NCBI RefSeq assembly: GCF_000214825.1
Contig: NC_015581.1
Location: forward strand, 806,001 to 870,000
Length of the DNA stretch: 64,000 nt
Direction: 5' to 3'
From: Thiomicrospira cyclica ALM1
GTDB taxonomy: Bacteria; Pseudomonadota; Gammaproteobacteria; Thiomicrospirales; Thiomicrospiraceae
Shown here piece by piece: positions 1-64,000 of the stretch. The notes beneath the pieces were generated by a model. That model had not been told where the DNA came from and did not search any database. It saw nothing but the letters and a program-made list of their open reading frames with translations. Within the stretch, counting starts at the first letter, position 1; each line of letters begins with the position of its first letter. The translations under genes and the position numbers were made by a program.

Positions 1-2327
1 TGATGCCATTATTTGTTGGCCGCGAGAAATCAATTAATGCAGTTTATGAAGCTTTGAAGCGTGATAGGCAATTGTTTTTAATTGCCCAGAAAAATCCTGA
101 TCAAGACCAACCTTCGCGCAGTGATTTATACGAGGTGGGTACATTAGCCACTATTCTTCAGACTTTGAAGCTACCTGATGGCACTGTTAAGGTTTTAGTT
201 GAAGGAATGCATCGGTTTAATTTAGACCAGCTTCACAATGAAGGTGAGTTTTTAGAAGCTGATATTTCGGCTTTGCCTGAAGATGTTGGGCCAAATACTG
301 ATACCAATCCATTAAAAGCCGTTTTAATCGAGCGCTTTTTTCATCTTGCTGAAATTAAAAAGAAGCTACCCGCAGAAGTGCGTGAGAGTATCGAAAAAGC
401 AAAAGATGCGGCTAAGTTGGTTGATTTGATGGCGGTCAGTTTAAGTTTAAACATCGTTAAAAAACAGCAGTTACTTAGCCAAGTATCAATCAATGATCGT
501 CTTGAAGCAATGTTAGGGTTTATTGAAGAAGATATTGATATTATCGAGTCAGAAAAACGTATTAACATGCGGGTGAAAAAGCAGATAGATCGTACCCAGC
601 GCGAATACTATTTGAATGAAAAATTGAAGGCGATTCACAAAGAGTTGAATCAAGACGATGAAGATCCTCAAAACGGTATTGAAGCGAAAATTGTTGCCGC
701 TAATATGCCGGAGGCCGTCGAGAAGCGCGCTAAGTCAGAATTTAAAAAATTACGCCAAATGCAGGCACAATCAGCGGAAGCAAATGTTATTCGTAACTAT
801 TTAGACTGGTTGGTGAGTTTGCCTTGGTCAAAACGTACGCGAGTATCGAAGGATTTGGTTAAATCTCAGGCGATATTGGATGAACAGCACTTTGGCCTTG
901 AACGTGTTAAAGAGCGAATCATTGAGTATTTAGCGGTTCAACAACGAGTGAAAAAACTAAAAGGACCGATTTTGTGTCTGGTTGGTCCGCCAGGTGTCGG
1001 TAAAACCACACTGGCTCGTTCAATCGCCGAAGCCACTAATCGTGAATACGTGCGTGTTGCCCTTGGTGGGGTGCGTGATGAGGCTGAGATTCGAGGACAT
1101 CGTCGTACTTATATTGGCGCTTTGCCCGGTAAAATCATCCAAAAAATGGCCAGTATTAAAACAAAAAACCCACTATTTTTGTTGGATGAGGTTGATAAGA
1201 TGAGCCGCGATATGCGCGGTGATCCGGCAAGTGCTTTGTTGGAGGTGCTTGATCCTGAACAAAACAACCATTTCAGTGATCATTACCTTGAAGTCGATTA
1301 TGACTTGTCAGAGGTTATGTTTGTCGCGACATCGAACTCGATGGATATTCCAGAAGCATTGATGGATCGGATGGAGGTTATTAATCTTGCGGGTTATACG
1401 GAATTAGAAAAAATCCGCATTGCCTTGGATCACTTAATTCCTCGTCAGTTAAAAGATCATGGTCTAAAAGCCACAGAACTGACTATTACCGAAGACGCTG
1501 TCGTTTCGATGATTCAAACCTATACCCGTGAAGCGGGTGTTCGTTCTTTAGATCGGGCTATTGCTAAGATTTGTCGCAAGGTTGTGAAAGCGATCTTGAC
1601 GGAGAAGCAAAAACACATCACGGTTGATAAGGCCAATTTGGCTGATTACCTAGGTGTAGCGAAGTTCCGTTTTGGTCTGGCGTCAGAGCAGGATCGTATT
1701 GGTCAAGTGACCGGTTTGGCTTGGACACGAGTAGGCGGCGACTTATTGCGCATCGAAGCTACAGCCATGACGGGCAAGGGTAAGCTTGAAACAACCGGTC
1801 AGCTGGGTAGCGTAATGACCGAATCCGTTCGTGCGGCGATGAGTGTCATACGTTCGCGGTATAAGGATTATGGTTTGGCTGCTAACTTTTATGAAACTCA
1901 GGATTTGCATTTGCATTTTCCGGAAGGTGCGATTAAAAAAGATGGTCCAAGTGCTGGTATAGCGGTTTGTACTGCAATTATCTCAGCCTTAACACATATT
2001 CCTGTTCGTGCGGATATTGCCATGACTGGTGAGATTACGTTGCGAGGTGAGGTGTTGCCCATCGGTGGCCTTAAAGAGAAGCTGTTGGCAGCATTACGTG
2101 GCGGGATTAAGCGAGTCTTGATTCCGATTGATAATGTGCGAGATCTGGATGAGATTCCTGCCGATATTACCGATGCGTTGAGTATCAAACCGGTGCAGTG
2201 GATTGAAGAGGTTGTAGCAGAGTCGCTGGCTTGTCCACCGACACCTTTAGAGGAGAATTTGGTTTCAGCTGAATCGGTGGTAAGTAAAGAAACAGTGGAT
2301 TCTTCGGTGAAGACTAATCACCATTAA
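1..2327 (+). CDS. lon: ATP-dependent protease Lon, 5' end outside the window
   Basis: Cytosolic ATP-dependent serine protease that degrades misfolded and regulatory proteins. The reading frame is open at the window edge. The first visible residues (MPLFVGREKS) match a point about 20 residues into normal Lon, so the true start lies upstream and this ATG is internal. Visible parts in order: most of the N-terminal LON substrate domain, a helical linker, the AAA+ module with Walker A GPPGVGKT at about visible residue 328, and the C-terminal protease domain. The catalytic serine lies in KDGPSAG (about 649) and the lysine in GGLKEK (about 690). The 40-odd residue Ser-Lys spacing fits LonA. The tail after the protease domain is short and polar. 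Identity is secure. Confidence 0.97.
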   Translation, partial: MPLFVGREKSINAVYEALKRDRQLFLIAQKNPDQDQPSRSDLYEVGTLATILQTLKLPDGTVKVLVEGMHRFNLDQLHNEGEFLEADISALPEDVGPNTDTNPLKAVLIERFFHLAEIKKKLPAEVRESIEKAKDAAKLVDLMAVSLSLNIVKKQQLLSQVSINDRLEAMLGFIEEDIDIIESEKRINMRVKKQIDRTQREYYLNEKLKAIHKELNQDDEDPQNGIEAKIVAANMPEAVEKRAKSEFKKLRQMQAQSAEANVIRNYLDWLVSLPWSKRTRVSKDLVKSQAILDEQHFGLERVKERIIEYLAVQQRVKKLKGPILCLVGPPGVGKTTLARSIAEATNREYVRVALGGVRDEAEIRGHRRTYIGALPGKIIQKMASIKTKNPLFLLDEVDKMSRDMRGDPASALLEVLDPEQNNHFSDHYLEVDYDLSEVMFVATSNSMDIPEALMDRMEVINLAGYTELEKIRIALDHLIPRQLKDHGLKATELTITEDAVVSMIQTYTREAGVRSLDRAIAKICRKVVKAILTEKQKHITVDKANLADYLGVAKFRFGLASEQDRIGQVTGLAWTRVGGDLLRIEATAMTGKGKLETTGQLGSVMTESVRAAMSVIRSRYKDYGLAANFYETQDLHLHFPEGAIKKDGPSAGIAVCTAIISALTHIPVRADIAMTGEITLRGEVLPIGGLKEKLLAALRGGIKRVLIPIDNVRDLDEIPADITDALSIKPVQWIEEVVAESLACPPTPLEENLVSAESVVSKETVDSSVKTNHH

Positions 2328-2366
2328 GGCTGGATTAAAAATTTACTAAATTTAGTTTTATATTGG

Positions 2367-2394
2367 TTGACAATCCCCCTGAGCGCCTTATAAT
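2367..2394 (+). promoter_or_regulatory. sigma70 promoter for the tRNA cluster
   Basis: TTGACA at 2367-2372 and TATAAT at 2389-2394, separated by 16 bp, match both consensus hexamers perfectly. The GC-rich stretch just after the -10 box (ACGCGC) is the discriminator type associated with stringent control of stable-RNA promoters. It sits about 37 bp before the first tRNA and after lon. Confidence 0.85.
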
Positions 2395-2431
2395 ACGCGC
2401 ATTGTTTAACGCGACTAACCACGCGGAAAAC

Positions 2432-2507
2432 GGGTGCTTAGCTCAGCTGGGAGAGCATCGCCCTTACAAGGCGAGGGTCGGGGGTTCGAACCCCTCAGCA
2501 CCCACCA
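2432..2507 (+). tRNA. tRNA-Val (anticodon TAC), copy 1
   Basis: The acceptor arm GGGTGCT (2432-2438) pairs with AGCACCC (2497-2503). The anticodon loop CTTACAA gives anticodon TAC for valine. The T-arm GGGGGTTCGAACCCCT is intact and the CCA end is encoded (2505-2507). Length is 76 nt. It is followed after 6 nt (AAATTT) by tRNA-Asp. Confidence 0.97.
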
Positions 2508-2513
2508 AATTTT

Positions 2514-2590
2514 GGAGCGGTAGTTCAGTTGGTTAGAATACCGGCCTGTCACGCCGGGGGTCGCGGGTTCGAGCCCCGTCCGCTCCGCCA
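2514..2590 (+). tRNA. tRNA-Asp (anticodon GTC), copy 1
   Basis: GGAGCGG (2514-2520) pairs with CCGCTCC (2580-2586). The anticodon loop CTGTCAC gives GTC for aspartate, and the CCA end is encoded (2588-2590). Length is 77 nt. It is probably cotranscribed with the preceding tRNA-Val. Confidence 0.97.
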
Positions 2591-2595
2591 TATTT

Positions 2596-2620
2596 AAAGC
2601 TAGCATTGCTAGCTTTTTTA
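2596..2620 (+). terminator. Rho-independent terminator after the first tRNA pair
   Basis: AAAGCTAGC (2596-2604), an ATT loop and GCTAGCTTT (2608-2616) form a 9-bp perfect stem that runs into a T tract. It lies between the two tRNA pairs, so the second pair needs readthrough or its own promoter. Confidence 0.8.
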
Positions 2621-2688
2621 TTGATACGACGACAAGTTTCAATAGTTATTCGTCATATAGTTGAGTGGTAATCTCAATATTCAAATTC

Positions 2689-2764
2689 GGGTGCTTAGCT
2701 CAGCTGGGAGAGCATCGCCCTTACAAGGCGAGGGTCGGGGGTTCGAACCCCTCAGCACCCACCA
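2689..2764 (+). tRNA. tRNA-Val (anticodon TAC), copy 2
   Basis: Identical over all 76 nt to the copy at 2432-2507, including the encoded CCA. It begins the second, duplicated tRNA-Val/tRNA-Asp unit, offset by exactly 257 bp. Confidence 0.97.
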
Positions 2765-2770
2765 AATTTT

Positions 2771-2847
2771 GGAGCGGTAGTTCAGTTGGTTAGAATACCG
2801 GCCTGTCACGCCGGGGGTCGCGGGTTCGAGCCCCGTCCGCTCCGCCA
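2771..2847 (+). tRNA. tRNA-Asp (anticodon GTC), copy 2
   Basis: Identical to the copy at 2514-2590, with the same 6-nt AAATTT spacer after tRNA-Val. Anticodon GTC and encoded CCA (2845-2847). Confidence 0.97.
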
Positions 2848-2854
2848 TATTTTG

Positions 2855-2890
2855 AAACGCGCTGGTTCAATGGAACCAGCGCGTTTTTTT
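2855..2890 (+). terminator. Strong Rho-independent terminator after the second tRNA pair
   Basis: AAACGCGCTGGTTC (2855-2868), an AATG loop and GAACCAGCGCGTTT (2873-2886) form a 14-bp perfect stem followed by a run of T. It ends the tRNA unit just before the convergent roxA stop at 2901. Confidence 0.92.
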
Positions 2891-2900
2891 ATGTCTGACT

Positions 2901-4118
2901 TTAACCCTCACCCTCAAAACATTCCGCTTGCTCATCTTCATCAGGAAAGATCACGTACTGCAAACACCATAGCTCATAAAGCAGTTGTGTTACAGGTCGT
3001 TGCTTAGCCCAGCGTGCCAGTAGCTCTTGATTATAAAAGGGTTGATTAGCTAACTCCATAATCACCCCAGCACCAATCTCAGCACTGACTGGCCAGGCAG
3101 TGCCATTAATATACAAAGTGATAACGCCTGTGGCGGCTTGACGACTATACGCAAAGCGACATACCGGATCACGCTCGAGACGTTCCGCTTGTGCTAGGGC
3201 TTGTTGAAAGCGAGTTAAATCAGCTTGTTCGTCTTTGCTGAGAGGGTCGGGCAGTTGTTGATGTGATTGTTCATCCAGTTGAGTGGCAAAACGACCGAAC
3301 CAGGCTTGCATAGCTTGGTCGTCTTGTGCGAGCGCAAGCAGCTGTTGTTGGGCGTGTTGCCATGCGCTATCAGGCACTTCTCCAGGCCTGGTGTTTTGCC
3401 AGTTAGGATCTTGATAAATAGCTTGTGCGAGTCCAGATGATTGTTCTGCAAGGTAGTCACCAAAACTATCCCACAATTCTTGGGCTTTGTAGCTGCGATA
3501 ACCAATCGAGAAAGTCATGCATTCGCTGTCCATAGCCACACCGTGGTGTCCCCATTTCGGTGGTAAATACAGGATGTCGCCCGGTTCTAGTACCCATTCA
3601 TCTTCAACCTTAAACTCCTGCAATAAACGCAAAGCGATATTGGGTAAATAGTTTTCTGGTTGACAGTTTTGGGAGGTGATTTGCCAACGACGAGTGCCTG
3701 CCGCTTGCAACAAGAACACATCGTAGTGGTCATAGTGCGGGCCAACATTGCCACCTTCGCTGGCATAACTGATCATCACATCATCGAGGCGCCAGCGCGG
3801 GATAAAATCAAACTCCGTCAGTAGTTGGTGGATTTCTGGAATAAGTTTATCCATCCCTTGCACTAACAAGGTCCAGTTTTGTTCTGGCAATTGCATAAAG
3901 TCTTGTTCAGTGAAGGGACCATGGCGTAATTGATAATCCTCAGTTCCTTGTTGAATGACCAGGCGGCTTTCAATGCCGTCTTCCAGCGCCAGGCCTGCTA
4001 ACTCTTCCGGCGCTAAAGGACTAATGAAGTTAGGTAAGGCTTGTTTAATTAACAAGGGTTTTTTTTGCCAGTATTCGCTTAGAAAGCAGGCCTGGTCAAT
4101 CTGTCCAAAATGGATCAT
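2901..4118 (-). CDS. roxA: Ribosomal protein uL16 arginine 3-hydroxylase (cupin/JmjC oxygenase)
   Basis: Fe(II)/2-oxoglutarate oxygenase of the YcfD/RoxA family, which hydroxylates an arginine of ribosomal protein uL16. Length (405 aa) is close to the family norm. The HxD iron motif is seen at His128-Tyr-Asp130 in GPHYDHYD, and the distal histidine lies in PPKWGHHG (about 191-192). The pattern follows E. coli YcfD (H125, D127, H187). A winged-helix-like C-terminal part follows. It starts 1 nt after purB, and AAAGG inside the purB end serves as its ribosome site, so it is probably coupled to purB. Two near copies and one perfect copy of the CCAGGCCTGG palindrome lie in this gene. Confidence 0.9.
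   Translation of the reverse strand: MIHFGQIDQACFLSEYWQKKPLLIKQALPNFISPLAPEELAGLALEDGIESRLVIQQGTEDYQLRHGPFTEQDFMQLPEQNWTLLVQGMDKLIPEIHQLLTEFDFIPRWRLDDVMISYASEGGNVGPHYDHYDVFLLQAAGTRRWQITSQNCQPENYLPNIALRLLQEFKVEDEWVLEPGDILYLPPKWGHHGVAMDSECMTFSIGYRSYKAQELWDSFGDYLAEQSSGLAQAIYQDPNWQNTRPGEVPDSAWQHAQQQLLALAQDDQAMQAWFGRFATQLDEQSHQQLPDPLSKDEQADLTRFQQALAQAERLERDPVCRFAYSRQAATGVITLYINGTAWPVSAEIGAGVIMELANQPFYNQELLARWAKQRPVTQLLYELWCLQYVIFPDEDEQAECFEGEG
3382..3391. repeat. Iterated palindrome CCAGGCCTGG in roxA
   Basis: Perfect decamer. On the coding strand the frame is AGG-CCT (Arg-Pro), different from most other copies. Confidence 0.9.
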
Positions 4119-4119
4119 C

Positions 4120-5577
<1,458 letters not shown>

Positions 5578-5708
5578 TTAAATCGTGATATTATATATTA
5601 AATTTATTTATCGTGACTTGGCGAAGCGCGCTAACTGTCTGGGAATCGGCTGTTTTAAGCTGGGTAAAAGACAATAGTTATGCTGGCGCCTTAAACTTGG
5701 AGAACATC

Positions 5709-8282
5709 ATGTTAGAAGCCTATCAAAATCATGTTGCAGAACGTGCCGCAGAAAGTATTCCAGCTCTTCCTCTGGATGCCAAACAAACCGCCGATTTAAT
5801 TGAATTGTTGAAGGCTGATAGTGGTGATGTTGATGGGTTATTGGAGCTGTTAACTCACCGTGTACCCCCGGGTGTTGATGAAGCCGCTTATGTGAAAGCC
5901 AGTTTTCTGGCGGATGTTGCCCATCAGCGCGTTACTTTACCAGTACTGTCGCCAGCCCATGCCACCTTTTTATTAGGCACCATGTTGGGCGGTTATAACG
6001 TCCAGCCGCTGATTGAGTTATTAGACAGCTCGATTACGGAAGTCGCTGATAATGCCGTGGCAGCCTTATCAAAAACCCTATTGGTTTATGATGCCTATCA
6101 TGATGTGATTGCAAAATCTGACACCAATGCCAATGCAAAAAAAGTCGTCGATGCCTGGTGTGCGGGCGAATGGTTTACTGCGAAACCCAAAATGCCGGAA
6201 CAGATTACCGTTACCGTCTTTAAGGTAGATGGCGAAACCAACACCGATGACTTATCACCGGCGACAGCCGCTTGGTCGCGCCCGGATATTCCATTGCATG
6301 CCAAAGAAATGTTGGCAGCACGCATGGACGATGTACCGGCTTTAATTGACCAGTTGAAAGCGAAAGGCCATCCGGTTGCCTATGTTGGTGATGTGGTGGG
6401 TACCGGCTCATCACGGAAATCGGCGATGAATTCGGTGATGTGGTGGTTTGGCGATGATATTCCCTATGTGCCTAACAAGCGTCAAGGTGGTGTGGTATTG
6501 GGCGGCAAAATCGCGCCGATTTTCTTCAACACCGCCGAAGACTCGGGTTCATTACCGATTGAGTGTGATGTTACTCAATTGAATATGGGTGATGTGATTA
6601 CGATTCATCCTTATGCCGGTAAAATCACCAACGAAGCTGGTGAGGTCATTAGTGAGTTCAAGCTCGAACCGATGACCATGCCTGATGAAGTGCGCGCTGG
6701 TGGGCGTGTGCCGTTGATTATCGGCCGCGGCTTAACCGATAAATCACGCCGGGCGATGGGCTTGGCGCCAAGCGATTTATTTATTCGTCCCACTGATGAA
6801 GATACCTCAACCAAGGGTTACACTCTGGCCCAAAAAATGGTCGGGCAGGCTTGTGGGGTAAAAGGGGTTCGTCCAGGTACTTATTGCGAACCGCACATGA
6901 CCACAGTCGGTTCACAAGATACCACCGGTGCGATGACGCGTGACGAAATGAAAGAGTTGGCCTGTTTGGGCTTTAGCGCCGATTTTGTGTTGCAATCTTT
7001 CTGTCATACGGCGGCCTATCCAAAACCTGTGGATATTAAACTTCAGCACAGTTTGCCGGACTTCATGACTAGCCGCGGTGGTGTGTCTTTGCGTCCTGGG
7101 GATGGGGTTATTCACTCTTGGTTAAACAGGATGCTATTACCAGATACGGTGGGTACAGGTGGCGACTCGCATACCCGTTTCCCGATTGGGATTTCCTTCC
7201 CAGCCGGATCAGGCCTGGTGGCATTTGGCGCAACCCTTGGGGTGATGCCATTGAATATGCCAGAATCGGTTCTGGTACGTTTTAAGGGCGAGATGCAGCC
7301 GGGAATTACCCTGCGTGACTTGGTGAATGCGATTCCTTATCAAGCGATTCAACAAGGCTTGTTGACGGTTGAGAAGAAAGGTAAGAAAAATGTCTTTAAC
7401 GGTCGTGTACTCGAAATTGAAGGCTTGCCGAGTTTAAAAGTCGAGCAAGCCTTTGAATTGTCCGATGCCTCGGCTGAGCGTTCGGCCAATGGTTGTGTGG
7501 TCAAGTTAGGCCAAGAGCCGATTATTGAGTTCTTAAAATCGAATATTCGCTTAATTGAATGGATGGTGGAAAATGGTTACAGCGATGCGCGCACCTTATT
7601 GCGTCGTCGTGATGAAATGCAAGCCTGGATTGATAATCCGGTATTGCTTGAAGCCGATGCGGATGCCGAGTACGCCGAGATTATTGAGATTGATTTGAAC
7701 ACAATTTTAGAACCGATTGTAGCTTGCCCGAATGATCCGGATGATGTGAAGCCCTTGTCTGCGGTCGCTGGGGATCAGATTGATGAGGTCTTTATTGGCT
7801 CCTGTATGACTAATATTGGTCATTACCGTGCCGCCGGTAAAGTTTTAGAAACTCTAAAAGGGGCAGTTCCGACTAAGTTATGGATTGCACCACCTACCAA
7901 GATGGATGAGCGTCAGCTGATTGAGGAAGGTTATTACAGTATTTTTGGTCGTTCAGGCGCGCGTACGGAAATGCCCGGTTGTTCTTTGTGTATGGGTAAC
8001 CAGGCTCGTGTGGCGGATGGGGCAACCGTGTTCTCTACCTCAACGCGTAACTTCCCGAACCGTCTTGGTAATGGCGCCAATGTGTATCTTGGTTCTGCCG
8101 AATTGGCCGCGGTAATTGCGGCAACCGGTAAAATTCCAACCGTTGAAGAGTATTTGGCGCAGGTAGGTAAGCTCGATACCATGGCTGATGATATCTACCG
8201 TTATTTACAGTTTGATGAGATGGCGGATTATGAGATTAAGTCACCCGAAAAGTTGGCTGACATTGCGGTGGCCGTCGCTTAA
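5709..8282 (+). CDS. acnB: Bifunctional aconitate hydratase 2 / 2-methylisocitrate dehydratase
   Basis: TCA-cycle aconitase B, which isomerises citrate to isocitrate using a 4Fe-4S cluster. I start it at ATG 5709 ([15 protein letters not shown]), giving 857 aa. This aligns with E. coli AcnB ([15 protein letters not shown]), and GGAG sits just upstream. A GTG at 5613 would add 32 residues with no family counterpart. The N-terminal HEAT-like domain, swivel domain and catalytic core are all present. Cluster cysteines lie in GSCMTNIGH and CSLCMGNQ near the C-terminus. It is followed by a strong terminator and appears monocistronic. Confidence 0.96.
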
Positions 8283-8291
8283 TAATCTAAC

Positions 8292-8326
8292 AAAAAACCC
8301 CGGCTCAGATTAAGTCGGGGTTTTTT
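8292..8326. terminator. Bidirectional terminator between acnB and the convergent gene
   Basis: AAAAAACCCCG (8292-8302) pairs perfectly with CGGGGTTTTTT (8316-8326). The A and T tracts on both sides allow function on either strand, ending acnB (+) and the Rossmann gene (-). Confidence 0.9.
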
Positions 8327-8345
8327 GTGGCCTTGTAAAACTGTT

Positions 8346-9134
8346 CTAGGCTTGGGTTTGAGCTTGAGTTTGCGTTGTGATTTTTCGCAAAGTCGGTACT
8401 GCAAGACCAAGCGCATTTGCTTGTTGCAAGGCTCTAGCTAAACGTGCTGGCGCCGAGCGTCCCATGCATTTGTGGGTTGGGTCGCCATCAAACGCGGTTA
8501 GTAGGTCTTGCATGACTTGATCAGTCACGAGGGTTTGGTTGATTTGAGCTTGCTGTAATTGCATAACATCAGCAACAACCTCGGCTAATAGGGCGGGGTG
8601 TTGTTGGGCAAGTCCAGCGACATCACCGCCGACGACCAAGCCTGCGATATTGGTGGTTAATATATAGACATTTTTCAGCGCTAATTGGTATTCCAGCTCT
8701 GTGGCATTAGTGAGTGGATAGGCGGCTAGATCAAGACTCGCTAATAACTGGGTGACCAGGCCTGCTAATGGACCATAAACGGGTGAGGCTTGAACTAGCT
8801 TGCTATCCATACCTTTTTTCTTTTCGAACCAGACGGAGATGACCGTTGGCGCAATGGCGAGATGCTGAAAGTCTTTCGGTAACAGTTCGTTTTGAATCAA
8901 TACCAGCTTATCATGCCAAGCGGTTGGTAACTGGTTGAGTGTTTGGGCTAAATCCTGTTCACCAACACAGACAATGACCGCTTTGGGTTGAGCCGAGTTG
9001 GCCAGCGCTTGCAAATCAGAGTGACGTAAGACCGGGGTAACACGATAGCCAAGTTTTAATGCGCCACGAGCAAAAACACTGCCAAGTTCACCCAGTCCAA
9101 TTACAAAAATGTCCTGCAGGGGGTGGTTATTCAT
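8346..9134 (-). CDS. Rossmann-fold NAD(P)-binding protein, ketopantoate-reductase-like
   Basis: 262 aa with an N-terminal dinucleotide-binding motif VIGLGELGS (about residues 11-19) and a helical second half. The arrangement resembles the PanE/ApbA and 6-phosphogluconate dehydrogenase-like superfamily. The substrate cannot be told. The second domain holds a conserved-looking segment LEYQLALKNVY and a late SAPARLARAL stretch. It stands alone between the acnB terminator and a divergent small membrane gene. Calling it a true 2-dehydropantoate reductase would go beyond the evidence, so treat it as an uncharacterised dehydrogenase-like protein. Confidence 0.6.
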   Translation of the reverse strand: MNNHPLQDIFVIGLGELGSVFARGALKLGYRVTPVLRHSDLQALANSAQPKAVIVCVGEQDLAQTLNQLPTAWHDKLVLIQNELLPKDFQHLAIAPTVISVWFEKKKGMDSKLVQASPVYGPLAGLVTQLLASLDLAAYPLTNATELEYQLALKNVYILTTNIAGLVVGGDVAGLAQQHPALLAEVVADVMQLQQAQINQTLVTDQVMQDLLTAFDGDPTHKCMGRSAPARLARALQQANALGLAVPTLRKITTQTQAQTQA

Positions 9135-9197
9135 ACTGGCTCCTTAATGAATGTTTTACAATAGGCGCTAGTTTAAACATCTATTTGCGGAGTTACA

Positions 9198-9452
9198 ATG
9201 TCGAGCCATACCCCAAAACCGAAATTTACCTGGCATTACTACATGATGGGACTGGGCGCGTTTGCCAGCCTGATTGCGGTCAGTCTGCTGGCTTGGAGCG
9301 CACTGGTGAGTGCGGTTGCGTTTATTATTGTGGCGCATCCCGTGTTGCGTTTAACCGGTGCTTTGCGGTTGGTGTTTTTGGTGGTATTTGCGGTGATGTA
9401 TGTATTCAGTTTTCCCAGTATTGAGGTCATTCAGGCGCAAATGATGCGTTAG
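9198..9452 (+). CDS. Small membrane protein, function unknown
   Basis: 84 aa with GGAG seven bases before the ATG. After a short polar N-terminus (MSSHTPKPKFTWHYY) there are two or three hydrophobic segments, about residues 16-45 and 53-74, so it is probably an inner-membrane hairpin. No recognisable motif. Its stop lies 1 nt from the stop of the convergent metal-transporter permease. Confidence 0.65.
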   Translation: MSSHTPKPKFTWHYYMMGLGAFASLIAVSLLAWSALVSAVAFIIVAHPVLRLTGALRLVFLVVFAVMYVFSFPSIEVIQAQMMR

Positions 9453-9453
9453 G

Positions 9454-10350
9454 TCAAGCCTTCTTGTCGTTTTGGTTTTGTTGGCGCTGAACATTTATTG
9501 GCGTTAAAAAATAGCGATGGTGTAAGCCTTGTATTATCAATGTCGCCACAAACAGCATTCCGCTCATAAAAGCCATCGCAGCAGACAGAGCTGTATCTAA
9601 CCACCAAGCCAGTCCAAAACCTAGTAAGACAGCACTAATGGCATAGATACTAGCAAGCACTAATAGCGTTTTAAGCTGCTGACTTATCAAATAGGCCGTG
9701 GCACCTGGAATAACCAGAAAAGCTACTACCAAAATCGAACCCATTAGGTCAAACGCCGCTACCGCGGTGACAGACACCATGCTTACCAGTAAGTAGTGCC
9801 AAAATCCGACACTAATTCCCAGGCTTAAAGCAAAACTCGGTGCAAAGGTGGTGAGTCGGAAGCGTTCAAACGCGACCAATAAAATGCATAGGTTTACGAT
9901 AAATAAACTCAGTGCTATCCAAAATGCGCGTGGTCCAAGATCTAGGTCCATCCAACGCCAGCGCTCGAAGGGTAGGAATGCCATTTCGCCAAACACAATA
10001 TGATGGTGGTCTAAATGTACACGGTCTGCAAATAGCGCTATTAGCACCAGTGCTAGCGCAAACATCCAAATAAATACCAAACCTAGGCTGGCATCAGGTT
10101 GGATAATGGAGCGTTGACTAATAGCGGTGCTTAACCACGCCGTTACCAGGCCTGCTAATAAGGCACCGAATAGCAAAGCCGGTAGTGCCAAGGTGTCGAA
10201 GAGTAGATAGCTGATGACAATACCTAATAGCACCGAATGACTTATAGCATCACCAAGCATGGCCATACGGCGCAAAATAAGCAGACTACCAACCAACGCA
10301 CAACTTAGGGCCGTTAGGATAGCGGTGATAATAATCCACAGCTCATACAT
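9454..10350 (-). CDS. Metal ABC transporter permease (TroD/MntD-like)
   Basis: 298-aa inner-membrane permease of the ABC-3 family (ZnuB/TroC/TroD/MntB) with eight or nine hydrophobic helices. The N-terminal segment RRMAMLGDAISHSVLLGIVISYLL-type signature of the family is present at about residues 28-43 (GDAISHSVL). It overlaps the upstream permease by 8 bp and is the last gene of the four-gene operon. Two different permeases in one operon resemble TroABCD and Bacillus MntABCD rather than ZnuABC, which has one. Confidence 0.88.
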   Translation of the reverse strand: MYELWIIITAILTALSCALVGSLLILRRMAMLGDAISHSVLLGIVISYLLFDTLALPALLFGALLAGLVTAWLSTAISQRSIIQPDASLGLVFIWMFALALVLIALFADRVHLDHHHIVFGEMAFLPFERWRWMDLDLGPRAFWIALSLFIVNLCILLVAFERFRLTTFAPSFALSLGISVGFWHYLLVSMVSVTAVAAFDLMGSILVVAFLVIPGATAYLISQQLKTLLVLASIYAISAVLLGFGLAWWLDTALSAAMAFMSGMLFVATLIIQGLHHRYFLTPINVQRQQNQNDKKA

Positions 10351-11203
10351 GGCGAGATGTCGGGTTTAAGCGTTGATAAAGCTGATGCGCGAGCCAAGAG
10401 AGCATAAAAAATAGCCCGAGGATAACAATCATCCAGGGTCCCGTTGGGCTTTGTTCTACCCAAAGTGACAGCAGGCTACTAGCAACAGCCGCAATGGCGG
10501 CTAGGCTGGCGGCAAAGCTTAGCATTAAGCCCAAGCCGAGCGGCCATAGACGCATAATAGTGATGGGAATTAAGAGTGCGCCAGCCATTAGAATTGCACC
10601 CACGATATGCATTCCCACTACCACTACCATCACCAGCACTAATGCAAAAATGAACTCTTCGCGTGCTACATGAATTCCTAGGCTTTTAGCATAACTTGGG
10701 TTGAATAACACCAATTTTAGCCGCGGGAAAAATATTATCAGATAGATCAAGGTGACCAGTGAAAGAACCAAGAGTTGGATGAGTTCGGCGCGAGTAATTG
10801 CGGCGGCTTGGCCAAATAGAATGCGGTCTAAGCCGGCCGTGTTTGGCCAATGTTGCGCCTGGATATAGGATAGTAACAACATCCCCAATGCAAAGAAAGT
10901 CGCTAGGATAATAGCCATTGCGGTATCTGAGCGGAGCTTGGTGTGCAGTGTGAGGCTATGAATCAGATGATACGCGATCAAGCCGGTTAATAAGGCAAAT
11001 CCTACCACCAGCAAAGGGGATAAACTGCCGATAAGAATAACGCCGAACATGACGCCAGGAATAGCGGCATGGGCGAGAACGTCACCAATTAACGCACGAG
11101 CTCGGAGTACCGCTAGGCCGCCAATGGCTGCGGCGGTAATACCTAACAGAAATGTTCCTAGCATCACCCAAATTAGGTTGGCATTAACGAGCATGTCACT
11201 CAT
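10343..11203 (-). CDS. Metal ABC transporter permease (TroC/MntC-like)
   Basis: 286-aa ABC-3 family permease with about eight transmembrane helices and the family hallmark GDVLAHAAIPG near residue 39. It is homologous to but distinct from the neighbouring permease, and the two probably form a heterodimeric channel. It overlaps the ATPase gene by 4 bp upstream and the second permease by 8 bp downstream, so all four genes are likely translated from one transcript. Confidence 0.88.
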   Translation of the reverse strand: MSDMLVNANLIWVMLGTFLLGITAAAIGGLAVLRARALIGDVLAHAAIPGVMFGVILIGSLSPLLVVGFALLTGLIAYHLIHSLTLHTKLRSDTAMAIILATFFALGMLLLSYIQAQHWPNTAGLDRILFGQAAAITRAELIQLLVLSLVTLIYLIIFFPRLKLVLFNPSYAKSLGIHVAREEFIFALVLVMVVVVGMHIVGAILMAGALLIPITIMRLWPLGLGLMLSFAASLAAIAAVASSLLSLWVEQSPTGPWMIVILGLFFMLSWLAHQLYQRLNPTSRHV

Positions 11204-11961
11204 GGTGTCGATGGCTCATGAGGTTGAGTGAACCTTGGCCAAAAATTGGGGAAGGTTTTGGATAAGTTGGCCGAGGTAAAGCTGTCCGACACTGTGCCAC
11301 TGCTGATTAGACCTTGGTTGAGTTGTACAACCCAATCGAAATGCGCGGGAATGCGAGCGAGATCATGATGAACGCAAATGAGAGTTTTACCTTGTGCAAT
11401 CAGCTCATCAAACAGTTTAAAAATTATCGTTTCACTGGTTTGATCAACACCGGCAAAGGGCTCATCCATCAGTAATAAATCCGCTTGTTGGCAGAGCGCT
11501 CGAGCGATAAATAATCGTTGCTTTTGACCGCCGGATAAATGGTTAATCGGTTCTTTGATAAGGTGGGTGAGTCCTACACGTTCTATATTTTCTGCAACCA
11601 GCGCATGATCTTGTTTAGAAGGGCGTTGCCAAAACCTTAAATGACCTTGCCGACCCATCAGGACTAAGTCATAGGTGTTAATCGGAAAGTTCCAATCCAC
11701 TTCTTCACGTTGTGGGACATAAGCAATCCGCTGCTGGTTTTTTTCAAGTTGCTGCCCCCAAAATTTAGCAGAACCTTGACTCGGTATTAAACCCATTATT
11801 GCTTTTAGTAGCGTTGATTTACCAGCGCCATTTGGTCCAATAATAGCAATTTTTTGTTGGCTCGATAATTCTAAGGACATTGGCTGAAGAATGGTTTTCT
11901 GATTCAGCGTGACGCCAAAGTCTTCAAGGGTTATTAGGGTGGTGTTAGTGTGTGTACTCAT
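11200..11961 (-). CDS. Metal ABC transporter ATP-binding protein (TroB/MntB-like)
   Basis: 253-aa ABC ATPase that energises import through the two permeases. Walker A GPNGAGKST is near residue 42, the Q-loop follows VPQREEVDW, the signature LSGGQKQR is near residue 142, and Walker B is LLLMDEPFAGVD. The sequence style matches the Mn/Zn/Fe importer subfamily. It overlaps the binding-protein gene by 4 bp (ATGA) and the first permease by 4 bp. Confidence 0.92.
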   Translation of the reverse strand: MSTHTNTTLITLEDFGVTLNQKTILQPMSLELSSQQKIAIIGPNGAGKSTLLKAIMGLIPSQGSAKFWGQQLEKNQQRIAYVPQREEVDWNFPINTYDLVLMGRQGHLRFWQRPSKQDHALVAENIERVGLTHLIKEPINHLSGGQKQRLFIARALCQQADLLLMDEPFAGVDQTSETIIFKLFDELIAQGKTLICVHHDLARIPAHFDWVVQLNQGLISSGTVSDSFTSANLSKTFPNFWPRFTQPHEPSTP

Positions 11962-12893
11962 CGTAAGGCTTTAATAATTGTGCGTGTATTATGTTCAATC
12001 ATTGTGCTATAGGTGTCGCCCGGCTCGCCCGGTGGGGCGAGTGCATCCGAGAGTAATTCACCCCCGAGTTTTAATTGATAACCTTCGGCGGCTAATCCTT
12101 GTATTAGGGCATTAATCGACCGGTTGGGTAGGGTGCTTTCGGCAAAAACCGCTGGGATTTGATAGGTTACTACCAGATCTTTAACCCGCTGTAATGCCGC
12201 TAAACCAAATTCCACTTCGGTATTAAGCCCTTGAATGGCAAATACTTCAATGCCGTAAGTTTGTCCGTAATAGCCAAACGCATCGTGGGCGGTTACAAGT
12301 TTACGCTGTGCTTTTGGTAACAGTGCTATTTCATCTAAAACCCATTGGTGAAGAGTGGTGAGTTTGGTGGTCAGTTTGGCAAAATTTTGTTGAAAATCAG
12401 CTTGATGTGCGGGGAAATGATAGCTGAGTTTGTCAGTTACATGGTGCGCCACTTCAAGCCAAATTGGAATGCTTAACCAAATGTGTGGGTCGATTGCGCC
12501 ATCACTATGAAGCAATTGATTAGGGTCAAGCATTTCACCTAGGGGATATGTGGGTTTTAGAGCTTGCAGATTATAAAAGACAGGGCTCATGCGTCCTTCT
12601 AGTCCAAGGCCATTATAAAACACCAAATCGGCACGACGCAGTAGGCGCATGTCATTAAAGGTAGCACGATAATAGTGCGGGTCAATGCCAGGTCCCATTA
12701 AACCTTTCGACTGCACCGACTCACCACCGATCTGGTTAACCAAATCAGTAATCATGGTGGTACTGCTTACGACTAGGGGTTTGGCTTGTGTTATTGATGA
12801 CATAGCCATAGCCAAAATTATGAGCAAACCGGCAAATGTTGGACGGTACTGATAGATAAAAATGTTCGTAATCCTATTAGATGTAAAAAACAT
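11958..12893 (-). CDS. Periplasmic metal-binding protein of ABC transporter (TroA-like)
   Basis: 311-aa cluster A-I solute-binding protein. The hydrophobic segment at about residues 21-37 ending TQA is a signal peptide. Putative metal ligands His73 (DPHYY), His137 (DPHIW), His203 (TAHDAF) and Asp293 (PGD) follow the TroA set of three His and one Asp. Mn-type PsaA/MntC proteins have Glu at the third place. The His-rich loop typical of ZnuA is absent. Metal could therefore be Mn, Zn or Fe, and the linked DtxR/MntR-type regulator favours Mn or Fe. No convincing Shine-Dalgarno precedes the ATG, and the operator palindrome begins only four bases upstream of it. Confidence 0.88.
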   Translation of the reverse strand: MFFTSNRITNIFIYQYRPTFAGLLIILAMAMSSITQAKPLVVSSTTMITDLVNQIGGESVQSKGLMGPGIDPHYYRATFNDMRLLRRADLVFYNGLGLEGRMSPVFYNLQALKPTYPLGEMLDPNQLLHSDGAIDPHIWLSIPIWLEVAHHVTDKLSYHFPAHQADFQQNFAKLTTKLTTLHQWVLDEIALLPKAQRKLVTAHDAFGYYGQTYGIEVFAIQGLNTEVEFGLAALQRVKDLVVTYQIPAVFAESTLPNRSINALIQGLAAEGYQLKLGGELLSDALAPPGEPGDTYSTMIEHNTRTIIKALR

Positions 12894-12896
12894 AAA

Positions 12897-12910
12897 TTAG
12901 TCTAGCCTAA
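12897..12910. promoter_or_regulatory. Putative DtxR/MntR-family operator
   Basis: TTAGTCTAGCCTAA is an inverted repeat (TTAGnCT / AGnCTAA). It matches 12 of 14 positions of the core of the known DtxR box, TTAGGTTAGCCTAA. It lies in the 127-bp region between the metal transporter operon and the divergent regulator gene, next to the start of the binding protein. A second TCTAGC recurs at 12924-12929, 23 bp away. AT-rich TAATAATAC (12990-12998) may hold the -10 box of the regulator. Confidence 0.6.
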
Positions 12911-13020
12911 ATTCTTTTTCGGGTCTAGCTGAGGGTTATGAAAAAATTATTGTCTAAGATGGGGATTTTTGCGTCAAATTAGGGCAAAATAATAATACTT
13001 ACTGTAATTGAGAAAGAGCT

Positions 13021-13689
13021 ATGTCGGCCTCTAAAGCCATTGAAGATTATTTAAAGTGTATTTACAAGCTGGAAGACCCTAATCAACCCGAAAAAGGTGT
13101 GCATACGTCCGCTATTGCTGCCAGATTAAATGTTGCACAAGCATCTGTATCTAATATGATCAAAAAACTTTCTGAACAGGGTTTTGTAAGTTACGAGCCT
13201 TATTATGGAGTTGAGCTCACGGGGTCGGGTCGTCAGGTAGCCTTGCAGATGATTCGGCGACATCGGGTCATCGAACAGTATTTGGTTGAACGCTTGCATT
13301 ATGCTTGGGATGAGGTCGATGAAGAAGCTGAGGTACTTGAACACGCGGTATCTGACAAGTTAGTGGATGCTATGTGGGAAGCACTTGGCCGACCCACGCA
13401 CGACCCACACGGCTCGCCGATCCCTGACCAAGATGGCATTATGAGCGAGCAGGCTGTAAAGCCGCTTGTTGATGTGCCTGAAGGTGAGCAAGTGAAATTA
13501 GCTCGTATCAAAAATCGTTCTCCAGAAGAGTTGCGTTACCTGACGAGTATTGGTCTTGCAATGGGTGAATACCTGTTAGTGAAATCGAAAGCACCTTTTA
13601 AAGGTCCGATCATGTTGCAAATTGATGATCAACTACACGCATTAGATTATCGCTTGGCTCAGGCCTTACTAGTTGAGTTGACAGTATGA
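13021..13689 (+). CDS. Metal-dependent transcriptional regulator, DtxR/MntR family
   Basis: 222-aa repressor with an N-terminal winged helix-turn-helix (about 28-52, recognition part VAQASVSNMIKKL), a dimerisation and metal domain (about 70-140, with HGSPIP as in DtxR) and a C-terminal FeoA/SH3-like domain. Metal-site positions are mixed. Asp9 replaces DtxR Met10 and Glu104 replaces DtxR Cys102, both as in MntR. His81, Glu107 and His108 are conserved, but Lys12 stands where B. subtilis MntR has Glu11. It is divergent from the metal transporter it presumably represses, and its 3' end overlaps ntrB by 4 bp. Confidence 0.88.
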   Translation: MSASKAIEDYLKCIYKLEDPNQPEKGVHTSAIAARLNVAQASVSNMIKKLSEQGFVSYEPYYGVELTGSGRQVALQMIRRHRVIEQYLVERLHYAWDEVDEEAEVLEHAVSDKLVDAMWEALGRPTHDPHGSPIPDQDGIMSEQAVKPLVDVPEGEQVKLARIKNRSPEELRYLTSIGLAMGEYLLVKSKAPFKGPIMLQIDDQLHALDYRLAQALLVELTV

Positions 13690-14747
13690 CCGAGTCGAAT
13701 GCTTCAGTCTACTGGCAAGAGTTAATTGATGGTTTAGCGACAGCCGTTATTTGGGTTGATGGTCAGCAGAAAGTTGGCTATATCAATATGTCGGCAGGTG
13801 AATTATTGCAGGTGAGTACTCGTCGTATTGTCGGCTCACCTTGGCAGGTGCTATTACCTGGTTTGTTTGATGACTTGTCTAATTTTGGTGAACAACGTTT
13901 AACCGTGCATGAATATCAATTACAGCTACCGGATTTAACCCGTATCCGTGTGAGTGCTACTCTATCTAATTATGAATTAGTGGGCAGGCATGGCTGGTTA
14001 ATCGAGCTGTTTAATACTGAGCGGCATCATCGTATTGTCGAAGAGGACGAGCGTTGGCACCAATATGAAGCGGGTAATTTATTGGTTAAAACCTTGGCTC
14101 ATGAGGTCAAAAATCCCTTGGCAGGTATTTATGGTGCGACACAGTTATTACAAAAGCGTTTACAAGAGGACACTCGGTCGCAAACCTTTTTAGATGTTAT
14201 CGCTAAGGAAGTGATTCGCCTACGAAATTTGGTTGATTCAATGCTCGGTCCTAAACAGTCTGCGATTAAAACTCCGGAAAACATTCATGAAGTTATCCGT
14301 CACGTGATTACAGTGGTTAAACCGGAGTTTCCAGTTGGTGTTGAATTAATGTTGGATTATGATCCATCCATCCCTGAAATTTTGATGGATAGCGAAGCGA
14401 TGGTGCAAGCTCTGATGAATTTGTTGCGTAATGCTGTGCAGGCAATGGACGGTTTACAAGGCTTAATTACCATTCGAACTCGCGTTGAGCGTAAATTCAC
14501 CCTAGGTACCCAAACATTTCCTCTGGTAGCTGTTGTGAGTATTCACGATGAAGGTAACGGTATTCCTAAAGAGGTTTTTGATTCAATTTTTTACCCGATG
14601 GTTAGTAGTAAAAAAGAGGGAACGGGACTAGGGTTACCTGTTGCACAAAATATTGTTAGAAAGCATGGCGGGTTGATTGTGGCAGAAAGTGAACCTGGAC
14701 AAACAATATTTCATGTCTATTTACCGTTTGAGAGAGGGCAAGAATGA
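13686..14747 (+). CDS. ntrB: Nitrogen regulation sensor histidine kinase NtrB
   Basis: Cytosolic two-component kinase/phosphatase that senses nitrogen state through PII and phosphorylates NtrC. The 353-aa protein has an N-terminal PAS domain (about 10-110), an H-box LAHEVKNPLAG with phospho-acceptor His139, and a C-terminal HATPase with N-box NLLRNAVQAM, G1 DEGNGI and G2 GTGLGLP. No transmembrane helix. It overlaps the upstream regulator gene by 4 bp and ntrC by 4 bp. No glnA lies next to it in this window, unlike E. coli glnA-glnL-glnG. Confidence 0.94.
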   Translation: MTESNASVYWQELIDGLATAVIWVDGQQKVGYINMSAGELLQVSTRRIVGSPWQVLLPGLFDDLSNFGEQRLTVHEYQLQLPDLTRIRVSATLSNYELVGRHGWLIELFNTERHHRIVEEDERWHQYEAGNLLVKTLAHEVKNPLAGIYGATQLLQKRLQEDTRSQTFLDVIAKEVIRLRNLVDSMLGPKQSAIKTPENIHEVIRHVITVVKPEFPVGVELMLDYDPSIPEILMDSEAMVQALMNLLRNAVQAMDGLQGLITIRTRVERKFTLGTQTFPLVAVVSIHDEGNGIPKEVFDSIFYPMVSSKKEGTGLGLPVAQNIVRKHGGLIVAESEPGQTIFHVYLPFERGQE

Positions 14748-16192
14748 CTGAGATTACGCAACAACCGACCAGCAGCAATGATCAGGCAACTGTATGGATT
14801 GTTGATGATGATGCCTCGATCCGTTGGGTGCTGGAAGCAGCTCTTGAGGAAAAACCTTATCGAGTAAAACTATTTGACTCACCTGGACTAGCTTTAAAGC
14901 ATATAAAAAGTGCGCCCCCCACTGTTATCGTAACGGACATTCGTATGCCTGATATGGATGGGATGACGTTTATGGAGGCAGTGCATGATGTTGATGCCGG
15001 CATTCCGGTCATTATCATGACCGCGCATGCGGATTTAACGACAGCGGTGCGATCATATCAAAGTAAAGCGTTTGAGTATTTACCCAAACCCTTTGATATT
15101 GATGAGGCTATTACCTTAATTGAACGAGCTATTAAGCGACAGTTGTCTGGCGGTCGGGTAGTCAAGCAGCGAGCCGTTAGCTCAAATAAACAACCGCTAA
15201 ATATCATCGGTGGTGCACCGGCGATGCAGGAGGTGTTTCGGATTATTGGTCGTGTTTCGCAACTGGATGTCACCGTGCTCATTACGGGTGAAACCGGTAC
15301 GGGTAAGGAGTTGATTGCCCAGGCTTTGCATGAGCTGAGTCCTCGCGCCGATCAACCTTTTGTGGCTTTAAACACCGCAGCCATTCCAAGAGAGCTGCTT
15401 GAATCTGAGTTATTTGGACATGAAAAAGGCGCTTTTACCGGCGCTCATTCGCAGCGTATCGGTCGTTTTGAGCAGGCCAATGGCGGTACCTTGTTTTTAG
15501 ATGAAATTGGCGATATGCCGGTTGATTTACAGACCCGTCTACTGCGGGTACTAAATGATGGCAGTTTTTACCGGGTCGGTGGTCGTAATCCCATTCATGC
15601 CAAGGTGCGTATTGTCGCTGCAACTCATCAAAATATGGAGCAACTGGTGCGTGAAGGTCGCTTCCGTGAAGATTTACTCTACCGACTAAATATCATTCGT
15701 ATTAAAATTCCTGCGTTACGTGAACGTGCCGAAGATATACCGCTGTTGCTAAAATTTTATATGGCAAAAGAAGCCAAAGGGCTTGGGTTAGAAGAAAAGC
15801 ATTTTGATAAAGAGGTTGAAAACTTTTTGTCACGCTTGCCTTGGCCAGGTAATGTTAGACAATTACGCAGTTTGTGTACTTGGTTGACCATTATGGCGCC
15901 AGATAAACTGGTGCGTATGGAAGATTTGCCGTTAGAATTTCGCCAAGGTCCTGCGCAAGTGGTGTCAGGTGATGATCACGAAGATTGGCCGGTGTTGTTG
16001 CGCCAATGGGCCGATCAATTTTTGGCATCAGGTCAAGAAGGTTTGCATACAACAGCTGAGCCTATGTTTGAACGGGTTTTGATAGAATCGGCATTGCAAG
16101 CGAGTCAATTTCATCGGCAGAATGCGGCAAAGTTGTTAGGGTGGGGGCGAAATACCTTAACCCGGAAGAGTCAGGCTTTAGGGTTGGAGTAG
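14744..16192 (+). CDS. ntrC: Nitrogen regulation response regulator NtrC
   Basis: Sigma54-dependent activator, 482 aa. The receiver domain (about 16-130) carries acidic residues DDD at 21-23 and phospho-acceptor Asp65 in VTDIRMPD. The AAA+ domain has Walker A GETGTGKE, the sigma54-contact loop GAFTGA near residue 230 and Walker [13 protein letters not shown] Fis-type helix-turn-helix closes the protein ([15 protein letters not shown]). It is coupled to ntrB by a 4-bp overlap. Its targets should have sigma54 promoters. I saw none obvious in this window. Confidence 0.95.
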
Positions 16193-16259
16193 TTAGTAAG
16201 CTTGTTTGACTTAGAGCAGTTGGAAAACTGGGCTGCTCTAAGCGCGAGATGTTTATTAT

Positions 16260-17517
<1,258 letters not shown>

Positions 17518-17573
17518 GGTTAATTTCCTGTTGCGCAAGGTGGGTTGGGCTCAATAACTGGCTAATTTTAAGG

Positions 17574-17579
17574 TATAAT
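17574..17579 (+). promoter_or_regulatory. Putative -10 box for argG
   Basis: A perfect TATAAT hexamer lies 79 bp upstream of the argG start, preceded by AAGG. No good -35 hexamer is found at 16-18 bp, so the promoter may need an activator. Confidence 0.4.
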
Positions 17580-17657
17580 CACAAAAATTTATAGGGTTGA
17601 GTCATGCATTAAGTACGAATGTACCATTGTATGAGTTATTTTTTTAAAGGATAGATA

Positions 17658-18875
17658 ATGTCAGATATTAAAAAAGTTGTATTAGCGTATTCCGGTGGTT
17701 TAGATACTTCCATTATTGCCAAATGGTTGCAAGATGAATATCAATGTGAAGTGGTAACCTTTACCGCAGATATTGGCCAAGGTGAAGAAGTAGAACCGGC
17801 GCGTGCTAAGGCACAGGCAATGGGAATTAAAGAAATTTTTATTGAAGATTTACGCGAAGAGTTTGCGCGTGATTTTGTGTTTCCGATGTTTCGCGCGAAT
17901 GCTATTTATGAAGGCGAATATTTACTAGGCACATCAATTGCGCGTCCTTTGATTGCTAAGCGTTTGGTTGAAATTGCGAAATCTGTGAGTGCGGATGCGA
18001 TTTCGCACGGTGCAACGGGTAAGGGCAATGATCAGGTGCGTTTTGAGTTGGGTGCCTATGCTTTGATGCCGGATGTTCATGTTATCGCGCCTTGGCGTGA
18101 ATGGGATTTAACTTCGCGTGAAAAACTCATGGCCTATGCTGAACAGCATAATATTGCGATTGAAAACAAAAAAGGCAAAAAGTCACCTTACTCAATGGAT
18201 GCAAATCTGTTGCATATTTCGTATGAAGGCGGCGTGTTGGAGGATCCTTGGGCAGAACCTGAAGACAGCATGTGGCGCTGGTCTGTTTCTCCTGAAAATG
18301 CACCGAGTGAGCCGACTTATATTGAATTGACCTATGAGAAGGGCGATATCGTGGCGTTAAATGGTCAAGCCATGTCACCAGCGACGATTATGGCGGAGTT
18401 AAACAAAATCGGCGGTGCGAATGGTATCGGTCGTGATGACTTGGTTGAAAACCGCTTTGTTGGTATGAAGTCGCGTGGCTGTTACGAAACCCCAGCGGGT
18501 ACGATTATGCTAAAAGCCCATCGTGCGATTGAATCGATTACGTTAGACCGTGAAGCGGCGCATTTAAAAGATGAAATGATGCCACGTTATGCCAAATTGG
18601 TTTATAACGGTTTCTGGTTTAGCCCAGAGCGTGAAATGCTCCAAGCGGCCATTGACCATTCACAAAAGGTAGTAAATGGTGTGGTGCGTTTAAAATTATA
18701 CAAAGGCAACGTAATTGTTGTTGGGCGTAAATCAGAGTCAGACAGTTTGTTTGATGAGTCGATTGCCACCTTTGAAGACGACAAGGGCGCATACAATCAG
18801 AAAGATGCTGAAGGCTTTATTAAATTGAACGCTTTGCGCCTGCGTATTGCCGCGCGTAAACGTGCTTCAAAATAA
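17658..18875 (+). CDS. argG: Argininosuccinate synthase
   Basis: Joins citrulline and aspartate with ATP in arginine synthesis. The 405-aa product has the N-type PP-loop AYSGGLDTS at residues 10-18 and the family segments [15 protein letters not shown] and IAPWREW. The length is normal. AAGGATAGATA precedes the ATG. The next gene (pgpA) begins 14 bp after the stop, so the two may be cotranscribed, although the functions are unrelated. Confidence 0.97.
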
Positions 18876-18889
18876 ACTCGGTAGCTGAG

Positions 18890-19375
18890 TTGGCATTGTC
18901 GCCAAGCTGGTCACAGCTGAAACAACACCCAGCTTTAATGCTGGGTTTTGGTTTTGGGTCTGGTCTTGCGCCTAAAGCCCCGGGCACTTGGGGAACCCTG
19001 CTCGGCTGGTTGTTGTTCATTCCGTTGATCCAATACGCGCCAGTGGTTGCTTGGTTGGTTTTTGGGCTGGGCTTAGTGGCTGGAAGTTGGATTTGTGGTC
19101 GCGCCGCTGAGCTAGTAGGGGTCCATGATCATAGTGGTATTGTATGGGATGAGTTTGTCGGTATTTGGTTGGTTTTGTTGCTTCTGCCTGACCAGACCTG
19201 GTTATGGTGGTTAGCGGCATTCGTGCTGTTTCGATTATTTGATATTATCAAGCCTTGGCCGATTGGTTGGTTAGATCGCCATGTGGCGGGTGGCTTGGGT
19301 ATTATGGTGGACGATGTGGTGGCCGCTTTAATGGCGCTTGCATCGATTTGGTTAATTTTTTTGATGGTAAATTAA
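18890..19375 (+). CDS. pgpA: Phosphatidylglycerophosphatase A
   Basis: 161-aa inner-membrane enzyme that dephosphorylates phosphatidylglycerol phosphate. Typical PgpA sequence blocks are visible: GFGSGLAPKAPGTWG near the start, GVHDHSGIVWDEFVG in the middle, and FRLFDIIKPWPI then GGLGIMVDDVVA near the end. Three or four hydrophobic helices. The start is a TTG, because the next ATG (18939) would cut into the family region before GFGSG. A second TTG at 18896 is also possible. Confidence 0.9.
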   Translation: MALSPSWSQLKQHPALMLGFGFGSGLAPKAPGTWGTLLGWLLFIPLIQYAPVVAWLVFGLGLVAGSWICGRAAELVGVHDHSGIVWDEFVGIWLVLLLLPDQTWLWWLAAFVLFRLFDIIKPWPIGWLDRHVAGGLGIMVDDVVAALMALASIWLIFLMVN

Positions 19376-19382
19376 ATTAAAA

Positions 19383-19676
19383 ATGTTTATTACATGTATA
19401 GATGCGAAGCGTCTGGTGAAAGAAGCGCAGGGTCAGTTAGTTGACGTGCGTGAGCCGAATGAATTGCGTATGAATGCGATTGCGGAAGCGGTGAATATGC
19501 CTTTGTATGAGTTTGCAGAACGCTCTTTAAAAGAACTCAATCCAGAGTTGCCGGTAATATTATTTTGTCATTCCGGTGCCCGCTCACAAATGGCGACACA
19601 ATATTTAAAAGACAATGGCTTTAAACAGGTTTTTAACTTAGGTTCGTTTATGGCTTGGAATCAGTGCGCAGGGTAA
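19383..19676 (+). CDS. Single-domain rhodanese
   Basis: 97-aa cytosolic rhodanese fold with active-site loop CHSGARS (Cys62), LVDVREPNE near residue 20 and a C-terminal NLGSFMAWN helix. It probably transfers sulfane sulfur, but the acceptor is unknown. It starts 7 nt after pgpA without an obvious Shine-Dalgarno sequence, suggesting reinitiation or coupling. Confidence 0.85.
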   Translation: MFITCIDAKRLVKEAQGQLVDVREPNELRMNAIAEAVNMPLYEFAERSLKELNPELPVILFCHSGARSQMATQYLKDNGFKQVFNLGSFMAWNQCAG

Positions 19677-19749
19677 TGTAATCTCAATCGTTTAATCATT
19701 CTGCCCCGCGTTAAATCCAATAGTACATTTGGGCAATCAAGGAGCTACC

Positions 19750-21006
19750 ATGGCGCTACCCATACAAATTCTCATCGCACTCGTACTGGCCGCCATTGCC
19801 GGTACTCTATCTGGTACAACGGGTCAGGTTTTTGGTATATCCGCCTTAGCTGTTTTTGATTTTATCGGCACCTTGTTTTTGAATGCGTTAAAGATGATTG
19901 TTATTCCACTTGTGGTATCGGCGATTATTTTGGGTGTCACTAATCTGGGTGGTCAAGGTGGTTTTGGTCGAATGGGGTTAAAAACAATCGGCTATTATCT
20001 GACCACAGGTTTTATTGCTGTGGTGATTGGTTTGAGTTTGGTCAATTTAATCAAACCAGGTATATCTGATGCCGAGCCACCACAGCTAGAAGCCAACGCT
20101 CAAATTATGATGGCTGTTGAGGGGCGAGGTAGTGGTGATCTGGTTGAAATCTTTTTACGGATGGTGCCAGATAATATTTTTGCCGCTGCGGTCGAAATGC
20201 AAATGCTGGGTTTAATCTTCTTTAGTATTGTTTTTGGCTTCTTTTTATCAAGGATTAGTGGCCCTGGTCGTGACACCATGCAAAACTTTTGGCAAGGCTT
20301 GTTTGATGTCATGATGTTAATTACCCAGTGGGTTATGAAGTTTGCACCCTATGGCGTGTTTGGCTTAGTGGCGGCCGCTGTAGCTCGAACGGGTTTTGAG
20401 CAATTTGGTTCTTTGGCTTGGTTTTTTGTCACCGTGGTACTGGCGCTAGCGACCCATTTTTTAATTGTAATGCCATTAATCTTACGCTTTGTAGGTGGCG
20501 TTCGTTCACCTTGGCAGCATTATCGTGCGATGGCACCGGCACTCTTGACAGCTTTTTCAACCAGCTCTTCAGCCTCGACCTTGCCAGTTACATTAGCAAA
20601 TATCGAACAGCGGGTAGGGGTTTCAAATCGTGTGAGTAGTTTTGTGTTGCCCTTGGGTGCCACCGTCAATATGGATGGTACCGCACTCTTTGAATGCGTG
20701 GCGGTGTTGTTTATTGCGCAATTATTTGGGGTGGAGTTAAGCTTTGCTCAGCAAGTGCTGGTTGTCGTGTTGGCTTTGGCTACATCGATTGGCGTTGCCG
20801 GCATTCCGTCTGCGAGCTTGGTGGCTATTAGTGTTATTTTATTAGCAGTTGGACTGCCCTTAGAGGCATTGGGTTTGCTATTAGTAGTCGATCGACTTTT
20901 GGATATGATGCGAACGTCAGTTAATATCTTTAGTGATTCTGTTGGAGCTGTGGTCATTGCCAACCTTGAAGGGGAAGCAGTCTCTTACCCCATCAGCGGT
21001 AATTAG
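19750..21006 (+). CDS. Dicarboxylate/amino-acid:cation symporter (DAACS family)
   Basis: 418-aa inner-membrane sodium or proton symporter of the GltP/DctA type with about eight helices and two re-entrant loops. The serine-rich hairpin reads TAFSTSSSASTLPVT (about residue 268-282) and the substrate and cation motif is LGATVNMDGTALFE. I start it at ATG 19750 with AGGAG nearby rather than a TTG at 19729. Substrate (glutamate, aspartate or C4-dicarboxylate) cannot be decided. Its stop overlaps the convergent lpxH stop by 4 bp. Confidence 0.9.
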   Translation: MALPIQILIALVLAAIAGTLSGTTGQVFGISALAVFDFIGTLFLNALKMIVIPLVVSAIILGVTNLGGQGGFGRMGLKTIGYYLTTGFIAVVIGLSLVNLIKPGISDAEPPQLEANAQIMMAVEGRGSGDLVEIFLRMVPDNIFAAAVEMQMLGLIFFSIVFGFFLSRISGPGRDTMQNFWQGLFDVMMLITQWVMKFAPYGVFGLVAAAVARTGFEQFGSLAWFFVTVVLALATHFLIVMPLILRFVGGVRSPWQHYRAMAPALLTAFSTSSSASTLPVTLANIEQRVGVSNRVSSFVLPLGATVNMDGTALFECVAVLFIAQLFGVELSFAQQVLVVVLALATSIGVAGIPSASLVAISVILLAVGLPLEALGLLLVVDRLLDMMRTSVNIFSDSVGAVVIANLEGEAVSYPISGN

Positions 21007-21746
21007 ATTGGGTAATTAAATCGGGATAAGCTAGGCTGCCCGTGATCGATGGTGACATAGCTGGCACCATCCGCTTGCCAGTCGCCCAGCACCCAACGTT
21101 GTTTTTTAGTGGCGTAATAGTGGTGTCCAGGCCGATGTGTATGGCCGTGAATTAGATACGGTGAATCTGGAAATTTTTGCCAAAGTTGTTTGAGTGCTTC
21201 GTCACTTACATCCATAATATCCCAGGTTTTGTGTTGATTAGCCGTAGTGGATTTTTCGCGTAATTGCTGGGCAAGTTTTAGTCGCCAGATTTTCGGCAAG
21301 CGTCGCAATAACCCTTTAATCCAGGTCTGCTGGAGCCAAAAACGCATCCGTTGATAAGCTTTGTCATTAGTGCATAGGCTGTCACCATGCATTAATAAAA
21401 TAGCGGGCTGCTGTTTGTGTTCAAGTGCAATGATATCGTCAAATAACCCTTTTGCTTGACAGGCTTTTAGCAAGTCATTCCCAATTAAAAAATCTCGATT
21501 ACCTAAACCGATGTATATATCCGTGCCCTGACGACTCAGTTGCGCTATGGCGTCAATTTCACGCTGATAAAACGCCATACTAATATCGTCACCGAGCCAA
21601 ACTTCAAACAGGTCGCCCATAATAATCAATTGATCCGCTGCTTTTGCAGGTCCAGTTAGAAAGGCAAGAAAAGCTTGATTGATGGGATGAGGCGGAGCGA
21701 GTTGGTCAGATTCCGTGGCGGGTATCAAGTGGATGTCGGCCACCAC
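21003..21746 (-). CDS. lpxH: UDP-2,3-diacylglucosamine diphosphatase
   Basis: Peripheral membrane metallophosphoesterase that makes lipid X for lipid A. The metal motifs are all present: ADIHL, GDLFE, GNRDF, MHGDSLC and HGHTHRP. The GTG at 21746 is the first conventional start after the ppiB stop, but it removes part of the first beta strand seen in homologues (TLFIADLHL). In-frame codons upstream (21788-21747) read TLPSAIDITGHRTL, which restores TL before VVADIHL. They contain only rare start codons (CTG 21785, ATC 21773, ATT 21767), and no ribosome site is clear. The true start is therefore uncertain. It is in the same frame as ppiB, separated by its TAA. Confidence 0.9.
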   Translation of the reverse strand: MVADIHLIPATESDQLAPPHPINQAFLAFLTGPAKAADQLIIMGDLFEVWLGDDISMAFYQREIDAIAQLSRQGTDIYIGLGNRDFLIGNDLLKACQAKGLFDDIIALEHKQQPAILLMHGDSLCTNDKAYQRMRFWLQQTWIKGLLRRLPKIWRLKLAQQLREKSTTANQHKTWDIMDVSDEALKQLWQKFPDSPYLIHGHTHRPGHHYYATKKQRWVLGDWQADGASYVTIDHGQPSLSRFNYPI

Positions 21747-21788
21747 AAGGGTGCGATGGCCGGTAATATCGATTGCTGACGGCAGAGT

Positions 21789-22295
21789 TTAAGCTTCCGA
21801 CACTAGGGTGTTTTCGATGTAGATATCGTCAACTGGAACATCGCTATGTCCCATACGATTGCCCGTTTTCGCTTGGGCCATTTTGTCAACAATGTCCATG
21901 CCTTCAATGACTTCGGCAAACACCGCATAGCCCCAGCCATGTAAATCGGGTGAGCGATGATCTAAGAAATCATTGTCTTTAAGGTTAATAAAGAACTGTG
22001 AAGTAGCTGAATGTGGCGCTTGCGTGCGAGCCATAGACAAGGTGCCCCGTTTGTTTATTAGGCCATTGTCCGCTTCATTTTCAATGGCGGGTTGGGTTTT
22101 TTTCTGGTTCATCTCTGCGTCCAGACCACCACCTTGCACCACAAAATCCGGAATAATACGATGAAAAATCGTACCGTTATAAAAGCCGGACTCGGCATAG
22201 TCAATAAAGTTTTGTGCTGAAATGGGTGCCAACTCATGGTTTACTTTAATTTTAATGCTACCAATCGTAGTTTCAAAAGTTACAACATTCATCAT
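21789..22295 (-). CDS. ppiB: Peptidyl-prolyl cis-trans isomerase B (cytosolic cyclophilin)
   Basis: 168-aa cyclophilin without signal peptide that catalyses proline isomerisation in folding. Active-site blocks FHRIIPDFVVQGGG and MARTQAPHSATSQFFINL are intact. ATGs at 22295 and 22292 are both possible starts after AGGA. It precedes lpxH as in E. coli (ppiB-lpxH) and follows a periplasmic paralogue, so two cyclophilins stand in tandem. Confidence 0.94.
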   Translation of the reverse strand: MMNVVTFETTIGSIKIKVNHELAPISAQNFIDYAESGFYNGTIFHRIIPDFVVQGGGLDAEMNQKKTQPAIENEADNGLINKRGTLSMARTQAPHSATSQFFINLKDNDFLDHRSPDLHGWGYAVFAEVIEGMDIVDKMAQAKTGNRMGHSDVPVDDIYIENTLVSEA

Positions 22296-22373
22296 TTTGG
22301 TTAATCCTAGCAGGGGTTAAATTTTTGATCGCCTATGCTAAATCAATTGGTGATAGCTTGCACAACTTTTAGC

Positions 22374-22946
22374 CTATTGAATTTGACTAACGCGCTCGAT
22401 AATAACCGGGTTAATCGGCACATCTTGATAGCCATTCCGGTTGGTCGTTGGTTGAGTGCGAATTTGGTTGACCGTACGCATGCCATCAACCACGCGGCCA
22501 AATACGGTATACCCCCAAGCACGAGGTGTTTTTTCACGGAAATCTAGTGAACTGTTGTTAGCGACATTGATAAAAAATTGTGAGGTGGCTGAATGTGGAT
22601 CATTGGTGCGCGCCATAGCGATGGTACCAATACGATTTTGCAGACCATTATCAGCTTCATTTTGAATCGGATCGCGGGTAGGTTTGCGGCGCATTTGATC
22701 ATCTAAGCCGCCACCCTGAATCATGAAGTTGTCAATGACGCGATGAAAAATCGTGCCATCGTAATAGCCTGAATTAACATATTCTAAAAAGTTAGTAACA
22801 GTCAGTGGTGCTTCATTGGGGTAAAGTTCAATAATCATACTGCCGGCATTGGTTTCAACCAATACGCGGGGATTATCCGCTTTCACACTGGTGCTAAATG
22901 CCAGTGTTGCAGACATGGCTGCGGTAATAAAAGCGCGTCGTAACAT
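22374..22946 (-). CDS. ppiA: Peptidyl-prolyl cis-trans isomerase A (periplasmic cyclophilin)
   Basis: 190-aa cyclophilin with an N-terminal signal peptide (MLRRAFITAAMSATLAFS, cleavage probably after VKA at about residue 23). Core motifs FHRVIDNFMIQGGG and MARTNDPHSATSQFFINV are intact. Its length equals that of E. coli PpiA. It is first gene of the ppiA-ppiB-lpxH group and is divergent from glnS. Confidence 0.93.
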   Translation of the reverse strand: MLRRAFITAAMSATLAFSTSVKADNPRVLVETNAGSMIIELYPNEAPLTVTNFLEYVNSGYYDGTIFHRVIDNFMIQGGGLDDQMRRKPTRDPIQNEADNGLQNRIGTIAMARTNDPHSATSQFFINVANNSSLDFREKTPRAWGYTVFGRVVDGMRTVNQIRTQPTTNRNGYQDVPINPVIIERVSQIQ

Positions 22947-23098
22947 GGCGTAGCCTCGCTATTTTTTTAACTATAGAAATTATCTGTATTTTATCATCGT
23001 TTGTAAAAGCGTGTAACCGCCTGTAGCTGTTTTTAACTCTGTGTATAATAGCCGTATTACTTTTGATTCAGCGATATCATGCTCAGGAGCTCAAGCGG

Positions 23099-24766
23099 AT
23101 GACCGATACACCAGCGCGTGCCACTCACTTTATTCGTTCTATTATTGATGAAGATTTAGCATCGGGATTGCATCAACAGATTCAAACCCGCTTCCCGCCG
23201 GAGCCGAATGGCTATTTACATATCGGTCATGCTAAGTCTATTTGTTTGAACTTTGGATTAGCGCTCGATTATAACGGGCAGTGCAACTTGCGTTTTGATG
23301 ACACCAATCCCGCCAAAGAAGACATGGAATATGTCGAGTCGATCCAGCGTGATGTAAAGTGGTTAGGTTTTGAGTGGTCGGGCGAGATTCGTTATAGCTC
23401 GCGTTATTTTGAACAGTTTTATCAGTATGCCTTAGAACTGGTGGACAAGGGTTTGGCCTACGTGTGCTTTTTGGATATGGAACAGCAACGTGAATATCGT
23501 GGCACCTTGACCGAAGTCGGTAAGCCCAGTCCTTATCGGGACACCCCGGCGGCGGAAAACCGTGACTTGTTGCAAAAAATGCGTGCCGGTGACTTCAAAG
23601 AAGGCGAGTGTGTGTTGCGCGCCAAGATTGATATGAGCTCATCGATTATGTGTATGCGTGACCCGATTTTGTATCGGGTGCGATTTCAGCACCATCATCA
23701 AACCGCCGATGCCTGGTGTATCTACCCGATGTACGATTTTGCGCATTGTATTTCCGATGCGATTGAAGGGGTGACGCACTCGCTCTGTACGCTGGAGTTT
23801 CAGGATAATCGTCGTCTCTATGACTGGATTTTGGACAATATCACCTTGCCGAATGCGACCCTACCGCGTCAGTATGAGTTTTCGCGCCTAAATCTTGAAT
23901 ACACCGTGATGTCGAAGCGTAAGCTGCATCAGTTGGTGGATGAGAAATTGGTGTCGGGCTGGGATGACCCGCGGATGCCGACGATCTCTGGTTTACGCCG
24001 TCGTGGTTACACCCCCGCATCTTTGCGCGATTTTGCCGAGCGGATTGGGATTAGCAAAGTCGATAGCTTTACTGAAATGTCGATTCTTGAAGCCGCCGTG
24101 CGTGATGATTTGAATGTGAACGCACCGCGTTCTATGGCGGTGCTTAACCCTGTTAAAGTGGTGATTGAAAACTACCCTGAAGGCCAAGTGGAACCGATTC
24201 AAGCACCGGTACATCCGCAAAACGAGGCGATGGGTAAACGCGAAATTTTCTTTAGCCGTGAAGTCTATATTGATCGTGATGATTTCCGTGCAGAAGCAAA
24301 TAAGCATTTCAAACGCTTGGTATTGGGCAAGGAAGTGCGTTTACGAAATGCCTATATCATTAAAGCCGAGCGGTTTGAAAACGATGAAAACGGTGAGTTA
24401 AAAACGATTTATTGCAGTTATGATCCTGAAACCCTGGGCAAAAATCCGGTGGATGGTCGTAAAGTTAAAGGGGTGATTCATTGGGTTGAAGCCAGCAAAG
24501 CGGTAACGGCGGAGTTTTATTTGTATGACCGTTTGTTTAGCGTGCCTAACCCAGGTAAGGCCGAGGATTTTGCAGCGGTATTAAATCCGGATTCGTTGGT
24601 GATTAAAAAAGGTTTTGTCGAACCAGGCCTGGTCGATGCGCAAAAAGAATTGGCCTATCAGTTTGAGCGCGAAGGTTATTTCTGTCGTGATAACCGATTA
24701 CCAGGCCTGGTGTTTAACCGCACGGTTGGCTTACGCGATACCTGGAGCGAAAACGCTTCGATTTAA
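23099..24766 (+). CDS. glnS: Glutaminyl-tRNA synthetase
   Basis: Class I synthetase that charges tRNA-Gln. I start it at ATG 23099 ([11 protein letters not shown]), which has AGGAG nine bases upstream, giving 555 aa, close to E. coli GlnS. An ATG at 23063 would add 12 residues outside the family. HIGH lies at residues 41-44 in [12 protein letters not shown], the KMSKS-like loop is VMSKRKL, and the C-terminal anticodon-binding beta barrels are complete. TATAAT at 23044-23049 is a likely -10 box. Two perfect copies of CCAGGCCTGG lie near its 3' end. Confidence 0.96.
24623..24632. repeat. Iterated palindrome CCAGGCCTGG in glnS (first)
   Basis: Perfect decamer within ACCAGGCCTGGT; codes Pro-Gly-Leu-Val. 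Only 78 bp from the next copy. Confidence 0.9.
24701..24710. repeat. Iterated palindrome CCAGGCCTGG in glnS (second)
   Basis: Perfect decamer within ACCAGGCCTGGT; codes Pro-Gly-Leu-Val. Confidence 0.9.
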
Positions 24767-24790
24767 TCACAAACTATTGATGAGAATGCT

Positions 24791-26167
24791 ATGGCTTTAC
24801 ACATATACAACACCGAAACGCGTCAGAAAGAAGTCTTTAAACCCATTGTGCCCGGCAAGGTTGGTATGTATGTTTGCGGAGTAACGGTGTACGACTATTG
24901 TCATATCGGTCATGCGCGGGTGATGGTTGTGTTTGATACGGTGGTGCGTCATATGCGCGCACGAGGACTTGAGGTTAAGTATGTGCGCAATATCACCGAT
25001 ATTGACGATAAGATTATTAAACGCGCACTCGAAAACCAAGAATCGGTGCAAAGCTTAACCGAACGTTTTATCACCGCCATGCATGAAGATGAAACCGCGT
25101 TGAATATTTTGCGCCCAGACATTGAGCCAAAAGCGACCGACTTTATCCCTGAAATTCAGCAGTTGGTTAACACCCTAATTGAAAAGGGGCATGCCTATGC
25201 CGCAACGAATGGTGATGTGTATTTTAAAGTGAAGTCCTTTGAATCCTATGGCCGTTTGTCGGGTAAAAAGCAAGACGAACTGGAAGCCGGCGCACGGGTA
25301 GAGGTGAATCCTAATAAGCAGGATCCCATGGATTTTGTACTATGGAAAGCCTCCAAAGCAAACGAACCCGCTTGGGATTCGGCTTGGGGGCAAGGCAGGC
25401 CTGGTTGGCATATTGAATGTTCGGCCATGTCCGGCTCGTGTATCGGTGAACGTTTGGATATTCATGGTGGCGGGATGGATTTGCAGTTTCCTCACCATGA
25501 AAACGAAATCGCGCAATCGGAATGTGCGCATGGCGAGCATTATGTTAATACCTGGATGCATGTCGGCTTTGTGCGTGTTGATAACGAAAAAATGTCCAAG
25601 TCGCTGAATAACTTTTTCACGATTCGTGAAGTGCTAAAAGACTATCACCCAGAAGTGATTCGTTATTTCTTGTTATCGAGTCATTATCGCAGCCCGTTGA
25701 ACTACACGATTGAAAACCTTGATATTGCTAAAACCAATTTAGCGCGTTTATACACCGCATTAGAAGCAGCGACAATCCAACCAGGCCTGGTAGCGGTAGG
25801 CACTGAGTTTGAAGCAAAGTTTAATGACGCGATGGATGATGATTTCAACACCCCGCAAGCAATGGCGGTATTGTTTGAATTGGTTAAAGAGGTCAATAAA
25901 ACGCAACAACCCGAGCTGGTGGGTTTGTTACAAAGTCTGGCGAATCGTTTAGGCTTATTAACAGAAACCCCTGAGTTTTTCTTTAAAAGCCAGGTTGGTC
26001 AGCCGGATGGGTTAAGCGATGAAGCGATTGAGGCATTAATTGTCGAGCGCACGCAGGCACGTGCGGATAAAAACTGGGCGCGTTCCGATGAGATTCGTGA
26101 TGACTTGTTGGCAAAAGGGGTCGAGTTGCTGGACAGTAAAGAAGGCACCAGTTGGCGTAGAGCCTAA
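24791..26167 (+). CDS. cysS: Cysteinyl-tRNA synthetase
   Basis: Class I synthetase that charges tRNA-Cys and uses a zinc ion. The 458-aa protein has Cys29 in [13 protein letters not shown] at 38-41, zinc-region motif WHIECSAMS and KMSKS at about 267-271. It begins 24 bp after glnS and is probably in the same operon. The glnS/cysS pair beside ppiA-ppiB-lpxH recalls E. coli cysS/ppiB. It contains one perfect and one near copy of the iterated palindrome. Confidence 0.96.
25781..25790. repeat. Iterated palindrome CCAGGCCTGG in cysS
   Basis: Perfect decamer within ACCAGGCCTGGT; codes Pro-Gly-Leu-Val in a poorly conserved linker. Confidence 0.9.
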
Positions 26168-26247
26168 ATCCATCTTACAAGCCCATATTACAAAACCATG
26201 CCATAAATGGGGTTATATAGATTTAGCTTATATTGGCATAAAAATAA

Positions 26248-26276
26248 TTGACAGCTAGATTAGCATTTATTAAAAT
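26248..26276 (+). promoter_or_regulatory. Strong sigma70-type promoter with no annotated gene downstream
   Basis: TTGACA (26248-26253), a 17-bp spacer and TAAAAT (26271-26276) form a near-consensus promoter. It lies in the 275-bp gap after cysS and points away from cysS toward a terminator 60-90 bp on, with no conventional protein gene in between. Confidence 0.75.
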
Positions 26277-26287
26277 GAGGGCTATTC

Positions 26288-26326
26288 ATGTTTCTTCATG
26301 AGTATCCTCCTTTAGTTATCTTTTGA
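26288..26326 (+). CDS. Possible 12-residue micro-ORF within the candidate small RNA
   Basis: ATG at 26288 opens a frame MFLHEYPPLVIF ending in TGA, with GAGGG at 26277-26281 seven bases upstream. The frame could be chance. If transcription starts at the predicted position, the GAGGG would not be in the RNA. I list it because the promoter, short frame and terminator form a self-contained unit. No function can be proposed. Confidence 0.2.
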   Translation: MFLHEYPPLVIF

Positions 26327-26335
26327 TAATTTTTT

Positions 26336-26363
26336 AGCCAGGCCCAGTGCCTGGTTTTTTTTT
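26336..26363 (+). terminator. Rho-independent terminator of the short unit after cysS
   Basis: AGCCAGGC (26336-26343), loop CCAGT and GCCTGGTT (26349-26356) form an 8-bp stem with one G-T pair, followed by nine T. It may also serve cysS. Confidence 0.9.
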
Positions 26364-26442
26364 GCTAAAACACCATTATTTTTAAAACTTATTGGTGGAA
26401 ACACAAGGCATACGGATCGGGTTTGACTATTGAATGGTTTGG

Positions 26443-28503
26443 CTATTGAGTGGCTAAATTAGTCGTTTGTTTAATTGGACGCATTAAGACCGAGAGACGC
26501 AGTGGCGGGAGCCAATCAGCCTGACTGTGATCCGTGACAGTCGCATGGTGGCTTGTTCTCAACATAAAATCATAAACCATTTTATGTTCGAGAACTTGAC
26601 GTACATAACGTCGCGTTTCCATGAATGGTAGGGTATCGATCCATTGATCCGCTTCAAAATTATCCATTTCGTTTAAGTTTGCGACCCATTGATTGACACG
26701 CGATGGCCCTGCATTATAGGCTGCAATCGCAAGAACAGGATGGTCATAGCGGTTAATGAGTTCCCCTAAATATGCGCTACCTAATGGAATGTTAATCTCG
26801 ATGTTGAAAACATCATTAGGGTTGAAGCGAGTTATACCTTGTTTTTGCGCGGTTTCACGTGCTGTAGCCGGCATAAGCTGCATTAAACCCTGAGCACCTG
26901 CTGGCGAACGCGCATGCGGGTAAAAAGCACTTTCACGTCGCATAATGCTGTAAATAAGACTCGCCGGAAGCCTGTGACGCTCTGCTTCGTGTGTTATTAA
27001 TTCTGAGTAGGGTGTCGGAAAGCGTTTATCTAATGCGTCCCATGCTTGAATTTGTCCTAGGGTGGTAATAGCTAAGTGATGGAGCTCCCAAGTATGTGCC
27101 ATGGCGGCGAGGTCGGCAAAGTCATCGGGGTCAGCGATATTAAGTAGGTGGTGCCATTCTCGGTGTGCATTGATACGCCATTCAATTTCTACTAAGGCTG
27201 AAATTAGCTGTAAGCTTGGGTATTGATCTATGAGCTCTAAAGCGCGCTGTTCGGTAGTTTGTACTGCAAAGTCGTTAGAACGATTAATAGAATAGGGTTT
27301 TCCCAACTGGTCTGCGGCTAAAAAGCCGTAATAATGACGTTCTGTGGCCAGTTGTTCATAAAGAGGTAAATATGCTTTATCGCCAAGCTCAGCTAAGGCC
27401 CTAGCACGCCAGTATCGCCATTGAGACTGATTGGCAAGCGTTTCTGGCATTTCAGCGGTTAATCGCTCCAGTTCAACCCATTTGTTATAACGTATCGTAA
27501 AACGAGCTTTCCATATGAGTGTGGCTTCATCTAAGTCATTACGTCCTAACTGGTTAAGGGCTTGCCAGCCTTGTTCATCATAGCGATATGTCAGATGCAA
27601 TCCTGCTTCACGCTGCAGATTTACAATTTGCTCATGGCTAAGAAGGCGATTAAAAGGAGGTTTTTTCTTAAGAGATAAAACAGTTTCTGGATCACGTCGG
27701 CTCAAAGCGAGTAAACCGGTGTAAGCAACATCTGCTTGAAGGGGTTCTGGAATAAGGTTTAAATCAAAATTGCCAATCTGATTAGGTTGTTGAACCAAAT
27801 TTAACCAAGCCTGGCTCCAGTTTTTATGTTGGCTAGGTATTAAGTGAATAACACTGGGGATTTGGTCGTGGCGTTGTTGTGCAAATAATAGACGCAGTCG
27901 GGCAATTAATGCATCGGTATCAATGATGCCTTGTTGATGAAGATGGCGTTCAATTTCTCGACAACTGCTATGCAAATTAAGGTTCGTTAACCAAAAATTT
28001 TGCCAGTCATTCAAAGGAATCTGTTGGTTAGCCTGGTTAGCTAATAACGATTGTTTTGCAAGGCATTGCTGTTGTTGATTTGAAGGTGTTAGCTGAGTAT
28101 CTAAGATATTTGACCAAGCCTGCTGATTTGCCAAGCTTTCAAGATAGCGTTGCTGAAGTCGAGCGCTAAGACCTAATTTTGGGTTTATTTTAATAAATTC
28201 GACAATAGCTTGTTGATTTGCGCTATCAAGATTTTCTAGTAGGGTTAAATAGTTGCCCATCGGGAAGAGTGGGTGCCCATGAAATTGCTGATTGAATGCT
28301 ACTATTTGTTCCAGATTCCTTGCTTTGGATGCGGCCCACCAAGACTCAAAATCAGCTTTTAGTTGTATGTTGGTCGGTTTGGCTTGGAAAAAGACCTTTT
28401 CATCTATTGACTGGTTGGCAGATACAGGAGCAACCATGGCGATCAGAGAGGTAGCACCAACCCAAATTATTGCAAATAGAAAACCTAGTTTGACCTTCAG
28501 CAA
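26443..28503 (-). CDS. slt: Soluble lytic murein transglycosylase (Slt70 type)
   Basis: Periplasmic enzyme that cleaves glycan strands to 1,6-anhydromuropeptides. The 686-aa product has a signal peptide (hydrophobic from about 7 to 23, cleavage near VSA), a long alpha-helical superhelix rich in tryptophan, and a C-terminal SLT domain with catalytic Glu524 in MRRESAF followed by GAQGLMQLMPATA and AAYNAGPSRV. The start is TTG 28503. It lies 1 nt after mltD, so the two lytic transglycosylases are one unit. Confidence 0.94.
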   Translation of the reverse strand: MLKVKLGFLFAIIWVGATSLIAMVAPVSANQSIDEKVFFQAKPTNIQLKADFESWWAASKARNLEQIVAFNQQFHGHPLFPMGNYLTLLENLDSANQQAIVEFIKINPKLGLSARLQQRYLESLANQQAWSNILDTQLTPSNQQQQCLAKQSLLANQANQQIPLNDWQNFWLTNLNLHSSCREIERHLHQQGIIDTDALIARLRLLFAQQRHDQIPSVIHLIPSQHKNWSQAWLNLVQQPNQIGNFDLNLIPEPLQADVAYTGLLALSRRDPETVLSLKKKPPFNRLLSHEQIVNLQREAGLHLTYRYDEQGWQALNQLGRNDLDEATLIWKARFTIRYNKWVELERLTAEMPETLANQSQWRYWRARALAELGDKAYLPLYEQLATERHYYGFLAADQLGKPYSINRSNDFAVQTTEQRALELIDQYPSLQLISALVEIEWRINAHREWHHLLNIADPDDFADLAAMAHTWELHHLAITTLGQIQAWDALDKRFPTPYSELITHEAERHRLPASLIYSIMRRESAFYPHARSPAGAQGLMQLMPATARETAQKQGITRFNPNDVFNIEINIPLGSAYLGELINRYDHPVLAIAAYNAGPSRVNQWVANLNEMDNFEADQWIDTLPFMETRRYVRQVLEHKMVYDFMLRTSHHATVTDHSQADWLPPLRLSVLMRPIKQTTNLATQ

Positions 28504-28504
28504 T

Positions 28505-30310
28505 TTAACTACCGGGCGAAATCATCAACACCTGGCCTGGATGCAAAAAACCGCGTGGGTTAAGACCGTTTTGACGCTGAATATCACGGGTATTCACATT
28601 AAAGGCGCGTGCTATATCCCAGAGTGTGTCGCCTTTCTTTACTACATATTCAGTAGTCGCATTTGGTAAATGCAACTCAAGGGTTTGTCTTGGTCTTATT
28701 ACCGAATTTTGACCAAGCCTGTTCCAACGCCTAAGTTCATTAACACTGACGGCGTATCGCTGAGCGATTTGCCATAGGCTTTCTCCTGCTTGAACCCGGT
28801 GTTGGATTTGACGATGTGTTGCAGTGACAGAAGTCGTAACGGCAGTTGGGGTTGCAATAGCAAGTATTTGACCGACTTGAAGGGGTCGTTTTGGGTCAAG
28901 GTCATTCCAAGCCGCTAGGTCGGCAATGGATACGCGGTAATCACGGGCAATAGTCCATAAGGATTGGCCAGATCGTACTTGGTGTGTTTGAGTTGGTTGT
29001 TCGGCACGAGAACTGGCGGTGTTAGCGATGTTTAACCCTGGTCTAGGTGCTGCATTGTTTGAAGCGAGTAATGTTGAACCGGCTTCAGCGGGTATAGGAA
29101 TCGTAAGCGTGCGACCTATGCGAATCGTATTGTTGGACAGATTATTTAAGCGACGAATTTCGGCTACGGATGTTCCATAGCGTTGTGCTATTTGACCAAG
29201 AGTATCGCCTGCGACAACCCGATGATTTTGCCAGCGGATATCGTAAAGATTATGTGCCTGAGTTAGAGATGCTTGAAAGCGACTGGCATGCTCAATGGGT
29301 AAGAGTAATGAATGAGGACCATTGGGTGGCGACACATGCTTTAAATAACCAGGGTTTAGATGATTGAGTAAATCAACATCAATCTCAGCAAGGTCAGCCG
29401 CTTGTTGCAAGCTAAACTGTCTCTCCAATTCAATGCGAGTTAAATAGGGTTCATTGGCAACCGGAATAATTGGGAGTTCATAGTCTCGATGGTACTTGTG
29501 TAAGTAACTAACGGCCAATAGCTGTGGCACATAGTTACGCGTTTCGGGCGGAAGATAAGGACGAATGTTCCAGTAGGTTGGCTCAGTACCTGGACGCTCG
29601 CGTTCAAGACGTGCCTTTGCCTGCGTTACTCGACCGAAACCAGCATTATAAGATGCTAAAGCTAAAAGCCAATCTTGATCGTTTAGGTTATATAGCCTTT
29701 CTAGGTAGTTGAGTGCTGCTTGTGTACTTAAATAAATATCCTGTCTACCGTCAAACCACCAGTTTTGATCTAGGTTATGGTTTCTTCCGGTACTTGGAAT
29801 AAACTGCCACAAACCCACCGCACTCATATTTGATCTGGCATAAGGAACAAAGGCACTTTCTATGACAGGAAGTAGTGCTAATTCCATGGGCATTTCGCGT
29901 TCGTTAATGGCATCGTAGATTAAATATAAATAGGGTTGTGCTCGCTCAGATACGCGTTCAAAGTGTCTTGGGCTGTTTATGTAAAAATTCAAATATTCTT
30001 GATAATGAGGTTGATGTTCGTAAATAAGATCAAAACTATGTGCAATTTGATCCCATAGGTTATCGAGCGGCAGGTCTGGGCGTTTATCGTTTAAATCAAA
30101 AGGCCGTGTGCGTTCTTGTAAGATAGCATCAATGTGGGATTCGGCACTGGATATCCGACGTTGTGAGCTAGCTGAGCTGATCGAAGTTGATGAACCTTTT
30201 GCATCTGCGTCTGCTGTATTGCTATTTTGACTAGGGGATTTAAGGGTCTGGCAACCTGACAGCAGCAGGGTAACACTGAGACTTAGTAAGGTTAATTTGA
30301 GTTTATACAT
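28505..30310 (-). CDS. mltD: Membrane-bound lytic murein transglycosylase D with LysM repeats
   Basis: 601-aa lipoprotein with lipobox LLSGC (Cys20). The SLT domain carries ESAFVPYARSNMSAVGLWQF and ASYNAGFGRV. Four LysM glycan-binding repeats follow, beginning at about VVAGDTLG, HQVRSGQS, HRVQAGES and YVVKKGDT. E. coli MltD has two LysM repeats, so this one is longer at the C-terminus. It precedes slt and is followed on the other side by gloB in the same orientation, as in E. coli mltD-gloB. Confidence 0.94.
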   Translation of the reverse strand: MYKLKLTLLSLSVTLLLSGCQTLKSPSQNSNTADADAKGSSTSISSASSQRRISSAESHIDAILQERTRPFDLNDKRPDLPLDNLWDQIAHSFDLIYEHQPHYQEYLNFYINSPRHFERVSERAQPYLYLIYDAINEREMPMELALLPVIESAFVPYARSNMSAVGLWQFIPSTGRNHNLDQNWWFDGRQDIYLSTQAALNYLERLYNLNDQDWLLALASYNAGFGRVTQAKARLERERPGTEPTYWNIRPYLPPETRNYVPQLLAVSYLHKYHRDYELPIIPVANEPYLTRIELERQFSLQQAADLAEIDVDLLNHLNPGYLKHVSPPNGPHSLLLPIEHASRFQASLTQAHNLYDIRWQNHRVVAGDTLGQIAQRYGTSVAEIRRLNNLSNNTIRIGRTLTIPIPAEAGSTLLASNNAAPRPGLNIANTASSRAEQPTQTHQVRSGQSLWTIARDYRVSIADLAAWNDLDPKRPLQVGQILAIATPTAVTTSVTATHRQIQHRVQAGESLWQIAQRYAVSVNELRRWNRLGQNSVIRPRQTLELHLPNATTEYVVKKGDTLWDIARAFNVNTRDIQRQNGLNPRGFLHPGQVLMISPGS

Positions 30311-30394
30311 AAGAAATTCATCAAGTTAATAATTTTTGCCTATTGTAAACTGTTTTTTTAGGTGTGGCTAATAATATGCCAAGAAATCTAATGC

Positions 30395-31189
30395 TTAAAT
30401 CGTTTGCTCTAACACGCCAGTAGCATCCAGTTCATCTTTCCATTCTCTTAAACAAGCAAATTTCTGGCCAATTGTGACAGTTTTAATGGGTTTTTGCAGG
30501 CGTTGTTCAATTATGGTGGCAACATCGGGTGAATCCGTTCTTAAAAAAGGGTTGGTGTCGAGTTCAAGTTGCAATGCTGTAACCGCTAGCGGATGCTGTG
30601 ATTTGTAAGCTTTATTCACTTTATAATGGCGTTGTTGCAGAATGGGGTTGTTGGATTCAACTCGAATAGCAAAATTTAGGTTGGCCAGACTATATTCATG
30701 GCCACAATATACCTTTAGGTGCGCAGGAAGGGTTTTAATAGTCGCGAGGGAGTGAGCCATTTGATCAGCTGTGCCTTCAAAAACGCGACCACAACCTCCG
30801 GTAAATAGTGTATCGCCACAAAAGAGTGCATCTTGCCCAACAAAACATAGATGATCGAGGGTGTGTCCAGGAGTAGCAATAACCCTAAAGCTTGAGTCTG
30901 ATAAGGTGATGATGTCGCCATCCTTAATTGGGTGGGTTACAGGCACTTTTTGTAATGATGACGGCGCATAAACTTGTGCTGCGGGGTGGTGCTCTAAAAG
31001 GCTGTTGACGCCACCAATATGATCGGCATGATGGTGGGTAATTAAAATACCACTGAGCTGGCGTTGATGTTGTGCTAACCATTGAAGAACTGGTTTTGCG
31101 TCACCTGGGTCAATAACCCATGTATGCTGAGGTTGTTCAATCAGCCAGATATAGTTATCATTAAACGCGGTTAAGCTGTGAACTATCAT
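30395..31189 (-). CDS. gloB: Hydroxyacylglutathione hydrolase (glyoxalase II)
   Basis: 264-aa cytosolic metallo-beta-lactamase-fold thioesterase that hydrolyses S-lactoylglutathione in methylglyoxal detoxification. The dinuclear metal motif THHHADHIGG is at residues 51-60, with further ligands in TPGHTLDH, CGDTLF and CGHEYSL. GGAG lies eight bases before the ATG. Divergent from the yafS-like gene, as in E. coli gloB/yafS. Confidence 0.95.
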   Translation of the reverse strand: MIVHSLTAFNDNYIWLIEQPQHTWVIDPGDAKPVLQWLAQHQRQLSGILITHHHADHIGGVNSLLEHHPAAQVYAPSSLQKVPVTHPIKDGDIITLSDSSFRVIATPGHTLDHLCFVGQDALFCGDTLFTGGCGRVFEGTADQMAHSLATIKTLPAHLKVYCGHEYSLANLNFAIRVESNNPILQQRHYKVNKAYKSQHPLAVTALQLELDTNPFLRTDSPDVATIIEQRLQKPIKTVTIGQKFACLREWKDELDATGVLEQTI

Positions 31190-31306
31190 TAGGTGACTCC
31201 TTAAGCTTTTGCAAAGATTATACTCGGCTTATAACGTCTTGGATATCCTTTGAGCTTAATCAATAAAAGTAATGTGGTTGTTTAGAATGCAACCGAAAGG
31301 TGGTCT

Positions 31307-32119
31307 ATGTCGTTAGAGTTACGTGACATCGAATCTCATGTAGGTTTTCAACGCTATTTATTACGTTGGTTTAAAACACCGTTTGGTAAACAGGCGCTAA
31401 CCTTGGAACGTGCGTTGCTCGATGAGCATTTGAACACATTATTTGGTTATTATTTGGTTCAGATGGGGCGTGTAAGTCACGCCAGTCTACTGGCAACGTC
31501 GCGGATAAAAAACCATATTTTGGTTGATGAAACCTTAACACGCTCTGAAGCAATTACTGAGCGTATAGTGCTGGCTAATTTAATGGCGCAACCCTTTGCC
31601 GCAAGTAGTTTAGATTTAATCTTATTGCCCCATACGCTCGAATCAACGATCGATCCCTATCGGTTTATTCGGTATGTTGATGAATTAATACGTGCCGATG
31701 GTCATCTGGTTATTACTGGCTTTAACCCGATGAGCTGTTTAGTGTTACGGCAGCGACTAGGACGGGATAAATCACGGTGGCGAGCCGCACATATTATTAA
31801 AATGGAGCGTCTGGTTGATTGGTTGCGCTTGCTAGGTTATGAGATTATAGTTAAGGAGTATTCTTCAAGTCGTTGTTTTGAAAGTAAAATAACAGACAAG
31901 ATTAGACCTTTTTATCGTTATGTTCATCGTTTAGGGCGTCCGTTTTCAAAATTGGGCCTTTCGTTGGCGCAAAGCTACATTGTGGTTGCAAAAAAACAAC
32001 AATGGGTGCCTTTACAACCTCGAAAAGCGCATCAATTTACCGAGTGGGTTAGTGGCGCGAATCCGGCAGTAGCTCAATCTCGCCATAGTTCAAGCCCCTC
32101 GAATTCAAAATCTAAATAA
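31307..32119 (+). CDS. SAM-dependent methyltransferase-like protein, YafS family
   Basis: 270 aa resembling E. coli YafS, which lies in the same place between gloB and rnhA. The second half of a class I methyltransferase fold is visible (AASSLDLILLPHTLE, then GHLVITGFNP). The canonical glycine-rich motif I is not obvious, so the first part is divergent. Substrate unknown. Polar, basic C-terminal tail. It is followed by rnhA after 10 bp. Confidence 0.75.
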   Translation: MSLELRDIESHVGFQRYLLRWFKTPFGKQALTLERALLDEHLNTLFGYYLVQMGRVSHASLLATSRIKNHILVDETLTRSEAITERIVLANLMAQPFAASSLDLILLPHTLESTIDPYRFIRYVDELIRADGHLVITGFNPMSCLVLRQRLGRDKSRWRAAHIIKMERLVDWLRLLGYEIIVKEYSSSRCFESKITDKIRPFYRYVHRLGRPFSKLGLSLAQSYIVVAKKQQWVPLQPRKAHQFTEWVSGANPAVAQSRHSSSPSNSKSK

Positions 32120-32129
32120 AGGATAGTCT

Positions 32130-32573
32130 GTGGCGTCTAATCAGGTTGAAGCATTTACCGATGGCGGATGTAAAGGTAATCCTGGCCCTGGTGGCTGGGG
32201 GGTTTTATTGCGTTATGGTGAAAAAGAAAAAGAGCTTTATGGCAGTGAGCCTGAAACGACCAATAATCGTATGGAATTAATGGCCGCGATTATGGCGTTT
32301 GAAACGCTAACTCGTCCGTGTCATGTCAAAATTACCACCGACTCTCAATATGTTAAGAATGGTGTCACGCAATGGCTTGCCGGTTGGAAGAAAAAAGGCT
32401 GGAAGACCGCGGCCAATAAGCCGGTTAAAAACCAAGATTTATGGCAGCGCTTAGATTTGGCGCTGGTTTCACATCAGGTGGAATGGTGTTGGGTAAAGGG
32501 TCATAGTGGCCACCCTGAAAATGAACGGGTCGATCAACTGGCTAATCAAGCCATTGCAGAACTTTTAGGATAA
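32130..32573 (+). CDS. rnhA: Ribonuclease HI
   Basis: 147-aa endonuclease that removes RNA from RNA-DNA hybrids. Catalytic residues Asp11 ([12 protein letters not shown]), Glu49 (NNRMEL) and Asp71 (TTDSQYV) are present, with the last acidic residue in NERVDQLAN. These are one place on from E. coli 10, 48 and 70. The start is a GTG preceded by AAAGGA. In E. coli dnaQ lies next to it. Here a secreted M23 peptidase starts 6 nt downstream. Confidence 0.96.
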
Positions 32574-32579
32574 AACAAT

Positions 32580-33497
32580 ATGCATAAATTAACAGCACCC
32601 CGCCGTGTAAAACTAAGTTTTATAAGCGTTCTTGTGATGATAGTGAGCTTGCAACTCAGCAACAATCTTCTTGCATCAAGTGCCAATCCCATCCAGGAGC
32701 AGGCGCTAGTTGAGGGGCGTTTGATACAAGGGGGCTGGGCGTTGATAACAGTGCCGCCCCTAAGTCAATTGCAGTGGGGACAGCGTGAGTGGCAAGCGGA
32801 TGCAAATGGGCAAGCCTTAATTGGTTTTGGTCGTGATCAATCGTCCCTGATTCAAGTAAATGTGAAACCATCGGATCAAGCTAGTTTCACCATTGAAATA
32901 GACTTAACTAACAAAGATTATTTGGTACAGCGGATTGATGGATTACCGCAACGTTTTGTAACACCGGACCCTGAAGCTCAGGAACGTATTCGCCGCGATA
33001 TTGCTATGGCTCGTGCTGCTCGTGAAATTATGCTCGATCGTACGGATTTCATGACCCCCTTTATTTGGCCAGCAGAGGGCACCATTACCGGTGTTTGGGG
33101 AAGTCAGCGTATTTTGAATGGAGAGCCAAGAAGGCCGCATTTTGGTGTGGATATAGCCAATTCAACTGGAACACCGATATTAGCCCCCGCAGCTGGTGAA
33201 GTAACGCTGGTTGCCGATATGGAACTAAGTGGTGGTACGGTGTTTGTTGACCATGGTTTTGGGTTACGTTCTGATTTTTTACATTTGGAAGAAATCTATG
33301 TTCAGGTCGGTGATCAGGTAGAACAAGGTCAGCTGATTGCTACGATGGGTGCGACTGGACGTGCGACTGGACCCCATTTACATTGGGGGATGAGCTGGAT
33401 GGATATTCGGGTAGACCCAGAAGAGGCGTTTGATTTGCCGCGTCGGTTACAATGCGGCGATCAAGTTATTGGTAATAGAGTGATTTTTAACGATTAA
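32580..33497 (+). CDS. M23 family (LytM) peptidoglycan endopeptidase
   Basis: 305-aa exported protein. An N-terminal signal peptide or anchor (about 13-33, VKLSFISVLVMIVSLQL) is followed by a beta-rich pro-region and a C-terminal peptidase_M23 domain. Zinc ligands are His and Asp of RPHFGVDIA and the HLHW motif, so the domain looks active. Role inferred: cross-link cleavage in the periplasm. It sits 6 nt after rnhA, and its end overlaps the convergent bamD end by 11 bp. Confidence 0.88.
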   Translation: MHKLTAPRRVKLSFISVLVMIVSLQLSNNLLASSANPIQEQALVEGRLIQGGWALITVPPLSQLQWGQREWQADANGQALIGFGRDQSSLIQVNVKPSDQASFTIEIDLTNKDYLVQRIDGLPQRFVTPDPEAQERIRRDIAMARAAREIMLDRTDFMTPFIWPAEGTITGVWGSQRILNGEPRRPHFGVDIANSTGTPILAPAAGEVTLVADMELSGGTVFVDHGFGLRSDFLHLEEIYVQVGDQVEQGQLIATMGATGRATGPHLHWGMSWMDIRVDPEEAFDLPRRLQCGDQVIGNRVIFND

Positions 33498-34215
33498 GTT
33501 CAATGACTTGCTGGATATCCACGGCCGTTTCATCTAAGCCCATTTTTTGATGGGCTTTGCGTAACATCACCAAAGCATCACGACTACTTTGTGAGTTTGG
33601 AAACTCCTCAATAACACGTTGGGCACGTGTAGCGGCGGCTAGATAAGCTTGGCGTTCGTAATAAAACTGCGCCACTTGTAAATCACGACGAGCTAAACGG
33701 TTGGTGATAATCACTAGCCGTTGTTGTGCGGCAATCGCATAATCGGTATTTGGAAAGCGTTGGATAACCTCTTGGTAAGCGCGTAACGCTTGCTGGGTTG
33801 ATTGAATGTCGCGGTTGGCAGGATCAGTAATAAAACGGTCTAGCCAGCTGCGGTTAATCGAATCGGCCGATAATGCTTTTAAAAAGTAGGCATAGGGTAG
33901 CTGAGGATGGCGCGGATAGAGACGAATGAATTCATCGAGTTCGCGGATAGCTGACAAAGGTTCATCGTAGCGGTAGTAAGCATAAGCCAGCTCTAAATAG
34001 GCTTGCTCGGCATAATCGCCATAAGGGAAGTTAGCTTTCAGCTTTTCATAAAATTCAATGGCCGATTTCCACTGGCCATTATCAAATTCGGATTTAGCGC
34101 GGTCATAAAATTCTTCAACCGTCCATTGCGACTCGGGTTTTTGAATCAGATTAGAACAACCGGTAATTGTGACCAGGCCAAACAGAATAACAACAAGGCG
34201 AAAAGTTTTTAACAT
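33487..34215 (-). CDS. bamD: Outer membrane protein assembly factor BamD
   Basis: Lipoprotein of the BAM complex that inserts beta-barrel proteins in the outer membrane. I start at ATG 34215 (MLKTFRLVV) with GAGAAA upstream, giving 242 aa like E. coli BamD (245). An earlier ATG at 34266 would put 17 charged residues before the signal peptide. Lipobox ITGC has the acylated Cys20. Five TPR-like repeats follow (for example YAEQAYLELAYAYY). It is divergent from rluD, as in E. coli. Confidence 0.95.
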   Translation of the reverse strand: MLKTFRLVVILFGLVTITGCSNLIQKPESQWTVEEFYDRAKSEFDNGQWKSAIEFYEKLKANFPYGDYAEQAYLELAYAYYRYDEPLSAIRELDEFIRLYPRHPQLPYAYFLKALSADSINRSWLDRFITDPANRDIQSTQQALRAYQEVIQRFPNTDYAIAAQQRLVIITNRLARRDLQVAQFYYERQAYLAAATRAQRVIEEFPNSQSSRDALVMLRKAHQKMGLDETAVDIQQVIELNR

Positions 34216-34286
34216 AATTTCTCGGTTAGAATAGTCAGTAAATATTTTCGATTTTATCATAAACAATTTAGCCTTAAGGATCTGTT

Positions 34287-35360
34287 TTGAATAACCAGCT
34301 TACCTCTAACTCTAATACAACCCTGAGTTTTCGTGTCGAACATCAGGATATGGGTGCTCGCCTGGATGCTACGATAGCGAAGGCTTTTACCAACTATTCA
34401 CGGAGTCGTTTGCAGGGCTGGTTGAAAGAAGGGTTTGTAACGGTTGATGGCGTTGTCATTACCAAGCCTCGCCACACCTTGCTGGGCGGGGAGCTGGTTT
34501 GTGTTACCCCTTTGGAAGAGGACGAAACCCACCAAATTGCTCAATCAATGGATTTGGATATTGTCTATGAAGATGCCGCAATTTTGGTGATCAATAAACC
34601 CGCAAGGCTGGTTGTTCATCCTGGTGCCGGCAATCCTGACGGTACGTTATTAAACGGCTTATTGGCTTACGCACCAGGACTGCGTCAGGTACCTCGCGCT
34701 GGAATTGTGCATCGTCTGGATAAAGACACTACCGGCTTGATGGTGGTGGCAAAAACCTTGCAAGCACAACACCACCTTGTTGATCAGTTGCAACGTCATG
34801 ATGTTGAACGAGTCTATGATGCAATTGTGGTGGGGAATATGATTGCCGGCGGGACGATTAATAAACCCATTGGCCGTCATATTCAGGATCGCAAGAAAAT
34901 GGCGGTGCGTGTGGCTGGTGGTAAACCAGCGGTCAGCCATTACCGTGTGGCAGAAAAGTTTCGCGCGCACACTCATGTTAAAGTCAGCTTAGAAACTGGA
35001 CGAACTCACCAAATTCGTGTGCATATGTCGCATTTGGGTTTCCCATTAGTAGGTGATCCCTTGTATGGTTCCAAGTTGCGCATCCCCAAACAAATGATGC
35101 CTGAGTTTATCGACATTTTAAAAGGCTTTAAACGACAAGCATTACATGCCGGGGTATTGAGCTTAACCCACCCGGTTACGGGAAAAACGATGAAGTGGAA
35201 GGCACCGATTCCCGATGATATGGGTTTGCTAATTGATATTCTGCGCGATGATCAGGTTGACTTTATTGCCAACCGGAACAATGCTTATGATGAAGTGGAT
35301 TATGATTATGACGTTGAAGTTGAGTGGGTCACTGACGCTGATATTCCAGAAGAATATTAG
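34287..35360 (+). CDS. rluD: 23S rRNA pseudouridine synthase RluD
   Basis: Makes pseudouridines 1911, 1915 and 1917 in helix 69 of 23S rRNA. The 357-aa protein has an N-terminal S4 domain (about 20-80) and a catalytic domain with HRLDKDTTGL, where the Asp is the nucleophile. The start is a TTG preceded by AAGGA. It ends in an unusual acidic, tyrosine-rich tail (from about residue 330, with AYDEVDYDYDVEVEW), longer than in E. coli (326 aa). Divergent from bamD and followed by pgeF. Confidence 0.94.
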   Translation: MNNQLTSNSNTTLSFRVEHQDMGARLDATIAKAFTNYSRSRLQGWLKEGFVTVDGVVITKPRHTLLGGELVCVTPLEEDETHQIAQSMDLDIVYEDAAILVINKPARLVVHPGAGNPDGTLLNGLLAYAPGLRQVPRAGIVHRLDKDTTGLMVVAKTLQAQHHLVDQLQRHDVERVYDAIVVGNMIAGGTINKPIGRHIQDRKKMAVRVAGGKPAVSHYRVAEKFRAHTHVKVSLETGRTHQIRVHMSHLGFPLVGDPLYGSKLRIPKQMMPEFIDILKGFKRQALHAGVLSLTHPVTGKTMKWKAPIPDDMGLLIDILRDDQVDFIANRNNAYDEVDYDYDVEVEWVTDADIPEEY

Positions 35361-35386
35361 CGATAGCAGGGATTAAAGGATTGCTT

Positions 35387-36208
35387 ATGTCAGAACATTT
35401 ACCAAATCAAGTTTTGTCTGATCTGTCGTTGCACCATCCTAACTGGACGGCACCGGAATGGGTGCGCGCCTTTACGACGATGCGTACGGGCGGCGTTAGC
35501 CAAGGTGATTATGCGAGTTTAAATCTAGCAGATCATGTTGGTGATGATCCTGCCGCTGTAGTGCAGAACCGAGCCTTGCTGAGTCAGGCTATTGGCAAGG
35601 ATTTAGATTGGTTTTGGATGGCGCAGCAGCACACCACAACCGTTTTACAGGCACCGGATGATTTTGTAACAATGAATACTCGAGCTGATGCTGATGCTGA
35701 TGCATTAGTATCGGCTCCTGTGGCAGATGCCATGTGGACCAGCCAACCAGGCCTGGTAATGACAACGCTGACCGCAGATTGTATGCCGGTGTTGTTCTGT
35801 CATCGTCATACGCCGATAGTAGCCGCCGTACACGCTGGTTGGAAAGGTTTGTTAGATGGTATTTTAGAGCAGACTTTACAAGCGTTACCTGGCCAGCCAG
35901 CTGATTATTGTGCCTGGATTGGTCCTTCAATCTTGCAGGATAATTTTGAGGTCACAGGCGATTTTAGAGCTGATTTTTTAACGCGTGAAGCAGCTTGGCA
36001 AGACTATTTTAAAATCAATCCAGATAATCCCAGTCACTGGTTAGCGGACTTGCCTAGTATGGCAGCATGGGTTTTGAAATCCGCTGGCGTTTCTAGCATT
36101 GACCAAAGTGGTCTGTGTACTTATGAGCAGACACAAGCATTTTATTCCTACCGCCGACAAGCGACCACTGGCCGAATGGTCACTTGTATTTGGATTGATC
36201 CGCAGTAA
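35387..36208 (+). CDS. pgeF: Peptidoglycan editing factor PgeF (YfiH, laccase-domain protein)
   Basis: 273-aa member of the Cu-oxidase_4/YfiH family that prevents misincorporation of serine into peptidoglycan precursors in E. coli. Typical motifs are TTLTADCMPVLF, AAVHAGWKGL and the C-terminal CTYEQ...FYSYRR. ATG 35387 is chosen because AAGGA lies six bases upstream. A TTG at 35381 is too close. It follows rluD by 26 bp, conserving the bamD/rluD/pgeF order. Confidence 0.92.
   Translation: MSEHLPNQVLSDLSLHHPNWTAPEWVRAFTTMRTGGVSQGDYASLNLADHVGDDPAAVVQNRALLSQAIGKDLDWFWMAQQHTTTVLQAPDDFVTMNTRADADADALVSAPVADAMWTSQPGLVMTTLTADCMPVLFCHRHTPIVAAVHAGWKGLLDGILEQTLQALPGQPADYCAWIGPSILQDNFEVTGDFRADFLTREAAWQDYFKINPDNPSHWLADLPSMAAWVLKSAGVSSIDQSGLCTYEQTQAFYSYRRQATTGRMVTCIWIDPQ
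35747..35756. repeat. Iterated palindrome CCAGGCCTGG in pgeF
   Basis: Perfect decamer within ACCAGGCCTGGT; codes Pro-Gly-Leu-Val. Confidence 0.9.
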
Positions 36209-36216
36209 CTTGCTGG

Positions 36217-37068
36217 TTACGCTTCGTTAAAACGCATCGACAAATCAATGGCTTGAATGTGCTTGGTGATGGCACCTGTGGAAATATAGTCAACACCTAA
36301 CTGAGCAAGTTCAGCGAGTTGAGCTAGCTCTACATTACCAGACACTTCCAGTTTCGCTTGGCCTTGGTTTAGCGTTACTGCGGCTTGAATGTCTTCGCGA
36401 CTGAAATTATCGAGCATAATGATATCAGCACCAGCTGTTAAGGCTTCTGCAACTTCAGCGAGGCTTTCTGTTTCTACTTCAATGCTAATACCGGGTTGTT
36501 GAGTTTGAGCCTGTTTAATCGCAGCACTGATGCCGCCGCAGGCATGAATGTGGTTTTCTTTGATTAAAATCGCATCATAAAGACCTTGGCGATGATTGCA
36601 GCCGCCACCACAAAACACGGCATACTTTTGGGCTAAACGCAGGCCTGGTAAGGTTTTACGGGTATCGAGCAGTTGCGTCTTAGTATTACCCATACTACCC
36701 ATAGCCGCAACATACTGTGCCGTAATGGTGGCAGTTGCGGAAAGGGTTTGTAAGAAATTTAAGGCGGTACGTTCGCCGGTTAATAAGGCACGAGCATTAC
36801 CGCGCACTTCACAAAGTGTTTGGTTGGGTGCGAGTCGATCGCTATCTTTTGCTAACCAGTGAATCGAAATTTCAGGGTCAAGTTGATGAAACACTTCGTT
36901 AAACCAGGCCTGGCCACAGAGCACAGCCGATTCTCGGCAGATAACTTTGGCGTGAAGCTGGGCATCTGCCGCAATTAAGTTAGCCGTTAAATCGCCTTGA
37001 CGAAGGTCTTCAGTCAGTGCTTGGCGTACGTTATTGACTAAATCCTGATGGTAGTCTAATTTCTTCAT
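36217..37068 (-). CDS. nadC: Nicotinate-nucleotide pyrophosphorylase (quinolinate phosphoribosyltransferase)
   Basis: 283-aa enzyme of NAD synthesis that converts quinolinate and PRPP to nicotinate mononucleotide. Typical segments are GERTALNFLQ, DTRKTLPGLR, KYAVFCGGGCNHR, KENHI and IMLDNFS. It is divergent from ampD across a 59-bp gap, as in E. coli. One perfect and one near copy of the iterated palindrome lie in it. Confidence 0.96.
   Translation of the reverse strand: MKKLDYHQDLVNNVRQALTEDLRQGDLTANLIAADAQLHAKVICRESAVLCGQAWFNEVFHQLDPEISIHWLAKDSDRLAPNQTLCEVRGNARALLTGERTALNFLQTLSATATITAQYVAAMGSMGNTKTQLLDTRKTLPGLRLAQKYAVFCGGGCNHRQGLYDAILIKENHIHACGGISAAIKQAQTQQPGISIEVETESLAEVAEALTAGADIIMLDNFSREDIQAAVTLNQGQAKLEVSGNVELAQLAELAQLGVDYISTGAITKHIQAIDLSMRFNEA
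36904..36913. repeat. Iterated palindrome CCAGGCCTGG in nadC
   Basis: Perfect decamer; on the coding strand it is read CAG-GCC-TGG (Gln-Ala-Trp), the second frame. Confidence 0.9.
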
Positions 37069-37127
37069 TGCGCCATTACTCTCTTAACCAAGTTATATAA
37101 AATTAAAAGTAGGTATTATAACAAACC

Positions 37128-37733
37128 ATGAACAAGCCAATTGACGACATAACAGTTAATCCCAATACAAGATCAACAGGGTGGTTGCCAGATGCTAAGC
37201 ACTATCCGAGTCCGCATTTTTCACCACGACCTGAGCCAACCGATATTCGATTGTTGGTGGTTCATGGTGTAAGCTTGCCGCGTAATCAGTTTGATACTGG
37301 ATTAGTGCATGCGCTGTTTTTGGGTGAGAAACCACCTTTGCAGGCGGCAGGTCTAGCAGATGTCGCAGAGCTTCGCGTTTCGGCGCATTTTTTGATTCAG
37401 CGCAGCGGTCAGTTGGATCAGTTTGTCAATATTTTTGATCAAGCCTGGCATGCGGGGGCTTCAAGCTATCTGGGTGAGTCGCAATGTAATCGTTTTTCAA
37501 TCGGTGTGGAGCTGGAAGGCTCTGACGATCAGCCGTACACGGCGATTCAGTATAACGTCTTGGCAGACCTGATTGCCGATCTTGAGCAGGTATTGCTAAC
37601 ACACGGACAGCCAATTCCTTTGGTTATTGTGGGTCATCAACATATTGCACCAGGACGAAAGACCGACCCAGGTCCTTATTTTAACTGGACTAGTTTGGCG
37701 CGATTAACACAACGCAATTTAATGTTTGATTGA
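37128..37733 (+). CDS. ampD: 1,6-anhydro-N-acetylmuramyl-L-alanine amidase AmpD
   Basis: 201-aa cytosolic zinc amidase that recycles anhydromuropeptides produced by lytic transglycosylases. Zinc ligands are His46 (LLVVHGVSLP) and the His and Asp of VGHQHIAPGRKTDPGP. There is no signal peptide, which agrees with AmpD rather than the exported AmiD. ampE does not follow it here. Instead a flavodoxin gene with its own promoter lies downstream. Confidence 0.94.
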   Translation: MNKPIDDITVNPNTRSTGWLPDAKHYPSPHFSPRPEPTDIRLLVVHGVSLPRNQFDTGLVHALFLGEKPPLQAAGLADVAELRVSAHFLIQRSGQLDQFVNIFDQAWHAGASSYLGESQCNRFSIGVELEGSDDQPYTAIQYNVLADLIADLEQVLLTHGQPIPLVIVGHQHIAPGRKTDPGPYFNWTSLARLTQRNLMFD

Positions 37734-37803
37734 AAGTCTTAAACAGTCTTTGTTGTCGATATGAGAATCAGTTTTTTTCATCATCTGGGATAAATACACT
37801 CAA

Positions 37804-37832
37804 TTGGCGCAGTTTTGTGGCTGTGCTATTAT
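37804..37832 (+). promoter_or_regulatory. Promoter of fldA
   Basis: TTGGCG (37804-37809), a 17-bp spacer and TATTAT (37827-37832), with TGC directly before the -10 box (extended -10). It leaves a leader of about 75 nt before fldA. Confidence 0.65.
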
Positions 37833-37914
37833 TACACCCACTTAGTTGTTTGCCTGCTTTTAATTCTTTGCATGTTTTAACAGTTTCAATGACGTTTGAA
37901 TAAGGGTTCTTTGA

Positions 37915-38430
37915 ATGGAAAAAATTGGTCTTTTTTATGGTACAGATACTGGCAATACAGAGCGCGTTGCCGACATGATAAAAAACGAACTAGGCGCTGA
38001 TCACGTCGATATTTACGATATTGCCAGTGCCAAAGCCAGTGATTTTGAGGGTTATACAAAATTAATTCTAGGTCAGCCAACCTGGTACTACGGTGAGCGT
38101 CAAAGCAGTTGGGATGATTTTTGGGAAGATTTTTGTGCGATTGATTTTACCGATAAAACAGTCGCCTGTTTTGGTCTGGGCGATCAAGCCGATTATGCGG
38201 AATATTTTGTTGATGCCGTGGGCATGATGCACGATGTGGTATTGCAAAACGGCGGCTCGCCAGCGGGTTATTGGTCGACAGAAGGTTATGAATATGATGA
38301 GTCGAAAGCAGCCACAGATGATGGTGAATTCTTTGTCGGCTTGGCTATTGATGAAGATCAGCAAGCCGAATTAACGGAACAGCGCGTCAAAGACTGGGTT
38401 GCCCAAATCAAAGAGGAAATGGCGCTTTAA
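37915..38430 (+). CDS. fldA: Long-chain flavodoxin FldA
   Basis: 171-aa FMN electron carrier that can replace ferredoxin. The phosphate loop GTDTGNTERVA is at about residues 10-20, FMN-stacking aromatics lie in PTWYYGE and GLGDQADYAEYF, and the long-chain insertion is present. The product is strongly acidic. It is well separated from ampD and has its own promoter. It converges with the HAD gene across 9 bp. Confidence 0.94.
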   Translation: MEKIGLFYGTDTGNTERVADMIKNELGADHVDIYDIASAKASDFEGYTKLILGQPTWYYGERQSSWDDFWEDFCAIDFTDKTVACFGLGDQADYAEYFVDAVGMMHDVVLQNGGSPAGYWSTEGYEYDESKAATDDGEFFVGLAIDEDQQAELTEQRVKDWVAQIKEEMAL

Positions 38431-38439
38431 TGCGATGAC

Positions 38440-39099
38440 TTAACCGCGTAAGCTCAAAATAGGCCAGTTATGTGTTTCAGCATACTGGCGCAAACATTCA
38501 TCTGGATCAACGGCGACAGGATTAGGCACCCGTTTTAGTAATGGTAAGTCATTATGAGAGTCTGAATAAAAATGACTTAACTCTAATTGCGGTTCTTGCG
38601 ATCTCAGCCAATCTTTAAGCCGTAATATTTTGCCCTCTTGAAATGAAGGTATTCCGGCAACTTCCCCTGTAAATCGACCATTTTTTATATCGGGTTTGGT
38701 ACCGATTAAATGTGCAATGCCTAAACGCTGCGCTATGGGTTGGGTAATAAATTCATTGGTTGCGGTAATAATGAGCAGTGTGTGCCCTTGGTCTCGATGC
38801 TGAGCAACTAAATCTATCGCTTTAGGTAACATAATCGGCTCAATAAACTCAGCCATAAAGCGTTCATGCAGTTGCGCTAACTCCGTTTGACTAAAAGCTA
38901 TTAAGGGCTTTAATACAAAGTGTTGATAGGCTAGGATATCTAAATTCCCTTGTTGGTATTGCTGATAGAACGCATCGTTTTGAGCGCGATGCGTGCTTGC
39001 ATCAACAAGCCCTTGAGCAATTAAAAATTCGCCCCATAGGTGGTCACTATCGCCACCAATTAGGGTGTTATCAAGGTCGAAAATTGTGAGTTTGCTCAA
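38440..39099 (-). CDS. HAD-IB family phosphatase
   Basis: 219-aa haloacid dehalogenase-type hydrolase of the SerB-like IB subfamily. Motif I FDLDNTL is at residues 7-13, motif II is IITATNEF, and motif III and IV are represented by K154-region EGKILRL and YSDSHNDLPLL. Substrate unknown. Divergent from rppH. Confidence 0.85.
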   Translation of the reverse strand: MSKLTIFDLDNTLIGGDSDHLWGEFLIAQGLVDASTHRAQNDAFYQQYQQGNLDILAYQHFVLKPLIAFSQTELAQLHERFMAEFIEPIMLPKAIDLVAQHRDQGHTLLIITATNEFITQPIAQRLGIAHLIGTKPDIKNGRFTGEVAGIPSFQEGKILRLKDWLRSQEPQLELSHFYSDSHNDLPLLKRVPNPVAVDPDECLRQYAETHNWPILSLRG

Positions 39100-39241
39100 A
39101 GTTATGTCCTTTTAAAATCAATTGAAATTTTTAATAGCCTGAAATAAAACCTGTTTAGCAATTGAAAAAACGCGTAAAGTTGGTCATTATTAAAAAATTA
39201 TAATTACACAGACGCACAGGTTGCGGTTGAAGGACGATCTG

Positions 39242-39730
39242 GTGATAGATTCCAATGGGTACCGACCTAATGTTGGTATTATAATCGTAAATAAACACGG
39301 AAAACTATTTTGGGGTAAGCGGATTCAACAAGACGCTTGGCAGTTCCCACAAGGTGGGATACGTGAATATGAAACGCCACAGCAAGCGGCTTTTCGAGAA
39401 TTAAAAGAAGAGGTTGGTTTAAGTCCTTCTGATGTGCGTGTTTTGGCAAAGACACAGGATTGGTTGCATTATAACTTGCCTCGCCATTTAATTCGACAAC
39501 ACAGTCATCCAGTCTGTATTGGTCAAAAGCAAATCTGGTTTTTGCTTGGACTCGAGGCTGACGAATCGGCCATCAATTTATCAGTTCATCCATCTCCCGA
39601 GTTTGAAGATTGGCTTTGGGTCGATTATTGGTTGCCTGTGCAACAGGTGGTCAATTTTAAACAATCCGTTTATCAACAAGCACTTTCTGAGCTTGAGCCT
39701 GCCTTAAATGCTTTCTGGATTCAGCGTTAG
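39242..39730 (+). CDS. rppH: RNA pyrophosphohydrolase
   Basis: Nudix enzyme that removes pyrophosphate from mRNA 5' ends and so triggers decay. The GTG at 39242 ([12 protein letters not shown], read with initiator Met) has AAGGA seven bases upstream and aligns with E. coli RppH MIDDDGYRPNVG. The product is 162 aa. A TTG at 39221 would add seven residues. The Nudix box is [20 protein letters not shown] followed by VGL. TATAAT at 39199-39204 is the likely -10 box. Confidence 0.94.
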
Positions 39731-39805
39731 TTCTATAAAATCAATGACTTGCATCGTATTCTTATAATTGGGTCTTAACCTAGCTATCTTTTTAGTGCAA
39801 AAAAA

Positions 39806-39814
39806 TGGTATGAT
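39806..39814 (+). promoter_or_regulatory. Extended -10 promoter of the aceEF-lpd operon
   Basis: TGGTATGAT is a TGn extended -10 element. No good -35 hexamer lies 17 bp upstream. It predicts a 5' leader of about 125 nt before aceE that holds two hairpins. Confidence 0.5.
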
Positions 39815-39837
39815 GACCGCCATAAAATTTTCAGGTT

Positions 39838-39919
39838 AGAGGCTTATGGGTGAAATTAACATGCTCACCTGATAAGTCCTCTGTTTATTTCACGCACCAC
39901 ATTTAACCCAAGGTGCGTG
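39838..39919 (+). promoter_or_regulatory. Structured 5' leader of aceE (two hairpins)
   Basis: Hairpin A pairs AGAGGCTTATGGGTGA (39838-39853) with TCACCTGATAAGTCCTCT (39865-39882), about 15 bp with small bulges, and is followed by the T-rich GTTTATTT. Hairpin B pairs CACGCACC (39891-39898) perfectly with GGTGCGTG (39912-39919). The decamer TTAACCCAAG is repeated at 39903-39912 and 39925-39934, the second copy just before the ribosome site AGAGGTG. No known riboswitch family is recognised. Confidence 0.55.
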
Positions 39920-39946
39920 GTTGCTTAACCCAAGAGGTGACAAACT

Positions 39947-42610
39947 ATGAGTGATCAATTCATTGATCAAGATACGCAAGAAACGCAAGAATGGCTCGAT
40001 GCTTTAGAGGCTGTTGTTGAATTTGAAGGCGCTGAGAAAGCGCAGCATTTAATCGCAACCTTAATCGAAAAAGCCCGTGTTCACGGCATCGACATTCCTT
40101 ATTCTGCAAATACTCCCTACATCAATACCATTGCCCAAGAAGAGCAAGCTAATTACCCCGGTGATTTAAGTATTGAACGTCGTATTCGCGCTATTTTGCG
40201 TTGGAATGCCATGGCGATGGTTGTAAAAGCGAATAAAGCAACCAGCGTTGGTGGTCATATTGCGTCTTACGCATCCAGTTGCACCTTGTATGAAGTGGGT
40301 ATGAACCATTTCTTTAAAGGCGCTGACCATCCGGTTGGTGGTGATATGGTGTTTTTTCAGGGACACACAGCACCTGGTATGTATGCGCGTGCTTTTATGG
40401 AGGGGCGTTTAGAAGAGGATCAACTCAATAATTTCCGTCAAGAAGTCGATGGCAATGGATTGTCCTCATATCCACATCCTTGGCTCATGCCCGATTTTTG
40501 GCAATTTCCCACCGTATCCATGGGTCTTGGTCCTTTAATGGCGATTTACCAGGCCCGTTTTATGAAATATATGGAAAAGCGCGGATTGGCTAAAACCGAG
40601 GGTCGTAAAGTCTGGGCGTTTTTGGGTGATGGAGAGATGGACGAGCCCGAATCACGCGGTGCTATTCAGTTAGCCCAACGCGAACATCTGGATAATCTTA
40701 TTTTTGTGGTCAACTGTAACCTACAGCGGTTAGATGGACCAGTACGTGGTAACGGCAAAATTATTCAAGAACTCGAAGGTATGTTCCGTGGCGCGGGTTG
40801 GAATGTAATCAAAGTGCTATGGGGTACCGGTTGGGACACATTACTGGCGAAGGATGTTACTGGTAAGCTGATTGAGCGGATGGGCGAAGTGGTTGATGGT
40901 GAATACCAGGCCTACAAAGCAAAAAGTGGTGCTTATGTTCGTGAGCATTTCTTTGGCAAGTATCCAGAAACAGCCGCATTGGTCAAGGATATGACCGATG
41001 ATGAAATTTTCCGTTTAACCCGCGGAGGACACTCGCCACGCAAAATTTATAATGCTTATAAGCGAGCAACCGAAACTAAAAATCAGCCATCTGTTATTTT
41101 AGCGAAAACGGTTAAGGGCTATGGCATGGGTGAGTTTGGTGAGGCCGCTAACAGTGCGCATCAACAGAAAAAACTTGATATCGACGGCTTGAAATATTTC
41201 CGTGATCGTTTTTCGGTGCCAATTTCCGATGAGCAACTTGAAAATAGTGTGCCTTTTTATCGTCCAGCCGATGACAGTCCGATTATGGAATATGTGCGAG
41301 CGCGCCGTCAGGAACTCGGTGGTGCGCTTCCATTGCGCCAGGATGTAGCTGAAAGCTTGCCTGTGCCTGATTTAGCGGCATTTAAAATGCTGCTAGAAGG
41401 CACGGCCGATCGTGAAATGTCTTCTACCATGGCTTTTGTGCGCATTTTGTCTATTATTCTGCGTGATAAAGAGTTGGGTAAACGCATCGTGCCGATTATT
41501 CCTGATGAAGCTCGTACCTTTGGTATGGAAGGCTTATTTAGGCAGATTGGTATTTATGACCCAGCAGGGCAACTTTATGAGCCGGTCGATCATGACCAGC
41601 TAATGTGGTACAAAGAATCATCCAACGGTCAGGTGCTTGAAGAAGGCATTAACGAAGCGGGTGCGATGTCATCTTGGATTTCGGCGGCAACCGCTTATGC
41701 CAACTATGGCGTGGCGATGATTCCGTTCTACATCTATTACTCGATGTTTGGTTTTCAGCGCATTGGTGATTTGGCCTGGGCCGCCGGTGATTCGCGTGCA
41801 CGTGGTTTCTTGATTGGCGGCACAGCAGGGCGTACAACGCTAGAAGGTGAAGGTTTACAACATCAAGATGGTCATAACCTGGTAATGTTTGATGCAATTC
41901 CTAACTGTTTGAGCTATGACCCGACTTTTGGCTACGAAATGGCGGTTATTATTCAGGATGGTATGCGTCGGATGTTAACTGACAAAGAAGATGTGTTTTA
42001 TTACATCACTGCTATGAATGAAAACTATAGCCATCCTGCGATGCCGGAAGGCGTTGAAGAAGGCATCTTAAAAGGTATTTATCCTTTCAAAAAATCGACT
42101 GCCAAGAAGGCAAAACATCGCGTTCAGTTAATGGGCTCTGGCACCATTTTCCGTGAAGTGATTGCCGCAGCTGAAATGCTCGAAGCCGATTGGGGTGTAG
42201 CAGCAGACATTTGGGGTGTGCCCAGCTTTAACCTATTGCGCCGTGAGGGTATGGAAGTTACGCGTTGGAATACCCTGCATCCAACAGCCGAGCCAAAAGT
42301 ATCTTATGTGACCGAAGTATTAGCAGGTGCTGAAGGGCCATTTATTGCGGCAACCGACTATATTCGTGATTATGCCAACCGCATTCGTGAATATGTGCCG
42401 GGTGATTATCATGTATTGGGTACCGATGGTTTTGGCCGTTCTGATACACGTGAGCAGTTACGTAAATTCTTTGAAGTGAATCGTTATTACATCGTGCTTG
42501 AAGCCCTAAAAGCGTTAAAAGTTCAAGGCAAGGTTACTGCGGATACATTAGAAAAAGCAATGACACAGTATGGATTGGATGCTGAAAAGAGCTTCCCAAT
42601 TCACGCTTAA
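39947..42610 (+). CDS. aceE: Pyruvate dehydrogenase E1 component (homodimeric type)
   Basis: 887-aa thiamine-diphosphate enzyme that decarboxylates pyruvate and acetylates the E2 lipoyl group. Length equals E. coli AceE. The ThDP motif begins GDGEMDEPES and ends NCNLQRLDGPV, with GGHSPRKIYNAY and the C-terminal GTDGFGRSDTREQLR typical of this type. There is no lipoyl domain. GAGGTG precedes the ATG. First gene of aceE-aceF-lpd. Confidence 0.97.
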   Translation: MSDQFIDQDTQETQEWLDALEAVVEFEGAEKAQHLIATLIEKARVHGIDIPYSANTPYINTIAQEEQANYPGDLSIERRIRAILRWNAMAMVVKANKATSVGGHIASYASSCTLYEVGMNHFFKGADHPVGGDMVFFQGHTAPGMYARAFMEGRLEEDQLNNFRQEVDGNGLSSYPHPWLMPDFWQFPTVSMGLGPLMAIYQARFMKYMEKRGLAKTEGRKVWAFLGDGEMDEPESRGAIQLAQREHLDNLIFVVNCNLQRLDGPVRGNGKIIQELEGMFRGAGWNVIKVLWGTGWDTLLAKDVTGKLIERMGEVVDGEYQAYKAKSGAYVREHFFGKYPETAALVKDMTDDEIFRLTRGGHSPRKIYNAYKRATETKNQPSVILAKTVKGYGMGEFGEAANSAHQQKKLDIDGLKYFRDRFSVPISDEQLENSVPFYRPADDSPIMEYVRARRQELGGALPLRQDVAESLPVPDLAAFKMLLEGTADREMSSTMAFVRILSIILRDKELGKRIVPIIPDEARTFGMEGLFRQIGIYDPAGQLYEPVDHDQLMWYKESSNGQVLEEGINEAGAMSSWISAATAYANYGVAMIPFYIYYSMFGFQRIGDLAWAAGDSRARGFLIGGTAGRTTLEGEGLQHQDGHNLVMFDAIPNCLSYDPTFGYEMAVIIQDGMRRMLTDKEDVFYYITAMNENYSHPAMPEGVEEGILKGIYPFKKSTAKKAKHRVQLMGSGTIFREVIAAAEMLEADWGVAADIWGVPSFNLLRREGMEVTRWNTLHPTAEPKVSYVTEVLAGAEGPFIAATDYIRDYANRIREYVPGDYHVLGTDGFGRSDTREQLRKFFEVNRYYIVLEALKALKVQGKVTADTLEKAMTQYGLDAEKSFPIHA

Positions 42611-42637
42611 TTCACGCGGATAGTTAAGGACATTAAT

Positions 42638-43984
42638 ATGGCAAAAATACAGTTATTAGTACCTGACATCGGCGATTTTGACAGCGTTGATGTTATTGAA
42701 GTGTTAATTAATGACGGTGACCAGATTCAACTGGATGATTCAGTGCTGACGCTGGAATCGGATAAGGCGACAATGGAAGTGCCTGCAACCTACGCCGGTA
42801 AAGTCTCTAATCTGCAAGTGAAGGTTGGCGATAAGGTGGCTAAGGGGTCTTATATTTGCGACCTTGAGGTTTCTGATGCGGCCGTTGCAGCGCCGAATGA
42901 TGCTTCAACTGAGCAGCAAACGCCAACGGTTGCGGAAATTGCGGCGGCGCCAGCTGCTGTGGAACAAGCACCGACCAAGCTGCATGAACAAACTCATGCA
43001 TCGAACGTCGGCCTGCCGATTGCTCGCTCGGTGTCCAATACACCAAAGCCCGTTAACCATCAATCGAGTGGTGCGGTGTTTCATGCCACCCCGACAGTGC
43101 GGGCTTTTGCCCGGGTGCTGGGTGTTGAGTTAACTCAAGTATCGGGAAGCGGTAGTAAAGGTCGTATTTTAAAGACGGATATTGAGGCCTTTGTGAAGTC
43201 GGTTATGCAAGCTGGTGGTGCTCAGGCGACCTCAGGTACTGTGGGTAGTGGTATTCCAGTACTCCCAACGATTGACTTTACCCAGTTTGGCGAGGTAGAA
43301 GAAGTTGAGCTAAGTCGGATTAAAAAGATTTCCGGCAAACACCTCTCCACGGCCTGGTTAAATATTCCGCATGTTACTCAATTTGATGAGTGTGACATTA
43401 CTTCGCTAGAAGAATTCCGCAAGGATATGAAGGCGCAAGCTGAAAAAGCCGGTGTTAAGTTGACACCACTGGTGTTTATTATGAAAGCGGTCGTTGCCGG
43501 ATTAAAGTCGTTTCCGAACTTCAATGCGTCGCTGTCGCCAGACGGGCAAAAACTGCTTCGCAAGGGCTATTTTAATATTGGAATTGCGGTCGATACACCA
43601 AATGGTTTAGTTGTTCCGGTGGTTCGCGATGTTGATCAAAAATCGATTTTTGAATTATCGCGTGAATTAATGGAACTCAGTGCCAAGGCGCGTGATGGCA
43701 AATTATCACCCAAAGACTTATCCGGTGGCTGTTTCAGTATTTCTAGTTTGGGCGGTATTGGTGGCACGCAGTTTACCCCAATAGTGAATGCCCCAGAAGT
43801 GGCCATTATGGGGGTTTCTAAGGCGAAAATACAGCCAGTATGGGATGGTAGTAGTTTCCAGCCCCGCCTAATAATGCCGTTTAGTGTCTCCTATGATCAC
43901 CGGGTTATTGATGGCGCGGAAGGTGTGCGCTTTACTCAGTTTATTGGTCAACATTTGGCGGACATTCGCCAATTATTACTGTAA
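42638..43984 (+). CDS. aceF: Pyruvate dehydrogenase E2, dihydrolipoamide acetyltransferase
   Basis: 448-aa core enzyme of the PDH complex. It has one N-terminal lipoyl domain with Lys43 in ESDKATMEV, an Ala/Pro-rich linker, a peripheral-subunit-binding domain (about 146-184, VRAFARVLGVEL) and a catalytic domain with DHRVIDGAEG near residue 420. E. coli AceF has three lipoyl domains, so this is the short form. It lies 27 bp after aceE and 15 bp before lpd. Confidence 0.96.
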   Translation: MAKIQLLVPDIGDFDSVDVIEVLINDGDQIQLDDSVLTLESDKATMEVPATYAGKVSNLQVKVGDKVAKGSYICDLEVSDAAVAAPNDASTEQQTPTVAEIAAAPAAVEQAPTKLHEQTHASNVGLPIARSVSNTPKPVNHQSSGAVFHATPTVRAFARVLGVELTQVSGSGSKGRILKTDIEAFVKSVMQAGGAQATSGTVGSGIPVLPTIDFTQFGEVEEVELSRIKKISGKHLSTAWLNIPHVTQFDECDITSLEEFRKDMKAQAEKAGVKLTPLVFIMKAVVAGLKSFPNFNASLSPDGQKLLRKGYFNIGIAVDTPNGLVVPVVRDVDQKSIFELSRELMELSAKARDGKLSPKDLSGGCFSISSLGGIGGTQFTPIVNAPEVAIMGVSKAKIQPVWDGSSFQPRLIMPFSVSYDHRVIDGAEGVRFTQFIGQHLADIRQLLL

Positions 43985-43999
43985 TTGCAAGGAGCCTGT

Positions 44000-45769
44000 A
44001 TGAGTCAAGTTGTTGAAATATGCGTTCCCGATATTGGTGATTTTGCGGATGTTGATGTTATTGAGGTATTGGTAGCGGTTGGTGATGAGGTGGTACAAGA
44101 TGACTCTTTGCTAACCTTAGAATCTGACAAGGCCACCATGGAAGTGCCTTCGCCTTTTGCAGGTAAGATTATGGCTGTCAGTGTTATTGTCGGTGAGAAA
44201 GTTCGAGCCGGTAGTGTGATAGGTCAAATGGAAATTGCTGATGAGAGTCCTGCTAAGCTGGCTGAAGCTCCAGTAGCCTCGGCAGGACCAAAGCAAACCA
44301 CTGCCGCGTCCTTAGCGTCATCAGTCGTTGCTGCTCAGAGTTTACCGCCTGCGGATAAAACCGCAGAGGTGGTGGTCTTGGGTGGTGGTCCAGGTGGTTA
44401 CACCGCGGCGTTTCGTGCGGCGGATTTGGGTAAAAAAGTTATCCTAATTGAGCGCTACCCTGTCATTGGAGGGGTCTGCTTAAATGTTGGCTGTATTCCA
44501 TCCAAAGCCTTATTGCATATGTCGGTCATTCTAAATGAGACCAAAGACATGACCGCTCATGGCATTAGTTTTGCCCAACCTGAAATTGATCTGGATAAAA
44601 TGCGGGGCTATAAAAATAGCGTGATTGGGAAGTTGACCGGTGGTTTAGCCGCGTTGGCTAAGCAGCGTAAAGTTGAGGTTGTTACCGGTTATGGTAAGTT
44701 CTCATCAGCCAATAGCATTACGGTGACTGCCGATGACGGTAGCGAACAAACTATTGCTTTTGAAAAAGCGGTGATTGCGGCGGGTTCTCGGGTTATTAAA
44801 CTTCCTTTCATTCCTCATGACGACCCTCGTGTTATGGATTCTACTGACGCGCTTGAATTGGCTGAAATCCCCAAACGTCTATTGGTGATTGGCGGTGGCA
44901 TTATTGGCTTAGAAATGGCGCAGGTTTATGATTCCTTAGGCTCAAAAGTAACCATTGTTGAGTTGGGTGATACCATTATTCCGGGTGCGGATAAGGATAT
45001 TAGCCGTCCGTTGTTGAAGCGTATTAAAGCGCGCTACGAAAATGTTTTTTTGAAGTCAAAAGTCACCCATGTTGAAGCGCAACCTGGTGGGCTTGTGGTG
45101 TCTTTTGAAGGCAAAGATTGTCCCACGCAGGATACTTTTGATCGTGTCTTAGTGGCGGTAGGTCGAACACCCAACGGCAAATTGATTGATGCCGAAAAAG
45201 CGGGTGTTGCAGTTAATGATTGGAGCTTTATAGAGGTTGATGACCGTCAACAGACCAATGTTCCCCATATCTATGCTATTGGTGATATTGTTGGTCAGCC
45301 GATGTTGGCTCACAAAGCGGTTCATGAAGGTAAAGTGGCTGCCGAAGTGATTTGTGGCTTGCCTAGTGCCTTTACGCCGATGGGGATTCCATCAGTGGCC
45401 TATACCGATCCTGAAGTGGCTTGGGCTGGTAAAACCGAAGACCAGCTGAAAGCAGAAGGGGTTGAGTACGAAAAAGGGGCTTTCCCTTGGGCGGCTTCTG
45501 GCCGTAGTTTAAGTATTGGACGTGATGAAGGCTTAACCAAAGCGTTATTCTGTGCCAAAACCCATCGCTTGTTGGGTGCGGGTATTGTGGGAACGAATGC
45601 AGGTGAATTAATTGCTGAAGCCATGTTGGCGATTGAAATGGGTGCGGATATGCAGGATATTGGTTTAACCATTCATCCACATCCTACGCTGAGTGAAACG
45701 CTTGGCTTTGCCGCTGAAATGGCCGAAGGCACGATTACGGATTTGATTGCGCCTAAAAAGAAAAAATAG
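44000..45769 (+). CDS. lpdA: Dihydrolipoyl dehydrogenase (E3) with N-terminal lipoyl domain
   Basis: 589-aa flavoprotein that reoxidises dihydrolipoamide with NAD. I start at ATG 44000, with AAGGAG six bases upstream; the frame extends to 43985 without support. Residues 1-80 are a lipoyl domain with Lys44 (ESDKATMEV), very similar to that of AceF, then an Ala/Ser-rich linker. The E3 part starts at about residue 118 with FAD motif GGGPGGY, redox cysteines in GGVCLNVGCIPSK (about 159 and 164), NAD motif GGGIIGLE and the C-terminal active-site motif HPHPTLSE. Lipoyl-E3 fusions are known in Neisseria and several proteobacteria. Confidence 0.96.
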   Translation: MSQVVEICVPDIGDFADVDVIEVLVAVGDEVVQDDSLLTLESDKATMEVPSPFAGKIMAVSVIVGEKVRAGSVIGQMEIADESPAKLAEAPVASAGPKQTTAASLASSVVAAQSLPPADKTAEVVVLGGGPGGYTAAFRAADLGKKVILIERYPVIGGVCLNVGCIPSKALLHMSVILNETKDMTAHGISFAQPEIDLDKMRGYKNSVIGKLTGGLAALAKQRKVEVVTGYGKFSSANSITVTADDGSEQTIAFEKAVIAAGSRVIKLPFIPHDDPRVMDSTDALELAEIPKRLLVIGGGIIGLEMAQVYDSLGSKVTIVELGDTIIPGADKDISRPLLKRIKARYENVFLKSKVTHVEAQPGGLVVSFEGKDCPTQDTFDRVLVAVGRTPNGKLIDAEKAGVAVNDWSFIEVDDRQQTNVPHIYAIGDIVGQPMLAHKAVHEGKVAAEVICGLPSAFTPMGIPSVAYTDPEVAWAGKTEDQLKAEGVEYEKGAFPWAASGRSLSIGRDEGLTKALFCAKTHRLLGAGIVGTNAGELIAEAMLAIEMGADMQDIGLTIHPHPTLSETLGFAAEMAEGTITDLIAPKKKK

Positions 45770-45786
45770 TATCGACTTTGGTCTAT

Positions 45787-45810
45787 AACCCCGTTACGAC
45801 GGGGTTTTTT
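45787..45810 (+). terminator. Rho-independent terminator of the aceE-aceF-lpd operon
   Basis: AACCCCGT (45787-45794), loop TACG and ACGGGGTT (45799-45806) form an 8-bp perfect stem followed by TTTTTTGTTTT. Confidence 0.93.
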
Positions 45811-45836
45811 GTTTTAACTTATGCTGGATAATGCTT

Positions 45837-46514
45837 ATGCGACAGCCGATTCCTATTCATTATGAGCATTCCCAGTTTGTTGTAATAGACAAACCGGCAG
45901 GCATCAGCTTTCATTCCGAGACCGAACCAGGCCTGGTGGTGCGTGTAGAACAACAGCTTAATCATCAGCTTTATCCTGTTCATCGTTTAGATAAAATGAC
46001 GTCAGGTTTAGTGGTTTTAGCTAAAAGTGTTGAAGTTGCTCGGCATTTTCAGCCGTTGTTTGAAAATCGTGATATTGAAAAATATTATCTGGCGATTTCA
46101 ACTCATAAGCCAAAAAAGAAACAAGGTTGGATAAAAGGCGATATGGCACCGAGTCGCCGCGGTAGCTATCGCTTACTCGCATCAAAAACTAATCCTGCGA
46201 TTACCCAATTTGCCAGTTGTTCACTGGCTCCCAGTGAACGCTTATTTTTAGTCAAGCCGCACACGGGTAAAACTCATCAGATTCGGGTAGCCTTAAAAAG
46301 TCTAGGTTCGCCGATTGCCGGTGATCAACGCTATCAAGCCAGCGACGAAGCCGCACTGGAGGATCGAGGTTATTTACATGCGTTTGGTTTGCGTTTTCAG
46401 TTAGATAATCAAGATTATGCTTTCGTTTGTCCACCAAGCTTTGGCACACGTTTTCTCTCTGCTGCGTTTCGTTTACAATATCAAGCTTGGCAAGAACCTT
46501 GGCAGTATTTTTAA
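45837..46514 (+). CDS. RluA-family pseudouridine synthase
   Basis: 225-aa RNA pseudouridine synthase without S4 domain. The catalytic motif HRLDKMTSGL (nucleophile Asp), KPAGISFHS and PHTGKTHQIRVAL are typical of the RluA/TruC group. The target base cannot be told. ATG 45837 fits TGGA at eight bases, better than ATG 45831. Its stop codon TAA shares an A with the ATG of the next gene. It contains a perfect CCAGGCCTGG. Confidence 0.88.
   Translation: MRQPIPIHYEHSQFVVIDKPAGISFHSETEPGLVVRVEQQLNHQLYPVHRLDKMTSGLVVLAKSVEVARHFQPLFENRDIEKYYLAISTHKPKKKQGWIKGDMAPSRRGSYRLLASKTNPAITQFASCSLAPSERLFLVKPHTGKTHQIRVALKSLGSPIAGDQRYQASDEAALEDRGYLHAFGLRFQLDNQDYAFVCPPSFGTRFLSAAFRLQYQAWQEPWQYF
45927..45936. repeat. 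Iterated palindrome CCAGGCCTGG in the RluA-family gene
   Basis: Perfect decamer within ACCAGGCCTGGT; codes Pro-Gly-Leu-Val. Confidence 0.9.
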
Positions 46515-46969
46515 TGACTCAAACTCACAAACAATCTTCATCAGAAAAAACGGTTCGGTATTGGCAAGATGTGCCTCTAAGATACTTAAATCATGAGCAA
46601 TGGGAAAGCTTATGTGATGGGTGTGGTTTGTGTTGTTTAATAAAATTAGTTGATGAAGATACCGGTGAGTTGGTTAATACCCGGGTAGCTTGCCAGTTAA
46701 TGGATCTTAAAACGGGTTTGTGCCGTAATTATGGTGAGCGGAGAAAGTATGTGCCCGAGTGTATTCAGTTGGATATGAGTAAGATACCAAAACTTGACTG
46801 GTTGCCAGAAACCTGTGCCTATCGTTTAAGATACTATGGCCAGCCGCTACCAGATTGGCACCCTCTAAACGCTGGGGATAGGGAGCAGGTGAAATATCAT
46901 GGATTGCAAAGTATCCCGGTGGTGTTATCGGCACCGGGAATTGATCCTGAAGACTATGTTATTCAATAA
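46514..46969 (+). CDS. YcgN-family cysteine cluster protein (UPF0260)
   Basis: 151-aa protein with the conserved cysteine set CDGCGLCC (about residues 35-42), then further cysteines at GLCRNYGERR and VPEC, suggesting an Fe-S or zinc site. It begins at the ATG overlapping the pseudouridine synthase stop by one base. The open frame runs back to 46427, but that part would overlap the upstream gene and has no family match. Function unknown. The 3' end overlaps the convergent cytochrome gene by 11 bp. Confidence 0.85.
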   Translation: MTQTHKQSSSEKTVRYWQDVPLRYLNHEQWESLCDGCGLCCLIKLVDEDTGELVNTRVACQLMDLKTGLCRNYGERRKYVPECIQLDMSKIPKLDWLPETCAYRLRYYGQPLPDWHPLNAGDREQVKYHGLQSIPVVLSAPGIDPEDYVIQ

Positions 46970-47249
46970 CGTACTTGTAGTATTTCTCATTAAGATAAGT
47001 GGCTACATCCAATACCTCATCTTCAAACCAGCCAGTGTTTAGGTTAACATTGCAAAAACTTACGGCGGCAATAAGACGTTCAAAACTGGGTGTTTTAGCC
47101 GTGCTGTAAGGGTTAGCGGTATGACAACTCAAGCAGTTAGCTTCTTTATGTAAAGATTCACCCGCACGCGGATCACCGCTTTGAGCGTGTAGTTGGGTAG
47201 TACTAGCCAGAAGGATACTGGCACCAATCAGTGTTAAAGCACGTTTCAT
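46959..47249 (-). CDS. Small periplasmic monohaem cytochrome c, atypical
   Basis: 96 aa from ATG 47249, which has GGAGG six bases upstream; an ATG at 47288 would lead with 13 polar residues. The signal peptide ends near LHA (residue 22). One haem motif CLSCH lies at residues 39-43. No methionine occurs after it, so the usual Met ligand is missing. The only notable candidate is SFCNVN (Cys66, Asn67). The C-terminal helix VLDVATYLNEKYYKY is typical of class I c cytochromes. Partner unknown. Confidence 0.8.
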   Translation of the reverse strand: MKRALTLIGASILLASTTQLHAQSGDPRAGESLHKEANCLSCHTANPYSTAKTPSFERLIAAVSFCNVNLNTGWFEDEVLDVATYLNEKYYKYVIE

Positions 47250-47427
47250 ATCATCCTCCAAAATCGCGTAAGTTGGGTTTGAAAGCAAATAAATCGTGTG
47301 TTACTAAGTGTAATAATCCTAGATGTAAACATTTGGGCTTGCATCTTTATTCTAGCGCTAAGTTACAAATGATTTCAAAAAAAAACATAACAGAATAATT
47401 TATTGACCAATAAAAGAGGATACAGGC

Positions 47428-49164
47428 TTGAGTGAACAAACAAGAATTAAAGGCAAGGATGCAAGCTTAGAAGCGTCGCTGCTAAAAATGCAGGGCATTT
47501 TTGATCAGTTAAGCATCGATTTAGATAAACAGCAGTGGTTAAATCCTGCTGAAAATATTTATTCCCTACATATATTCGATAAAGCCTGTCCGGCGCTATT
47601 TACCAATGGGAAAGGGGCGAGTCGTAAGGCGACCCAGGCCAGTGCCATGGGTGAATATTTAGAACGTTTATCGACCAACTATTTTTTCTCAGACTATTAT
47701 TTGACTTTGCGCGAAGAAGCCGACGGACAGTTGTTTGGTGATTGGCTTTATTATCCCAATGATCGTCATTTTGAATTGGCGGATTATCGTCAGGCGCTTA
47801 GCGATGAGCTGTGGCAGCTTTATGATCCGCAGCAAGAATTAACCGCGCAACATTTGTTAAGTTTTAATGATACCAGTCCTTTCATTCGTGCGATTGCGAT
47901 GACAGAGCAAATTAGCAATGAACGGGTCTTTTTCCCAGTGAATATTTTGAGTAACCTTTATGCCAGTAATGGCTTATCTGCCGGTAACACGCCGTTAGAG
48001 TCGGCGGTGCAAGGCTTGTCAGAAATTTTTGAGCGTTGGGTAAAAAACAAAATTTTGACAGACAATATTTGCTTGCCGGAAGTGCCAGCTGACGTAATTG
48101 CTCAGTACCCGAGTATTGCCCAAGCGATTGCGGATTTAGAAATACAGGGGTTGGGGGTATCGGTACGTGATGCGTCTTTAGGGGGGCAGTTCCCAGTGAT
48201 GAATGTCACCTTATTTAACCCCAAAACCGGTCAGTGTTTTGCCTCCTTTGGCGCGCATCCTTTATTTGAAGTGGCTTTAGAACGAACGCTGACGGAGTCT
48301 TTGCAAGGTCGTCACTTACAAAATCTGGATGGATTTCAAACGCCCACGCTGGATCAGTTTGTGGTGGCAGAGGCCGAAAATTTAGAAAATCATTTTATTG
48401 ATTCGTCGGGGCTCATTAATTTGCATATGTTAGCCAGCACGCCGGATTATGAATTTTGTGCTTGGGAAGGTGCGCAAACTACGGCAGAACAATGGTCTGA
48501 ATTATTAGCTAAGGTGACCGCGTTAGGCTTTAAGGTCTATCGTGCTGATTATCAGCACCACGATTTCTGCGCCACGCGTTTGATTGTGCCAGGTATGTCA
48601 GAAGTTTATCCTATGGATGAGCTGGTGCTAAAGAATCAAAATGACGGGCGTTTATTGCGTGAGGCGTTATTTAAAGCCGAACAGGGTGATTATGCCGCCG
48701 TTTTAAGTGTCCTTGATCAGGTTGGTTTTAGTGATCACCAAGGCGTGGCATCGCTTATTGGCTTAATGCCTGATCCTAACCAGGCCTGGTCAGCATTAAA
48801 AATAGCTGACTTACGTTTTTGGACGGAGTTGGCATTGCAGGATTATGAGGCGGCGGCCGACTCATTATATATTGCTAAGGCTTACGCTTCGGCCGGTGCG
48901 GCTGGCTGGCAACCCATATATGAGTTAATGGATTTGTGTTTAGCACTTAAGTTGCAGGATAAGGATGTTGGGCACTATGAAGCCAGCCTTAACAATTTGT
49001 TTGGGCAAGATAAGGTTGCAAAAGCTCAGCAGCATCTGAGTGGCGATGTGGTTTTTTGGGGATTGTCATTGGGTCGTGCGATGTTCTTTAAAAGCCAGCG
49101 TCATCAGCAAATGTTGCAGGTGTTGGATAAGGCGCGGCAGGCTAAGTTAGCATTTGGCTATTAG
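47428..49164 (+). CDS. ycaO: YcaO-domain protein, ribosomal S12 methylthiolation accessory factor
   Basis: 578-aa homologue of E. coli YcaO, which aids RimO-dependent methylthiolation of S12. The ATP-binding YcaO motifs SAMGEYLERLS and ESAVQGLSEIFERW are present, and the C-terminal half is a TPR-like helical region. It starts at TTG 47428 (LSEQTRIKGKD) with AGAGGA upstream. No peptide precursor or azoline cyclase gene lies nearby, so a role in peptide natural products is unlikely. One perfect CCAGGCCTGG at 48780. Confidence 0.88.
   Translation: MSEQTRIKGKDASLEASLLKMQGIFDQLSIDLDKQQWLNPAENIYSLHIFDKACPALFTNGKGASRKATQASAMGEYLERLSTNYFFSDYYLTLREEADGQLFGDWLYYPNDRHFELADYRQALSDELWQLYDPQQELTAQHLLSFNDTSPFIRAIAMTEQISNERVFFPVNILSNLYASNGLSAGNTPLESAVQGLSEIFERWVKNKILTDNICLPEVPADVIAQYPSIAQAIADLEIQGLGVSVRDASLGGQFPVMNVTLFNPKTGQCFASFGAHPLFEVALERTLTESLQGRHLQNLDGFQTPTLDQFVVAEAENLENHFIDSSGLINLHMLASTPDYEFCAWEGAQTTAEQWSELLAKVTALGFKVYRADYQHHDFCATRLIVPGMSEVYPMDELVLKNQNDGRLLREALFKAEQGDYAAVLSVLDQVGFSDHQGVASLIGLMPDPNQAWSALKIADLRFWTELALQDYEAAADSLYIAKAYASAGAAGWQPIYELMDLCLALKLQDKDVGHYEASLNNLFGQDKVAKAQQHLSGDVVFWGLSLGRAMFFKSQRHQQMLQVLDKARQAKLAFGY
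48780..48789. repeat. Iterated palindrome CCAGGCCTGG in ycaO
   Basis: Perfect decamer within ACCAGGCCTGGT; read as Gln-Ala-Trp. Confidence 0.9.
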
Positions 49165-49186
49165 TTGAAAATGATTGCATTACAGC

Positions 49187-49217
49187 AAGCCTTCCCCTGA
49201 GATTGCGGGGAAGGCTT
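49187..49217. terminator. Terminator between ycaO and the convergent DUF481 gene
   Basis: AAGCCTTCCCC (49187-49197) and GGGGAAGGCTT (49207-49217) form an 11-bp perfect stem, followed on the plus strand by TGTTATT. The T tract is short, so strength is uncertain, but it lies exactly between two convergent stops. Confidence 0.75.
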
Positions 49218-49222
49218 TGTTA

Positions 49223-49972
49223 TTAAAAGCGATAAATAAGCGATAAGTTGGTTTCGCCATCGGTTTTTTTCGCATCACCATTTTTCGCATCACCAGGATT
49301 TGAGTTATAACGATATTTATAACTCGCACTCACTGAAAATTTGCTATTAAGTGCCGCACGAAAACCGGTGTTGGTTTCTAGTTTGTACTGTTCTGGACCG
49401 ACAAAGTAGAGTAGGTCTTGGACGAAGCTATAGGTTTCATTAAATTTATGGTCAAAATCTAGTTTTAAACGACCGTTTACCTGATCAAAATTATCGTCTT
49501 TTTCAATGAATTTTACGGTTTGATAACCGATACCCGCTTCACCTTTTAGTAGGCTTGCGTCAGTACGGTAGAGTAGACGACCCAAACCCACTGCAAAACT
49601 TAAGTCCGAATCTAAGTCGGCAAATTTATCACGTTCACCACGGGTGTTAACAAAGGCATAAAAGTCGCGCGCCGCATTAAAATAGCGATCGGCTTGTAGG
49701 TCAATCACATAGCGCTCTGAGTTTGTGGTGTTGTCTTCAGAGCGATATTGTACTTCTAATAAACTTTTATATTCAGTTACTTCTTGGATATAGCTTACAC
49801 GTAATCTTGCATTTAAGTTTTCACTAACCGTGTTGCCGGTACGGCTATTAAAGCCGGCTTCGCCCATACCATTCCAACCCAAAGAAGGGGTTTGAGCGTG
49901 TGACGCAATTGGTGCTGCGAGCCCTAGACTAATAACGCCGGTCAAAAGTGTTTTTGGCATAAATTTGATCAT
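49223..49972 (-). CDS. DUF481 (YdiY-type) outer-membrane protein
   Basis: 249-aa predicted beta-barrel protein with a signal peptide (MPKTLLTGVISLGLAAPIASHA) and alternating strand pattern, ending in the outer-membrane sorting signal LSLIYRF with terminal Phe. ATG 49972 has AGGAAA upstream; an ATG at 49987 and one at 49960 are alternatives. A small imperfect repeat PGDAKNGDAKK lies in the last extracellular loop. Function of the family is unknown. Confidence 0.85.
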   Translation of the reverse strand: MIKFMPKTLLTGVISLGLAAPIASHAQTPSLGWNGMGEAGFNSRTGNTVSENLNARLRVSYIQEVTEYKSLLEVQYRSEDNTTNSERYVIDLQADRYFNAARDFYAFVNTRGERDKFADLDSDLSFAVGLGRLLYRTDASLLKGEAGIGYQTVKFIEKDDNFDQVNGRLKLDFDHKFNETYSFVQDLLYFVGPEQYKLETNTGFRAALNSKFSVSASYKYRYNSNPGDAKNGDAKKTDGETNLSLIYRF

Positions 49973-50091
49973 GAAATTTCCTATCATTTTGTCCTGTTTA
50001 AATTCGTGACGCAGTATAGCAAGCTGAACGATGAGGTCAAATTTGTAAAAATTTGGTACTATAGGTAAATTACAAGCAATGGGATGGAATC

Positions 50092-51048
50092 ATGAAGTTC
50101 GATTTTTTAGATTTTGAACAGCCAATAGCTGAATTAGAAGCCAAGATTGATGAATTACGTCACCTTGAGGGGAATCAAGATTTTGACCTTATTCAAGAAA
50201 TTAAATCATTAGAAACCAAAAGCCAAGAACTGACCGAGTCGATTTTTAAAAGCCTATCTGATTGGCAGATTTCACAGTTGGCACGTCATCCCCAACGTCC
50301 TTATACTTTTGACTATGTTAAAAATATGCTGACAGACTTTGAAGAGCTTCATGGTGATCGCGCTTTTGCAGATGACAAAGCGATTGTAGGTGGTTTAGCG
50401 CGTCTAGACGGTCAGCCAGTTATGGTGATTGGGCAGCAAAAGGGGCGCGATACTAAGGAAAAAATTCGGCGTAACTTTGGTATGCCGCGTCCTGAGGGCT
50501 ATCGTAAGGCGTTGCGTTTAATGAAAATGGCCGAGCGTTTTAATATGCCTATTTTGACTTTTATTGATACCCCAGGCGCCTATCCTGGTATTGATGCTGA
50601 GGAGCGTGGTCAAAGTGAAGCAATAGCCCGTAACCTAATTGAGATGGCGGAATTGCGGGTTCCAATTATTTGTACCGTTATTGGTGAAGGCGGTTCTGGT
50701 GGGGCATTGGCCATTGGTGTCGGTGATAAAACGATTATGATGCAGTACAGTACCTATTCGGTTATTTCTCCAGAGGGTTGTGCGTCTATTTTATGGAAAA
50801 GTGCGGAATATGCAGCCGATGCGGCGGCGGCTTTAGGGGTGACCGCACAGCGTCTGAAATCTTTAGGTTTGATCGATGCCATTGTAACAGAACCGCTAGG
50901 GGGCGCACACCGTGCGCCACAGCATGCGGCCGCAAGTCTAAAAACCCTTCTTGTTGAAGAGTTGGCGCGTTTAAAATCCATGCCGATGGACAGCCTATTA
51001 GCAGAGCGTTATCAGCGCTATATGGATTATGGTAACGTTGAGCTCTGA
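50092..51048 (+). CDS. accA: Acetyl-CoA carboxylase carboxyltransferase subunit alpha
   Basis: 318-aa subunit that, with AccD, moves carboxyl from biotin to acetyl-CoA in the first step of fatty-acid synthesis. Typical segments are [33 protein letters not shown] and [11 protein letters not shown]. Length equals E. coli AccA. An extended -10 TGGTACTAT at 50054-50062 is a likely promoter. Its end overlaps tilS by 20 bp. Confidence 0.97.
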
Positions 51049-52291
51049 GCTTAATCAGGCGTTTCAGCAGTTTTTTCAGCAACTCAATCAGACCACTGAT
51101 GTCCCGCCGCCATTGTTGGTGGCCTGGAGCGGTGGTTTAGATTCGACAGTATTAGTTCATGCTTTAAGGCATTATGTCGCCGCTAATAATCTTCCAAATG
51201 ATTTTTCAACGGTTCATGTCAATCATGGTCTAAGTCCGTTAGCCAACGACTGGCAGCAAAATTGCGAGCTATTGGCAAATCAATGGCAGATTCCACATAA
51301 AACACTGGTTCTTAGTTTGGATGCGGGTGCTAATTTAGAGGCGCGTGCGAGAAGGGCGCGCTATCATGCTTTGGCTTTACATTGTTCTGAGCAGGCCTGC
51401 TTATTAACCGCGCATCATCAACAAGATCAAGCGGAAACTTTATTAGCAAGGTTATTTCAAGGGGCAGGTATTCAAGGTCTGTCAGGTATGTCGTCATTGC
51501 GGCCATTGCGCTCAGTAAGTAACAATATTCCTGATAAGTCGCAATGGTTAGGACGCCCCTTACTAACTGTTAGTCAGCAGGCCCTATGTGATTATGCGTC
51601 AGAAAATCAATTAACCTGGGTAACGGATCCGATGAATAGTGACACGTATTATGAACGTGTTTTTATGCGATCAGAACTTTGGCCAGTGCTTGCCAAGCGT
51701 TATCAGTATCCAACAGCATCAATAGCAAAAACCGCTCAATTATTACAACAAACCTTAGCTTTACTGACCGAGTATCAGAATTTAGATTGGCAGGTCTGGT
51801 CGCAGAACGCGCTGTCGTTTGATTGGCCGTATTTATTGAACATGAGTTGGCCACGTCAACAGTCATTAATTGCGCGGTGGTTTGACACCCATCACTTTTT
51901 GAGTTTAAGGCGTCAACATTGGGAATGGTTTCAGCAACAGGCGTTTGAAGCGGAACCAAAGCGGCATCCTCAGATTTTAGTGGCGGGTTTACCGATGCAA
52001 CGATATCAAAGTCGTATCTACTATCCGGCAATTGCTCCAGTATTTGATATACCAATAACAGACTATGAGCAACTACAGGAATGGGTTAATGGGCATTGGC
52101 CTATTGAACTTAATGTGCTTGAGGATCTTTATGTCTTTCCATTGCGCTTACGAAATCGACAGGCCATTGACAACTTTAGTGGCGTATCATTAAAAAAATG
52201 GTTTCAAAGCAGAGGGGTTGCACCCTGGTTGCGTGAAGCATGGCCTGTGGTGGATTCAAAAGCCGGTTGTTTTCTGTTGGGTGTGAATTAA
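51029..52291 (+). CDS. tilS: tRNA(Ile)-lysidine synthase
   Basis: 420-aa N-type ATP pyrophosphatase that modifies the CAU anticodon of tRNA-Ile2 to lysidine. The PP-loop WSGGLDSTV lies near residue 33, and HHQQDQAET follows near residue 130. The C-terminal TilS substrate-binding domains end in [17 protein letters not shown]. The overlap with accA implies coupling; TTG 51038 is an alternative start. Confidence 0.94.
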
Positions 52292-52376
52292 ATTGAAGCC
52301 TAAGGGTTTTTAAGCTAAAATGCATTTCCATTCTAAGCTATAAAATTTTTGCACTTATTCATTGCAGATTTATTAG

Positions 52377-54047
<1,671 letters not shown>

Positions 54048-54049
54048 GT

Positions 54050-54889
54050 ATGCAACTTTGTGGCTTTCATGTTGGGATCGACCAACCGTTTTTTTTAATT
54101 GCAGGGCCTTGCGTCATTGAATCAGAGCAGTTGGCTATTGATACAGCGGGGCAACTTAAAGAGTTAACCACCCGATTAGGTATTCCATTTATTTTTAAAT
54201 CCTCTTATGACAAAGCTAATCGCTCATCAACCGCTAGTTTTCGTGGTTTAGGGATTGATGAAGGACTGCGTATTTTGCAAAAAGTAAAAGATGAAATTGG
54301 TGTGCCGGTGTTAACGGATGTTCATGAAGACACTCCATTGGCTGAGGTAGCATCCGTTGTTGATGTGATGCAAACGCCGGCTTTTTTGGTTCGTCAAACT
54401 AATTTTATCCAAAATGTTTGCCGTCAGGGTTTACCCGTTAATATCAAAAAAGGTCAATTTCAAGCGCCTTGGGATATGGATCAGGTGGTTGCGAAAGCTC
54501 GCGAAGTCGGTAATGAGCAGATTATGATTTGTGATCGCGGCACTTCGTTTGGTTACAACACGCTGATTTCAGATATGCGAGGTTTGGCGTCCATGCGTCG
54601 TACCGGTTGTCCCGTCGTTTTTGATGCGACTCATTCGGTGCAACAGCCTGGTGGTCAAGGCTCAACTTCCGGAGGCCAACGTGAATTTGTTCCCGTTTTG
54701 GCTCGTGCTGCAATTGCGGCTGGTGTTGCCGGTATTTTTATGGAAACCCATCCTGATCCAGCGAATGCAAAAAGTGATGGTCCAAATATGTGGCCACTGG
54801 ATCAGCTAGAACCCGTGTTAGCGGTTCTAAAAGCACTTGACGATGTTGTTAAGCAACATGGGTTTGTTGAACAAGGTTTGATGGGCTAA
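54050..54889 (+). CDS. kdsA: 3-deoxy-8-phosphooctulonate (KDO-8-P) synthase
   Basis: 279-aa TIM-barrel enzyme that condenses phosphoenolpyruvate with arabinose-5-phosphate for the LPS inner core. Typical motifs are [42 protein letters not shown] and the [11 protein letters not shown] segment. Together with LpxH it indicates an LPS-bearing cell. It sits between pyrG and eno in a common gammaproteobacterial order. Confidence 0.96.
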
Positions 54890-54945
54890 TCTCATAATCG
54901 TGTTTATTGTGTAAAAGTTTTTTTATTTGTTACTCAAAAGGTTAA

Positions 54946-56235
<1,290 letters not shown>

Positions 56236-56247
56236 GGTTGTCATCCA

Positions 56248-56616
56248 ATGAAGCGTGCTTGGCTAAATTTTGCTTTAGTTGCGGCGCTTTTTTGGATGTT
56301 ATTTAGCTTATTGTCTTCAAAAGGCGGCTGGGGTGAGCGCCTTTTTCTAGAGTCACGTCTTGCGGAAATTGAACGAGACGTTGCGGACCAAAAGTCTGTC
56401 AATGCGGTATTACGTGAGCATTTAGAGAATTTATATTCAGGCCATCATGCCATAGAAACGGTAGCGCGTTATCGTTTAGGGATGATTCAAGAAGATGAAG
56501 TTTTTATTCAATTTCTCATTGAACGACCGCAGTTAATTCCCGATACCCCCGCTCAACTCAGTATTCCCGAACAGCCTATCGAGTCACCACTGCCATTTAA
56601 TCCGATTGATGATTAG
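56248..56616 (+). CDS. ftsB: Cell division protein FtsB
   Basis: 122-aa bitopic inner-membrane protein of the FtsQLB complex. A single transmembrane helix (about 5-23) is followed by a periplasmic coiled coil (about 34-66) and the conserved IETVARYRLGMIQEDEVF motif. A proline-rich tail extends beyond E. coli FtsB (103 aa). Its stop overlaps the convergent smr gene by 4 bp. The usual ispD neighbour is absent. Confidence 0.92.
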   Translation: MKRAWLNFALVAALFWMLFSLLSSKGGWGERLFLESRLAEIERDVADQKSVNAVLREHLENLYSGHHAIETVARYRLGMIQEDEVFIQFLIERPQLIPDTPAQLSIPEQPIESPLPFNPIDD

Positions 56617-57182
56617 ATTGAGTTTTGGAGACGCGTTGTATCATTTTTCCTAAAAAGTACATAAACGGCACCCGCGCCACCATGTTTAGGTAATGCCGAG
56701 CAAAAAGCTAATAATTCTGGATAGCTACTTAGTGTGTCGATGACACAGGTTTTAATAATCGGCTCGGCAATAGAGTTATAGCCTTTACCATGAATGATAA
56801 GAACACAGCGGTTACCTAATTGATAGTGGTTGTTTAAAAACTGGTATAACCTTGGCGTAGCTTCATTCTTGGTAAAGCCATGTAAATCCAGTGTGTCCGA
56901 ACAGCTAAACTGACCGTTACGAAGTTTTTTAATCTCTTGCGCCCGCAAGCTTGGGTGAAACCAGCTAACTTGTCCTGAAGGCAGGTAGCTGATTTGTCGA
57001 GTTTCATCAGAGGATATTGTGTCAAGGATTGGCTGGTTTTCATTAGATTTGTAGCGCAGACAGGGTTTTGTTTTGCTTGGTGCTGCCGCCTTGGGTTGAC
57101 GATTTTGTGCTAAGTTCATAGGTTTGACACCAGCAAATGCTTGTTCAAGCAGTAATTTATCTTCTTTAGATAGGTCAGACAC
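56613..57182 (-). CDS. Smr-domain protein (SmrA/SmrB type)
   Basis: 189-aa protein with a C-terminal Smr domain carrying LDLHGFTKNEA and the HGKG motif (LIIHGKGYN). An N-terminal basic, low-complexity region precedes it. Smr proteins nick DNA or cleave mRNA at collided ribosomes (E. coli SmrB). Which applies here cannot be told. Divergent from surE. Confidence 0.88.
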   Translation of the reverse strand: MSDLSKEDKLLLEQAFAGVKPMNLAQNRQPKAAAPSKTKPCLRYKSNENQPILDTISSDETRQISYLPSGQVSWFHPSLRAQEIKKLRNGQFSCSDTLDLHGFTKNEATPRLYQFLNNHYQLGNRCVLIIHGKGYNSIAEPIIKTCVIDTLSSYPELLAFCSALPKHGGAGAVYVLFRKNDTTRLQNSI

Positions 57183-57238
57183 TTTATAATTCTCACGACT
57201 TCATATTTTTACCGCCTTTTAGGCAAGGATTACAGCGC

Positions 57239-57985
57239 ATGCGTATCTTACTTTCTAACGACGACGGTTACTTGGCTCCTGGTATTCAAACATTATTCCA
57301 CTTTTTAAACAACCATGACAAGATTCGCGATTGCGTCATGATTGCGCCAGATCGCAATCGCAGCGCGGCGAGTAATTCGTTAACTTTGGCGCACCCGCTA
57401 CGGATACATCACTATGCTCCCAAAATTTTAAGTGTTGATGGCACGCCCACGGACTGTGTGCATCTTGGAGTTAATGGCGCGTTGGATTTTCAAGCGGACA
57501 TGGTCATGTCGGGTATTAACGAAGGCGCAAATATGGGTGATGATGTCCTGTATTCGGGTACTGTCGCGGCGGCTACCGAAGGACGGTTTCTTGGTTTGCC
57601 TTCGATTGCCGTGTCTTTGTGTGGACATCAGCATTATGATACCGCAGCACAAATCGTTGGAGTGCTCTTGAATAAGTTGAATTCACTTAAGCTGGATCGT
57701 AACACGGTATTAAATGTCAACGTTCCAGACATTCCGTTTAAGCAAATTCGTGGTATCCAAATTACTCGGTTGGGAAAACGTCATGCCTCGGAGCCTGTTG
57801 TGTCTTCTCGTGACCCGCGTGGCAAGCTTATCCATTGGATTGGTCCTGCCGGTCAAGCCGCAGATGCGGGGCAGGGAACCGACTTTTATGCGGTCGAGAG
57901 AGGTTATGTGTCGATCACACCCTTACAAATTGATCTCACCCACTATCGAATGCTAGAGCCACTGGCTGATTGGTTAAATAGTTGA
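57239..57985 (+). CDS. surE: 5'-nucleotidase / survival protein SurE
   Basis: 248-aa metal-dependent nucleotidase and exopolyphosphatase. The N-terminal metal motif SNDDG (Asp8, Asp9), APDRNRSAASNSLT and SGINEGANMGDDVLYSGTVAA are diagnostic. AAGGA lies nine bases before the ATG. First gene of surE-pcm-yqaA; the nlpD-rpoS genes usually following in related bacteria are not present here. Confidence 0.96.
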   Translation: MRILLSNDDGYLAPGIQTLFHFLNNHDKIRDCVMIAPDRNRSAASNSLTLAHPLRIHHYAPKILSVDGTPTDCVHLGVNGALDFQADMVMSGINEGANMGDDVLYSGTVAAATEGRFLGLPSIAVSLCGHQHYDTAAQIVGVLLNKLNSLKLDRNTVLNVNVPDIPFKQIRGIQITRLGKRHASEPVVSSRDPRGKLIHWIGPAGQAADAGQGTDFYAVERGYVSITPLQIDLTHYRMLEPLADWLNS

Positions 57986-57994
57986 TCAGTAACG

Positions 57995-58708
57995 ATGAGC
58001 ATTTTAAATGAACCTTTGCTTTACCCTAATGGTTATTACCAGCATTATCAGGGTTTGGGTTTAACCTCTCAGCGTCGTCGCGATCAAATGATTGCGCGTT
58101 TGGTCGCGCAGTCGCATCTGCGTTTAGAGAGCGAGGTTCTCAGAGCCATGCGTCACACCCCAAGGCACCTATTTGTAGATGAGGCGTTAGCGCAGCGGGT
58201 GTATGAAGATTGTTCACTGCCGATTGGCTATGGACAAACGCTATCACATCCCAGAACAGTGGCTGTAATGACCTCCTGGTTAAATCGTGATGGTTTTTTA
58301 AAGGATCAAAAAATTCTTGAAATTGGTACCGGGTCAGGCTATCAAACCGCTATTTTGGCGTGGTTTTCTCAGCATATTTATTCTTTGGAGAGAATTGAAC
58401 CCTTGCAATCTTTGGCCAAACAGCGGCTTTTGGCATTAGGTTATGAACAGATTCGTTTTGCCTTAGCTGATGGAGAATTAGGTTGGTCATTGTATTCTCC
58501 CTATCCGGCTATTTTATGTGCGGCATCGGCTCCAAAAATCCCCACATCCTTAATAGAACAGTTGGCACCTGGGGGTCGACTGGTATTGCCTGTTGGTGTT
58601 CAGGAACAGCGCTTAATAGGTATTGAAAAGGATTTGGTAGGGCAAAGTACCGAAACAGATCTGGGTGTTGCTCAGTTTGTTCCATTGTTATCAGGACTCT
58701 ATGAATGA
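57995..58708 (+). CDS. pcm: Protein-L-isoaspartate O-methyltransferase
   Basis: 237-aa SAM-dependent repair enzyme for damaged aspartyl residues. Motif I is ILEIGTGSGYQTAIL, with LPIGYGQTLSHP and the C-terminal LVLPVG segment typical of PCMT. It lies 9 bp after surE and overlaps the next gene by 4 bp. Confidence 0.94.
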   Translation: MSILNEPLLYPNGYYQHYQGLGLTSQRRRDQMIARLVAQSHLRLESEVLRAMRHTPRHLFVDEALAQRVYEDCSLPIGYGQTLSHPRTVAVMTSWLNRDGFLKDQKILEIGTGSGYQTAILAWFSQHIYSLERIEPLQSLAKQRLLALGYEQIRFALADGELGWSLYSPYPAILCAASAPKIPTSLIEQLAPGGRLVLPVGVQEQRLIGIEKDLVGQSTETDLGVAQFVPLLSGLYE

Positions 58709-59283
58709 AATTATTTGGACCCTTGTATGATTTCGTGTTGAGTTGGTCGCGTCATCGTCACGCTCCACGTTATTTAGCCGGAATGAGTTTTGCTGAGTCG
58801 TCTTTTTTTCCCATCCCCCCAGATGTTATGCTCATGCCAATGAGCCTAGCGAGGCCAGAAAAAGCGATCTATTTTGCATGGCTAACAACCCTTTTTTCAG
58901 TTTTGGGTGGCCTGTTAGGTTACCTAATTGGTATGTGGTTGTTAGATTGGTTTTGGCCAGTCATTGAGCGTGTAGGTTATGCAGCTTATTACGATATCAT
59001 TGTCGAATTATTTGCCGAGTATGGGATTTGGATTATTGTTGTGGCCGGATTCAGTCCACTGCCCTATAAAATGTTTACGATTACGGCTGGCGCAACCAGC
59101 ATGGCGCTGCTCCCGTTTGTTATTGCTTCTATTATAGGTCGCGGCGCCCGTTTCTTTCTGGTTGCCAGTCTGATGAAGTGGGGTGGTGCCAAAATGGAGC
59201 CTTACATTCGCAAATGGGTTGAATGGTTAGGATGGGCATTTGTGTTAGTAGTCTTTGGCTTTATTGGGTATAAACTTTTATGA
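58705..59283 (+). CDS. YqaA/DedA family membrane protein
   Basis: 192-aa inner-membrane protein of the SNARE-associated (VTT) family. FAESSFFPIPPDVML near residue 28 and GFSPLPYKMFTITAG near residue 117 are the family hallmarks. Four or five hydrophobic helices. DedA-type proteins are linked to phospholipid and undecaprenyl phosphate flipping. The specific role here is unknown. Coupled to pcm by 4-bp overlap. Confidence 0.88.
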   Translation: MKLFGPLYDFVLSWSRHRHAPRYLAGMSFAESSFFPIPPDVMLMPMSLARPEKAIYFAWLTTLFSVLGGLLGYLIGMWLLDWFWPVIERVGYAAYYDIIVELFAEYGIWIIVVAGFSPLPYKMFTITAGATSMALLPFVIASIIGRGARFFLVASLMKWGGAKMEPYIRKWVEWLGWAFVLVVFGFIGYKLL

Positions 59284-59305
59284 ACCAGGTGACATTGAAG
59301 ATACC

Positions 59306-59677
59306 TCAGTTCATTACCAAAGCAATAACTACCTCACGGTCTTCAGTGGTTAAAATGTTATAGGTACGGCAAGCGGCATCATTACTCATGACCTCAAGGC
59401 TAATACCTTGTTGAATAAAAAACTGCATGACTGATGCGGAAGGAAAAATCTGCTGTTCACCGGTGCCTAAAATCAATACTTCTGGTTTTAATTCGATAAG
59501 CATTTGCATGGCACTTTCATCCAAATCGCTCAGTTGGGTAACAGGCCAATCACTTAAAAGATGATGTTGGCTTATTACGCAACTTTGACAAAGTTGCTGT
59601 TGATTGACACTCACGCAATTGGGCTCGTAGCTGCGAATTAAATTAACGCCAGGGTTTAAGTGTTCCGTAAATTTCAT
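59306..59677 (-). CDS. Mth938-like/DUF498 domain protein
   Basis: 123-aa cytosolic protein of the COG3737 type, related to mitochondrial NDUFAF3. The central LKPEVLILGTGEQQIFPS and the ISLEVMSNDAACRTYNIL segment are family-typical. Molecular function in bacteria is unknown. It contains two cysteines (CQSC) not obviously conserved. Divergent from alaC. Confidence 0.82.
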   Translation of the reverse strand: MKFTEHLNPGVNLIRSYEPNCVSVNQQQLCQSCVISQHHLLSDWPVTQLSDLDESAMQMLIELKPEVLILGTGEQQIFPSASVMQFFIQQGISLEVMSNDAACRTYNILTTEDREVVIALVMN

Positions 59678-59725
59678 CTTGTTCCTCTTGCTGAAAATTC
59701 CTCAGGGGATTTTACCTTGAATCAA

Positions 59726-59753
59726 TTGACGAATTTCGTAGATTCTGTATCAT
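59726..59753 (+). promoter_or_regulatory. Promoter of alaC-hom-thrC operon
   Basis: TTGACG (59726-59731), a 16-bp spacer and TATCAT (59748-59753). It leaves a leader of about 58 nt before alaC. No threonine- or isoleucine-rich leader peptide is seen, so thr-type attenuation is not evident. Confidence 0.6.
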
Positions 59754-59817
59754 TTAGTGTTTATTTTAAGTCGTGTAAACCTCTCGTATTAATGCATTAA
59801 CCTTAAAAGGCCATTTC

Positions 59818-61014
59818 GTGACTAGCGAATTTCAAAGAATTAAGCGTCTTCCCCCCTACGTGTTTAACATCGTTGGTGAACTCAAAGCTGAAGCCCGTCG
59901 TCGTGGCGAGGATATTATCGATTTTGGGATGGGAAACCCAGATCAAGACACCCCAAAACACATTGTTGATAAGTTGGTCGAAGTGGTACAGCGAGAGGGT
60001 ACACATCGTTACTCGGTCTCTCAAGGTATTCCACGCTTACGCAAGGCTATTTGTAACTGGTATAAAACGCGTTTTGATGTCGATATAGATGCCGACAAGG
60101 AAGCCGTCGTTACAATCGGTTCAAAAGAAGGTTTGGCCCATTTGGCGATGGCGACAGTCGATCAGGGTGATACGGTATTGGTGCCAAATCCAGCCTATCC
60201 CATTCATCCTTACGGTTTTGTCATTGCGGGTGCCGATATCCGCCATGTAGAAATGTCCCCGAATGTCGATTTTTTCGAAGAACTAGAAAAAGCCATTAAG
60301 GACTCCTGGCCAAAGCCTAAAATGTTGGTACTAAACTTTCCAGGTAATCCGACCACTCAGACGGTAGAGTTAGAATTCTTTGAGCGCGTAATTGCTATTG
60401 CCAAAGCACACAATATTTGGGTTGTACATGACTTAGCCTATGCCGATATCGCATTTGATGGCTACGTGGCCCCTTCTATTATGCAGGTTGAAGGCGCCAA
60501 AGACATAGCCGTGGAATTCTTTACTTTATCAAAAAGCTACAATATGCCGGGTTGGCGAGTAGGTTTTATGGTGGGTAATCCCACATTGTGTAATGCACTT
60601 AAACGAATGAAATCCTATTTAGATTATGGCACATTTACCCCAATCCAAGTTGCCGCAATTGCCGCATTAGAAGGTCCGCAAGATTGTGTGCAAGAGATTT
60701 GTGAAATGTACCGGGTGCGTCGCGATGTACTATGTAATGGACTTAACGCTATTGGTTGGCCGGTAGAGCCACCAAAAGCGACCATGTTTGTTTGGGCACC
60801 GATTCCAGAAGCTTACCGTGAAATGGGCTCTATTGAGTTTTCTAAAAAACTACTCATTGAAGCGAAAGTAGCCGTTGCCCCAGGTATTGGTTTTGGTGAT
60901 TATGGTGACGGTCATGTCCGTTTTGGTCTAATTGAAAATGAATTACGCACGCGTCAAGCCATTCGGGGTATTCGTGATATGTTTAAAAAAGATGGTTTAA
61001 TTCAAGGAGTTTAG
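59818..61014 (+). CDS. alaC: Alanine transaminase (AlaC-type class I aminotransferase)
   Basis: 398-aa PLP enzyme. The N-terminal [16 protein letters not shown] and [13 protein letters not shown] are characteristic of AlaC, and the PLP lysine lies in [15 protein letters not shown]. It would link pyruvate and glutamate to alanine. The start is GTG 59818 with AAAAGG upstream. hom begins 1 nt after the stop, so it is cotranscribed with threonine genes. Confidence 0.92.
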
Positions 61015-61015
61015 A

Positions 61016-62332
61016 GTGCAACCGATTCGATTAGGGATTATAGGCCTTGGCACGGTTGCCAGTGGGTTAGTGTCAATTTTAGCGACGCAAGCACAAGGCA
61101 GTCGCAGCAAAATTGCCCAAACATTTGAAATTAAAAAAATTGCAGTCCGTGATTTATCGCGTCCACGTCAGGTTGATACTGGCGCTATTGCCTTAACGGC
61201 TGATCCGTTTGAGTTGGTTCAGGATCCTGATATTGATGTTATTGTCGAGCTGATGGGAGGGACAACGCTAGCTCGTGATTTAGTCGAATTAGCCATTCGT
61301 AATGGTAAACACATTGTCACTGCCAATAAAGCCTTATTAGCTCTTTATGGTAATGAATTGTTTGCGCAAGCGGAGCAGCAAGGGGTACAAATTTATTTTG
61401 AAGCTGCGGTTGCTGGCGGCGTGCCCATTATTAAAGCACTGCGTGAAGGTTTGATTGCGAATGATATAGACTGGCTGGCGGGTATCATCAATGGCACAGG
61501 TAACTACATTCTGACTGATATGAAAAAACCAGGCGCCGTATTTGAGCAGGTTTTAGCAAAAGCCCAAGAATTAGGCTATGCCGAAGCAGATCCAACCTAT
61601 GATGTTGAGGGCATCGATGCCGCGCACAAATTAACGATTTTAGCCTCGCTAGCCTTTGGTATTGAGTTGGCTTTCTCACGGGTTTACACCGAAGGTATTA
61701 GCCAAGTTTCGGCAGATGACGTACGCTTTGCACAGGCTTTCGGTTATGAAATTAAGCACCTAGGTATCGCGGCTAAAGAGCCCAGTGGTTATTCATTGCG
61801 GGTCCATCCGACGCTTGTTCCTAAGGATGTCTTATTAGCCGAAGTTAATGGCGTGATGAATGCGGTGTTAGTTCACGGTGACCAGGTTGGTGCCACCATG
61901 CTTTACGGTCCAGGTGCTGGTGGTGCGGCAACCGCATCAGCGGTGATGGCAGACTTGTATGATTTAGGACGTATGTGGCAAGCCGGAGCTGAGCATTCTG
62001 TACCGCCTTTGGGGCGCTATACGGCGGATCTAAAAACATCGGCTAATATTTTAAATATTGATGCGATTCATACAGGCTTCTATGTGCGATGTTTGGTTGA
62101 AGATCATCCCGGCATGTTGGCAGCTATTTCACAAACACTAGCCGATTTCGATATTAGTATTGAGCATTTGCATCAAGAACCGATTAGCCATGACAATCAA
62201 GCGAATCAAGCCTTATTAGCCTTTACGACCAACAAGGTTTTTGAGGCAACTTTTAATCAAGCGCTCGCAAAGTTGGAAGCACTTGATGGGATGCTTGGAA
62301 AAATCAATAAAATTCGCATGAGTGATTTTTAA
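61016..62332 (+). CDS. hom: Homoserine dehydrogenase
   Basis: 438-aa monofunctional enzyme that reduces aspartate semialdehyde to homoserine. The nucleotide motif GLGTVASG is at about residues 10-17, TANKALLA near residue 102, and the catalytic region EADPTYDVEGIDAAHK. A C-terminal ACT domain (about 350-438) suggests threonine feedback. No aspartokinase domain, unlike E. coli ThrA. Start is GTG 61016. Confidence 0.96.
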   Translation: MQPIRLGIIGLGTVASGLVSILATQAQGSRSKIAQTFEIKKIAVRDLSRPRQVDTGAIALTADPFELVQDPDIDVIVELMGGTTLARDLVELAIRNGKHIVTANKALLALYGNELFAQAEQQGVQIYFEAAVAGGVPIIKALREGLIANDIDWLAGIINGTGNYILTDMKKPGAVFEQVLAKAQELGYAEADPTYDVEGIDAAHKLTILASLAFGIELAFSRVYTEGISQVSADDVRFAQAFGYEIKHLGIAAKEPSGYSLRVHPTLVPKDVLLAEVNGVMNAVLVHGDQVGATMLYGPGAGGAATASAVMADLYDLGRMWQAGAEHSVPPLGRYTADLKTSANILNIDAIHTGFYVRCLVEDHPGMLAAISQTLADFDISIEHLHQEPISHDNQANQALLAFTTNKVFEATFNQALAKLEALDGMLGKINKIRMSDF

Positions 62333-62335
62333 TTA

Positions 62336-63358
62336 ATGACTCGGCAATCTCAAGCTTTAACCCTGTGGACACACCCAGCTATTTCGATTCAAGACGTGGC
62401 AGAAGGGCTTGCGGCCTTACCTAAGCAGCGGGTTGCCGCTTGGCGCAAGCTTTTAGCAAGAGGCAACCTAGTGCCTCAAAAGCCCAAGCATTTTTATGCC
62501 AAAGCGGCTTATTTAATGCACCAGCCCGCGATGCCCGCCATTGCGGCTACCGAGGCGAGTTACCAGGTATTAGGTTTTAATGAGCAGGACTTTTGGTTAA
62601 AGGTTTCGCCCATTCATTTGCGCCCAGATCGGGATACGTTGGTGTTAATTCCGGAAACAGAATTGGCTATGACGCTTGATGAAGCCAAGGCACTTAAGTT
62701 TGCATTCAACCGTCATTTTGAGCCTGAGGGTTTGCAATTAGAGGGGACTGACCAGGCCTGGTTTTTACGCTTGCCTCAGGTGATTGACTTTAAAAGTGAT
62801 ACTTTAGACAGCTTAAAGTTCGCCTCGATGCAGGGGCGGTATCCAACGGGTGCCAGTGCTGGTTATTGGCGGCGCTTAATGAATGAAGCACAGATGCTGT
62901 TTCATGCACATCCGGTCAATGAACGACGTCGAGCAGAGGGCCAGATAGAGATTAACAGCTTGTGGTTTTGGGGTGAAGGTCAATTAAATTTTGATCAGAT
63001 TCAACCTAAAAATGAGATGCAAATTTGGTCAGATCATAATTACTTTACGGGTTTGGCAAAATTGACTCAAGCCTATCAAATGCTGCCGGTGTCCGATTAT
63101 GCGACATGGTTACAACAGGCAGACTTGGCAACAAGTCGTCACCATCTTGTTCACCTCTCGCCACCTCAATTTAGCCATATATCTGATTATTTGGTTTGGT
63201 TGGAGGACAGTTGGCTAAGCCCTATTTTGGCTGGCTTAACGAATGATGAATTACATTCAGTCTATATAGATTTTGATTACAGCATGGGTTGGTTAGTGGA
63301 GCCAAGGTTTTTAAAACGCTTTTGGCGCCGCAACATCCCGTTTAAGATGATTAAATAG
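62336..63358 (+). CDS. Uncharacterised protein, possibly related to cofactor-independent phosphoglycerate mutases
   Basis: 340 aa, starting 3 nt after hom and ending 10 nt before thrC, so it is inside the threonine operon. I recall proteins with the segment EINSLWFWGEG annotated as phosphoglycerate mutase-like (COG4255), but the alkaline-phosphatase-fold metal motifs are not visible, so no function should be assigned. Rich in tryptophan and histidine, cytosolic by appearance, with one perfect CCAGGCCTGG copy. Its position makes a link to threonine or serine metabolism conceivable. Confidence 0.7.
   Translation: MTRQSQALTLWTHPAISIQDVAEGLAALPKQRVAAWRKLLARGNLVPQKPKHFYAKAAYLMHQPAMPAIAATEASYQVLGFNEQDFWLKVSPIHLRPDRDTLVLIPETELAMTLDEAKALKFAFNRHFEPEGLQLEGTDQAWFLRLPQVIDFKSDTLDSLKFASMQGRYPTGASAGYWRRLMNEAQMLFHAHPVNERRRAEGQIEINSLWFWGEGQLNFDQIQPKNEMQIWSDHNYFTGLAKLTQAYQMLPVSDYATWLQQADLATSRHHLVHLSPPQFSHISDYLVWLEDSWLSPILAGLTNDELHSVYIDFDYSMGWLVEPRFLKRFWRRNIPFKMIK
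62752..62761. repeat. Iterated palindrome CCAGGCCTGG in the gene between hom and thrC
   Basis: Perfect decamer within ACCAGGCCTGGT; read as Gln-Ala-Trp. Confidence 0.9.
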
Positions 63359-63368
63359 TAGGTTACTC

Positions 63369-64000
63369 ATGAACTTTATTGAAACCCGTGGTAATGACGG
63401 ACACTTCCCCCCGCAATTTACTTTTTCGCAAGCGATTTTGAGCCCTATGTCGTCTTATGGTGGTTTATATTCACCAAAGTCGTTGCCTAGATTAGATCAA
63501 GCGTTCTTAGCAGCCCATTTAGATTCTGATTACAAAAAGCTGGCTAAAGCCATCCTAATGAAGTTTGAAGTCGATATCCCTGAAGTGGTCATTGATCGCG
63601 CCTTAGCACTTTATGATCAGTTTGATGATCCAAAGCATCCCGTGCCGGTGGTGAAGGTTACTGATCGTATTTTTGTCAGTGAGTTATTTCATGGTCCAAC
63701 GCGTGCTTTTAAGGACATGGCTTTACAGCCGTTTGGAACCTTATTATCGGCTGTCGCACAAGCCCGAGACGAACAGTTTTTAATTTTGGCAGCAACCAGC
63801 GGCGATACCGGGCCAGCTGCCTTAGATACTTTCCGTGATAAGCCAAATGTGCAGGTAGTGTGTATGTATCCTGAAGGCGGCACATCCGATGTACAGCGCT
63901 TACAAATGGTCACCGAGGCGGGTAAAAATCTCAAAGTTATTGGCATTAAAGGCGATTTTGATGATGCCCAGTCGGCATTGAAAACCCTATTAACATCGCC
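63369..64000 (+). CDS. thrC: Threonine synthase, 3' end outside the window
   Basis: Converts O-phosphohomoserine to threonine with PLP. The visible 210 residues start MNFIETRGND and hold the PLP lysine Lys115 in HGPTRAFKDMALQ and the phosphate-binding ATSGDTGPAA. The FHGPTRAFKD form belongs to the long, two-domain ThrC group of E. coli and yeast. The frame is still open at the window edge. Last visible gene of alaC-hom-unknown-thrC. Confidence 0.95.
   Translation, partial: MNFIETRGNDGHFPPQFTFSQAILSPMSSYGGLYSPKSLPRLDQAFLAAHLDSDYKKLAKAILMKFEVDIPEVVIDRALALYDQFDDPKHPVPVVKVTDRIFVSELFHGPTRAFKDMALQPFGTLLSAVAQARDEQFLILAATSGDTGPAALDTFRDKPNVQVVCMYPEGGTSDVQRLQMVTEAGKNLKVIGIKGDFDDAQSALKTLLTS

Follow-up and report, generated by a model that had tools for sequence, protein, structure and literature searches.

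Downstream of cysS in the genome of Thiomicrospira cyclica ALM1, a stretch of about 80 bases very probably encodes a real and hitherto undescribed small regulatory RNA (sRNA) of sulfur-oxidising bacteria, as judged from its sequence and those of its relatives. In what we consider the best and a probable reading, it is an independently transcribed, trans-acting sRNA, and its predicted targets in the genus of the window (g1) are the mRNAs of two outer-membrane proteins, one of the FadL type and one a porin encoded in a gene cluster. Computation revealed a unit conserved across the family of the window (f1) and, within g1, a specific complementarity to these mRNAs. The RNA itself is predicted to be new, and the kind of regulation predicted for it, silencing of outer-membrane protein messages by an sRNA, is known. 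The window is the whole 64,000-nucleotide stretch of DNA analysed here, and its genome (G000) consists of 1,932,455 bases in one contig.

Promoter, fold and terminator of the unit

The unit occupies positions 26248 to 26363 of the forward strand. A −35 box, TTGACA (26248–26253, coordinates checked by script), is separated by 17 bases from a −10 box, TAAAAT (26271–26276). The predicted RNA (26283–26363) was delimited by the positions of the promoter and terminator and by its homologues, and its unmapped 5′ end at 26283 was inferred from the −10 box, which it follows by seven bases. In the predicted fold, hairpin 1 (26283–26304, 8 bp, loop TTTCTT) is followed by the single-stranded linker CCTCCTTT (26306–26313, confirmed by script), by hairpin 2 (26314–26331, 7 bp), and by an intrinsic terminator (26336–26363) with an 8-bp stem and a run of nine T, which a script check placed at 26355–26363. 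A sequence-only reading of this DNA had proposed this promoter, a terminator hairpin with nine T and two 7-bp stem-loops; the first two were confirmed, the promoter with its spacing kept among relatives, and the stem length was right for hairpin 2 but not for hairpin 1. The folding energy of 26283–26364 was −23.9 kcal/mol, compared with −8.4 ± 2.2 kcal/mol for shuffled sequences (z −7.1), and none of 200 shuffles was equally stable.

Upstream lies cysS (cysteinyl-tRNA synthetase; 24791–26167, identified by ORF reading) on the same strand as the RNA, and the convergent neighbour on the minus strand (26443–28503) is a soluble lytic transglycosylase-like (slt-like) gene, named by eye. As had been claimed, ORF reading found no conventional gene within the unit, and no conserved long ORF was present. 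The unit thus has what marks the sRNA class: its own promoter and intrinsic terminator, without a long ORF. A minus-strand gene beginning at the same ATG was considered and rejected, its frame being short and, by eye, not kept.

Promoter-like and terminator-like sites were no more frequent than expected by chance in the surrounding region (14 and 10, compared with 17.9 ± 3.9 and 9.6 ± 3.4 in shuffles, respectively), and the promoter of the RNA was the only 11-of-12 consensus match within this 9-kb region. The unit was judged to be real because of its conservation, which is the decisive evidence: the strict pattern TTGAC-16/18-TAnnnT was found in 32 of the 33 homologous copies counted, all from outside the genus g2, in the same position and with a spacer of always 17 bases.

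At gathering scores, an Rfam scan of the window returned only tRNAs, none of them over the RNA, and a scan of the RNA across 20 homologous loci returned three tRNAs and nothing else, in agreement with the earlier claim that no known RNA family is matched. The best sub-threshold matches by score were RseX (RF01401), PrrF (RF00444), and SorX (RF02784), whose scores of 30.7, 23.2, and 21.8 compare with gathering scores of 50, 90, and 46.6, respectively; their likeness to the RNA lies in alignments that include the terminator. In the open-access literature, we found no paper pairing an sRNA with Thiomicrospira, Hydrogenovibrio, or Thiomicrorhabdus.

Distribution of the unit

A search of 57 genomes, in which regions were fetched for five weaker matches, located the unit in 35 of 36 f1 genomes. 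G021 was the sole f1 genome without it, and a cysS match was also absent there. In the 21 genomes from other families, no E value below 0.013 was obtained. A covariance search, which had been suggested as a check, was run on 369 genomes sampled from the class under stricter filters that lose some weak matches; four genomes were matched, all of them listed f1 members. Among 88 local loci collected by cysS and other searches, a set that left out the known copies L032, L034, L035, and L038, only two f1 loci matched at E < 0.01; four copies of the genus g2 gave E values of 0.055 to 0.49. The g2 genomes, four of the 35, have a short variant in which GTATTTTCTTCATGAGTATCCTCTTATG is followed by the terminator (L112:1105–1167 and L113 to L115).

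Of 38 core-bearing loci, some of which are duplicates of one genome, 32 have cysS directly upstream in the same orientation, and 28 contain a slt-like gene. The flanks fetched for L007 and for the four g2 copies contained no cysS match. In two Thiomicrorhabdus MAGs (L036 and L037), cysS was present and the core was absent behind it.

Sequence constraint among relatives

The RNA contains a nearly invariant core of 24 bases, CATGTTTCTTCATGAGTATCCTCC, which lies outside the terminator. In an alignment of 33 distinct copies, anchored on the core and excluding the four g2 copies, ten-column blocks around the core were 92–100% identical, the next block 75%, and the rest 36–61%; identity at the core itself is inflated because the copies were collected by that core. 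The earlier proposal of a small RNA is thereby backed by a promoter, a core, and a terminator that are conserved across the family.

The stems differ in how they are kept. In the terminator helix, both sides changed in 4 of 5 counted pairs of a 32-row alignment. In the same alignment, hairpin 1 showed no compensatory changes, only U-G to C-G in three rows and some losses, and it is therefore conserved as sequence but not proven as structure. Hairpin 2 takes a genus-dependent form: it was missing in the genus g7, and in g2 the seed was moved into a loop, which holds UAUCCU (one copy of each was folded). Conservation of the stems, proposed earlier as a test, thus held for the terminator, held for hairpin 1 without compensation, and failed for hairpin 2 in g7. 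The anti-Shine-Dalgarno motif CCTCC is not universal either, being replaced by CCTCTTA in g2.

In the promoter spacer of L020, L027, L035, and others outside g1, we observed a dyad, TTAG/TAAG-N6-CTAA (e.g. ATTAGAAAACGCTAA), which by eye is absent in g1 and g7. This dyad is possibly an operator for a regulator of the RNA.

Complementarity to translation starts in g1

The reverse complement of 26288–26323, AAAGATAACTAAAGGAGGATACTCATGAAGAAACAT, contains a Shine-Dalgarno sequence, a spacer, ATG, and the two lysine codons AAG and AAA. Since the core thus complements a translation start, AGGAGGATACTC-ATG-AAGAAA, the RNA appeared to be antisense to translation starts. The predicted target-pairing region (26288–26323), delineated by whole-genome pattern searches, scoring against 386 starts, and shuffles, spans hairpin 1 from the loop through the 3′ arm, then the linker, and runs into hairpin 2. 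The exposed anti-Shine-Dalgarno linker noticed by the sequence-only reading was thus supported, with the amendment that the pairing region is wider than CCTCCTTT. Because the region includes hairpin arms, base pairs are predicted over much of its length in the free RNA, and hairpin 1 conceals part of it (−7.3 kcal/mol).

BLAST detected one non-self place in the window's own genome at E < 1, with 19 bases at 95% identity; it lies upstream of a porin gene (Pfam Porin_4), within the leader. When the complement of a 19-mer was sought in nine g1 genomes with up to three mismatches, 11 non-self matches were obtained; a reversed control pattern gave 10, so the number of matches is no excess, and genes were inspected at the 11 matches only. 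Nine of the 11 were in the sense orientation upstream of a start codon, and six belonged to outer-membrane genes: FadL-type in G001, G003, and G005, a porin in G000 and G004, and a porin-like gene in G008. The remainder were two exported proteins, a methyltransferase-like protein, and two sites without a gene. In G000 and G004, the only non-self match was the leader of an orthologous porin, 81 and 122 bases before the start, respectively. FadL was assigned from Pfam PF03349 in the G001 protein, and the porin-like genes of G008 and G002 from resemblance and synteny, the G008 protein having no Pfam match. These outer-membrane targets were chosen after the fact from whole genomes. The conserved region is accordingly complementary to mRNAs encoded elsewhere in the genome, in g1 only. 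As a separate observation, starts of DsrE-like proteins also recur among the g1 matches.

Other patterns were less informative. The strict antisense target AAGGAGGATAN{0,6}ATG, sought in 21 genomes, gave five scattered sites, and its nine other matches were the opposite strand of the RNA gene; no target therefore matches the whole core exactly. The short pattern ACTAAAGGAG gave 15 non-self matches in the nine g1 genomes against 23 for its reversed control; about half lay at starts, several of them of exported proteins, and one was the G004 porin. Duplex energies alone were too noisy without a background to serve as a target test.

FadL-type start regions

Start regions were scored by gapped complementarity to the RNA core against 386 starts from 476 kb of the window's own genome. 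This background comprises the window and 21 fetched stretches, some of which were picked for FadL or porin genes, and it includes the genome's own FadL and porin. The numbers of background starts scoring as high as FadL were 3, 0, 25, 0, 0, 0, 10, 63, and 32 of 386 in G000 to G008, respectively. The mean complementarity of FadL in the nine g1 genomes was 41.9, compared with 28.9 ± 2.5 for shuffled sRNAs, and none of 1000 shuffles reached it. GGAGGA and ATGAAGAA are kept in the strict sRNA shuffles. Moreover, each genome's own sRNA variant matched FadL better than the variants of other genera in 9 of 9 g1 genomes. The shuffle and cross tests used 27 of 30 FadL loci; excluded were G009, which has a differing RNA variant, and G017 and G024, for which the start had been misassigned.

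When whole RNAs were co-folded with the FadL starts, these ranked 8, 0, 119, 0, 3, 0, 28, 90, and 31 of 386 in G000 to G008, respectively, against a background of G000 starts that included its own FadL. Co-folding covered all nine g1 genomes and 9 of 18 others, most of which were picked for high earlier scores. For G001, G003, and G004, the duplex was predicted to form with hairpin 1 opened and to span the Shine-Dalgarno sequence, the start codon, and the first codons. FadL was weak in G007 and G002, where the co-folding ranks were 90 and 119 and the complementarity counts 63 and 25 of 386.

The porin cluster and other porins of g1

The matched porin lies in a cluster ordered PhnD-like gene, porin, exported metallohydrolase, sensor kinase, and sigma-54 response regulator, which is complete in G000 and G004 and present in parts in G001, G002, and G008. 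The cluster loci are L276:1897–8044, L277, L244, and L245. Upstream of the cluster porin in G000, G004, and G001 there is an element, TTTGGCAC, resembling the sigma-54 consensus. The porin leaders of G000 and G004 hardly align between this promoter element and the Shine-Dalgarno sequence, though both carry the site.

When the cluster porin was scored with a 150-base leader, 1 (the porin itself), 3, and 0 of 386 starts scored as high in G000, G001, and G004, respectively. None of the 386 reached the porin-like gene of G008, and the cluster porin-like gene of G002 scored 44.5. The mean for the cluster porin in five genomes was 47.1, compared with 35.0 ± 2.6 for shuffles, and none of 2000 shuffles reached it. 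Two of these porins were not themselves pattern matches, that of G001 having been found by protein search and that of G002 beside a match; 5 of 2000 shuffles reached these two. For the neighbouring PhnD-like gene, 568 of 2000 shuffles reached the observed value. The cluster metallohydrolase was rejected as a target, since only G002 stood out (39.0; others 23.5–34.0) and 141 of 2000 shuffles did as well.

The signal did not extend to the other g1 porins, for which 42, 225, 21, 109, and 109 of 386 starts scored as high in G005, G006, G008 (L162), G002 (L168), and G007, respectively. Taken together, the porin start regions of eight g1 genomes, mostly these other porins, were reached by 102 of 500 strict shuffles. 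The target prediction that had been suggested for the linker thus pointed to the FadL-type gene and the cluster porin of g1, and elsewhere it gave no confirmed targets.

Start regions in other genera

The matching pattern found 11 non-self places in 17 genomes outside g1 (26 for the reversed control), none at an outer-membrane gene. The mean for FadL over 18 non-g1 genomes was within the strict shuffles (107 of 1000 reached it), and the own variant beat the g1 variant for FadL in only 3 of these 18 genomes. Covariation of sRNA and target, a supporting rather than an obligatory feature, was thus seen in 9 of 9 g1 genomes and 3 of 18 elsewhere, and it does not hold across genera. Porin starts of 20 non-g1 genomes were reached by 335 of 500 shuffles.

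Single cases nevertheless stood out. By complementarity, FadL ranked 0 to 2 of 342 in G029, G011, G013, and G028, as against 195 to 241 in six others. In the G023 sample, an outer-membrane-like protein (L328) with a signal peptide and a C-terminal F, and without a Pfam match, was top of 342 starts by complementarity and second by co-folding; a PDB search with 416 of its 429 residues found nothing. In its locus (L328:16974–19305), two genes of exported DsrE-like proteins, recognised by eye, precede it. A TolC-like start (Pfam OEP) in G010 carries AAGGATACTCATATG and had a co-folding rank of 33 of 342. This start was among eleven further weak matches, four of which lay at protein starts (the TolC-like, a Tat-type, a MazG-like, and a 112-aa protein); the remaining seven were within coding sequence or lacked, at the site, the start of a 70-codon frame. 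All are regarded as leads. Two candidates were discarded: the pattern AATCAGAGGAG, which in 19 other genomes gave 10 non-self matches against 3 for its control, none a recognised outer-membrane gene, and a Hpf-like ribosome factor in the genus g3, whose start matches the RNA of the window and not g3's own variant.

The RNA might be conceived as the mirror image of a generic outer-membrane protein start (SD, spacer, AUG, Lys, Lys) and as a family-wide, sigma-E-independent brake on outer-membrane proteins, with a seed partly held in a hairpin that would have to open on the target; the core would then be frozen because many such mRNAs constrain it at once. We regard this as rather doubtful, and the comparisons outside g1 argue against outer-membrane targeting as a general property of the family. 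An alternative, also rather doubtful, is that the RNA is a real trans-acting sRNA whose conserved targets are other mRNAs, the outer-membrane matches in g1 being side targets or chance. Consistent with it, targets are unconfirmed outside g1 despite the nearly invariant core, and there are matches at the starts of YceI-like (score 47), DsrE-like, Tat-exported, and MazG-like proteins, all named by eye. The shuffle tests of FadL and the cluster porin in g1 speak against it, as does the top start of the G023 sample, which is again outer-membrane-like.

Improbable readings: tiny mRNA, cysS terminator, or ribosomal mimic

That the product is instead a peptide, encoded either by the five-codon ORF ATG-AGT-ATC-CTC-CTN-stop (MSILL) or by a longer MFLHEYPPL frame, appears very improbable. 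In the window, the shorter frame reads ATG-AGT-ATC-CTC-CTT-TAG (26298–26315). Leucine 5 and the stop are retained through different codons (CTC, CTT, and TTA; TGA and TAG) in 36 of 37 copies; as the bases of codons 1 to 4 served to collect these copies, only codons 5 and 6 test the frame. However, L114 has lost the stop, g7 has ACG or ACA in place of the first ATG, and by eye there is no Shine-Dalgarno sequence between the predicted start and either ATG. Furthermore, none of the core's wobble positions varies in the 32-row alignment, which points to constraint at the RNA level.

Still less probable is that the unit is a mere cysS terminator region with a fortuitous promoter and no separate RNA function. 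Its usual place directly behind cysS (32 of 38 loci) and promoter and terminator counts that are not above chance in the area would fit; a promoter spacing shared by 32 of 33 copies, the nearly invariant core outside the terminator, and the four g2 copies and L007 without a cysS match in their fetched flanks do not. Least probable of all, the linker CCTCCTTT, which resembles the 16S anti-Shine-Dalgarno tail, would mimic the 3′ end of 16S rRNA, bind Shine-Dalgarno sequences generally, and tune global translation, against which stand a complementarity reaching well past the Shine-Dalgarno sequence in the best targets and the loss of CCTCC in g2.

Proposed mode of action

As a trans-acting sRNA with outer-membrane targets in g1, the RNA would be about 80 nt long, with a hairpin at its very 5′ end, a terminator and U tail at its 3′ end, and a nearly invariant middle antisense to initiation regions of the type SD-spacer-AUG-AAG-AAA. 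In g1, it is predicted to pair with the start region of the FadL-type mRNA and with the cluster porin mRNA, at the start region in G001, G002, and G008 or in the leader in G000 and G004. Pairing over the start region would block ribosome binding and probably speed mRNA decay. Because the site in the G000 and G004 porins lies far upstream in the leader, another route would be needed there, such as decay or interference with ribosome loading. Transcription of the unit, a hairpin 1 that opens upon contact with the target, assistance by a chaperone (e.g. Hfq), repression as the outcome, and any inducing signal are inferred. The nine-T tail is present at the 3′ end of the RNA; no Hfq-like motif was found in the scanned loci, which cover about a quarter of the window's genome, so this result says little.

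RybB pairs through a free 5′ end, and the window RNA differs from it in having a hairpin there. The promoters also differ, that of RybB following the sigma-E consensus and that of the window RNA being of the sigma-70 type (TTGACA-17-TAnnnT). CyaR is built from a hairpin, a linker that contains CCUCC, and a terminator. In alphaproteobacteria, Cuckoo RNAs and other CCUCC-type sRNAs carry C-rich anti-Shine-Dalgarno motifs in hairpin loops, whereas the motif of the window RNA lies in a linker, and none of them was matched in the Rfam scan. RybB, a sigma-E-dependent sRNA of Salmonella and E. coli, resembles the window RNA in being intergenic and in its target class as predicted here; it lowers ompA/C/D/F/N/S/W and fadL in Salmonella (PMC1804206). 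CyaR is CRP-dependent and pairs with the Shine-Dalgarno sequence of the outer-membrane mRNA ompX (PMC11795201). No match to RybB or CyaR was listed for the window RNA in the Rfam scans, and it differs from both in sequence, from CyaR in the core; by analogy it is predicted to work like both, and by the Rfam test it is a member of neither.

The RNA would thus form a sharply defined, undescribed family with testable targets in sulfur-oxidising bacteria. It suggests sRNA control of outer-membrane proteins, including FadL, outside enterobacteria by a different RNA with a different promoter. It would also exemplify a nearly invariant seed of which a part is stored in a hairpin.

Other features of the window

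Two further arrangements were observed in the window. At 2432–2847, a pair of tRNA genes, tRNA-Val(tac) and tRNA-Asp(gtc), occurs in two tandem copies. At 21789–22946, there are two tandem peptidyl-prolyl isomerase-like genes, identified by eye, the upstream one of which has a signal sequence.
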